This document shows, piece after piece, positions 1 to 49,296 of a DNA stretch of 49,296 bases (the stretch's first letter is position 1; each line of letters begins with the position of its first letter). The notes beneath the pieces were generated by a model. That model saw nothing but the letters and a program-made list of their open reading frames with translations, ran no database searches and was not told where the DNA came from. The position numbers were made by a program, and so were the translations under genes. Source of the stretch: Beroe ovata (Eukaryota > Ctenophora > Nuda > Beroida > Beroidae); the NCBI GenBank assembly GCA_946803715.1, contig CAMPET010000112.1:121086-170381 (forward strand). Direction: 5' to 3'.

Positions 1-1447
1 GTGTGTGTGTGTGTGTGTGTAGCGTCACCATGCGCTAATATATGACATCATCACTGTTGACAAGTGAAGAGAGTTTGCAAATATAAAGGCGTTGTAAAAG
101 AACAAATCCTCATTTTAAGTTGAGGAAAGTTTCCGTGAATTGGGTTTTAATTCGCATTGTATTCCCGGGTTAGTGTTTCTGTTTAGCTGCCAGACAACCG
201 CGTCTGGGAGTATCTCTAGAACACGATTATTGCCGCCACATACCTGATCCGGTGATATAGCCACCGGAAATTATCAAAGACGTGGAGAAAATCGACAAAG
301 GGTTCCGAAATGATCGAAATTGTGGATACATAACGTCATTGATCTTGTTGTTTTGGACACCTACCTTATTAGGACTGCTAATTGTTTGTTACAAACGGGC
401 AGAGGATTTCTATCAACACTGGGATCACTGGGCATGGCTCTGCGATCAATTAGGCATATTATGATTGATTGTGGTCCTTATTTGTTACATATTTATGAAA
501 CCTTTGCTCGTATCAGCTACATAATGAATATTTGTGCTTCACCGCCTCCGGATAGGTTTTTTAGTTTTAGAATTATTCTTGGCTCTTTTTGATTTGAATT
601 CAATGATGACCCTTCCTAACTTGTATGTGATGAGTAGGTTAGCCCAGGGTTTAATCACTTATATTATGAAATGAGTACTCATCATCAAACCTTGGTAGTG
701 CCCATATTATCACCATTCCGTTGGTCCTAATATGTAACCACGACTGTAATCGTACGATTTAATGTGATTATAACTTGTTTAAAAAGTCTTGCTGCTGATG
801 AAACACGTTAATGGCACATCAAACACATAAACATGAACAGTAATTGATAGGAGAAAGGGTGTGTCTGCAGCTCCTCAGCTATTGACTTAAAGCTGGGGAA
901 TTACCGTACTTATATTCGCGTAATATTTTACTAACCAGGCATCAGTTAGGGTACCACGCAAAGCAAAAATCAGTTTAGCAACAATAATAGTAGGGGCGGC
1001 ACAATGTACAATAACTTCTGCAAATGTCCGCGGAGACATTCATACCTGCATGATGCTAATGAGTCACGTGACAGGTTGAATAACCAATCAGGGGCCGTTA
1101 CGTCACTGATCACGTTGTAACACGGGCCAATGGTATGTCAATGATTCAGCTTGTCGTTTGATAAGCGAGGTTTTTGTGATTGTATTATATAGTGCCGGAT
1201 GTTGACATGAAATACCGTAAAATGTAGTGATTATCTTCCCTCCCTCTGTGCATGGTCAACCGTGAAATTCGTTGAGGAGCGGGCAAGACTCAACTTTGAT
1301 TAGATTACTATACCAGCAATTATTCTCTAACTCATTTTTATTGTTTGTTTTATTGCTATTTCCTTGCAATCCAACATTATGGCATAGACCACAATTCCAA
1401 TGGAATTAGAAATCGCCCAATTTATTACTTTCCACCACATGCCTTTT
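1..1447. other. Noncoding 5' stretch, no recognised gene
   Basis: The window opens with a (GT)n tract at 1-20. Short open frames at 282-592 have no recognisable domain, no convincing exon boundaries and overlap each other, so I do not call them. The only structured part is the transcription-factor-site cluster near 1045-1131, listed separately. Confidence 0.5.
1045..1135. promoter_or_regulatory. Candidate promoter or enhancer: CLEAR-type E-box, CCAAT boxes, CRE-like site
   Basis: Within about 90 bp lie an ATGCTAAT octamer-like word, a perfect palindrome GTCACGTGAC (1063-1072), CCAAT at 1084-1088, TTACGTCA (1098-1105) and a second CCAAT (1127-1131). GTCACGTGAC is the established binding form for MiT/TFE-family bHLH-Zip factors, and CCAAT and CRE sites are typical of core-proximal promoters. 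Which gene it drives is unclear: the nearest possible exon is at 1513-1636 on the minus strand. Confidence 0.4.
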
Positions 1448-1512
1448 TTACCGCCTATCACGAGAGGTTATCGCAGCAGCTTTGTCCATATCCGGCTCAC
1501 CTTTAGGGAAGG

Positions 1513-1636
1513 TTTCCTCCTTGATAAAGACAGGACACGTCAGTGAGGGACACTCTATTGCCAGCACGACGGGCAGCTCCTCCGTCTTCACCTGGCCTAG
1601 TGTCTCCAGCTGAGCCTCAGTTGACGTCATCACCAT
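1513..1636 (-). CDS. Possible orphan first exon, unknown product
   Basis: An open frame begins with two nearby ATGs and runs about 41 codons before a donor-like AAAG|GTGAGC near 1512. The reading is GC-rich and acidic, with residues such as CPSLTCPVF and KEETFPK. It lies between two E-box clusters. I found no acceptable downstream exon on the minus strand between 1 and 1440, so it may be an exon of an unresolved gene or chance. I do not recognise it. Confidence 0.2.
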
Positions 1637-1839
1637 ATGACATCAAAATATGACCATATGATTGGACAGGTCGTCCGTTTGACAGATCAATATGCAGGGG
1701 AACGTTTATCGACAAATGTTGCAAAAACGGGGCTTGTCGTAGGGGTCGGCGGACGATATAGCGATATATACCGTGTGTATGTATGTGTGTAGTTTACCTC
1801 CCTTCCATTCGATATGGTCGCCCCGTTTCTCGCTATACT

Positions 1840-1890
1840 CGTGTCACGTGGCTGTCATGGGAACAGATCACGTGACCACTCACGTGTTAG
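1840..1890. promoter_or_regulatory. Triple CACGTG E-box cluster
   Basis: CACGTG occurs at 1845-1850, 1869-1874 and 1881-1886 (in GTCACGTGGC, ATCACGTGAC and CTCACGTGTT contexts), with a further CATGTGATC just downstream. Three such hexamers in about 40 bp exceed chance. The spacing and the repeat of the same core at 1063-1072 suggest a shared bHLH-Zip regulator. Function is inferred only. Confidence 0.4.
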
Positions 1891-2303
1891 TAACTACACG
1901 CGTCATGTGATCGTGGAGAACACTCAAAAACACCAGGTGCTTATAATGGTAACATTCCTCTGATCATATGATATAGGGACTGGGGAGGGGGACATGTACT
2001 GTGCCTCACCAAATTACATAGACTCCAATACACTGCAAGTGAATACGTGGTGGGTCAATTCCCATCCCAGGCATTAATCCCAGCCATACACCAGCCAATA
2101 GAGGTAGTAATTGTTTCCTCTTTCGAATACACAGTGAGAGCAAGTGATTGTAGAAACGGAACTGCCAGTTATGATATGTATTGAACAAAGGAACACCTAT
2201 CGGAATTCGGATAAAAGCATCCTTTTTCCTAACTAAACAGTCCATGGAACCCATTTCAACATTCGTTAGTTTCCCGACATCTTCTGCAACCTCCGATTAT
2301 CAT
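1891..2303. other. Intergenic, 3' flank of the DD3-3-like gene
   Basis: Nothing recognisable. A minus-strand open frame at 2006-2254 has no signal peptide, domain or splice context, and it lies beyond the stop of the DD3-3-like gene. Confidence 0.4.
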
Positions 2304-5300
2304 CTAGTTCTCGTCATCAGTAACCCAAAGTGCCCCTTTCTGAGACCTGCGGCATTACATGATAGTCAGTGACTAGGCACCCTAAAGAGTCAATTGCAGA
2401 GCAAGAGACATGATGACCTTATGGACCCTCCAAATTGTAATGCTTCCCTAAACCATTGCAATTACCTGTTTGAGAAAGCATTGTTCCTACTGCACATGTA
2501 GTACATAAAGCCCGTGTCTTTGAACTTGAGCACGTGTCCAAAGTAGCTTGCCGGAGCGTTGTCTAACTCATCGTCTAACTTGTCTGATTTAACTTCCATC
2601 GAGTGCTTCTCTTGGCACACACCAGTTGCTTTCCTCCCTGAATTGATTGTTGTAAGCTGTTTGGATGAGGATTGCTACTGTATTTGCTCTCGTTATAATG
2701 TACTCCTTATATGCGTGATAGAACACTCACCACAGAAGAAGCCGGAAGTAGCCAGTCCGATAGCAATATCCTCTGCTGACGCCTCAGGGTCTGTGATTGA
2801 CTCCACGTTGTCCCAGAATGTTGTCTCGTTGATAAGGAATGGGATGTTCTTCTTCAGATCATCCATTTGTAGCATGTTGTGCCTGTCCGTACCTATAGAG
2901 GGAGAGAGTGATGCTCCGAATCTTCCCTCCTTTCTCCTCACTCCAATTCTCGTTTTCACTCCTCATTCCCCTGCTTCCTCCAACTTACCCATACTCCTAT
3001 CCTCCTTCTCCACCTCCCACTTACCTGCTGCACCCTGCCCAGCTGCTCCATCATTGTTGTTGTCATGGGAATTGCTTCCAGTCCATTGCACGTGCACCAA
3101 GTCATCTTGTCGCACCTTCAGACGATCAGGCACAAAGTCGTACTCTGTCGCTGGGTAGGTCTGCTCGGCATTACCCCGTTTCCCCCTCACGTTCAGGTTG
3201 TATAGCGTCTTGCCCGCCATACTCTTAGTCCTGGGGAGTACCTGCAGGAAACACATCGATCACAGATTCTGCTATCGACTTTGAGTGATTAAGATGATGC
3301 CAGAGCACTGAAGAGCCATGAGTACTAGGGTCCCATTAAAAGTAGTGTACTGTATAATTTGATGCAGAACGGACACATAATATCATTCTCGCTTACCGTG
3401 TAAACGTGAGACCTGTCCTGAAATACTCGTCCAAACTGAGCTGTGTTGATTGCCATCTTGAGAGTCTGGCCATTCCCTAGAATATCCATCTGTGGGCCGT
3501 TCTTGATCGTCCTACAATGTTTGTGATTTGTAAAGAAAATTTCATATTGGCAGTCTCTGCAGGGAAGTTTAAACCCCCCATATTCCCACTTTCCCGCCCC
3601 TCGATTCCCCACTCACTCTTCTCCGTCCTGATCCGAGAAGGTATTGAACGGATCGTAGTCATCAGTGGAAATATTGTATCGCAGTCTCAGGACACACCGC
3701 TTGGCCTCCAGACTAGGGAAGAAGGGCATGTCTATCTCTATCCTCGAGGTGTTCAGATTGGGTGAAGTATCGCCAGCCGCAGGTGTGGGGTAGTAAGCGT
3801 TCCCTGGGGTGGTCCAGTTTTCATATACTGCAGGTGGGCCATGCTCATGAGGTCACCTCATTCAGGTGGCCCATACTCATGAGGTCACCTCATTCAGGTG
3901 GACATGCTCATGAGGTCACCTCATTCAGGTGGGCCATGCTCATGAGGTCACCTCATTCAGGTGGACCATGCTCATGAGGTCACCTCATTCAGGTGGACCA
4001 TGCTCATGAGGTCACCTCATTCAGGTGGACCATGCTCATGAGGTCACCTCATTCAGGTGGACCATACTCATGAGGTCACCTCATTCAGGTGGACATGCTC
4101 ATGAGGTCACCTCATTCAGGTGGCCATACTCATGAGGTGGGTTGCGACGACATACCATTGTGATTTGCACGTGTAGTAGGTGCCTCTCCACAGAACAGTT
4201 CCGGTGCTTGTACAATACAATACTTCTCCACATCGTCTGTCTGGGGGAGGAGGAGGTGTTAGTACTTAGTTAACACGTGTACTATCTCGGAATATTCCCC
4301 CTTCTCATCTCATATCACAATGTGTTCAAGCCCCTTTCTCTAAACTCGCTTACCCTGAGATTCCCCCAGAATATCTTGTTCCTGGCATCGGCTCCCGCCA
4401 GCTTGTTACACTCCTCCTCGCTCGTTACATCCAGGATATCAGAGAAGGAGACAAACTCGACCCAGGCCCCGCCCTCTTCTCGGCAGCCCTCATGAGTGAT
4501 GCTCTTCCCGTACTGACGCTCGTTCTTGCACCTGCTCAACACACATCGGAACCGGGAGTTCCTGTTGAACGACTTGGATTTGATCTCGTCACATCTGCTT
4601 GTGTCTCCCAGCCACGCAACGTCGATCCAGGGTGTCCTCTTGAAGGGTCCAGGTGTCCTAAAATGACCGGTCAGTCTTAGATCTTTGAGTTTATATTTAA
4701 ACGAGCGAGTTGTCTCATGATCTCCGTTCATACATTGTTGCATTATGGGTGTGATCATGGTGAACTCACTCGAACATGTTGGTTGGGTGCCAGTAGGGAT
4801 AATAGTCCCTCTCCTCCGGGCACTCATACCCACTCCTCTGTCCACCGTTATTCTGCCTTGTTTTAGAAGCGGTCACATAGCCGATAGTGTCCGGCTGTAG
4901 GTCCTGGTCAGCGTGGAACAGACCTGCAACAATATGAGATATCACACACGTGCCCGCCGCGAGTCATGTGAAATCACCATGTGTATCACACTTGGTACTC
5001 ATGGCACATGCCTCCGTTAGCCTCTCTGTGTTTGCAGTTATCGTACCACCACGCTGTCTCGTGAAGCCCCTTTATATCATCCACATCAACCTCCCATATA
5101 TTCTTCACTCGGGCAGCGTACGTCGTGTCTGCCTCGTTCTTGGCGGGGTTTCTATACGCCTGCCGCCGAGTGAAGACATGAGGTCAACATGATGCTGATA
5201 TCAGGATTATCCAAGAACAAGAGGTGGAGTTCACGTGGTCTATAGTTCACGTGGTCAATAGTTCACGTGTATGATGTTCCATGAGTACTCACATTAGTTC

Positions 5301-6156
5301 CGGTATTCACACCGTCTCTGAGATAGAATCGTCGTTCTCCGATATCAGGTTCTGAACGTGTCCCTCCAACAGGGTAGTCTTCATCCGTCCCATTCTTACC
5401 ACACATGTACTGGTAGAGAGAAAACAGGGTGTGTCACTCACAGGAACTCTCATTTTGCTATAGAATCACTCTGACATGATACCAGGAATGAACATCCAAT
5501 GACTATCTCCTGGTTTCATTATCAAGATACCTGTATGACAATGTTACAGTTGAGTTTCTCGTTTGCTCCACACCCGTGCTGGTTGGTCCATTCAACTGCC
5601 AGTTTGGATGCCTCAGCCAAACTTGGTCCACTCGCGTAGTATTGCTAGGGTGCACAGAGTGTTTTAGAGCGGGGGTGTTGGAGTTATTGTAAGATAAGAC
5701 ACTCCCGTCTCAATCTTAATCAGCCAAGACCCCGAACCGTTATCCTAATTCATGGTTACACGTCTTGTGTAGTCCATGGTTGCACCTGTAACAGTGTGAG
5801 TGCTGTTCAACTCACCATGGCATATTGGCGCCTCACTTCAGAGGCAAAGTCCTTGTCTAGTCTATCACCAGTATTATAGCCGCCGTTGTTGTTGTTTTGT
5901 GAATCGAAAAGTCTGTTAGCATTGGCCCTATTCGCCGTATTCTCATTCAGTCTGCGAAGATAGGGCATAATGCGATGGAGATAGGTTTGTTGGTTGCCAT
6001 GGATACTATATAAATATTTTGGTTATCATGGAAACGGTTGTCAATAGATATAAGGATGGATATTTACCTGTTGTTAGATCCCCTGGGGTTCTGCATGTAG
6101 ACATCTGACAACACAGTTCCAATCACAACTCCAATAAAGATCGCCTTGTGCCACAT
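2304..6156 (-). CDS. DD3-3-like secreted protein, 14 exons
   Basis: Exons (minus order): 6156-6068, 5951-5816, 5644-5531, 5409-5293, 5159-about 5012, 4923-4770, 4657-4354, 4240-4156, 3827-3617, 3511-3397, 3241-3025, 2892-2731, 2574-2466, 2346-2304. Together they read through in frame to 667 aa. A hydrophobic signal peptide (residues 1-17) is followed by [13 protein letters not shown], the hallmark start of the Dictyostelium DD3-3 family, whose biochemical role is not known to me. The mature protein is rich in aromatic, Asn and Cys residues and should be secreted. No transmembrane segment is seen after the signal. Exon 5 is odd: the in-frame donor is AG|GCATGT, a GC-AG intron, because the nearby GT donor at 4991 breaks phase. 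The start is set by the signal peptide and by an acceptor-like CAG one base before ATG. Family name is from memory; gene structure is solid. Confidence 0.75.
3831..4140. repeat. 32-bp minisatellite in an intron of the DD3-3-like gene, about 10 units
   Basis: A unit of about 32 bp (30-bp variants lack a CC) repeats from just beside the acceptor of exon 9 (3827) to about 4138. Each unit holds the odd palindrome ATGAGGTCACCTCAT (7-bp arms), which contains an AGGTCA half-site. Units differ at one to three positions. The array almost abuts the splice acceptor. Confidence 0.9.
5229..5275. repeat. Tandem E-box words in an intron of the DD3-3-like gene
   Basis: The word TTCACGTG recurs three times at about 15-bp spacing, separated by GTC(T/A)ATAG. 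It may be an intronic regulatory array or a short minisatellite. Confidence 0.5.
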
Positions 6157-7446
6157 TCTGCGCAGTTTACTTTACACCTTTGCTACTTGTTTACTGAATC
6201 GAGTCAGGTATTAATGATTCGAAGTGCAAAAAGTTAATGAAATTCAAAGTCGAGGTTTTTGTTATTAAGATGACTGGAGCGGCAGAGAAACTTAGAATAG
6301 AAGTTGATTGAAAAACTGAGGCAGTTTATCAACGGGAACGCATGTTGCCCTAAATTACACGCAATATTGAGATTGAGGTTTTGTTGACGTGAGAAAATGA
6401 GACGTTTTTGTGTGATTGTAAAGTAAGATCGAGGAAGCAAGAGACAGATTGAGGAATGTCAATTGTCATACTGTAATCAACGGACAATAATGCGGCAACA
6501 GAGACATTGAGTGTTACACCTACACTGTCAAACTAAAGCAATATTTGTCAAATATCCATGTCAATTATTGACAAGTTGCTCTTTTCTCATAATAATCCAC
6601 TATTTCATGATTTCAGGTCTTACCGGTAGCGAACTCTGCGGCCACCGTAAGCCGTAAGGATATCAGCAATGTCCAGCTTGCAAACGAAAACTGAAGCAAC
6701 CAACCTGTGGAGGAAACTGAGACACTGATGTCACAACTGATACACCGTCACCATTTGGCCCTATCTGAATTCATTTTTCACTACCTGCTATCGTGCATAT
6801 CATGAACAGTAATCGGAATCTGATGAAAATCGTCTTCCCGTGTTCGCTGATGCAAGCCAGGCAATACACAATAGCTTGCACATGCTTGTTGATCATGACA
6901 CATTGCACGTGCAACATGCAGACAAGATTGCATGTGCTATGGGTGTATGAAGATGATAATGATATGCCGATTTGGACATTTATTTTTCATTGGACATTTT
7001 TTCATTAGACATTCATTTTTCATTAACAAAGATGTGCGACAGCAGACAGAGCTTGAGAAATAGAGAATATTGTCCATCGCATCATCGATTTTATTTATCG
7101 ACATGTCATTGTCAATGTTCAAATCATATGCATTGTTAATTTTGAATCTGAATTTCATTTCAAGTACAAACTTAAGCATACGCAGTACGCACCATCTCTG
7201 ATCTCTATATCTTGCCTGGCGATGTGAGGGCGTGAGGCCCTTTAACCTGGACATGTGGACATGACGTTGTCGGCCGTTGCCAGACCGCTGATGCAAGCCG
7301 CGAATCGAAGCGGCTTCAGGCTTGTGTCAGGATAAGTTTTCGCCGCGCATGCGAAATTATTGACAGGGTCTATCAAGTATCATCGATCGCGACAAACATG
7401 ACGCAAAGCTTTGGCTGTCGCGTCGATGATAGCCTTGTCAGATTTT
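6157..7446. other. Intergenic and AT-rich, with no gene recognised
   Basis: No recognisable coding region. Near 6970-7025 a short imperfect repeat of GGACATT/TTTTTCATT words occurs. Short open frames at 6234-6440, 6793-7008 and 6937-7296 lack domains. GC-rich transposon-related sequence begins near 7290, with TGCAAGCC and GCGCATGCG words. Confidence 0.5.
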
Positions 7447-7455
7447 ATCTGACCT

Positions 7456-7535
7456 TTGTAGGATTTCACCCTACCCTTGCTGGCGGGATTGAAAATCGCG
7501 CGCACCGACGGTAGGGTAATTGTAAAATCCTACAA
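7456..7535. mobile_element. Palindromic MITE, copy 1, with 9-bp TSD
   Basis: The 80-bp element has inverted termini TTGTAGGATTT...AAATCCTACAA and subterminal CACCCTACC/GGTAGGG. It is flanked by a perfect 9-bp direct repeat ATCTGACCT (7447-7455 and 7536-7544). The interior carries the family words TTGCTGGCGGGAT and GCGCGCACCGACGG. It is non-autonomous with no coding capacity. A 9-bp duplication fits Mutator-like elements (or Merlin), which is inference. Confidence 0.9.
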
Positions 7536-7550
7536 ATCTGACCTCAGTTT

Positions 7551-7611
7551 CTCGCGCGCGCGCCTTCATCGAAGGCCGAAACAGTTTCGGCCTTCGATGA
7601 AGGCGCGCGAG
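7551..7611. repeat. Near-perfect GC-rich palindrome
   Basis: Two arms of about 28 bp (CTCGCGCGCG...CCTTCATCGAAGGCC and its reverse complement) meet with almost no spacer, giving a long hairpin. A diverged half arm with CATCGAAGGCCGGAAC recurs at about 38396-38428, so this is a dispersed element. Confidence 0.85.
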
Positions 7612-7711
7612 TAACAGGTCAGGTAACATCTAGTTTGACAATGATAGCCCCTGTCAAGAATTTCATTGCGCGCCGCGCGCGCCGCGGCAAATCATTCTCG
7701 CTGGCGCTCGC

Positions 7712-7747
7712 GGCTCGCGTCAGCTGGGCCTAGCATCGCCAGGCAAC
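7712..7747. repeat. Dispersed GC-rich repeat, copy 1
   Basis: About 36 bp beginning GGCTCGCGTCAGCTGGGCC and ending CGCCAGGCAAC is repeated almost exactly at 36955-36991. Flanks include two copies of GATAGCCCCTGTC...GAATTTCATTGCGCG (near 7643 and 7761), indicating a larger composite repeat. Confidence 0.8.
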
Positions 7748-7844
7748 GTTGGCTGCCGGTGATAGCCCCTGTCGAGAATTTCATTGCGCGTCCTTGTTGA
7801 TCACACGTTGGCATGGCAGTTGCGCGCCCCTGTAATACTCAGTG

Positions 7845-8130
7845 CGCAGCTGCTATTCTGCCTCGTTTGAATCCGCGCACGACGGTACTTGCGACGCGCC
7901 TGCCAGCTTTCATGCTAACCTAACTTTAACCCTAACCTTAACGGTTAGGGTTAGGGTTAGGGTTAGGGTCAGGGTTAGGGTTAGGGTTAGGGTACTTGAG
8001 CTTGGGTTAGGGTTAGGTTAGGGTTAGGTTAGGGTTAGGTTAGGGTTAGGGTTAGGTTAGCATAAAAGCTGGCAGGCGCGTCGCAAGTACCGTCGTGCGC
8101 GGATTCAAACGAGGCAGAATAGCACGAGCC
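7845..8130. mobile_element. Foldback element carrying telomere-like TTAGGG repeats
   Basis: Two inverted arms of about 73 bp (7852-7925 and 8051-8123, GCTATTCTGCC...CAGCTTT and its complement) enclose CCCTAACC and then multiple TTAGGG/TTAGG units. Direct repeats TACTCAGTG (7836-7844 and 8131-8139) fit a 9-bp target duplication, as in the MITE family. The sequence across the duplication matches an uninterrupted repeat at 43731-43770, so the element appears to have inserted into another repeat. No coding capacity. Confidence 0.75.
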
Positions 8131-8350
8131 TACTCAGTGAACTGAAAAGTCGTATTAAGGAAACGCCGCGCGCCTAGCACGCAGAGTAATGAGTATTTAG
8201 GTCAAGAAGCGCGGGAACACGCGTTCTGCACTGCAAATTATTTTGATTTCAGCTGAGGCCTGACTTCAACGCCAAGCAACTTGATCAGCGTCAGATTTTG
8301 TTGAAACAATGCAATTCTGTGCACTGCACACGTTGAAATCTGTGTTGAAA
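8131..8350. repeat. Dispersed repeat interrupted by the foldback element
   Basis: CTACTCAGTGAACTGAAAAG and the following TCGTA, then a later GAGTATTTaGGTCA...GCGCGGGAAC, match 43744-43835. The left half (CACACGTT...GCGCGCCCC) lies at about 7803-7830, separated from the right half by the foldback insertion. Confidence 0.65.
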
Positions 8351-9423
8351 TCTGCAAACTTATTCTCAAGCGGCTTGCATCAGCAGGCTAGCATGGCCAG
8401 ACAATCAACTTGAGCACAATGAGCTTGTGCTTACTGCTTGATTGGTGAGTGGTGATGATTACAGCTAATGTGAAGCGATGAGCACCTGTGAGACTAATGC
8501 ATTTATCTTATTGCTCGTGCTGCCCTATTCTACTAATTGTGACGGCTAACTCAAAAATTTATGTAACAGATAAAACAAAGAGTGGCAAACCAGGTCTTTG
8601 AGTGACACTGCTCACTGGCACACTACCCTTGAGTTGAGCCACAGTGTGACCAGTGTGAGAAATCGAAGAGAATTCAGATATTGGGTTGTCTTCTTCAATA
8701 GTGTTGTTCTAGCTATGTGGTCCCGGGCTTACCTCCATTCTGGTGTTATGAATTGAGTCATGACCAGCTTAGGTGGAGTTAAACGTCTTTTTATGGGCGC
8801 CCAACAGTCCTTCTCCTACATTTTTGATGCAAGAAATAACATGATAGAGGTATTTGTCCCTAGTCCATCCTCAAACTGCCAAAGTGTGTCAATCCTGAGT
8901 ATGAGAGTACAGTTATCTGAGTATGAGAGTACAGAAGTACAATAGAAATGAATCAATCCAAAGATCAATCAACACAGATTTCAGTGTATCTCAAGCTTTG
9001 AGCACAGGTGTGCTGAAGCATGCTCCAAGGACTTACAGTTTCCTGAGTATGAGTCATGAAATAACAGATAAACAGAAAGTGGCAAACCAGGTAAAGCTCT
9101 AATTTCTGAATTAGGTATAGCTATAACTGGATTTCACTCTACAGCAGGGACATGCTGCAGCAATCATTCAAATCATAGATGAATGAATGGAGGTCTGTTT
9201 TCTCTGCTGCTGGGGTCATATAAACACAAAAGAGAATATGCCTGTTTTTCTGGCGCTTTTTGTCAATATTCGGCTGAGATACTGGCAATTCTTGTTTAAA
9301 ACTTTGGCGTGTCATTTAGTAAGGGGTCATTTTCATGAATCAAAAATTTGTACAGTACTTTGTATTGGCCCATGTTTTTGCCTGATTTTCATCATATGAG
9401 AAATAAACTAGTGTAATTCAGGT
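8351..9423. other. Intergenic, upstream of the PM20D1-like gene
   Basis: No gene is recognised. A word of about 30 bp (AACAGATAAA...GTGGCAAACCAGGT) occurs at about 8568-8601 and 9063-9091, and CTGAGTATGAGAGTACAG is duplicated at about 8897-8935. An acceptor-like TTCAG lies two bases before the ATG at 9424, so the 5'UTR is probably spliced. Confidence 0.45.
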
Positions 9424-10929
9424 ATGGGAAAGATCAGTGCTTGTGTTCTGCTTGGTGCTTTCATTCTATTGGTCACTATCTCTTTTAGAACAATTTTGAT
9501 TTATGACTACCAGCAAAATGTGATACCTTGCTCTTCAAAAGAAGGTGTTGACTATATTTCAGTTGATTCACAACATTTGAACAGATTCCAGGACGCGATC
9601 AAACTACAGTCCATATCATACAGCATCCATGAATCAAATAAAACAGCACTAAAATTGATACTAGCTCATATTAAGGAGTCTTACCCAGTTATACATTCTT
9701 CTAAATATGTTTCCATGGAGCACTTTAATCTTAGTACATTATATATTGTGAAAGGGAGTGAAAAAAATGTGAAGCCAATTCTCTTGGCTGGACATATTGA
9801 TGTTGTACCTGCCGTATTGGAGAAATGGTCTTTCCCTCCATTTTCTGGACATAATGATGGCTTTGCAATTTATGGAAGAGGTACCTTAGATAATAAAAAT
9901 ACTGTTTTTGCAATTCTTGAAGCCTTAGAGCATTTCCTGAAATCTGGAAAGCAGCCTAAAAGAAGCATTTACATCGCTGTTGCACATGATGAGGAGGTTG
10001 CTGGCCACTATGGAGCAAAAGTTATTACTAAGGAATTGAAAAAGAGGGGGATGAGATTTGCTTTCATGATGGATGAAGGATGCCCTGTTTTAAAAGATGG
10101 ATCTTTCCCTGGTTATGAGGGACCAGTTGGCCTTATTTGTACTGCAGAAAAAGGTTATATAACGTTAAAACTTTCAGTAGAACATAATGGAGGTCATGCA
10201 TCCACACCTCCTGTTGATGGTGGTGCAATCAAGATCATAAGTGATGCAATTCAGAGTTTACAAGGGAGCCCAATGCCAACTTTATTTGGAAAAGGGGTTG
10301 AGGTTCCAATGTTTGAGCATGCAGCGAAGTCACAGTCATTTATTTTTAGAGTGATAAGTAGTAATCTCTGGCTTTTCAGTCCATTGTTGTCCATGGTATT
10401 GGCTATGAAAGATGCTACAAGAGCTCAGATAACAACAACATTTGCATTTACTCAAATGTCTGGTGGTGTCAAAGAAAATGTCCTCCCAAACTCAGCTAGT
10501 GTTATTGTGAATATCAGGCCTCTGCCAGGACACTCAATTCAAGATGTTATTGATCATATAACTAGTGTTGTGAATAATCCAAACATTACAATTGATATTC
10601 TTGATGGACATGAGCCTTCTTCAATATCTTCAACTGACAGCGAAGGATACAATGTAATCCATCATACCATAAAACAGATTTTCCCAGAATCGATAGTCAT
10701 ACCTGGTTTACTGATGGGTGGTACTGATTCAAAATACTATGGAGAGTTATGTGATGATGTTTATAGGTTTGCTCCTTCTTTCATAGAACCTGATGATATG
10801 AAACGAATTCATGGTCATGATGAAATGATAACAGTGAAGAATTATGGACAATCCATCAACTTTTTTCATCATCTTCTTATGAATGTGGGAGAGTCCTATC
10901 AATATTTCCCTGACCATGATGAACTATAA
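9424..10929 (+). CDS. PM20D1: PM20D1-like M20 family peptidase, intronless
   Basis: 501 aa in one exon. An N-terminal hydrophobic segment (about residues 5-27) is a signal peptide or anchor. M20 metal-binding motifs are in order: GHIDVVP (His124, Asp126), YGRGTLDNK (Asp156), AHDEE (Glu190-Glu191) and MMDEG (Asp217), followed by the dimerisation (lid) domain starting GGHASTPP and a C-terminal GGTDSKYY plus HGHDE. PM20D1 enzymes are secreted and make or hydrolyse N-acyl amino acids. Length and motif order match PM20D1 and yeast-CPS1-type members. The coding region lacks introns although neighbours such as DHRS1, Notum and the DSL gene are split. The next gene begins about 300 bp downstream on the same strand. 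Carboxypeptidase S-like activity is an alternative. Confidence 0.88.
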   Translation: MGKISACVLLGAFILLVTISFRTILIYDYQQNVIPCSSKEGVDYISVDSQHLNRFQDAIKLQSISYSIHESNKTALKLILAHIKESYPVIHSSKYVSMEHFNLSTLYIVKGSEKNVKPILLAGHIDVVPAVLEKWSFPPFSGHNDGFAIYGRGTLDNKNTVFAILEALEHFLKSGKQPKRSIYIAVAHDEEVAGHYGAKVITKELKKRGMRFAFMMDEGCPVLKDGSFPGYEGPVGLICTAEKGYITLKLSVEHNGGHASTPPVDGGAIKIISDAIQSLQGSPMPTLFGKGVEVPMFEHAAKSQSFIFRVISSNLWLFSPLLSMVLAMKDATRAQITTTFAFTQMSGGVKENVLPNSASVIVNIRPLPGHSIQDVIDHITSVVNNPNITIDILDGHEPSSISSTDSEGYNVIHHTIKQIFPESIVIPGLLMGGTDSKYYGELCDDVYRFAPSFIEPDDMKRIHGHDEMITVKNYGQSINFFHHLLMNVGESYQYFPDHDEL

Positions 10930-11225
10930 TCTCAATGTGGCAGAACTACTTTCAGTAATCTGTTTCATTGGATTTATTTTTGTCCTGATTATCAATCTAC
11001 TTTGTTTTTATGTTTCATTGCAAAGATTTATTGTTTATAATAGTATAACTTAATATCATTTTTACATCATTTTCATGTGATAACCTAGTACCTACACCAT
11101 TTGATCTGGAGTATGCTGACCAGTTTTTTTATTTGGAAAGTCGGTGTAAATGTTTTTATGTAATTACCCAATGTCTCATGTAAATTGTCATGCCAATTCT
11201 TCACTATCATTTGAAGCTTTTTGTC

Positions 11226-14200
11226 ATGAGTCTCAAGAACAAAATATGTCTCGTAACTGGAGCATCACGTGGTATTGGGAGGGGCATTGCCCTTGCACTG
11301 GGGAGCCAAGGTGCCACAGTTTACATCACCGGAAGAACCCTGGAACCATCAAGTACGGCACCGGGGTCCCTGGTTGTTACAGCTGATGAGATATCAGCAA
11401 GGGGAGGCGTAGCTGTACCAGTCCAGTGTGACCATGCAGTGGATGAGGAAGTTCACAGGCTGTTTGACCGTATAAAGAGTGATTTCGGTCATATTGATCT
11501 GTTGGTCAACAATGCATTTAAAGGTGACAAATAATTCATGGGCGAAAGCATTTAACGATAGATTAAGAACATTTACATCTAACTGTTGATTCAGCGTAAT
11601 GAATGTTATCTCAAATAACGCATTCAGGTGTTACAACTATTGGTAAAAACATCAACACGCCATTTTGGGAACAGTCAATAGACTCCTGGGACGATGTTAT
11701 GAATGTTGGACTCCGTTGTCATTTTGTTGCTTCACAATGTGCGAGTAAACTCATGGTAGAACAGAGAAGTGGCCTAATTGTCAACATCTCTTCGGCTGGA
11801 GCTCTCTTCGACTTCTTTACTGTCCCTTATGGGGTTGGAAAAAGTGGTGTAAGTAATCAAATGATAACACATGATAGTTTGACCAACCAAAACTTATCTT
11901 CAGACAATTTTTGTATTCCATTCATCGGCATTCATACCTATAGAATGATAAACAAGGTCAACGATTGAAAACAAACTAGCATAGAAAGCAGCGATTGTTA
12001 TGATTACGTCAAAGTATCTTTTCGTTATTGAAAAATAAACAATATATTCTCAACCTCCGCAGTTAGATAAAATGAGTGCAATGTGTGGTCTGGAACTCAA
12101 AAAGCACAATGTGGCAGCGCTGTCTCTCTGGCCTGGACTTGTCAAGACAGAATACATGATAGCAGCAAAGGACTCCATAAAGGTTGGTGAACACACAATT
12201 CCTTATAATCTATTTAGAACTTGTCGTATACTTTCCTTATACTCTCTTTAAAAAATATTCCATCCAGCAAGCCAATAGCTAAAAAAATTAAAGCGAATTC
12301 ATCATAGCAGCTCTCTCATCTCCCAGCAAATGTCTTATGTACATCCTGAAATTCACCAATCTTGAGAGGTACACAAAGGGATTGATCAGGCTGTTCATTG
12401 CAATCAACATCACAAACACCACTACCGCGATGTAGTCAAAAGCAGGATTCTGTTGTGCAAAAGTTTCCATCAATGTATCTCTGAGCTCTTCAACACCAAT
12501 AACTGCCTGCATTTTGAGAAGCTTTAGCACAAACAGTACTGAGAGCAGTGCAAAAGGGAGGTTACATATGATGTACACTAGCGAGACGATCAGCACAGTA
12601 CCTGCTGCATGATAATGCCTTCTCGTACAGCCTCCTATATTCCTAGAGCACCTTCTCGACCGGTTTAGCAGCACCAGTGAGCATATGGAGGTTATTGATA
12701 CTGGGATGATAACCATGCCCGGTATCACAGTAAAGAACACGATGCCCATTATACTTCTCTTCAAACTACCCCTCGGGTCTTCATTCTCCTTGAACTCGAA
12801 TCCTTTAGGTCCACAGATGAAGAATTGGGGTCTGTATATCATAACCGTAATCTTTGTTTGGAAGGCGGCACAAAGAAGAGCAGACAGCAAAAAAAGGAAC
12901 ACAGTTGGAACGAGCCACGCTGCTCTAACACAGAGCTGTGTCGAACCCCATTTTAGAAGGATGAAACGGGACACACAGAGCATGCAAATCATGAAAACAG
13001 ACATGTTGGGAAATATCACCCACGAAATCCCCCAGATATTGCACATCACTGTGTTGTTGAACATTGGTCCTTGTCTCTCGGGTGAGAATGCAGCGTCTAT
13101 GACCGGCAACACGGAGAGGCATATAACTGTATCCACTCCGACAATAATCATGTAGACAATACGGAAAAATTGTGTGTTCGCCTTATTAATCCTCCGGGTA
13201 GCAAAGTAGGAGAACGAGACGATGTTCGCGGGTACTCCAACGTACAGGATAGCCACGAAAAGTGCACCGATCACAAGGTCCCCTGTTTCGCTTCCTGGAT
13301 TCATCCTGCTATGATTAGAGTAGAGCCCTCTGAGCACGCACCGGGCAAAAGGGTCATTTCGGCGGAGACGTTGACCTGTTGTTCAACGTTATATATAAAT
13401 GACGAACATGTCGCGCCCATGAAACTATTATATGGTTAAATCAGTTGTGGGGAGTATTGTAGCGATATTGCTAACGTGATGGAGTATTGCTAACGTGATG
13501 GAGTCAAGACGAGCAACGTGAATATAATGGCTCCCATAATGGATGCTTGAAAAAATATATGAGGCAGTTTCAAGAAACGCAACTGAAATGACAATAGGTT
13601 CTCAGAAATGAGAAATGGACTATTTATACTGATGAACTATTGAGTGCAGCCTGATCGATGCAAAAGAAATCAACCCTTGAATTTGTCGAATTTGACAAAT
13701 CCGGAGTTTGCAGGTCATACAGTTTAGTAGGTACTGGTAGCTGTTACATAGTTGTGTAATACTAATTTCCAACTTGTGGGAACCTTTGTTTCATAACTGC
13801 ACGAAGTCGCTCAAGCAACGCAGCAATTGTGGACTATGAAAACCGGCCCGTTCCTCTTATGAAATGTAACTTTCCACCGAGTTCAGCTGCCTTGCGTCTG
13901 AACTCTGCACATGTACAACGCGTGTTTGTATCTCTGTGTATTTGTGTGTTTGTTTGAGGCGTTCTGTGTCTGCGTTATAATGCGTACGCTGTACAGTCAT
14001 ACAGTCGGAATCTAAAGCCAGCCAGTAAGATGGCGATGTTTGAGTCACGCTGCGACAATTTCACAGGGGAACACAAAGATGAAAATGGATGTGGATAAAG
14101 GTGAATCTGTGGAGTACACTGGACGTGTGATAGTGGCACTGATGAACGGTAAGAATATTTTGTGGGCATACCTATCAGAGAAGCAGAGAGAGACAGGAAG

Positions 14201-15120
14201 ATAAAGAGGGATAGCTGTGGCATGTAGCTGCTACTCAGTTGATAAATCAGCAGACACATAGGAAGTGAGATATGAACAGTGCCGAGCGCAATACGTAATG
14301 TACCTATCCTGTCATATCTCGAAGTGCTGTCTTATGTAGAAGTATTTAGGTTGTTTTGGGAAAGTTAGACTGAAGTGCTTCACATTTATTATACGTTGCG
14401 ATGTGAACACTTGATGGTACCTGATATAATCAGGCATAGCACCTGAAGCTGATGTAATATAATTGTTAAATTTCAGACGCTAAACTAATGGAGAAGTCTG
14501 GCAAAACAATTGTTGTTGCAGACCTAGCCTCAGAGTACAGTATCAAAGACGTCGACGGTAAATTAAACTGAAGTTGACAATTTTCTTGCAGAAAACTTTG
14601 AAAGCTTTTCTTTCAATAAACTCATTATACTCGAAATTTTCATAGCATTTTGTCGCTTTCACTGTACCTATAAGCTCTAATGGGCGTAGTTAAAGCAAAA
14701 TCTCGAATTCAGGTAGACCTCAAGCCTTAGCATAAATCTGGGGAAACTAGCTAGTCGGGGGGCTCGGTAGAATGGGGAATACTGCAAAATTAGCTTATAG
14801 CATTGACTACTGCAATCTAAGTGAGGAATCACAAATCTGTTCGATACGACTGCCCCTCGAGATACTCAAGATAGCATGAAATTAATAACATACGTCATGA
14901 ATATTAATATCATACTGAATATTAATATCATTAATATCATGAATAAAGTCCTCAATATATAGTCCTCAATGGATACCCCTTTCCAGGTACATCGCACAAT
15001 TCATTGAGATGTCTCTCGACTGCTGTGGGGATGAAATACCCTGCACTAGCCAACTTTATTCCCGGCTTCATCAAAATTCCGTGGAGTGTCCTTGTTGCTT
15101 TGGTACACCGATTTTACTGA
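11226..15120 (+). CDS. DHRS1: DHRS1-like short-chain dehydrogenase/reductase, 6 exons
   Basis: Exons 11226-11523, 11628-11848, 12063-12182, 14067-14148, 14477-14557 and 14987-15120 join in frame to 311 aa, close to human DHRS1 (313 aa). Visible SDR features: NAD(P)-binding TGASRGIG near the start, LVNNAF, NISSAG, and the catalytic YGVGK (Tyr-x3-Lys). Past the Rossmann core, the last three exons encode the DHRS1-specific tail (VEYTGR, KSGKTIVVADLA, DVDG and a hydrophobic C-terminus ending HRFY). DHRS1 enzymes are ER-associated, NADPH-dependent carbonyl reductases acting on steroids and xenobiotics. The third intron (1.9 kb) contains a complete GPCR gene on the opposite strand. An in-frame ATG at 11190 would add 12 residues; 11226 is chosen because MSLKN starts where the family usually does. 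Confidence 0.88.
12288..13304 (-). CDS. Rhodopsin-class (family A) orphan GPCR, single exon
   Basis: 338 aa with seven hydrophobic helices. TM1 has the conserved Asn (GVPANIVSF), TM2 the Asp (VGVDTV), and TM7 ends NSLINPFVYL (the NPxxY motif). The end of TM3 reads CVSRFILL, so Ser-Arg-Phe replaces the usual DRY, and TM6 has CNLPF in place of CWxP. Both departures are common in orphan invertebrate receptors. A Cys precedes TM3 (TVMC) and the second loop has a partner Cys (FICGP). The ligand cannot be inferred. The frame is open upstream to 13337, but the first ATG is at 13304, one base after an acceptor-like CAG. The gene is nested inside intron 3 of the DHRS1-like gene and transcribed against it. 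Confidence 0.85.
   Translation of the reverse strand: MNPGSETGDLVIGALFVAILYVGVPANIVSFSYFATRRINKANTQFFRIVYMIIVGVDTVICLSVLPVIDAAFSPERQGPMFNNTVMCNIWGISWVIFPNMSVFMICMLCVSRFILLKWGSTQLCVRAAWLVPTVFLFLLSALLCAAFQTKITVMIYRPQFFICGPKGFEFKENEDPRGSLKRSIMGIVFFTVIPGMVIIPVSITSICSLVLLNRSRRCSRNIGGCTRRHYHAAGTVLIVSLVYIICNLPFALLSVLFVLKLLKMQAVIGVEELRDTLMETFAQQNPAFDYIAVVVFVMLIAMNSLINPFVYLSRLVNFRMYIRHLLGDERAAMMNSL
13305..14066. other. Rest of DHRS1 intron 3, GPCR upstream region
   Basis: Should hold the GPCR promoter. A duplicated word (GCTAACGTGATGGAGT) occurs at about 13470-13504. Open frames at 13857-14259 on the minus strand have no domain and overlap the real DHRS1 exon at 14067-14148. Confidence 0.45.
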
Positions 15121-15633
15121 ACGGACACTTCATCTAAACTGAGTTGTTCCCTGTGTAAGTATTCCGGACTCCCAGTTTTCGCCTGCTTACAGATGATACT
15201 GATCATATACGCATCGCAGTGAGATCCGACTCATTATCATTTTATTATTGTGTATCATATATCTGATTCTGAGTTAAGTTTCTATTTTTTTCTGAAGGGT
15301 AGCCATAGTTAAACAACCCAAACAATGATGATTGATGATTATAATTAATAGTTTTGAGAACGTTTTGAATGTTAAATGAATTTAAAATTATTTTTGTTTT
15401 TTACAGTTCAAAGCTATTTTAAGTCAGATGTGCTATGACTATGCTTAATGCTTATGCAATTAATTTAATCATTTTTACGAGGAAATACTTGCATTGATCT
15501 AATCAAAACTTTCGCAAAGTCTGTTTCTGTCGCGTGGTTTAATTATTGATTTCTACTTTACTTCATGTTCACTCGACTAGTATAATATTGCTACGAACCA
15601 GATTCCTCTGACCACTGTTGTACACAGGCACAC
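15121..15633. other. Intergenic, AT-rich
   Basis: No coding region recognised. A TACACAG acceptor-like site ends six bases before the TMEM229-like ATG. Confidence 0.45.
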
Positions 15634-16116
15634 ATGTCCAAGGACGTTCCCCTACACGTCCGATTCTGGGTGTATGCTGTCCAGGGTGTCCTCTACGAGC
15701 TGACATTTACCGCCCTCTGGAACTGCCTGGTGTCACCCAACGCTCGGCTCATGGGTGAGAGCTCCATCTGGTCTGTATGGGTGTACGGGATGGGTTCTCT
15801 TCTTCATGAGCTACTCGTGTATAATAGACTGAAACACCACCCTTTCCTGGTTCGAGTGGTACCTAACCTGATGTACACGTACACGTGGGAGTACGTGAAT
15901 GGGTGCATACTCAGGCTGTTTGGGGCGTGCCCCTGGGATTACGCAGAGAGACGGTGGAACGTCCACGGTCTCATAACATTCGAGTACATACCCGTGTGGA
16001 TAGTGGGTGGGATGCTGCATGAGCAACTCATCGAGTTCATGAGTAGTATCTGTTGGTGCGAGAAGGTGAAGCATAGTGTACAGCACGGGGAGATGGGTAA
16101 AAATAAAGTGATGTAG
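15634..16116 (+). CDS. TMEM229B: TMEM229-like multi-pass membrane protein, intronless
   Basis: 160 aa in one exon. The fold-specific words of the TMEM229 (putative ABC-transporter type IV) family are present: RFWVYAVQG at the start, WVYGMGS, YTYTWEYVNG, FGACPWDY and GLITFEY. Four hydrophobic stretches predict a polytopic membrane protein. Human TMEM229A/B have no well-established function. The C-terminus is a short charged tail. An AATAAA overlaps the last codons (about 16102). Assignment to the A or B paralogue is not possible from sequence alone, so the symbol is approximate. Confidence 0.8.
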   Translation: MSKDVPLHVRFWVYAVQGVLYELTFTALWNCLVSPNARLMGESSIWSVWVYGMGSLLHELLVYNRLKHHPFLVRVVPNLMYTYTWEYVNGCILRLFGACPWDYAERRWNVHGLITFEYIPVWIVGGMLHEQLIEFMSSICWCEKVKHSVQHGEMGKNKVM

Positions 16117-17441
16117 AGAGTTGCTGTGCGTGATGACGTCATAGCTGTCATATAGTGACTCTTAGACGGAAACTTAGTGTTGTGAAGTTGTGAAATGTCG
16201 ACAATCTTATGTCAATGAGAGCAATGCATTTCGCTGACTCGCACTTAAGTTTTGTGTTAGGACTTAGGTGAAATTATATAAATTATATAATTTAGGAGAC
16301 CGTTGATGATCGCTCGATACGGTCTTGAGTCTTTTGTAATGGTTCTGTTTTTAAGAGCTAGAATTTAGGATGATGATTCAAAATATCAACAAGCACGCAC
16401 TTATCTTAAATTATAAGACGTCGGTGCTGATCCCAAAAATACATGATCCCGAAAATAAACGATCCCAATACAACTTTTATTAAATACGAGCAAATTTCGA
16501 TAGAGAACAATACCTAGTTGCTGAGCGCATGCGCTACAATTATATAGAGACATTACGAAATAAGCAGATGCTTATATTATACTAGCACTATTATAGCACC
16601 GTACCTATATTATAAGTTCTCAATATATTATATGTTTGCAACAAAAAAATAACGAATGGCCGCAATGAATCAGAAAAGTTTTTTATGAACACCTTTTTTC
16701 CCGGACACCATACTGGTGTACACTGTACTCGGTCAATAATATGCATTTATCCAGACGCGACGGTGGTACCGCAAAGTGGGGATAGTAATATTATTCTTCA
16801 AGCGTCTGATTGACGTGCAATGCGCCACGTGATTTTGATCTATACTGCGTGGCAGTCACGAGGTTATTAATGATAGATTTTAGCGCTGCCTCGCAATCCT
16901 AACGTAGTTTATAAGTGCCACTGAGATTAAATGGCCATTTTCAGGACATAATTAAGAAGTAAATTCTCGTTTCTTCTCACTCTGAATCCTATGGAAACAT
17001 ATTCATTTAGCTATATGTGGGACGTATAAGATATAACTGGAATGTCGGTAGCTAGATTATTAGCTCAAAAGAACGACAGATATCATCAAAATAGAATGGG
17101 TGATCAATGCTAGGATTCGATCAAAGTACGATGATCAAATATTGTTATATGATGTCTAGGCAAGAATTAGCTTGACGGTACATGTGTCTGTGCAAATGTG
17201 TCAATAATTTTTGACTTGGCTTTATTACGTACCGTAGAATTGAATATTTTTATATTATTGTATCCGATTATATCTTCCATATTTAATTTATTTTTCGTCT
17301 AATCAAAAGTCTCGTAGTTTTGAGTTGAGCAGCAGACCCTGGCAAATCCTCAATTATCACCATAATGACCAAAAACCAAATTTTTTTCTATTATTCCTTA
17401 TATCGCTCAGTTGCTTACTTTTATGATCTATTCGCAGCAAC
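16117..17441. other. Intergenic, AT-rich, no gene
   Basis: About 1.3 kb without recognisable coding sequence, with scattered AT-rich words. A TATTCGCAG acceptor with a pyrimidine-rich lead ends four bases before the AP-3 start, so a 5'UTR intron or trans-splice site is likely here. Confidence 0.5.
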
Positions 17442-20400
17442 ATGGCAGGAATGGGCGCATTTGTTGCAAACTACGATTTTCACAATCGCAACACTGCCGA
17501 ATCTACTGCCCCTACTGGCGCGGGGGGTTCCAACCTCTTCTTCAAAGGTCACCAGACGCTAAAGGAGCAATTACTGAGCATGAAAGACAAGGAAATGGTT
17601 GAGGCAATGCGGAAGATTGTTGAGATGGTAGCCAAGGGACAGGATGTGTCTGATCTTTTCCCGGATGTAGTGAAAGCTGTTGTTTCTAAGTCGACGGAGG
17701 TCAAGAAGCTAGTGTACATGTATCTTGTGCGATACGCAGAGGAGCAGCAAGATTTAGCTCTCTTGTCCATTAGTACCTTCCAGAAAGGGTTGAAAGACCC
17801 GAATCAGCTGATTCGTGCCAGTGCCCTTCGAGTTCTGAGCAGTATCCGAGTCCAGATGATTGTTCCCATCATGATGCTGGCTATCAAGGATTCTGTCTCA
17901 GACCTCTCCCCCTACGTTAGGAAAACTGCAGCTCACGCCATCCCCAAGTTGTATAGTCTGGATCCAGACCAAGGCGAGCAGCTGATAGAGGTTGTGGACA
18001 AGTTGCTACAGGACAAGACAACCCTGGTAGCTGGTAGTGCCGTGATGGCATTCGAGCAGCTCTGTCCCACGAGGATTGACCTGATTCACAAGAACTATCG
18101 GCGACTGTGTGCCATCGTGGCAGATATCGATGAGTGGGGACAGTGTGCAGTGATCAACATGCTGACACGGTATGCAAGGACACAGTTCACCGACCCAAAC
18201 AAGAAGACAGAAGAGAAGGACTCAGCCGAAGAATCTTCATCTGAATCTGAGGACAGTGAGGAAGAGTTCATGGCATCTCTACAATCCGGTCCAGTGGACA
18301 TAGTTGATCCCGACCTGAGACTCCTATTGCAAGCTTGTCGACCACTGCTGCAGAGCAGAAACTCAGCAGTCGTCATGCAAGTTGCACAGCTGTTTTACCA
18401 CTGTGCTCCAGAGGGTGAAATTGTTCATGTTGTAAAAGCCCTGATCCGACTCTTGAAATCAAAGAGGGAGACCCAGGTCATCGTTCTGACTAACATTACT
18501 ACTATGTCAGCAAATTACCGGCACCTGTTTGAAAATCACATGAAGTCATTCTTCGTCAACGCATCTGATCCAACCAGTATCCGCCTTCTGAAGTTGGAAA
18601 TTCTCACGAACATTGCCACTGAAGCTAACATTGGGGTGCTTTTAAGAGAGTTCCAGACGTATGTCCACAGTTCCGATAAGGAATTTGCAGCAGCAACAGT
18701 GCACGCTATAGGACGTTGTGCAGCTGAAATTTCAGAGATAACCGATGTTTGTCTCCATGGTTTGATGAATTTGATAAGCACTAAAGATGACACTGTAGTT
18801 GGAGAGAGCGTGATTGTCATCAAGAAGTTGCTACAAATGCAGAGCTCCGATAAATCCAATATTATCAAGAGGATGACAAGACTTCTTGAAACTGTAACTG
18901 TGCCACTGGCAAGAGCCTCTATTCTGTGGTTGGTGGGAGAATATGTCGAGAAGGTACCAAAGCTAGCACCCGATGTACTGAGGATTATGGCTAAGTCCTT
19001 CTCGCAGGAGGAAGACATCGTCAAGCTGCAGATTCTGAACCTGGCAGCTAAAGCATGGATTGTTAACAACAAGAAGATAACGCTGCTAGTTCCGTATATA
19101 CTCGCACAGGCAAAGTACGATCTCAACTACGACATTCGTGACCGTGAGCGATTCATCAGGAAGGTTCTCTGCCCGAATTCCGAGAACCCAGGTCCTCTTG
19201 CTAAGTATGCCAAGAAGTTCTTCATGACCAGCAAGCCTCCCCCAAACCTTAGATCAAATTTCAAGAGCCGAGATGAGTACCAACTGAGTAGTTTGTCGCA
19301 CATGATCAATGCGAATGCTGTTGGATACCAAACCCTGGCTCCATTTCCAGAAGTGGCACCAGACAGCTCCGTTCGTAATGTGATCGATACTTCCTGGAGT
19401 GCACAGACCATGGAGAAGGAGGGTAGTACCCTTCTCAGCAACAATAAGAACAAAGGATTTTATTCCTCTGGAGGGGAATCGGATGAGGACGACTCTGAGG
19501 GGGAGGAAGGATCGAGTTCTGACGATGATTCCAGCTCTGATGACGAAGATGTCAGTGATGATGAATCAGATGAAGAGAGTGGTGAGGAATCGTCTGATGA
19601 GAGTGATGAGAGTGATGTTGAGGAAGATGAGGATAGCTCGAGTGAGGAATTATCGAGCAGTGATGAAAGTGATGATTCCTCGATCGATGAGAAGCCGAAG
19701 AAAGTTGTACAAAAGAACAAAAAGCCTGGAACTGCAACTCTGCTCGATTTTGATGCCCCATCCGATGTACAAAACGAGAATGCCAATTCAAGCAAGAGTG
19801 CAACACTTGATGAACTACTTGGTGGATTTGGTGATATGAGCATGGATACAAATGTGACCGGCCCGAATTATTCACTATCCCAAAACGTTTCAAAGATGGA
19901 ACTGCTTCATCGAATGTCCGGTAATGGATTGAGCGTTGACTACAGTTTCCCCCGCTCTCACACCAATCCTGGCTATGTGGCCATAGATCTATCGTTCCAC
20001 AACACAACAGATAAACCTATTGACGATGTTAAGATAGATGATATTGATATGGCTGCTGGGATGAATTTTGATAGTTTTGAACCTCTCACCGTAGTCATGC
20101 CTGGTCAGACTTCACAGGCAAGAATCAACATTAATTTCAATGACACTCTACAGCCAGCCAAGTTTACAATATGTTGTAGTAGCGGGCGATTTCCCTGTAA
20201 AATACAGCCACCCGTGGGTGAATTGCTGTCTCCTTACGTTATTGTCGAATCTGAGTTCGATGCCATGAGGGGGAAGCTATCAGGAATGCATGAAACAAGT
20301 AACAAGTGTCCAAATTCTGGTCAAGATGTGTCCAGTTTGGGCCAAATCGTATCAAGAGTGGCTGCGACATCAATCTGCTTCTCTGCCGAGGCAAATTGTC

Positions 20401-20552
20401 TGAAGTTCGCGTCAAAGACCATTTCTCAAGAAAATACACTTCTTGTTACAATCAACGTCACGCCAGAGGAAGTGAAAATAGCAGTAAATAGTGAAGCTGT
20501 CGTACTAGGTTCAATGATATTGCAAGAAATTATGAATTCCATCGGTGGATAG
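17442..20552 (+). CDS. AP3B1: AP-3 complex subunit beta, intronless
   Basis: 1036 aa in one exon. The trunk (about residues 30-650) is an Adaptin_N alpha-solenoid with near-identical family blocks: VYLVRYAEEQQDLALLSIST, DPNQLIRASALRVLSSIRV, LTRYARTQF, RDRERFIR and EVAPDSSVRNV. An acidic Ser/Glu/Asp-rich hinge follows (about 680-770), containing a basic patch KKVVQKNKK. Next comes LLDFD, a good clathrin-box-like motif, then a beta-type ear (about 810-1036) including HRMSGNGLS and QPPVGELL. AP-3 sorts cargo from endosomes to lysosome-related organelles. A second acidic insert (ESSSESEDSEEE) interrupts the trunk at about residue 260. Absence of introns in a 3.1-kb gene is notable. Vertebrate AP3B1 and AP3B2 split later, so either name may apply. 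Confidence 0.96.
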   Translation: MAGMGAFVANYDFHNRNTAESTAPTGAGGSNLFFKGHQTLKEQLLSMKDKEMVEAMRKIVEMVAKGQDVSDLFPDVVKAVVSKSTEVKKLVYMYLVRYAEEQQDLALLSISTFQKGLKDPNQLIRASALRVLSSIRVQMIVPIMMLAIKDSVSDLSPYVRKTAAHAIPKLYSLDPDQGEQLIEVVDKLLQDKTTLVAGSAVMAFEQLCPTRIDLIHKNYRRLCAIVADIDEWGQCAVINMLTRYARTQFTDPNKKTEEKDSAEESSSESEDSEEEFMASLQSGPVDIVDPDLRLLLQACRPLLQSRNSAVVMQVAQLFYHCAPEGEIVHVVKALIRLLKSKRETQVIVLTNITTMSANYRHLFENHMKSFFVNASDPTSIRLLKLEILTNIATEANIGVLLREFQTYVHSSDKEFAAATVHAIGRCAAEISEITDVCLHGLMNLISTKDDTVVGESVIVIKKLLQMQSSDKSNIIKRMTRLLETVTVPLARASILWLVGEYVEKVPKLAPDVLRIMAKSFSQEEDIVKLQILNLAAKAWIVNNKKITLLVPYILAQAKYDLNYDIRDRERFIRKVLCPNSENPGPLAKYAKKFFMTSKPPPNLRSNFKSRDEYQLSSLSHMINANAVGYQTLAPFPEVAPDSSVRNVIDTSWSAQTMEKEGSTLLSNNKNKGFYSSGGESDEDDSEGEEGSSSDDDSSSDDEDVSDDESDEESGEESSDESDESDVEEDEDSSSEELSSSDESDDSSIDEKPKKVVQKNKKPGTATLLDFDAPSDVQNENANSSKSATLDELLGGFGDMSMDTNVTGPNYSLSQNVSKMELLHRMSGNGLSVDYSFPRSHTNPGYVAIDLSFHNTTDKPIDDVKIDDIDMAAGMNFDSFEPLTVVMPGQTSQARININFNDTLQPAKFTICCSSGRFPCKIQPPVGELLSPYVIVESEFDAMRGKLSGMHETSNKCPNSGQDVSSLGQIVSRVAATSICFSAEANCLKFASKTISQENTLLVTINVTPEEVKIAVNSEAVVLGSMILQEIMNSIGG

Positions 20553-20880
20553 TTAGACTGCTAAATCTAGACTGTGAGTTCCAGCACAAAGAAATATTTA
20601 TGCTGGGAAACGTACACCGTTTATGTATAGTTAACATTGATTCCGTCTAATTATGTGAATTTAAATGCAAGATTGAATTTCGCAATATGACAATATGATT
20701 TTGATGATGTGGAACATTTAACAACTTAAATAGTACTCTCACTCTCTCTCTCTCCCGCTTATTATGCGCTTATTATGATGGATTTCTTGTGAGATATTTC
20801 ACAGAATCTAAAATCTTCATACACTGGAATATGATGTTAAAACCACTGTACCACTGTTACTGTGACACCATTGTAGGTTC

Positions 20881-23523
20881 ATGGAGCGTTATCGCGAGGA
20901 TTGGAGCTGCTGGTGGAAGGATTACGTGCACTACCTCTCGGAACTCCCTTCCCCTTCCTACCAGCCCCATATTCTGTTCAGAGTACCCATTTCGGCTGCT
21001 ACTACTACCGCAAATAGCACTCGTGCGTTCATGTTGCGTTCTTAGGGGGATTACCAACTCACAAATGATTATGATAGTGTTGGTTTTTCATGGGATTGAA
21101 AGAGATGGCAATAGCATTTAATCCTGGGGCTTCACGTTCTTTTGTTTCGAATACACTGAAGACAACACAATACAAAGTTATGCGAACACTTATAATTAAC
21201 AAATGGAACAATCTTCTTTCTATAATGAGTGCAATTATTACAATTTCAGTTATTGGCTACAAGTACAAGTTGGCCAGTATCAAACGAAGAGTGGCAGCAG
21301 AGATTGTGGATTTCCAAATACTCATGTTCGTTAAATACGTGCTCTTTACCATGCTAGGGTAAGTGAAATTGCATCTATATTATAAACCGGGGACACGATT
21401 CATATCATTGAAATCATATCATTGAAATGGAACAAATTGGAACATTGAACATATGGAAAATATATAGAAATCTAACATAATCAGCATAACCAGTTTCCAG
21501 TTCCATATTGCTGGTTCAATCTGAATGAACTGGTGTGAATCCGATTTTGCAATCGTAAGGTGCGCTGGGAATCGTTTATCCCTATGATGGATGGTATAAA
21601 ATGCACATTATGTGTTTTATTTTGAAAATTAATCCGGAAGATCTGATACCGTCGTACTGACCCTCTGGTGAAAGTATATCCATATTCCCCTGCTGACCCC
21701 CTGGTAACCAATAGGGGGTAACCAGGGGGTTTGTAGGTGATCAAAAAAGGATCTGAAAGTGGTCTCATGGGGTCCAAATAAGGTCATGAAGTGATCACCA
21801 GTAGGGGCCATTGATACACTTAACCATTTGTTTGCGGAGTTCATGAGTGTGAGGCAATTTGAAAATTTTCGTCATGGTGACAACATGGTGTCACCACGGT
21901 GTCAACATGTCATCATCGAGCTCAAAATCATTTGTGACAGCCTCTACTAGCATCATACAGTCATATTCAGTCAATCTAGGTCGACAGAACTCATCAAAAT
22001 GCTCAAAATTTTTCCATTCCATTCTGTCACAAGTGCTGGCGATTTGGGAGATTTGTTTGCGTGTGGCGCGAAGACAATAGCTCACAAAAAAGACCTCAAC
22101 CTCGCGCGGATAAGACAATTAGTTGCGCGCGCTCGGATAATTGCTTAAATCGAGTTCCATAAACCAAGTGAGCACTTTTACTGGTGTTAACGTGTTTACA
22201 GGTAAGACAGCAGAGTGGAATCATGGACAAAGACCTAGGTATCTGATCATCGACTTACTCGTTCGACCAATTTTTTACAGACTCGTGGAAAATGCCTTGT
22301 CTGTTGTACGCTTGCCCTGCTTCGTCAATACAGATTATACAGCTATCCGTAATATATCAGTGTAACACCAGTTTGTGACTCCGATTTGTCACACCGACAC
22401 CATGTGGAATGTAGCTCTTTGCGGTGAGCCCTGTGGTTTGGCGTCTAAACGCCGAAAGGGGAGGCACATACCACAACATTACCAAAAGATTAGGATTGTG
22501 TGTGTGAGTGTGTTTGAGGGAAGGTCCTTCCTTTGATTGAGTTTTGTCATTAGTCACTAGAGCATCGCGACGTTAGTGAAGCGAATAACGTTTGATCTCC
22601 ATCCAAGACTGTAAACTTGCGGGTTATCTGGTAATTCGGATCTACCCTGTGCGGACATCACGTGTAGCAAAGTGACTGTATTGTGGTTGTCACAGATGCC
22701 ATGCCGAAATGAGCGATAGGCGTGGCATTGCATGAGCTGGAGAATTTTCTGCATATCTCATGGAAAAATATCTATTTTCAGGACCGAACAACAGGATTTC
22801 ATCAAATCTTTACTTCTTGACGAAGATATAGAGTCCGAAATATCTCTTGACGAATTCATGGATTTCATCACTTATTTGTTGATTTATTGGGCAATTGTGC
22901 TAATATATGAGGTGGGTGATCACTAATGAACTCTAGATGAAATGAACTCTCGCTAGAATAAGCTCTATATAGAATGAACTGTAGATGGAATGGTGAGTTG
23001 TATGCCCCGTGAATATCTATTCAAATCAACAATCACTCCCATTTTGCAGTCAGGGTTCCTGTCATACTCGAGAGATGGGCTGGGCGGTGCCACAATAGGC
23101 AAATACCTCCTCGGCATAAAGGTGGTTAGAGCGGAGACTGTCAACCCTATCAATGGATCAGAGGCTATCGTGAAGCCAGGCAGAGACATAGGCTTCTGGA
23201 GGTAAATTCATACTACCATATTGGTTACTGCTTTTCCCAGTACTATGATATTAGGGAACAAGTGAAACGACTGACATGAGGCACTTGGGAGCCTTACCAC
23301 TCCCTTTTGGTGTTTATTTGCACATGGTTCACAATTGTGTTCACTCTTCCTGTGTGTCTCCAGGGCAGTTTCAAGAACAGCGTTCAAAGATCTCACAACG
23401 ACTATCATATTTCCCGTATTTTTCACAATGATGCACTCGCGGGTAGGTCAGACCTTCTATGATATTTCCACAGGGACAATAGTGGTGGAGAGAAGGGGAG
23501 AACCCGTTTATGAGAATTCATAG
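20881..23523 (+). CDS. FAM8A1: FAM8A1-like RDD-domain membrane protein, 5 exons
   Basis: Exons 20881-21022, 21250-21358, 22782-22911, 23050-23201 and 23364-23523 join in frame to about 230 aa. Exon 1 (Trp-rich, EDWSCWWKDY) resembles the N-terminal part of FAM8A1. Exon 2 holds the start of the RDD domain (RRVAAEIVDFQILMFVKY). Exon 4 has the glycine loop GGATIGKYLLGIKVV, and exon 5 ends with the last helix and YDISTGTIVVERR. FAM8A1 assists assembly of the HRD1 ER-associated degradation ligase in vertebrates. The donor of exon 1 (ACTC|GTGCGT) is weak and an additional exon may be missed. The other junctions are clean. Confidence 0.8.
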
Positions 23524-26331
23524 TGATGTTCAGGGTATTGTACTTATTCATTTCACAATTGTATTTATTGGGATTTAACGAACTGCTGCTGTAAATACCT
23601 ACGAGTTTATTAATCGTTTGCATCCTCTCAGCTGGTTTAGCCTATAATTGTTCTATCTGTTGAAGAAACTAGCTTGAAATAAGTCGGGTAACTAATTAGA
23701 GTTTCAAATTTCTTCACAAATGTGTAATTGATATTGCATATAACTATCGAGATGATCATTTCAATTGAGTGTGAATATCTTGATAGTTGATGATCATGAT
23801 AGTTGATGATCTAATTTTTCACTAATCGTTACATTCTCAAACTCACTCAACCTCGTTCATTGGATTACCACCTAACAACACCTTTAGCACAATGGACTCT
23901 ATGATATCAGAGTGATGTGCAATAGCAATACGAGAAGTCGTAGGAGCGCGCGGAACAGCAATGTCTCCTTGACCACCTTCCTTCCTAACGAGATATACTT
24001 CACTAATCGGACTCAACTCATGTTAAACTCCCCCCAACTTTTACTGCCGGAATCACATTATTCTTTGTATGAGGTGCGTGCATACAATAACTACTGTTTT
24101 TCACGGTAATGTATGGCTTTCTGACTACGCGACAATAACAACGGGACGACATGCTGTTGTCCTGGCTTGTCGCTAGATTACCTAGCGTTTATATACACTG
24201 CATTGTGTGTGTGTGTGATGAGTAACCTGCAAATATTTCAGATACCAGGCACCTGACAGGAACTGAGGAAACAACTTCATGGAATTCTCCCCCCTTGCTC
24301 TCCCAACCTAGACATATCTCCTAGGACGGAGAGAGGGGAAGAGGCGATGCGGACACGCCCTATTACGGCTACTCTCCCACAAGGTAGTACTATCCGAACA
24401 ACGCTAATGACCGGGGTGGGTCCCCCTATTTCGCGCGTTATCCCGTTTGATGTGGTGAGATGTGGGACCATTGCAATAGCTAGGGAGCTGTACCGACCAC
24501 ACGCCGACTTGATCATCCCTCCGTCCGTGAGGATTCATTCTATCGAGTTGCTTTGCATTATGTCATCCTATCTACTTCAACTCTGTCACTCGTACCTTAA
24601 GTCAGTATCTTTAGTTAGTTCCACACAAATCGGTCGTCGGAATTCCTACTCGGAATCGGATGTGAAATCAATTACTGTCAATGTCATTTTCAGAAACATA
24701 TCATGCATTTTATTGTGTAATGGTAGTTATGAATGTAAACAGGCAGTGGAAGTTTATGCTACTTTTGAAAAGTAACATTTGATCAATGGTCTATCGCATA
24801 ACGCTGTGTTACGGTAAGCTTAACAACCGGACGTTTTCTAGATTCAATCCTGTACCGACAATCATTGCATGAGACTTCTGCTCCCAAACATACCTCTCTC
24901 AACTACTGTAATCGTTGACTATTCCGGAATTTCTCGATTGCCTCGAATAAACGATGCTTAATTTAATCTAAGAAAAAGCAATAAAACAATAGCGATTTCA
25001 ACTATCAAAGAGTTCTTCCGGCCGTCGGATGCCGCGAAAGATACAAGTAAAAATTCACTTTTTCGGTATGACAAACAAGATCCGAACACCGTTTGAAAGA
25101 CAATGTACATTGTGTCATTCCTCTTCTTCTCTGCTTTGTAAACAATCGTTGTGGAGACGTATAACAAGCTGAACTCTGGACTAAATTAGGTATGAAAGAG
25201 GCCGGCGCTGGAATCGCTCCAGTCCGGCTTAGCGAGCACTTTGAACTTGTTGACCCTTCTCCTCACCTCTTCTCCTTGAGATACAATTCCATGCTACGCC
25301 GTATCTTTTTTGTCGCAGAGTGTGAGAATTTCACCTCTCTCTCTCTCTTCCTCTTTCAGTGATCGTCTCGGATCGCTAACTTTCATTGCAATTTCACCCC
25401 TTGACCGTGAAATTGAATCAGGACCTGTGAAATTGGGGTGGAGAAATGCGGCCAACAAAGGCTTGGGCTTTGAGGGTGAGGGGTGTGCGCGCGCTTGTGT
25501 GATTTACTCTGGCTTCTCGCGCTGTATCTTCCACTTAACAAGCTCAGAGTACGGGAGGAGATTAGTACGACTTCTACTGTATTTCATTCGTGTGGGCTAT
25601 AGGTGCACACAGCTACTGCTATGCTGATCCCAGCAGCTGTATTCGACTCTGTTCGTGACATTCTCAATAGATTAATCCGATTACGAGAACACTATTCCCC
25701 TGCCGAGTGAATGTTTCAATTAAGAATCCTCTCAATTTAGTGTCTTTCATCCAGGGTGATCAAAGGGGGGTCTGTAATATGACAGTAAACTGTAAATTCC
25801 TCCGCCATACCTCTAGTTATCCTTTTCTTCATATTTCAAAGCTAAGCGCGACTGTTTACGCAACCTGCTTTATGTTTTTCAAAGAAGGAGATAAATCTCT
25901 TGTTAACAAAGTGCAAACACCACCCACATTCCCCTTCCTCTGTGTGTATATTGTGTATGTGCTATATCTTGACACCTAACGTCGGATATGTCTCTCGTTC
26001 TTACGAATCGCCTGCTTGTTGCTAGAGACTCGCTGTCTAGCGAACTTTCCCCAACTTGAACGCAATTTCCTAATTGTGTGAAGTTGGAATTCACGTCATT
26101 TCCGGGGCTGCACGCGTCATGTATTCATTCTCGAGATACTTAGTGTCTTCCGCCGGATATCTGCTTTGATCTTCAATTTCTTTTTCCACTCCATTCATTA
26201 ACGTTTCCTGTGCTTCCGTCTTTGTGTAGGGGCTTCTGAAAATTGACTTTTCCCTTGCGTGCTCCCGCTATTTTGAACCTAAAACCCACTTTTCCACCTC
26301 CAAGGAAATATTTTATGCACCACACAGAATA
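23524..26331. other. Intergenic, 2.8 kb, nothing recognised
   Basis: Open frames at 23912-24109, 24277-24775 (both strands) and 25310-25627 were translated and show no domain, signal peptide or splice structure I recognise. Codon choice looks random. CT-rich runs occur near 25330-25360. It may hold regulatory DNA for Notum. Confidence 0.4.
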
Positions 26332-27103
26332 ATGTCCCCGACAACACTCCTGCTGCTCCCACTCGTCGCCCTTCTCCAACTCTCCGCTCCTCGGTCCCTT
26401 CACAAAGCTCACAGATCCCGCCATATCGACCCTCTAAACCGGCCTCACTATCACAAGGGATTCGAGGAGATGATCCAGATGACAGGGGATGCCATGCAGG
26501 GCAGGGACCCTCACCTCTACCTCACCAAACTCAGACACCATGACGCCGTGTGCAATGACGGATCACGGGCAGGGTACGTTTATCCTGGTCCAAGATATGA
26601 CATTTCCTGGTCATTTTACCAGTCTTTATAACGGACAAATATAGGGCTTTACAGTCGGTTCTTAGACTTTCTGTGTTTAAACCAGGATAATATCCGGATG
26701 TATACCTAATTGAGCTCACAATCACATTGATCTGGTTTTAGTCAATTAACGACATAAGTAATCGTCCGTTATGAAGTTATGCAAACTATCTTGAAGATGA
26801 AAATTAAGAACGCCACAAAGTTTCAATATGGAATCAAATAAACTCGACTAAGGACAGAGCACGAAACTAAAGACTGTCCCCTCCAATGAGCTCGATACTT
26901 TTATTATGCTGAGGTTATGACTCATATTTCTAATAATAGCACTTATGTCGTCCGTTTCACAATAATGTTGGATGCTGCGCCGCACTTTTTAACACACCGT
27001 GCTTGGCTCTGGACCGAACGCGGCTTCTTTGCCCTGCGGCAGCTCACCAGTCACGCAGCTTCACAACTTTGCCCGTTGTCTGCATCATATATACCGACAA
27101 TGA

Positions 27104-27147
<44 letters not shown>

Positions 27148-30008
27148 NNNNNNNNNNNNNNNNNNNNNNTGTGTGTGTGTGTGTGTGTGCGTGTGTGTGT
27201 GTGTATTTTCATTCCTAGCTGACATCATTGATATTTCAGGTATTACATCAGGAAAGTGAATGATATCTCGATGTGGGTTATCTACTTAGAGGGTGAGCTC
27301 ATTGAACACTATTTCCAACTGTGATTTAACCATTTCCTTGGAATTTACACTGATAATATCATCGGGGAAATCCACTCTTCCGTGACAATTCATTTTCATC
27401 GGACCTTGACGAACTCCTTTATTGAATTCCACATCAATTCCAGTTCATTGAAGCGTATCAGTCTGAATAGCAGTAGTCATGGTACATGGAATGTTACACA
27501 ATATGCCCGATGTGGACCGTGACAACATAACGTGTCCACTGTCCCGATGTGTAACACACGAACCGTAACACAATGTGTCCCGATGTGTAACACATGAACT
27601 GTAGCACAACGTGTTCCAGGTGGTAACTACTGTAACGATGTGGGTGGGTGTGAGCTACGCAAGGAAAAGTACCGAGATCTAACGAGCAGCGAGTTCTGGC
27701 CGTCCAAGAAGGAGGGGCAGGGAATCCTCTCCACAAACTACTACATAAACCCGCTAGGGTGGGGTTCGAACCTCGTGTATGTGCCCTACTGTACGAGTGA
27801 TCTCTGGTTGGGAGATTCGTCTGCTGAGGACAATGAGATAGAGTTCAGGACAGGTATAGCTCAGAGACAATCTAATATTCTCGAATAGATTTGTTGTACA
27901 ATACGAAAATGGAAGTTTGATTTCATGTGATTCCTTATGGAATGAAGTCAGTGATTTCCGACATCATCTTCAGAATTCCATTTCCGGGGCGCAAGAGTGA
28001 TACATCGAGTAATTGATGATCTGTTAGAGTCGGGAATGAAACTCGCAACTCATGTTCTCGTTACCGGTACAAGGTTAGCTTTTGCAAGAAATATTTCCTT
28101 GTGTTCCGTTTTCCAGCAACGGTAACACACATTTTCTTGTCTGACCGCCTATCCTCCTCTCTGTAGTGCAGGGGGAGTCGGTGTTATGTTCCACATTGAC
28201 AAGATAGCAGCCCAATTCCGTAGTGTGGGAAGTAGTGCGGAAGTGAGGGGCATATCCGATAGTGGATGGTTCCTTGAGTCAGGTCACGTGCCCCCTAACG
28301 GGAACCTCCGGCATTGGAAGGTAATTTGGGCGGGTGTTTCTCTTGATCAGGGTGTAAAGTAGTTCTCGCCGTTTTGTCTGATCTCATTAGAGGGGCCCCT
28401 AGTCCCTCGCATATTATGTTCGATTTTTGCCGACTAATTATAATTGAAAGACGTTAGTTATACTGTTTTTCAGGTCAACAAGACAATCGGTGATGATTGT
28501 TTGGAAGTAAACAAAGACAACCCTTGGAAATGCCTCTATGGCAACAACATATATCCAAGAATAAAATGTGAGTTATCAATATGCGGATGTACACAGTCAT
28601 CAACGTTAAAAAATCGCCTCCCTTTTTTGATTTTTCTTAGGTTATTCTATTCATATTTTCAGCCCCATTGATGATAGTTCAATTCTACTTTGACACGTTC
28701 CAACTTCTGATGAAGGGAATCAATCTCGAGGAGAATGGGTCAAATGATAATCTCTCTCAAATCTTCAACGAAGTCACCTCTTCGCTTCGAAACTTAGAGT
28801 AAGAACATTCTTCATTTTAATTGAAACATTTTAACATAGCATGACGAAAATTAAGGAAGATCATGCTGAAATTTTACGTAAGCATTCTATTTTCAGCTTT
28901 TGCTTTTGAAGACATTCTGCCGCTTCCTAAAATAACTGAATAATATATTCCGATAATAATCCCGGTATCTCTCCGCAGTACTGTATTCGGTGTGTCGTGT
29001 CTTGGTCATGGAATTCTAGACGACACATGGTGAGTAGTACCATAACTGTTCCCATAGAAATCCGGATTTCCTTAGAATGTGAACAGTTCGCATTCTAATG
29101 AAATCCTATTGTTATATGAGAGAGCCAATGAGTGAAATCATTCAGGTGCATCGAGTGGCATCTTATCACCCACTGCCCTTATTTCACACTCTCGATGGAT
29201 AACAACTCACGTGACTCATGACCATTAACACCAAGTAGTGTCTGGATTACCGCACAAAGCTTCATATCGCCCGGCCCCATTCATGTCCGAGCCTTATTTA
29301 GAGTGTGTAATCAGATTTCACAGAATGGTGACGAGAAAGGGTCAGACTCCGGCCATATCCAATCTTCCAATTTAGGTTACCCTGTGGTTACAGTCATTCG
29401 CGCGCACCATACCTTTGATCTGGCTCACAAATGTACACCCTGTTCATGGTGAGTCTGAGTGATGTGGTTGGAGACAGGAGTGGAAAATCTGTTGAATCTT
29501 TACCGCGCCCCTCACTCAAACTTCCCATGACATCACACATTACCGTGACATCAAACCGCCACAAGAACAGTTCTTCTCCCGCTTCCAAACTCACGTTCCA
29601 GAATCACAGTCCACTACACGGTCACATTTTCCATCCTCCCACTTCACACGCTTCTCACCTGTTCAAATCCACACCGTGAGTGTGCGATATGACGCGTGAT
29701 ATGCAGCGTGATATGACGCGTGATTTGCCTGCAGGTTGTTCACGCACCTCGAAGTCCGTGGAGTGACCCTGAAACAGGCGATAGAGTGCTGGTACATGGG
29801 GATCTGTCCGAAACGCAACCTAGACGTGTGTGATGTCCTGAAACCCGTTCTGGAATGTAACGACAGCTGTCCCATGGACATGTGGATATTCGGAAACCCT
29901 CAGTGGAAGAACAAAGAGTACCAAACAGAGATGTACCGGTCGAAAACCACATGGCAGCCATTCGGCGAGTACCAGTATTTCAAACCCACGGCACCTCCTA
30001 ACCCCTGA
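26332..30008 (+). CDS. NOTUM: Notum-like carboxylesterase (Wnt deacylase), 9 exons
   Basis: Exons 26332-26573, 27240-27292, 27620-27853, 27974-28073, 28167-28320, 28474-28567, 28663-28798, 28979-29029 and 29735-30008 join in frame to 445 aa (human NOTUM 496). A signal peptide (residues 1-20) precedes CNDGSRAGYY, WVIYLEGG, SSEFWP, ILSTNYYINP and VYVPYCTSD. The nucleophile serine sits in GTSAGG (exon 4/5 junction), the acid in ISDSGWFLE, and the histidine in CLGHGILDD. All three catalytic residues of this pectin-acetylesterase/Notum family are therefore present. The Cys-rich tail (ECWYMG, CPKRN, CNDSCP) matches Notum rather than plant enzymes. Notum is secreted and removes palmitoleate from Wnt ligands. 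AATAAA lies at about 30052. Intron 1 contains a GT microsatellite with an N gap. Confidence 0.92.
27107..27204. repeat. (GT)n microsatellite with a 22-base N gap
   Basis: TG repeats flank an unresolved run of 22 Ns (27148-27169) in Notum intron 1. True repeat length is unknown. Confidence 0.95.
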
Positions 30009-31950
30009 AACCAGATTCTCCCTATGTTTCCTTCCCTTCTCCTGATCTCAGAATAAACAGTCGTGACATGAAGATGTGCGCGTTTAGAATGAAAGGACTA
30101 AAATGAGATCCCGCCTGTACACGCTCAATGCTCATTAGGCAACTATAAAATCCATTGTTATAACACATGAATGAAAACAACGACACTCACGCTATATTTG
30201 TATCCTTGTAACAAGGGAAACGTGACAATTATAATAATTCAGACCTGGGCCTATCTAACAAACCCGGGCGAACTTTTGGGGACATTGCATGGGCTATCTT
30301 ACCCGCTAATTAAAAGATACTTCCCCCCGTAATTCGTTGCAAAACTTGCAGGTCAATAGACCCTCCCTCTCCCTTCGTGCAATCGATTGGAGGGCAATAA
30401 CTCAAAACAGAGCCGCCCGCTCTTTTCGGCAGACTATTCCGAGTATATTAATTTGCGCCGAGTTTTAAATTTCTGCGTAGGCGTCCCATGATATGAGCGG
30501 CAAACATGTTCTTCCTTTGTCGCAAGCTGTCTTTGAGGAGCGGTCCTGCATCTTTGCCGATATATCACCGAAATCCGGTAACAATTTCCTCATTCAATTA
30601 GATAGCTCTCAAGGCGGGTTGATGGGATGAAAGGAAGAGTCCATCGTGCACAATGACTTGCGCGTCCATACAATTGCATACTATTAGGGGGGTGTTTAAA
30701 TGATGTCAGTGTGGCCATTCCATTTCCCTTGTTACAAAGCTAATATAGCGTCCACAATCAATCGGACTCAGTGAGCCAAATGTAATCTCTACCCTGTTTT
30801 TATTATTGAATTTTACCATTTTTTATTTATTTTAGGATCATATTATGTAAAGGAACCTATGACGAGAATACAGTTATTTAATAAATTAAAATGCATGCAG
30901 TAGAACACTTCCTATGACCATTTTTAGAAAGGGCAATAGAGAGAAATAGTTAACATATTATTATGTAGCTTGTGTCCAAATTAGCGAATGTCCATTTGAA
31001 TATTAGGGATTGTCCAGTGTACCCCGTCGTTAATTTCCATTGTCCATTGCAGCCTGTCCACATGTAGATTTGCACTGATTTACACGAGCTTAATATTAAT
31101 ATCCAGACTCCAGTAATATAATTATATTGTAACGATCGAACTTACTTGACCATGGATATGTGAACGGAAAAGTTGAATGTTCCTAACAAAACAGAAATGG
31201 TAACTTAAAGCACTGGCGAAAAAGCAGACGTTTTTCGCGAAAAAGAGACGATTTCGCAAACTCTCTTTGTGATTCAATTTTGTTTATTTTACCTAATTTC
31301 ATTTTACCTAATTTATCCGATTTATGAATCATCAAAATCTGATGATTCGCTCCCTATTAGGGCATTACTTCAGGCTCTTCCTGAAAACTGTATAGTTGTC
31401 GACATACTGAACGGTATATATTGCTGAGAGAAGAAAAATTGTGGCTTGAAAGAAAAACTAATGCGATATGATGTACTAAAACCAGCTTTTGTTTTATAAT
31501 TTGTGATGTTTTGTAGAACACTATTTCTATATTTGAATTTCCTTCAATTATTTGCTCATCTTCATGTCTTGGGACAGTCAAGGGCGGTGCCAGTCACAAA
31601 GGAAAACCAATATAATACTTGATCGTCAAGTTTTTCCATCAAAACCATGAAATCAGTTCACCATCCGGCATCGCACTGATCAAACCGCATCCAAATGTTG
31701 TTCCTGACAACAGCGGAATTACAATGGAATTCTGCAGTGGAATTCTGCAGTGGGTCAGGGTGAGATTCAAACTGATCGATCTTGAGTTGCCATCAGGACG
31801 AAATGATGTCATGTATGTCACTCTCATGGTGCCACCTGAGTGTTTTGGTAGCTTCAACAACAGGGGGTACTTAGCTTCCGGTTTCATGCCACTCATTTTC
31901 ATGAATGCGTTTTCGGGTTATCCAGTTTCAATTCACTTATTTTGGGTACA
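30009..31950. other. Intergenic between Notum and the DSL-Sushi gene
   Basis: No gene recognised. The frame at 31619-32068 (149 codons) and its antisense partner have no known domain. They overlap the left member of the duplicated block at 31951-32360, so I treat them as chance or relic sequence. Confidence 0.4.
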
Positions 31951-32360
31951 TAAGGCGTTGGGTCAATACTTGAGCAACCTCTCCCAGTCTCCCACAAATA
32001 ATAATATTCGATTCCGAACGGCCTCTTCATTCCAAACAATGCTGGCATTTGAACACAATCCAGCATGAGCAATTTAATGTTTTATCCTGTTTGAGTTTGA
32101 AATGCAATGAGAAATATAGTCTTTATTCATGAGGTTGAGGAGTGGATGGCAGAATTATCAGTCGAGGGCGAAACCCGAGCTGATAATTGGAGTTGAATCC
32201 GAGACCGAANTAAGGCGTTGGGTCAATACTTGAGCAACCTCTCACAGGCTACCACAAATATTCTATTCCGAACGGCCCTTTAAACAATGCTTTGAAATGG
32301 CATTTGAACACAATCCTACATGAGCAATGTTTTATCCTCTTTGAAATGCAATGAGAAATT
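31951..32360. repeat. Duplicated block around a single N, probable assembly join
   Basis: Sequence from 31951 (TAAGGCGTTGGGTCAATACT) to about 32116 is repeated with substitutions and small deletions directly after the lone N at 32210 (32211-32360). This is what two diverged haplotype contigs joined with a single N would look like. Confidence 0.75.
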
Positions 32361-32673
32361 GTGTATTCATGCAATGTTCCGTTTTCATCTCTCTGATTTA
32401 GACGCTTATTATGGCAGTCTCTCATGATGTCGGTTCATTGGTGCTGTTTATCAGGTTCCAATATTACCGCCCGTATCGGTTTTAGAGATGAAATATCAAT
32501 TTTGAGCAAGTTCCCACCATCCTCAGATAAGCGAGAGTATTAAACTGGACATCACATGATACAAATTGCACACTTTGTGTACATCATGCCACATTATTAT
32601 ATCACAACCCACTTTCTGCCTCTTTACAGCATCACGTCATTGCTTAACCTGCACAGCATTTCCTAGTGTTGCC

Positions 32674-35600
32674 ATGACAACTTTACATCCAGCTGGAACC
32701 ACGATCAGCCTGCACCAAACATCAGTCCCCATTGTTTGCGTCCTATTTCTGTCCACTTTTCGTCCGGTGCTCGGTCTTGCAGACGTTTCCTTCACTCTCA
32801 TATCGTTCTCGAATCCTGAGAACAAGCTACAAGATGGGAGCTATTGTAACCAGAACCAGACTGCGTGTGAAATGAAGTTCTCGTTCGATTTCAAGCAACC
32901 CATCGCTCTGAGGTTGCCGTGACAACCAATATGTGATACATGACAACCAATATGTGATACATGACAACCAATATCTGACATATGACAACCAATACGTGAC
33001 ATATGACAACCTAAACAAGCATTTGCATTCCTGGTGGACTGTAGAATGAGCACTATACCACATTTGATCACTGGCTATAAAAAGATTCAGTGTTTGATGA
33101 ACTCTCAATCCCCCCACCCCCGATTACCCATCTGCAGGTTGAATTCAGGTGGTGTTACAGCGAGCACGGTAAATTACGGAATAGGAGCAGATGCGATAAC
33201 CACCTACAACGATATGACCGCCCCCAATCCGTTCCCTGCTGACCCAGAAACAGATAGTGTATGGGAATAGGATGAATTGTTATTCTCCTATCAAAAACGT
33301 CCCGATCCACAGTCTTTTTGATTTAATAATCATTTTGTTGGTATAAATCCTACAAATAATAATTATTGAGGTGCAAATGGATCGGAGTGTGTGTCCTAGA
33401 GGAATATTGATGTGTATAATCTCTGACACAGGCGATCACAACCCTTGCGTTTATCATCAGAGTCTTTGACTACACCTCTGGAAGTGTGCTGAAAGTAGCT
33501 ACATTTACAGTAGATGAACCTGTTAAATTCCAAGTTCAACATTACTCTCTTTCCTCTGGGTTTTCAACTTTCGACATTTCGACCAACGTGAGTAATACCA
33601 ACATGACGCAACTTGACACCACACACTTTGACATCATAATTGACGCTGACATAACAACTTGTTGAAACCATCATAGTGGGACATTATTTTAAACTACATT
33701 GACACAACTCTCCAGATCTCCCTTGAAGCCATAAATAGAAATTGACACCACCCTCTGTTGTCACCACTTTACTTGAACTCATCTTTAACCACTAACTGAC
33801 ACCACTTTTCCAGATAACATGCCACACTGACTACTACGGCAATTGTACAGTTCACTGTGTTGCTGGGGCCACATTCACTTGTGACCCAGCCACAGGGGCC
33901 AAGGTCTGCAAGGTCGGGTGGTCAGGTCCAGACTGCCTTACAAGTAAGTAATAATATCCAATCAGTTGGAAAATATTGACAACCAAATTCACCACAAAGT
34001 TTGCTACTGGGATCAGTCAGTGTTCCCTAAAAACATACCGAAATATTGCTAACTTCTACAAAACTTTCCGAGATATCCTTCAGCTTTCTCGACTTCAAGT
34101 TAAACGTAGAGATAAATGTGCATAACTGGAACATTATTTCAATTCGCAGTTTTATCAGTGAAAACTGATCCGCCACGGCATTTGTTGTAATACACCCACC
34201 TCCACGTTCTAGACCCCACATGACTTTGACACGTTTTTACAGCCTCATCGCAATAGTTTTCTTGCTCAAATTCATAGGTAAGAATCATCATTCCCTATAG
34301 ATTGATGTGGGGAATGAGATATAGATATGGGGAATGAGAATGTATATGAGAATGCCAGTAACCATCTGTCATACTATGGCGGATCAGAAGGCTCACCCGG
34401 AATTTTATCTCTTTTTAAAAAATATATTTTGACACTTCTGATCCACACGCGGATCACAGGGTTCATCTTAGGTGACCCTTCTGATCCACTTTGCGCTTCC
34501 CTGGGGTCAAATTGGACTTTAGTGACCCTCCTGATTCACCTAGGTGTATCAGGAGGATCACCGAATAGTAACGTGCTAATCATAGTAACCTTCTTTCCGT
34601 TACTATAGTAACGTGCTGTTTTTCAGCGGTAGCAGTTCCGTGTACCGTACAGAGTGTTGTGAATAACGGATCCTACTCTCCTCAATCCTCCAACTACAAC
34701 ACAGGAGATCAGATCACAGTAACATGTGATCCGGGCTACCTGCCAACCTCCACCACTCTCACATGCCTCAGTGATGGGCAGTGGGACACAGCGTGGCCCA
34801 CGTGTTCTATAGCAGGTGAGGTTGCGTGTGGGCTAGCGTGTGAGTACACACGCGTATGTACTCACGCGTTTTAATCGTCTATAACGTGACGAATAACGCA
34901 TTGTCAATTCCCAGAGTGCGCTGCAGTCAACGCGCTGGCCCAAGGAACAGTGACACCAACCACTGCCACCACAGCTCCCTCCCCATACCAGACAGTGGTA
35001 TCGTTCTCCTGTAACAGTAAATACCAGCTGGCTGGAAATACCACTCTCACATGCCAGGCTGATGGAACGTGGGACTACGCCCAGCCAACATGTCGTGAAA
35101 TAAGTGAGTATATTTCCACGATCTTCATAACATTAACAATAGTAGTCTAAATCTGGAATCAGTGTCATGTTGACCATTTCCATGATTTACAGGATGCCCA
35201 CCGTTTACTCTCACGCAATACTTGGACATCATACCCTCGAACAAGAACTTTTCTACCTCTGCGATCGGTGAAAGTGTCGATTTCTATTGCAATTCTGGGT
35301 ACACACTGAGGGGATTGCAGTCGTTGAGATGCCTAGACACTGGTGTTTGGGATGGAGATATGCCATACTGTGTACTCATCAGTGAGTATGATCAATACTT
35401 GTGCCAAGGGAAAAGACTGTTAACATGTCCTGACAACACATATCCTGACAACACATATCCTGACAACACATATCCTGACAACACATGTCCTGACAACACA
35501 TATCCTGACAACACATGTCCTGACAACACATTTCCTGACAACACATTTCCTGACAACACATATCCTGGCAACACATATCCTGACAACACATCGCCACAGT

Positions 35601-36943
35601 GTGTCCGCAACCGCGAACCACGCCCCTCAAGGGCGGTGGAGCTTACTACGCCCGCAGCCCGCCACCCCGCACACCTGATAGTGTCTACTTCCAAATATGC
35701 TTCGGTGGAAACGTTGGCAAGGGTTCGGCTACCAGAACCTGTCAGAAGAACGGCACGTGGGATAAGAACGACCTTTTCGTGTGTTTAAAAAGTATGGAGA
35801 TAGCTGGCTGTGGCCGTGATAACTCTGTATTGTCGTTTACAGTTACTTTTCAATCAGATATAGAAATACACACACTATTCAGTGTCCACTGCATTTCCGT
35901 CTTCAGAATGTGATAAGATAACATTTGATGAAGGAGTCGTAACGTACACCTCCGAAATGCCAGCCGAAGGAACGACCGCCACATTCTCGTGTAACGACGG
36001 GAGTTTCCTTGTTGGCGAGGATGTGACAGTGTGCGAGGAGGACGGCACATGGAATCTCACAGTCACTCCATCCTGTATAGCGGGTACCTGCAGGGCACCT
36101 CCCTCAATCCCTCATTGTCATACTGATGGGTTCTGACACCGATTACTGATACCGATTACAGATCCTGCTCCCAATATCTGCTCACACCTGATCACTAAAC
36201 TCTGACAGGCTGTTCTCTCCCCGATGTTATCTCGTCCACTGTGGCCGTGACTCCGCAGGGGTTTCGGAATGATGATATCATGGTCGGATACACGCTCAGT
36301 TTCTCCTGTTCTCGTGACTCATTCCTAACCGCCTCATCGGTTATCACTTGTCAAGACACGGGGAATTGGGATGGAGAGTTCCCGGCGTGCGTTCCATTCG
36401 TGGAGAACATCGATGCCACGATTAAGGGTAAATACTGAGTATAACTAAATATTCTTCGTGATTCCTGGTAAGAAATCTTTCTTCCCGATACAAATTCTCA
36501 TAAGAAATAGAATTGCCTGCCGATGCCATGTCTAACTCAATCATTGCATCTTCTCAGATCTATACATTGCCGGGCTATCAACACTCTCGGGCGTGTTTGC
36601 AGTGTTTGTCCTCACAGTTTTCATCCTTGTTTACTTTGATCGCAAAGTAACGAAGAAGAGTCAAACAACGACAAGAAGACTGTCCTATGCGATAGCACCC
36701 AACCCACTGGCATTTAGCCCCCCGAAAAGTAACTCATTCAAGATGCAGCATGTTGTATCCTCTACAGCAGCTAGGGTTTCCCCGACTCCTGGGAATTCAG
36801 CGCAAATTATCAGGGGAAGAAAAACTGGGCCAATAAGTCACGATAGTGCTCCGACAGTGACTAAAAAGAATGGCAATGGAGAAGCAGGTGGTGTCAAGAA
36901 ATTCGTTTATAAGAACCCTGCCTTTGTGAGGGAAGACTTCTGA
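32674..36943 (+). CDS. Notch-ligand-like transmembrane protein with DSL domain and six Sushi repeats, 11 exons
   Basis: Exons 32674-32912, 33138-33258, 33432-33587, 33814-33943, 34627-34815, 34915-35103, 35193-35381, 35600-35791, 35907-36083, 36209-36427 and 36558-36943 sum to 2187 nt (728 aa, no frame break). A signal peptide (about 1-34) is followed by an MNNL-like domain (ADVSFTLISFSNP, DGSYCN; exons 1-3). Then comes a six-cysteine DSL domain in exon 4 (CHTDYYGNC, HC, TC, KVCKVGWSGPDC). Six Sushi/CCP modules follow, each in one phase 1-1 exon with the TW or GxW core (for example DGTWDYAQPTC). A single TM helix (VFAVFVLTVFILVYF) and a basic Ser/Lys-rich tail of about 100 aa end in REDF, compatible with a class III PDZ ligand. 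DSL binds Notch in known ligands; EGF repeats normally follow it and none are seen here. Likely a cell-surface ligand. Confidence 0.85.
32925..33012. repeat. 20-21-bp tandem repeat, about 4.5 units
   Basis: Unit TGACAACCAATATGTGATACA with substitutions, in intron 1 of the DSL-Sushi gene directly after the donor. Confidence 0.85.
35429..35592. repeat. 15-bp minisatellite in an intron of the DSL-Sushi gene
   Basis: About 11 units of TATCCTGACAACACA, varying mainly at the first three bases, run to within 10 bases of the exon 8 acceptor (35599). Because the unit is 15 bp the array is open in several frames on both strands, creating false open frames. Confidence 0.92.
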
Positions 36944-36954
36944 CGCTGGCTTCG

Positions 36955-36991
36955 CGGCTCGCGTCAGCTGGGCCTAGCATCGCCAGGCAAC
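36955..36991. repeat. Dispersed GC-rich repeat, copy 2
   Basis: Matches 7712-7747. It begins about 12 bases after the stop codon of the DSL-Sushi gene, so repeat sequence forms that gene's 3'UTR. TGACGC...GCGTCA at 36941-36966 can form a small hairpin overlapping the stop. Confidence 0.8.
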
Positions 36992-37093
36992 AACGTAAAG
37001 TACAATTACAAATAACTTTAGAATTGGACTCAGAAACAATGTCAATGATCATGCAAATGCAATGAAAGTTTTAGTTATCTGTATCAGCAGCTG

Positions 37094-37204
37094 TTGTAGG
37101 ATTTACCCTACCGTCGGTGCGCGCGATTTTCAATCCGCCCCGACGATTATCAATCCTTGCCAGGGATAAAATCCCGCCAGCAAGGGTAGGGTGAAATCCT
37201 ACAA
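37094..37204. mobile_element. Palindromic MITE, copy 2, with 9-bp TSD
   Basis: The 111-bp element has TTGTAGGATTTACCCTACC at one end and its near complement at the other. It is flanked by a perfect duplication CAGCAGCTG (37085-37093 and 37205-37213). It is the same family as 7456-7535. Confidence 0.92.
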
Positions 37205-37242
37205 CAGCAGCTGCAGTCGAATCAGATATATTGAATTGTATT

Positions 37243-37721
37243 TGTAACACAACAGGAGAACCCTTGAGTCTCAGGATGAAACAATCACACTGCCCTGTAA
37301 CTGCAGGAACAAAGAGCAGTGTCCCATAGAAGATGGGAAGTGTCGAACAAAATCTGTGGTCTACCAAGCAACCATTTCAAGTGACTCACAATCGTTTGAC
37401 TACATTGGTATATCCGAGAGAGAGGTGAAATCGAGGATCTCAGCACACAAGACTTCCATGAGACACCGGAGCCATGAACAGGATACCGAACTCTCAAAGA
37501 AATATTGGGAGATGAGGGATAATGGACATGAACCAGTAATCAAGTGGAAAATCTTACAAGTTGCGAGACCTTATCAGAACGGGAGACAGAACTGTGATCT
37601 CTGCTTAAGTGAGAAATTACAAATAATTAAAAATAAGGATAAAAAACTCTTAAATAAGAAATCAGAATTTATTTCGAAATGTAGGCATGTAAGGAAATTT
37701 TTACTAGGTAGACATCTTTGA
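37243..37721 (+). pseudogene. Penelope-like retroelement relic: C-terminal GIY-YIG endonuclease
   Basis: An open fragment of about 159 codons after a stop at about 37240 carries PCNCRN..CPI..GKC..KSVVYQA, YIGISE (the YIG half of GIY-YIG), KSRISAHKTS, TELSKKYWEM, and the ending LCLSEKLQI...LNKKSEFISKCRH. This is the Cys-rich linker plus GIY-YIG domain of Penelope-like retroelements. The reverse transcriptase part is absent: upstream is the MITE copy 2 and a stop. It is therefore a 5'-truncated copy lying between two MITEs. The open state of this piece suggests a fairly recent insertion. Confidence 0.75.
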
Positions 37722-37998
37722 TTCGACTTGAGTGTTTTATGAAGGAGTAGTTCAGACCTTAACTGTGATATACACCATATTGAAATGTCTTCTGACGATT
37801 GGTCTCAACCATGAAACTTATAGTTAAGACAACCCAATAACTGTGTTTCATTTGTGACACGCTCACTTTTTAATAAAGTTCGAGCACTTTGCAAAACTTT
37901 GTCTTTGACACTCTTGCATATATATTTGTAACACTATATATAAATGGTTTTTGTAATTAAAATGGTAATATAAATGGTTTTTGTAATATAATTGTCGC

Positions 37999-38143
37999 TT
38001 GTAGGATTTTACCCTACCGTCGGTGCGCGCGATTTTCAATCCGCCCCGACGGATTGAAATCCCTTGCCAGGATTTTATCCCTTGGATTTTATCCCTTGCC
38101 AGGGATAAAATCCCGCCAGCAAGGGTAGGGTGAAATCCTACAA
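37999..38143. mobile_element. Palindromic MITE, copy 3, with 9-bp TSD
   Basis: 145 bp with the same termini and a small internal expansion of TTTTATCCCTTGCCAGG words. Perfect duplication AATTGTCGC at 37990-37998 and 38144-38152. Confidence 0.92.
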
Positions 38144-38379
38144 AATTGTCGCGAATAAAGTTGTTGTACTTGTAACTAAAACTTAATTGTATTTGTAGAT
38201 AGATATTGCCTGTAGCTGTCGCCCTGTCAATAAAAATGCCAATAGATGGCAAGAGTGTCCATGTCATGTGTATCTAGATAATATACACTGTATCTAGTAG
38301 ATCTCAATGTTATCTCAACACTGACACGCCGACATGGGCAGTGCAGTGACATGACTTATAGAACTCCTGATCCTGTTTC

Positions 38380-38570
38380 ACAGTTGCAGTGTTCCCGCGC
38401 GCGCGCCGTCATCGAAGGCCGGAACGATACTTGTACTACTACTAGTACAGTGCCAGTGCAGTGACAGTGACACTTTGCATAAGCATGATATTTCATTTGT
38501 CAAACGATAATAGACCTTCTCGAGAATTTCGTTTTGCGCGCGCGCGCAAAACGGCTTGCATCATCGGTAA
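38380..38570. repeat. GC-rich repeat debris
   Basis: CGCGCGCGCGCCGTCATCGA followed by AGGCCGGAAC is a diverged arm of the 7551 palindrome. Near 38512-38555 CTTCTCGAGAATTTCGTTTTG and an alternating GC tract resemble the GAATTTCATTGCGCG words at 7655 and 7770, followed by GGCTTGCATCATCGG. Confidence 0.6.
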
Positions 38571-40461
38571 AACAACAAACAAAACCCTATTTCCCAGTAA
38601 CGCTATGACGAGATTTTATTAACAATTAAATTTTTGCCGGATGTTATTTATTTACTGTAATTACAGTTTCTGTTATCTGCTACGTTATCAGATGTGTCAG
38701 AAAGTTCTCTCTCTGAAATAAATAAATAGGTTAAATGAAATTATCACTGTTACTTTGAGATGATTCGTCATTCATTGATGTCATGATAAGTACTAACTAC
38801 AAGTGAATGACTGAATGAAACTCAAGAGATATGACACATTGACCATAACTCGAACCTTACACACTAATCAACTGTCAGTTTCGGAATTTAAACTGTTGCA
38901 TATATTAACTCCTGAAACACAAAGAAAATGTAATTATACAAATGTAATCAATTTAGAGCTCTTACCCACTAGAATACTAGATGTTGTTGGTTGAGCTATG
39001 AACTTGAACGTGTCTCAAAAACTGGCTATCTCAAGCCATCATTACACCATTGCTTTTACGGTTCAGGGGCAAAATTATGAGGTATGAGCTGCTGCTCAAA
39101 CTTCTTGGAGCAATAGCTTTACTCACCTTTTTTTAAATATTTATCTATAGCATCTTATTTCATCTACGTGATGCCCATGCTATTACTTTCTTGTGCACAT
39201 CTATTGTGGCAATGGAGTCCCCTTGCCTGCACAGCAGGCAAGGTTAAATGAATAAACTGACAGGAACCTTAGTTTTAATGTTTTCTGTTAGTATCTGACA
39301 AGGAAGAATACCAAGAGGGTTCTTTTGATAATGGCATCTTTCAGCATTTGTTGGTTTGATGTTTGCTAATTTACTTCCCTCATAGTTAGTCCTTAGCGGG
39401 TGGCCCTCTTAACAGATTTTAAATTTGGCTTGGTGCTAGCCCTCAGCACAAACTTGAAGGTATACAAACCTAGGTATGAAATTATGTTTGGTAATGTGCT
39501 GTAAAAATTCTATAATGGAATAATTGAACTGGATTGTGTTTGGCTGAAAGTTTGAATGTTATCCTTGATCAAAGTTCAGAGATCTTGTCTGAAAAATATT
39601 TGTTGAAATTGGCAGCAAATTTGGCCACATCCTCACTGTCTGGTATCTTTTGTTCAATACTATTACGCACTGTTAATATTTTTCATAAGCTTATGATAAA
39701 CAAGTATTATGTTAGGGCATGATTCATCCACTATAACACCTATGTGCACACTTGCAAAATGAAAGTTCACCATGCAATGCACATGACAGAAACATGTTGA
39801 AGTGTGCAAAAAATTCAATCTTTTTCAGTCTATCTGTTTTCAGTCAGGGTGCTCATTCCAACACCACTAATTCTTTCTTTGCTATGGCATTTGTTGAGAA
39901 TTATTACAATTTGTAAGTCTCCCTATCAATGCAACAAAACAGGGTGGGAGTAACCTACAAGCCGAATGGTTTATGGTTATCACTAGGAAGTGCAGCAAGC
40001 ATCTCTGATTTATCTCATGATCTATATCTGATAGAAATATAAGCCATCCCAAGCCATTATCAGAAGCATGCTCCAGGTGATTGAACATTGTAGACTTAAG
40101 TCAATTCTCAATTGAATCAAACTCACACACATCTACTGATAGATACAAGACATAAAAGTCTCTTCCTAGCTTCTCAAATTTGATTGTAATATTAACTATT
40201 ATATAACCTATTAACTAGAACTAGTGTTGATAGGTTTAAAACACAAGCCAAGTGTTATTTACAGTGAATTTAGATACCTGAAGCTACAAATAAATATCTT
40301 GATTTAGATACTGAATGAAAGACTAACTCTCTGTGACATGGTCATGAATAGTTTCCAAATGTTACCAGAGTCTGTAAAATAGAATTCGTACATTTTTGTA
40401 CTATTGAATTTGGATCAATACTTCCATTTCTATGTAATCTCACTAACGATCTTCCTAAAGC
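38571..40461. other. Intergenic, AT-rich, no gene
   Basis: No recognisable coding exon. The stretch before the SR gene ends in CACTAACGATCTTCCTAAAG, which looks like a branch point, pyrimidine run and acceptor one base before the ATG. Confidence 0.5.
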
Positions 40462-40880
40462 ATGGCGACCCTCTATTTGTCAAATTTAGGGCCTGACCCA
40501 GACAAGCGCAAAGTTGATAAAGAGTTCTCATATTATGGGACTGTGATAAGTGTTTGGTTAAGTAGGCCTCCTTATGGCTATGGTTTTGTGGAGTTCAAGC
40601 ACAGTCGAGATGGTAGGTCAAAGAAAATATCTGCTGGGAAAAATATCTGATGATAAAATTTTCACTGTTCCGGTTGAATGATCCTAATTAGAAGATTTTC
40701 AATCCAGATGAATTTTTTTTCAGCTGAAGATGCAGTAAAGGATATGGATGGGAGAAAGATAGATGGATATCGGATTACCTGTGACTGGGCCCATTCCCGG
40801 CGACCCTCTGATCGCTTCCGGGGAGGAGGTATACAGCTCGTAGTTCATTCATATGGTGGTGGTGTGTGTTTGTGTGTGTG

Positions 40881-40913
<33 letters not shown>

Positions 40914-42717
40914 GGTGTGTGTGTGTGTGTGTGTGTACTCTGGGTCTGTGTTTGTGTGTTTGTGTGTGTGTATGTGTACTATCTGTGTGTTGGTGGGTGT
41001 TTGTGTGTGTATATTCTCATCAATCACTTTATTCAGGGAGAGGGCGTGGTCGAGCAGGTCCAGATGACAGATGCTTTGCTTGCAACAGATTCGGACATTT
41101 TGCTCGCGACTGTAGAGGGTGAGTTATTAGAGTTTTTACAACTAACATTCCCTTTGATAGCTCAGTTTCTGCTGCAAGTACTATAACAGCGACAAGGGCG
41201 GGTTGCTGATACATCAAGTGATAGAGTGAACAATTTTGAGATCATCATTGTCCGAAGACAACAAAGAGTGTGGCACATAGGAGCTGGCAGGGACACAAAG
41301 ACAACTATCAGTCTCCTTCATTTGCGTTTAATTATAACTGAATAACAACATATTGCATAAGTGAATAAATACACAGCCCCTTTCCAATGTTACACCACAA
41401 GATCTCACACCAAATTGTATTTTTCTGAAGTAGCGGCAGTACATTGGTGTGTGTACAGTAGAGAGTACACACAGTAGACACACACACATAGTATGAGAGT
41501 GCAAACAAGGTGTACACACATGTAGACACACTGACATTGAGAGAAATTGTCGCCCTGGCTCGGCTTCAGGTAATCAATCACTCCTCCCCTTATATTTTAA
41601 CCTCCTCATCTCTCTACATTATAATACACTGCTGAGTGGTTGGCTTGAAGTCCTGCAGCGCTTGATACGTACAAAAGAAAGGGAAGGCGCTTCCTGAGAC
41701 AGAATCTAGTTATTGAATTTCGTCATTGACTCCTCGTTTAGAGATATAATTGATCGTGAACTCCTAACATCACTCTCTTTCAGAACTCGAACAGGCTGGT
41801 CTAGATCCCGCTCCAGATCTCGCTCGAGACGAAGGTGAATACGCCAGTTCCGTCGTTGACCACTCAGTGAATAGTGATTCAACTTGCACTTTCCCACAGC
41901 ATATCCTGTCTTACAGTTCTCTCCTCAGCTCCAGGGACAGCAGATCGCGATCCCGATCGAGTCGGTCCCGTTCCCGAAGTGGGGAGAGGAAGAAACGGTC
42001 CCGATCCAGGGACCACAAGAGGAGGGATAGTCGGAGATCAAGATCCCGTGAAGCGAAGCGGAGGAGATCTCGTTCCAGGGATGAGAGATCAGGATCTCGG
42101 TCAAGAGATAGAGGATCAAGATCGAAGGATAGAAAATCTGGTTCAAGATCCAAGGATAGAAAATCTGGATCAAAAGATAGAAGATCTAGATCAAAGGATA
42201 GACGGTCTGGATCAAAGGAGAGAAGATCTGAATCAAGATCCAAGGATAGAAAATCAAGATCCAAAGATAGAAGATCTGGATCAAAATCCAAGGAAAAAAG
42301 ATCAGGATCCAAGGAGGAAAAATCAAGATCAAGATCTCATGATGACATAAAATCTAGATCAGGATCGAAGGAAAGGAGATCTGGGTCAAGATCCAAGGAT
42401 AGAAAGTCGAGATCGAGATCGAAGGATGAGAAGTCGAGATCAAGATCTAAGGATAAGAAATCAAGATCGAGATCTGTCGATCGGAGATCTAAGTCAAGAT
42501 CGAAGGAAAGAGGGAAAGACTTTCGTTCGCGATCAAAGGACAGGTCAAGGTCGAGATCTAATGAGGATAGACCCCGTTCAGAAGAGAGGAAATCTGAGGA
42601 TAGAGATTCCAGGTCAAAGTCGAGAGAAGTCGAGAGAGAAGATTCTGATCGTGAGATGAAAAGTCCTGAGCAATCCTGCGATGAGGATAGAACGCGAAGA
42701 TCGAGTTCCAGCTCAAG
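40462..42717 (+). CDS. SRSF7: SRSF7-like SR splicing factor (RRM, CCHC knuckle, RS tail)
   Basis: Exons 40462-40612, 40724-40828, 41037-41118, 41784-41834 and 41929-42717. RRM: RNP2 is LYLSNL, RNP1 is YGFVEF, ending ITCDWA. Then a zinc knuckle CFACNRFGHFARDC (C-x2-C-x4-H-x4-C), the feature that separates SRSF7 from other single-RRM SR proteins. A very long RS region (about 260 aa of repeated RS[R/G]SKDR units, encoded by a degenerate minisatellite) follows. SR proteins bind pre-mRNA and control splice-site choice and export. The 3' end is uncertain: a donor-like CAAG|GTCTG at 42717 suggests a further exon, whereas reading on gives a stop at 42757. The single-N join at 42942 may have damaged the end. 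A GT microsatellite fills intron 2. Confidence 0.85.
40853..41020. repeat. (GT)n microsatellite in SR-gene intron 2
   Basis: Long imperfect TG tract between exons 2 and 3 of the SR gene. It generates spurious VCVCV reading frames. Confidence 0.95.
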
Positions 42718-42739
42718 GTCTGTATTTTTACGTCACTTA

Positions 42740-43083
42740 CCTCGGTTGATACTATAGCTGCACAGTCACACTGTGTCAATTTGCACAGAATCCATGGGCC
42801 AATACACCGCCGCACGCGTACGTCGTTCACTTGATTTGATCTGGTTCATAATAAAGGCTCCAGTGTCAAATTTCATGGGTCTCTGAGCGGTCAGTAGTCC
42901 TAGAAAACCATCATGGGTAACCAATGCACATCTGAAAACTGNCCTCGGTTGATACTATAGCTGCACAGTCACACTATGTCAATTTGTACAGGATCCATGG
43001 GCCAATACACCGCCTTCCGCGTACGTCGTTCACTTGATTTGATCTGGTTCATAATGACGAAAAGGCTCCAGTGTCAAATTTTT
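42740..43083. repeat. Duplicated block around a single N, probable assembly join
   Basis: 42740-42878 (CCTCGGTTGATACTATAGCT) recurs as 42943-43083, with scattered substitutions, directly after the lone N at 42942. Same pattern as at 32210. Confidence 0.8.
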
Positions 43084-43716
43084 CAGAAAGGTTCTTCTTG
43101 TTATCCGCATATCGTGTACAAAACACACTATTTTTTGGCGCGCATGCGCGCGCGTAGTATAGAAGTAATTCGTTGTTTTAACGAGCTTTCACAATGCACA
43201 AGCACAAATAATGTCCATTGACAAGTTGAAACAGCAGCTACAAGCTATATGTCAAGCATACTCAAAGCAAATTTTCACAGGGGCGATGACTAAAGCTATC
43301 ACATGTTGACACCTATTAAGCTGACAGATGTTCGATCGGAGATTCAGATATGCGCTGGATAAGGACTTTTCAACTATGCTGCGAACAATTTGTGAAGCAC
43401 AGTGATCTCGCAGTATCCTGTTCTATCTTGAGTTCAAAATTGTTTTTCTTCGATTCCTATTCCTGTATGACTATTAACAATGTTGACAAATTTGTTCATT
43501 TGAAGTAGTATGAGCATGTATCCACGCGCATTTGGCATGATCTCATATTTTAATCCATCATTGTATGATCACGTCATGTCCCACAATCCCACATCCGCAA
43601 TCCGAGGAGTTGTTCTGATAGGCATGTGTCACTCTTAGTTTTACCGTTGCGCCGCGCAATTTAATAATCGCTCGTCTGACAGTACAATTGACAATGTCAA
43701 ATGTACAGCGCGAACC
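43084..43716. other. Noncoding, no feature recognised
   Basis: A GC-rich alternating word (GCGCGCATGCGCGCGCG) at about 43139-43155 is the only structure seen. Confidence 0.4.
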
Positions 43717-43717
43717 A

Positions 43718-44123
43718 CGGATGTGCACACGTTACGCGCCCCCTACTCAGTGAACTGAAAAGTCGTAGAAACCACGGAGACGCGCAGCGCGCGCGGAGTA
43801 TTTGGGTCACGCAGCGCGGGAACAACCACGGAGAACGTGTACACACTGCACTTGTACATTGTAGGGTTTTTCCCTACCGCGTCGGCGCCGCGCAATTGTT
43901 ATTCCGCCTGGGATGAAATCCCGCCAGCAAGGGTAGGGTGAAATCCTACAATGAAACCGTACCCGGGTCCACTCGGCCGTCTGCCCGTCTATTATATAGT
44001 AGGCAGGTCCAGCAAGTGCTATTGTGCTCCAATGTTGCGTTGTGTGACCCAATCTGCCGCGCGTTTTACGTCAGTTCGTCATACGCGTAAATAAAATAGG
44101 GGGCGCAACGTGTGTACACATGA
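43718..44123. mobile_element. Composite inverted-repeat element with nested MITE
   Basis: Terminal arms ATGTGCACACGTTACGCGCC (from about 43719) and its imperfect complement (about 44096-44122, GGGGGCGCAACGTGTGTACA) bound about 400 bp. The interior shares CTACTCAGTGAACTGAAAAG and GCAGCGCGGGAAC with 8131-8215 and contains MITE copy 4. It is the intact-looking relative of the repeat interrupted by the telomeric foldback element. Confidence 0.65.
43859..43951. mobile_element. Palindromic MITE, copy 4, no obvious TSD
   Basis: 93 bp with termini TTGTAGGGTTTTTCCCTACC and GGTAGGGTGAAATCCTACAA. The flanks do not match, so it may be older or rearranged. Confidence 0.85.
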
Positions 44124-44450
44124 ATACATGATGCTGAAACAGTGAAACATGATCAAATGCGGCCGCCACGCACGCATAGTAATTGGGTGACGCAATGCAG
44201 ATTCTCCCGCAGAAACGGGAGAACGAGCACTGCTCAGGGTGTAGCACAATTACCATGGCAAATATTTCTGTAAAATCCCTCGCTGGCGCTGGTATATGCA
44301 AAATTCCTCTCTGGCGGCAGACTCTTTAAAAAGCAGTGCAGATGGTAGGGCCAAAAAACCTTTCAACAAATATACATGCAGTTAATAATATAAGGTGAAG
44401 GACTGATGTATGATAAGCGAAAAATTAAGCCGATCTTTTTTGTGTGGCGT
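44124..44450. other. Noncoding transposon-flank sequence
   Basis: Contains GGTGACGCAATGCAGATTCT followed by CCCGCAGAAACGGGAG, a small hairpin, but no gene. Confidence 0.4.
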
Positions 44451-44554
44451 GTAGGTTTGATAGTAGGATATCTTACCCTCGCTGGCGTGATTTTATCCCT
44501 GGCAAGGGCGGAATTACAATTGTGTGGTGTCATTGGTAGAGAAAACCCCTACAA
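44451..44554. mobile_element. Degenerate palindromic MITE, copy 5
   Basis: Starts near TGTAGG, has TTACCCTCGCTGGCGTGATT and ATCCCTGGCAAGGGCGG as in the family interior, and ends AAACCCCTACAA. Termini are eroded and no target duplication is seen. Confidence 0.6.
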
Positions 44555-45058
44555 TGGTTTGATGAATCATGCAGGGTAAGGAGCCTTAGGAGTGGTGAGC
44601 ACACCATGTGTACGAAAGAAATCTTTATCTGGTCCCATCAATCCTCATGATACATGAGAAGGTTTGTAGATATTATCTGGTGACCAAAACTGTATGAATA
44701 TTTTGTGTTGGGCAAAGAGAAGGAAAGTACTTATTTTAGATCTTTGATATGATTGTATTTCTTTGGAGACAGAGAATTGAACATGTGCTATTTCTAATTA
44801 TTCAGGTGTAGGTGTGTGATTTGGCAGTCAACTTTTAGTATTGGTTCAGTAAAAATTTCATGTACCTATCACACTACAAACAAAACTGAAGCTAAAGTCA
44901 AATCTTTAGAGTTGTATTTTAAATCTTGACATGATATTAGCTTAATATAAGCTCAATTTATCTGTCATAATATTGAAATATTCAACCTTTAGGTATAAAG
45001 AAGTCCAAATGTCTATAGATGGTTTTTTATGACCCAAGAACTACTAGTATCATTGCAG

Positions 45059-48000
45059 ATAGTTTGTAAAAATCTTGATATTGCGGTGAAACATGATCAG
45101 GTATCTATATTTAATTTGTCACTTTTTCAATTACTGCTTAGTGCTTATTCATTGATTTGTTGATTATTGTTGATTTATGATTTCAGGCTTATGATGATTC
45201 ACTATGCTCTGTTATAGAAGACATTCTGCTTGATGGGCTGCACTGTGAACCTGATGATTTATGGGGTCTTCTCAAGTCTGTTTCTCACCATTCGCAGAAT
45301 GAATGTATGTTTGTATACAAGTCTGTGTTGAGCATACTTTAAAACTAGTAGACCTCCTGATAATGTTTTGGATGCCTATGTAACAGAGAATTATAGACCA
45401 AGTTTTGATTGACATTACAATATTCAATGTTACATTGCTGTATCAAACAGGTCCATACATAAACTCAAATTGGAAATTGAATATCAACAAATAGAGAATG
45501 GTATTATGAGGGGGGGTCCCAAATCTCAAAACTTATTTCTGAAAAACTATCAACAAATAATTTGGAAATTCAGAGAGTTGTCAAGAGTTCTTATAATAAA
45601 TAAAAGATTCTATAACAAGAAATGATCATATTATACCATTCAAATATCCTGCTCTGATGCAGCAGTACCCTCTTCTACTATTGGTTTCCCTTCTGTTGGA
45701 CTCCGTGTTGGTTCTCTAGCCAGATCTTCCTTTTCAGAGGCGAGTTCTATGATGACATTTTCAGAATCAAGTTGACTTTCATAAGTACAATCTTTTCCCT
45801 GAGAAAATAAGAGTGGGGCATGAAATTCAAACTTATTCACATAGGTACTGTTGACAATCCTATTTTCGTGCAAAGTCTTACCTTATTATCAACGCAGACG
45901 TGTAGTCCATTGTTACAGGTCCAAATTTCATAGAATGTTGCATTACTCTTGTCGTATATCCTTGCTATTTCCATCCCATGCTCTATTTCTTTACCATCGT
46001 GGTGACAGGACGAACAAACCTGAACCAATATCAGGATATTATGCTATTTAATACCTGCTATATAATATCTGCTTGATTACAGTATCGCCAATAACCATTG
46101 CTTGATGTATGGAATGACTTACACCTTCACAGATAATACTCCCTCCAGCTTCACAAGTGCACTTCTCACAGTCTTTCCTCTGGATTGTCTCTCCAATTTC
46201 GAATATCTCTGCATCTTGTGAACCATCGTCTTTTTGCATGACGCAAGACGTTATTTCTGGTACTTCATCTGGCGCCTCTGTGGTCTCAACAGCATCCATG
46301 GAATCATCACAAAAGACTGTGGACGACGAGAATAGTGCCACTGCTATCAAAAGGAGAATTCGTCTCATGATCGCTGCACAACTAAATAGACGCCCGAATC
46401 GCAGAGAAGAATGTACAGTTCACTGTGTTTACAATGAGAGAGCGAGAGTGCACAAGGATGAGAACAACATGCAGTTGTCGCACGGTGATCCGGCACTTTA
46501 TACGGAGTCCACGCGCCGGCTAAACACATTCTCGCTGATGTCACGTGACCGCCTTAGTTTAATGTTTCAATGTTACTAGTACTATATCACTAGTGAAGTT
46601 AATGAAAATATAAAACTCGGGCGAATTCAGAGACAACTCGCGTTGAACACAGTAATACACATTGCAAGAGTGAGAAAGATACCCAGTAAATTAATTCAAT
46701 TATTTTCAAATCATTCAGAATCGAAATATTCAAAATATTCAGAATTACAGACAAGTTATGATATTTAATAAAATACTTCATAAATCGTGCAATTGCCAAT
46801 AATCCAGCTTGGTGGGGAGGTTTAAGTTCTTGAACGACTAACTCAGGGAAGATGATGTTTGGCAACCCTGGGGGAATTATCTTGATTGAAACAATGTCAT
46901 GGGTTCATGAATACTACTATATAACACGGGCCCTTTGCACTGTTTGAGCTAAGAAATAATGACTTACGGCGCTGTCTTTAGTTTTACATTTCTCCATCCC
47001 GTTGACACAGTAGCATTCATTACAATCATCAAACGACATCAGTGACCCGTTGTTGAATGTATCACCGTTCTTTTCACACGTGTTCTCCCCAGTATCACAA
47101 GTCTGAAAGAGAAATGCGTTGCTATAGCAACAGAGAAATACTGTTACGATGTTATATCTACCAAAGCAACTCACACGCGTTGCTACTGAAACAGAGTATC
47201 TATAGGCTGTCATATCTGACTCACGAATCCCATGCACTCGATTGCACCAGCTGCTCGGCAGGTACACTGGACACAGTTGTCATCAGATCGCCAACTCTCC
47301 CCAACCTCTAAAACCTGACCCCGGAATTCACAGGCTGAATCCACTGTTCTCGACATGACAGCCACGAGTAATAGAATATGTACAATACCCATAGCTGAAT
47401 TGAGTAGCATATTATTAACACTGATAAGATCCCTATCGGATTTCGGGAAGGAATTATCGGAGTAAATGCCATAATTGAAACTGGATGAATAACGAGTCCC
47501 ATGTTTCAGGGCAAAATCTTGGATAGTATCCAATGCTGATGCATTGCAATGAATATTCCTAACGCCAACTAAAACCCTTACCCTGACTTTTACCCCAGTC
47601 TTGCCTCACTATCCTAACCCATACCGTATCCCTCACTAAAATTCCTAATCCGAGAAAAAGTAACAACTCTAACCTAGCTGAGAAATACTGAACGATCAGA
47701 CGATACGAATAGACACGCTCATAATTGCGTGACCGAATATTCTTAGTGTTAATAATAAACGCATGATAAAGCGGCAAATACACGCGTATGAATAATGTCG
47801 TATGTGAGGAGGGTGGGTAGAGATGCCGTAAAATCAGATGTCAATCCCTCACGAAGGAGTGTGAGTTTGGTGACTAGATAGGACACATGGTGACTAGAGT
47901 GGACTCATGGTGACTAGAGTGGACACATGGTGACTAGAGTGGACACATGTTGTTGTGATGTAGGTATTAGTGGTGTCCCTGGCTCAGAGAACTGTGAGTC

Positions 48001-48958
48001 ACACCCCACCCTTCTGTGTGTACTGTGTGCGAGTGTGTCTGTGTGTCTGTGTCTGTGTGTCTGTGGTGCTGTTAATTGATAAGAATGGTATGTGTCTGTC
48101 CACTAGTAGGTACATGAGGGGTACCAGTAGGTACATGAGGGAAATAGTAGAAACAACCTCTTGAACTCCAGGGTCATCATTGTTCCCATCTAGCAATAAA
48201 TATATCACATCAACCTACTTGTTCTACAATTAACACAAGTGTGACTATGTAATGAAATCACTTGATCCAAATAGTACCAGGGTGGTAACAATTAATACGA
48301 TGAATTAGTAAGTGACATGCACCGGGATAATTTTACGTATGACTCTCACCCTCTCATTTTCAGTCATAGAGAAGCTGGACAATTTGTCCTCCCACGCGGG
48401 TTTCGTCAGGGCATGGATCAGACTGTCGCTGAATGATGGGGCGATGTGTAGTGCGCTGTCTCTCCTGTCACAGGGTAAGTGTGTGTGATTTGTGACATGT
48501 GTTATCGTGACACGTGTACTTCCTGACATTTCGGTATTGTGTTCGAATTGGTCAATCGCTTGTGAGTATGGTCTTTTTCATCATTGAATCATCATTAAGT
48601 AGGGAATGATTAAATTCTGTTTTTCCTCGGATTTTGCGAGCTCAACAAATGAAACAAGAGTCTATTGTATTCATTTGTATTCATTTGTTGAGCTCGCAAA
48701 ATCCGAGGTAAAATAGAGTTTAATCATTCCCTACTTGATATACAATGCGACTCTTAAATATAACCCCACTCACACAGCTTGAATCATCATTCTGCATAAT
48801 ACTCCGAGCTATAGTAGAAAGTTCTACATCATTTTAACACGATCAATGCTGTGAAAATGAATCGTCTTTTCCCAGAGGAAAATTTGACACATTACTACAA
48901 AGATGACGCGTTCATAATCAACAGAGGCAACGTCGACGCTGCGCTCCTTTACCTCCAG
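45059..48958 (+). CDS. RUN-domain protein, partial, possibly RUNDC3-like
   Basis: Four exons with compatible phases: 45059-45100, 45187-45304, 48364-48474 and 48876-48958. They read through about 118 residues typical of a RUN domain: NLDIAVKHD, CSVIEDILLDGLH, DLWGLLKSVS, IEKLDNLSSHAGFVRAWIRL and YYKDDAFI. RUN domains bind small GTPases (Rap, Rab) or kinesin in vesicle traffic. IEKLDNLSS followed by RAWIR is closest, from memory, to RUNDC3A/B, but FYVE-linked RUN proteins are possible. The first exons are not identified. The protein continues past 48958; a candidate piece after the AG at 49200-49202 (FLDDC...YDYL) is uncertain. The 3-kb intron from 45305 to 48363 contains two minus-strand genes. 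Confidence 0.65.
45640..46368 (-). CDS. Small secreted cysteine-rich VWC-like protein A, 3 exons
   Basis: Exons 46368-46123, 46019-45882 and 45798-45640 give 180 aa, all junctions in phase 0. A signal peptide (residues 1-20, MRRILLLIAVALFSSSTVFC) precedes an acidic linker and a module with CEKCTCEAGGSIICEG, the CxxCxC core of von Willebrand factor C domains. A second Cys module (CSSCHHDGKE, WTCNNGLHVC) follows, then an acidic tail without Cys ending EQDI. VWC-type proteins often bind BMP/TGF-beta ligands or matrix; that role is only a possibility here. Start chosen by signal peptide, with an acceptor-like TGTGCAG five bases upstream. It is a tandem paralogue of the next gene and nested in the RUN-gene intron. 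Confidence 0.72.
46877..47392 (-). CDS. Small secreted cysteine-rich VWC-like protein B, 3 exons
   Basis: Exons 47392-47225, 47102-46968 and 46939-46877 give 121 aa, again with phase-0 junctions. Signal peptide MGIVHILLLVAVMSRTVDS, then CEFRGQVLEVGESWRSDDNC, VQCTCRAAGAIEC, and a second module CDTGENTCEKNGDTF ... CNECYCVNGMEKC. The repeated GEsw/GEti...CxxCTC spacing and identical exon phases show common origin with protein A. The frame is open further upstream with ATGs, but 47392 is chosen because a signal peptide starts there and CAG|CT immediately precedes it. The last exon (about 20 codons) rests on frame and acceptor only and is less certain. Confidence 0.68.
47393..48363. other. RUN-gene intron sequence upstream of protein B
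   Basis: Holds a 20-bp tandem repeat, GT-rich runs near 48010-48065 and a doubled AGTAGGTACATGAGGG word (48105-48142). No additional gene recognised. Confidence 0.45.
47868..47950. repeat. 20-bp tandem repeat, about 4 units
   Basis: Unit GGTGACTAGAGTGGACACAT, with small variation, in the RUN-gene intron. Confidence 0.9.
48597..48736. mobile_element. Hairpin MITE or foldback repeat
   Basis: Inverted arms of about 57 bp: AAGTAGGGAATGATTAAATT...CAACAAATGAA (48597-48653) and the near-perfect complement (48680-48736), separated by about 26 bp that include an extra TTCATTTGTA word. No coding capacity. No clear target duplication. Lies in an intron of the RUN gene. Confidence 0.85.
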
Positions 48959-49039
48959 GTTAGTCAGACACACTGGAGACAGTACTCTGTGACACCATGG
49001 AATTAACATTAATACCTAATGGAATTAACACTAATAATC

Positions 49040-49118
49040 AACTCTCACATGACAGTTACGTCACAACATGACAGTTACGTCACAACATGACAGTTACGTC
49101 ACAACAAGACAGTTACGT
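49040..49118. repeat. 19-bp tandem repeat containing a CRE-like core
   Basis: About four units of ACATGACAGTTACGTCACA; each carries TTACGTCA, a cAMP-response-element-like word also found at 1098-1105. Confidence 0.85.
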
Positions 49119-49245
49119 CACTCACTCGAGCTGTTTCCAAAAGTGTCCGAAGTATGTTACCATTGTTCACCATTTCTTCTCTGTTCGTCATTGTAACTAG
49201 AGTTTCTTGATGATTGCAAAGAACAGATGGATGATTATGACTATT

Positions 49246-49253
49246 TAACACAA

Positions 49254-49284
<31 letters not shown>

Positions 49285-49296
49285 AAAACAAACACA
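49246..49296. repeat. (CA)n microsatellite at the window end
   Basis: CA-rich run ends the window, mirroring the GT tract at 1-20. Confidence 0.95.

Follow-up and report, generated by a model that had tools for sequence, protein, structure and literature searches.

A gene in the window, i.e. the stretch of 49,296 nucleotides of the Beroe ovata genome analyzed here, encodes a DSL domain and Sushi domains in one protein, and this order is conserved in a second comb jelly, Bolinopsis microptera. We assign a probability of about 0.62 to our preferred reading, according to which the product is a single-pass membrane protein that derives from Notch (DSL) ligands, carries its head on a Sushi stalk and acts in a contact-dependent manner, the partner being left unnamed. 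For the window protein we infer surface display, a role as contact-dependent ligand and a function of the tail: the head, composed of an MNNL/C2-like and a DSL domain, would be held off the cell by six Sushi modules in place of an EGF stalk and, displayed on one cell, may be recognized by a receptor on a neighboring cell; sorting or endocytosis may be governed by the short basic tail, whose N-P/Q-AFV end is conserved.

Gene model and conserved domain order

The splice model comprises 11 exons between positions 32674 and 36943 (+ strand), which add up to 2187 nt, i.e. 728 amino acids plus stop, in agreement with the 729 codons counted in an earlier, sequence-only reading of this DNA. All ten introns are of the GT-AG type, and reading frame and phases are consistent throughout. 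The weakest splice donor is that of exon 1 (GAG/gttgcc), and exons 2, 8 and 9 also have donors off the usual consensus (gtatgg, gtatgg and gtacct, respectively). The exons are listed below, P0001 being a predicted protein of B. microptera.

32674..32912, + strand: exon 1, ATG, signal peptide (by eye) and start of the MNNL-like domain with its two cysteines; splice model, phase out 2; SFSNPENKL-DGSYCN common to P0001
33138..33258, + strand: exon 2, MNNL-like domain, last residues PNPFPADPETDS; splice model; PNPFPA common to P0001
33432..33587, + strand: exon 3, end of the MNNL-like domain; splice model, P0001 alignment
33814..33943, + strand: exon 4, DSL, six cysteines 7-3-7-8-8, phase 0-1; Pfam (below cut-off), C42 paralogue, Jagged-1 profile matches
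34627..34815, + strand: exon 5, Sushi 1, phase 1-1; splice model, Pfam
34915..35103, + strand: exon 6, Sushi 2, phase 1-1; splice model, Pfam
35193..35381, + strand: exon 7, Sushi 3, phase 1-1, 63 codons, approximately where P0001 is 63 residues shorter; splice model, Pfam, P0001 alignment
35600..35791, + strand: exon 8, Sushi 4, phase 1-1; splice model, Pfam
35907..36083, + strand: exon 9, Sushi 5, phase 1-1; splice model, Pfam
36209..36427, + strand: exon 10, Sushi 6 followed by the juxtamembrane linker, phase 1-1; splice model, Pfam, P0001 alignment
36558..36943, + strand: exon 11, transmembrane stretch, basic cytoplasmic tail of ~100 residues, end NPAFVREDF, stop; splice model, hydropathy, P0001 alignment

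Pfam recognizes Sushi in six stretches of the spliced protein (E 6e-45), i.e. the six CCP modules read from the sequence before, and they follow the DSL domain where Delta and Jagged have EGF repeats. Neither EGF nor MNNL is among the Pfam matches at E up to 10, a threshold at which HMMER filters discard most matches with E > ~0.1, nor is any lectin family (E<=10). The DSL match (residues 175-214) has an E value of 0.0019 (18.9 bits) in the full protein and of 2.8e-4 (21.5 bits) in the N-terminal piece, both scores being below the gathering score of 24.2; an HRM match (E 8e-4) is also below its cut-off. Thus, of the Pfam outcome expected earlier, Sushi and the absence of EGF were borne out, whereas DSL appeared only below the cut-off and MNNL was not listed.

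The N-domain preceding DSL comprises ~140 residues. The further parts seen in the sequence-only reading could be retraced: a signal peptide, called by eye and not by a predictor, a single transmembrane (TM) segment, predicted from a hydropathy peak of 2.5 from residue 607 (a hydropathy value, not the output of a TM predictor), and a basic cytoplasmic tail (11 K and 7 R vs 5 D/E), in which there is no tyrosine motif of the YxxL/V/I/M type. The intron phases are 2, 0 and 0 in the head and 1 at all later boundaries, starting at the end of the DSL exon. As phase 1 is found on both sides of each Sushi exon, these exons constitute six symmetric 1-1 units; the DSL exon, in contrast, is 0-1, so that DSL on its own lacks the symmetry of a shuffling unit. 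The suggestion of exon shuffling therefore suits the Sushi exons, also in view of a 63-residue species difference that equals exon 7 in length, but not the asymmetric DSL exon.

This difference emerges from the comparison with P0001, which is filed as 'P-selectin-like' and is the closest (E 1.5e-138) of the best 20 homologues, all 20 carrying Sushi (7996 candidates scored, those with most shared words). P0001 is collinear with the window protein from end to end, with signal peptide, head exons, TM segment and final residues all aligned; the alignment is gap-free over the junction of exons 1 and 2, and P0001 lacks one stretch of 63 residues, the length of a single Sushi exon. Hence, the order is the same (signal peptide, MNNL-like domain, DSL, Sushi, TM, similar tail end), with five Sushi modules vs six and with DSL absent from the name of P0001, for which precomputed Pfam data give Sushi only. 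The two heads alone share 46% identity (E 2e-42), and the tails are mostly dissimilar with ends that are alike (NPAFVREDF in the window protein vs NQAFVDDF). The recurrence of the order in a related genome, earlier proposed as a check, is thus found in an end-to-end alignment. Searches with the heads alone (window residues 34-218 and P0001 residues 34-225; 939 and 125 candidates) yielded no homologue besides P0001 at E up to 10; as far as these searches reach, the gene is lineage-specific, as had been supposed, its head having found one protein, from a comb jelly.

Since head, Sushi, TM and tail are all present in the single predicted protein P0001, we conclude that they belong to one gene with a conserved architecture. 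An artefact in which two neighboring genes were joined is scarcely credible: the gene model is a prediction with a weak exon 1 donor, but frame and phases close across 10/10 introns, and P0001 has all parts in one chain, for which reason we rejected a fusion of two genes. We also rejected the identity implied by the name of P0001. In selectins a small cysteine-rich domain is followed by Sushi and TM, just like in the window protein, but selectins contain a C-type lectin domain, none being listed for the window protein, and have EGF where the window protein has DSL.

The DSL head and its relatives

The six cysteines of exon 4 are spaced 7-3-7-8-8, i.e. eight residues separate C4 and C5. EGF has one residue between C4 and C5, so the domain does not fit EGF, and an EGF mis-scored as DSL was rejected on account of this spacing and because EGF is not among the Pfam matches of the window protein. 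Contig C42 carries two DSLs that share 59% identity with the window DSL (E 2.8e-7 and 5.3e-7) and clear the Pfam cut-off (36-43 bits; 36.4 bits in one scan), and it is on this paralogue that the DSL identity of exon 4 holds. The full six-cysteine DSL postulated earlier is upheld by spacing, paralogue and Jagged-1 profile matches, Pfam itself remaining below its cut-off: a Pfam DSL search of the assembly (77.8 Mb, 534 contigs) returned 22 matches (E<=0.001), which are spread over eight contigs and do not include the window exon. The DSL of P0001 is likewise under the Pfam cut-off (E 0.0015); in P0001 a weak EGF_Teneurin match (E 0.0069) ranks behind it.

Profile searches of the PDB place the head among Notch ligands. 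The three-head profile (window, P0001 and C42) found 8 sequences at E<=10, all of them Notch ligands, the best being Jagged-1 (E 6e-7), aligned with profile positions 11-178. The two-head profile (window and P0001) gave six matches, with Jagged-1 ranking first and second (E 0.0026 and 0.0045) over DSL and the residues just upstream, Jagged-2 fourth (E 0.36) and the remaining three unrelated.

The upstream domain is probably homologous to MNNL, as judged from sequence comparison, which lends support and is not proof. Pfam MNNL has no match in the window protein; it has none in the whole assembly either, where the control also matched nowhere, and the MNNL-like domain alone found no Notch ligand in the PDB. 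Using hhalign, we compared it with the ligand N-domains of DLL1, JAG1, DLL4 and Drosophila Delta, a reference profile for which the JAG1 sequence was checked. The alignment of the two-sequence profile covers 21 columns at the corresponding N-terminal position (P 0.042, probability 1.2%), that of the three-sequence profile is collinear over 99 columns (P 0.004, probability 8.5%). Upon column shuffling, a mild control, the observed score was reached in 1/200 cases for alignment A3 and in 0/200 for alignment A8, which takes in the C42 head, joined by eye. Thus, the MNNL-like region of the sequence-only reading gains statistical support (199/200 and 200/200 shuffles lower) while Pfam MNNL stays silent. 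An AF2 model of P0001 with three window exons is unusable (pLDDT 38.8). In sponge Deltas, domain software is described as missing MNNL in most cases (PMC5684314, PMC3482393), and one study takes MNNL plus DSL, EGF not being required, as strong evidence for Delta (PMC6040629).

DSL is a widely used module in the assembly, which makes a role of the window gene outside the Notch pathway credible. Contig C42 carries an apparent head plus DSL in two tandem copies 2049 bp apart, the second being followed by a TM exon. Other genes (on C209, C198, C220/C519, C231, C77 and C53) resemble the window gene in having DSL without Delta-type EGF, but differ from it by several DSLs in a row and the absence of Sushi. 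On C209, C198 and C220/C519 in each case a single open frame encodes several DSLs, TM and a tail that contains 6, 5 and 10 YxxL/I/V/M motifs, respectively (shuffles: ~1, 1 and 2.7); the C231 tail, 20 residues long, has no such motif. The EGF (51) and EGF_CA (86) matches listed at E<=0.001 include none on the nine contigs that carry a DSL, among them C112 with the window gene, and a laminin-type EGF profile matches most tandem-DSL proteins. The N-domains of the latter score against the MNNL profile (P 0.018; 3/200 shuffles reach the score) and show no link to the window MNNL-like domain (P 0.13); combined with the first DSL in a profile, they retrieve 11 PDB matches at E<=1, all 11 being Notch ligands that align in the DSL region.

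Notch contacts and possible partners

Jagged-1 contacts Notch via F199, R201, R203, D205 and F207, residues that, in the account of the same source, also serve cis interactions (PMC3415683), and exchange F207A is reported to lower binding to background (PMC3888931). None of these five residues is kept in the window DSL. H, V and G occupy the first three positions, and the C3-C4 loop has 7 residues vs 11 in Jagged-1, leaving the remaining contact positions without equivalent. The loop of P0001 is shortened in the same way; the C42 DSL has a full-length loop of 11 residues but lacks the contact residues.

A Notch receptor was not recognized in the assembly by its LNR, NOD, NODP or ankyrin regions, its absence not being shown thereby. 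Both LNR matches lie in one Stealth protein, which we take to be GNPTAB. NOD gave two matches below the cut-off, one in an open frame that is transporter-like by eye and one in a frame of 52 codons; NODP had no match in the assembly, its control being silent too. Human Notch ankyrin repeats produced 16 matches, and the two loci opened encode, by eye, ankyrin proteins of the TRP-channel-like and HECT type, not Notch. Downstream (3') of three EGF-rich loci no Notch intracellular part was seen by eye. CSL, presenilin and MIB_HERC2 domains were found in the assembly, MIB_HERC2 being a domain of Mindbomb and HERC2.

The Notch binding envisaged in the sequence-only reading thus finds no backing, given the contact residues (0/5), the receptor that was not recognized and the silent Pfam MNNL. 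Delta and Jagged share with the window protein an MNNL-like domain followed by DSL near the N-terminus and one TM, but they have an EGF stalk and, in Jagged-1, the contact residues where the window protein has Sushi and none of the five; as both EGF repeats and contact face were looked for and not found, we do not file it as Delta/Jagged.

DSL proteins in ctenophores have been noticed before. PMC8166818, which defines Delta by DSL, MNLL and EGF, records Notch as well as presenilin and Su(H) for Beroe and Mnemiopsis, with 'neither Delta nor Jagged' found there. According to PMC4335385, a Notch homologue exists in each of the five major animal clades, and ctenophores 'possess many Delta-like proteins' but no definitive Delta; with Delta and expression unknown there, the role of Notch is called unpredictable. 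PMC4810162, in contrast, credits ctenophores with Delta orthologues, on whose domain architecture it has no information. The absence of EGF alone is not new either, the precedent being AmqDelta4 of the sponge Amphimedon, which, like the window protein, combines MNLL, DSL and TM without EGF; the lines on AmqDelta4 do not mention Sushi (PMC3482393). In the open-access literature, searched by listings, we found no description of DSL combined with Sushi or CCP.

Three alternatives name the partner and thereby overlap with our preferred reading. Notch might be bound by the window protein as ligand, which we consider rather doubtful, or as antagonist, which is distinctly improbable, in neither case via the residues that Jagged-1 uses. 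A working ligand would be the ctenophore Delta overlooked by surveys that require EGF or a recognizable MNNL: its diverged face would bind ctenophore Notch, Sushi would replace EGF1-2, and ligand endocytosis would pull the receptor open. The relatedness of the head to Jagged/Delta (PDB profile matches, N-domain shuffles), the CSL, presenilin and MIB_HERC2 domains and the statements on two ctenophores with Notch but without Delta/Jagged (PMC8166818) and on the lack of a definitive Delta (PMC4335385) argue for such a ligand, whereas the lost contact residues, a loop four residues shorter in both species, the missing EGF1-2 and the failure to recognize Notch LNR, NOD, NODP or Notch-type ankyrin in the assembly argue against it. 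An antagonist would occupy Notch, whether in cis or in trans, but not pull it open, which is consistent with a DSL head that was kept while EGF and the known contact residues were lost. Nevertheless, as these residues are described as serving cis interactions as well (PMC3415683), their loss also speaks against an antagonist, and no receptor was recognized on which it could act.

The third alternative, to be held tentatively, is an adhesion or immune-type recognition protein unrelated to Notch, DSL being a general recognition module in this lineage. It is in line with the lost contact face, with the tandem-DSL membrane proteins, several of which have many YxxL/V/I/M motifs in their tails, and with candidate immune receptors of Mnemiopsis, which are reported to include Sushi (PMC11797021); however, DSL occurs only once in the window protein, directly downstream of an MNNL-like domain, and the tail is free of such tyrosine motifs. 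The idea that goes furthest, i.e. that the missing ctenophore Notch ligand consists of an MNNL-DSL head borne by a Sushi stalk and activates Notch via a rebuilt contact face, appears unlikely.

Taken together, the window gene, conserved in two comb jellies and masked by a selectin name, constitutes a concrete and testable candidate for a Notch ligand. Should its product bind Notch, Delta's EGF stalk would be replaceable and ctenophore Notch would gain a ligand; otherwise, DSL heads would serve recognition other than that of Notch in an early-branching animal lineage.

Neighbouring genes and intron repeats

Pfam places four genes upstream of the gene with the Delta-like head (window 32674-36943), which is itself flanked by two open frames:

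9412-10926, plus strand, M20 peptidase
12288-13379, minus strand, rhodopsin-family GPCR
15586-16113, plus strand, PF06541 (CmpB-like) membrane protein
17427-20549, plus strand, AP-3 beta adaptin, one long open frame
31616-32065, plus strand, open frame of 150 codons
37248-37718, plus strand, open frame of 157 codons

A Pfam scan of the two flanking frames gave no match; by eye, frame 37248-37718 is similar to a retroelement GIY-YIG fragment. On reading the sequence, short tandem repeats are seen in intron 1 (gacaaccaatatgtgatacat-like, approximately 32925-33005) and in intron 7 (ctgacaacacatatc-like, ~35421-35590), the latter being crossed without interruption by one frame, ORF 35186-35788.

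Delta-like heads in P0001 and on contig C42

P0001, the predicted Bolinopsis microptera protein that aligns end to end with the product of the window gene, is named 'P-selectin-like' in the database. A lectin domain was not found in it and its DSL is a sub-threshold match; judged by its sequence, P0001 has a Delta-like head that is masked by its name.

A further locus lies in the assembly that holds the window (G000):

C42:203995-208144 (L032/L033), minus strand, tandem MNNL-like plus DSL locus, approximate exon borders

It consists of two tandem copies with a period of 2049 bp and ~89% identity (1900 bases compared). With exon borders approximate, each copy comprises MNNL-like exons and a DSL of canonical loop length, and one TM exon follows the second copy. 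Neither EGF nor Sushi was seen at this locus, which looks like a minimal Delta-like gene.

Tandem-DSL frames with tyrosine tails

Four other contigs each carry tandem DSL domains in a single open frame:

C209, L037 4266-5984, minus strand
C198, L038 4242-5939, plus strand
C220, L040 4063-5892, minus strand
C519, L041 4425-6254, minus strand

The C519 and C220 frames, identical at 601 of 610 residues, are probably two alleles. All four encode an N-terminal domain, a TM and a tail, and the Pfam counts, which cover three of them, give four DSL stretches each for C209 and C198 and two for C220. Every tail contains 5-10 YxxL/I/V/M motifs, a number matched by 0 of 1000 shuffles. A literature search turned up no comparable DSL receptor with a tyrosine tail among the papers listed (10 of 45). 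The four products are putative DSL receptors, whose tails would be of the immune tyrosine type.
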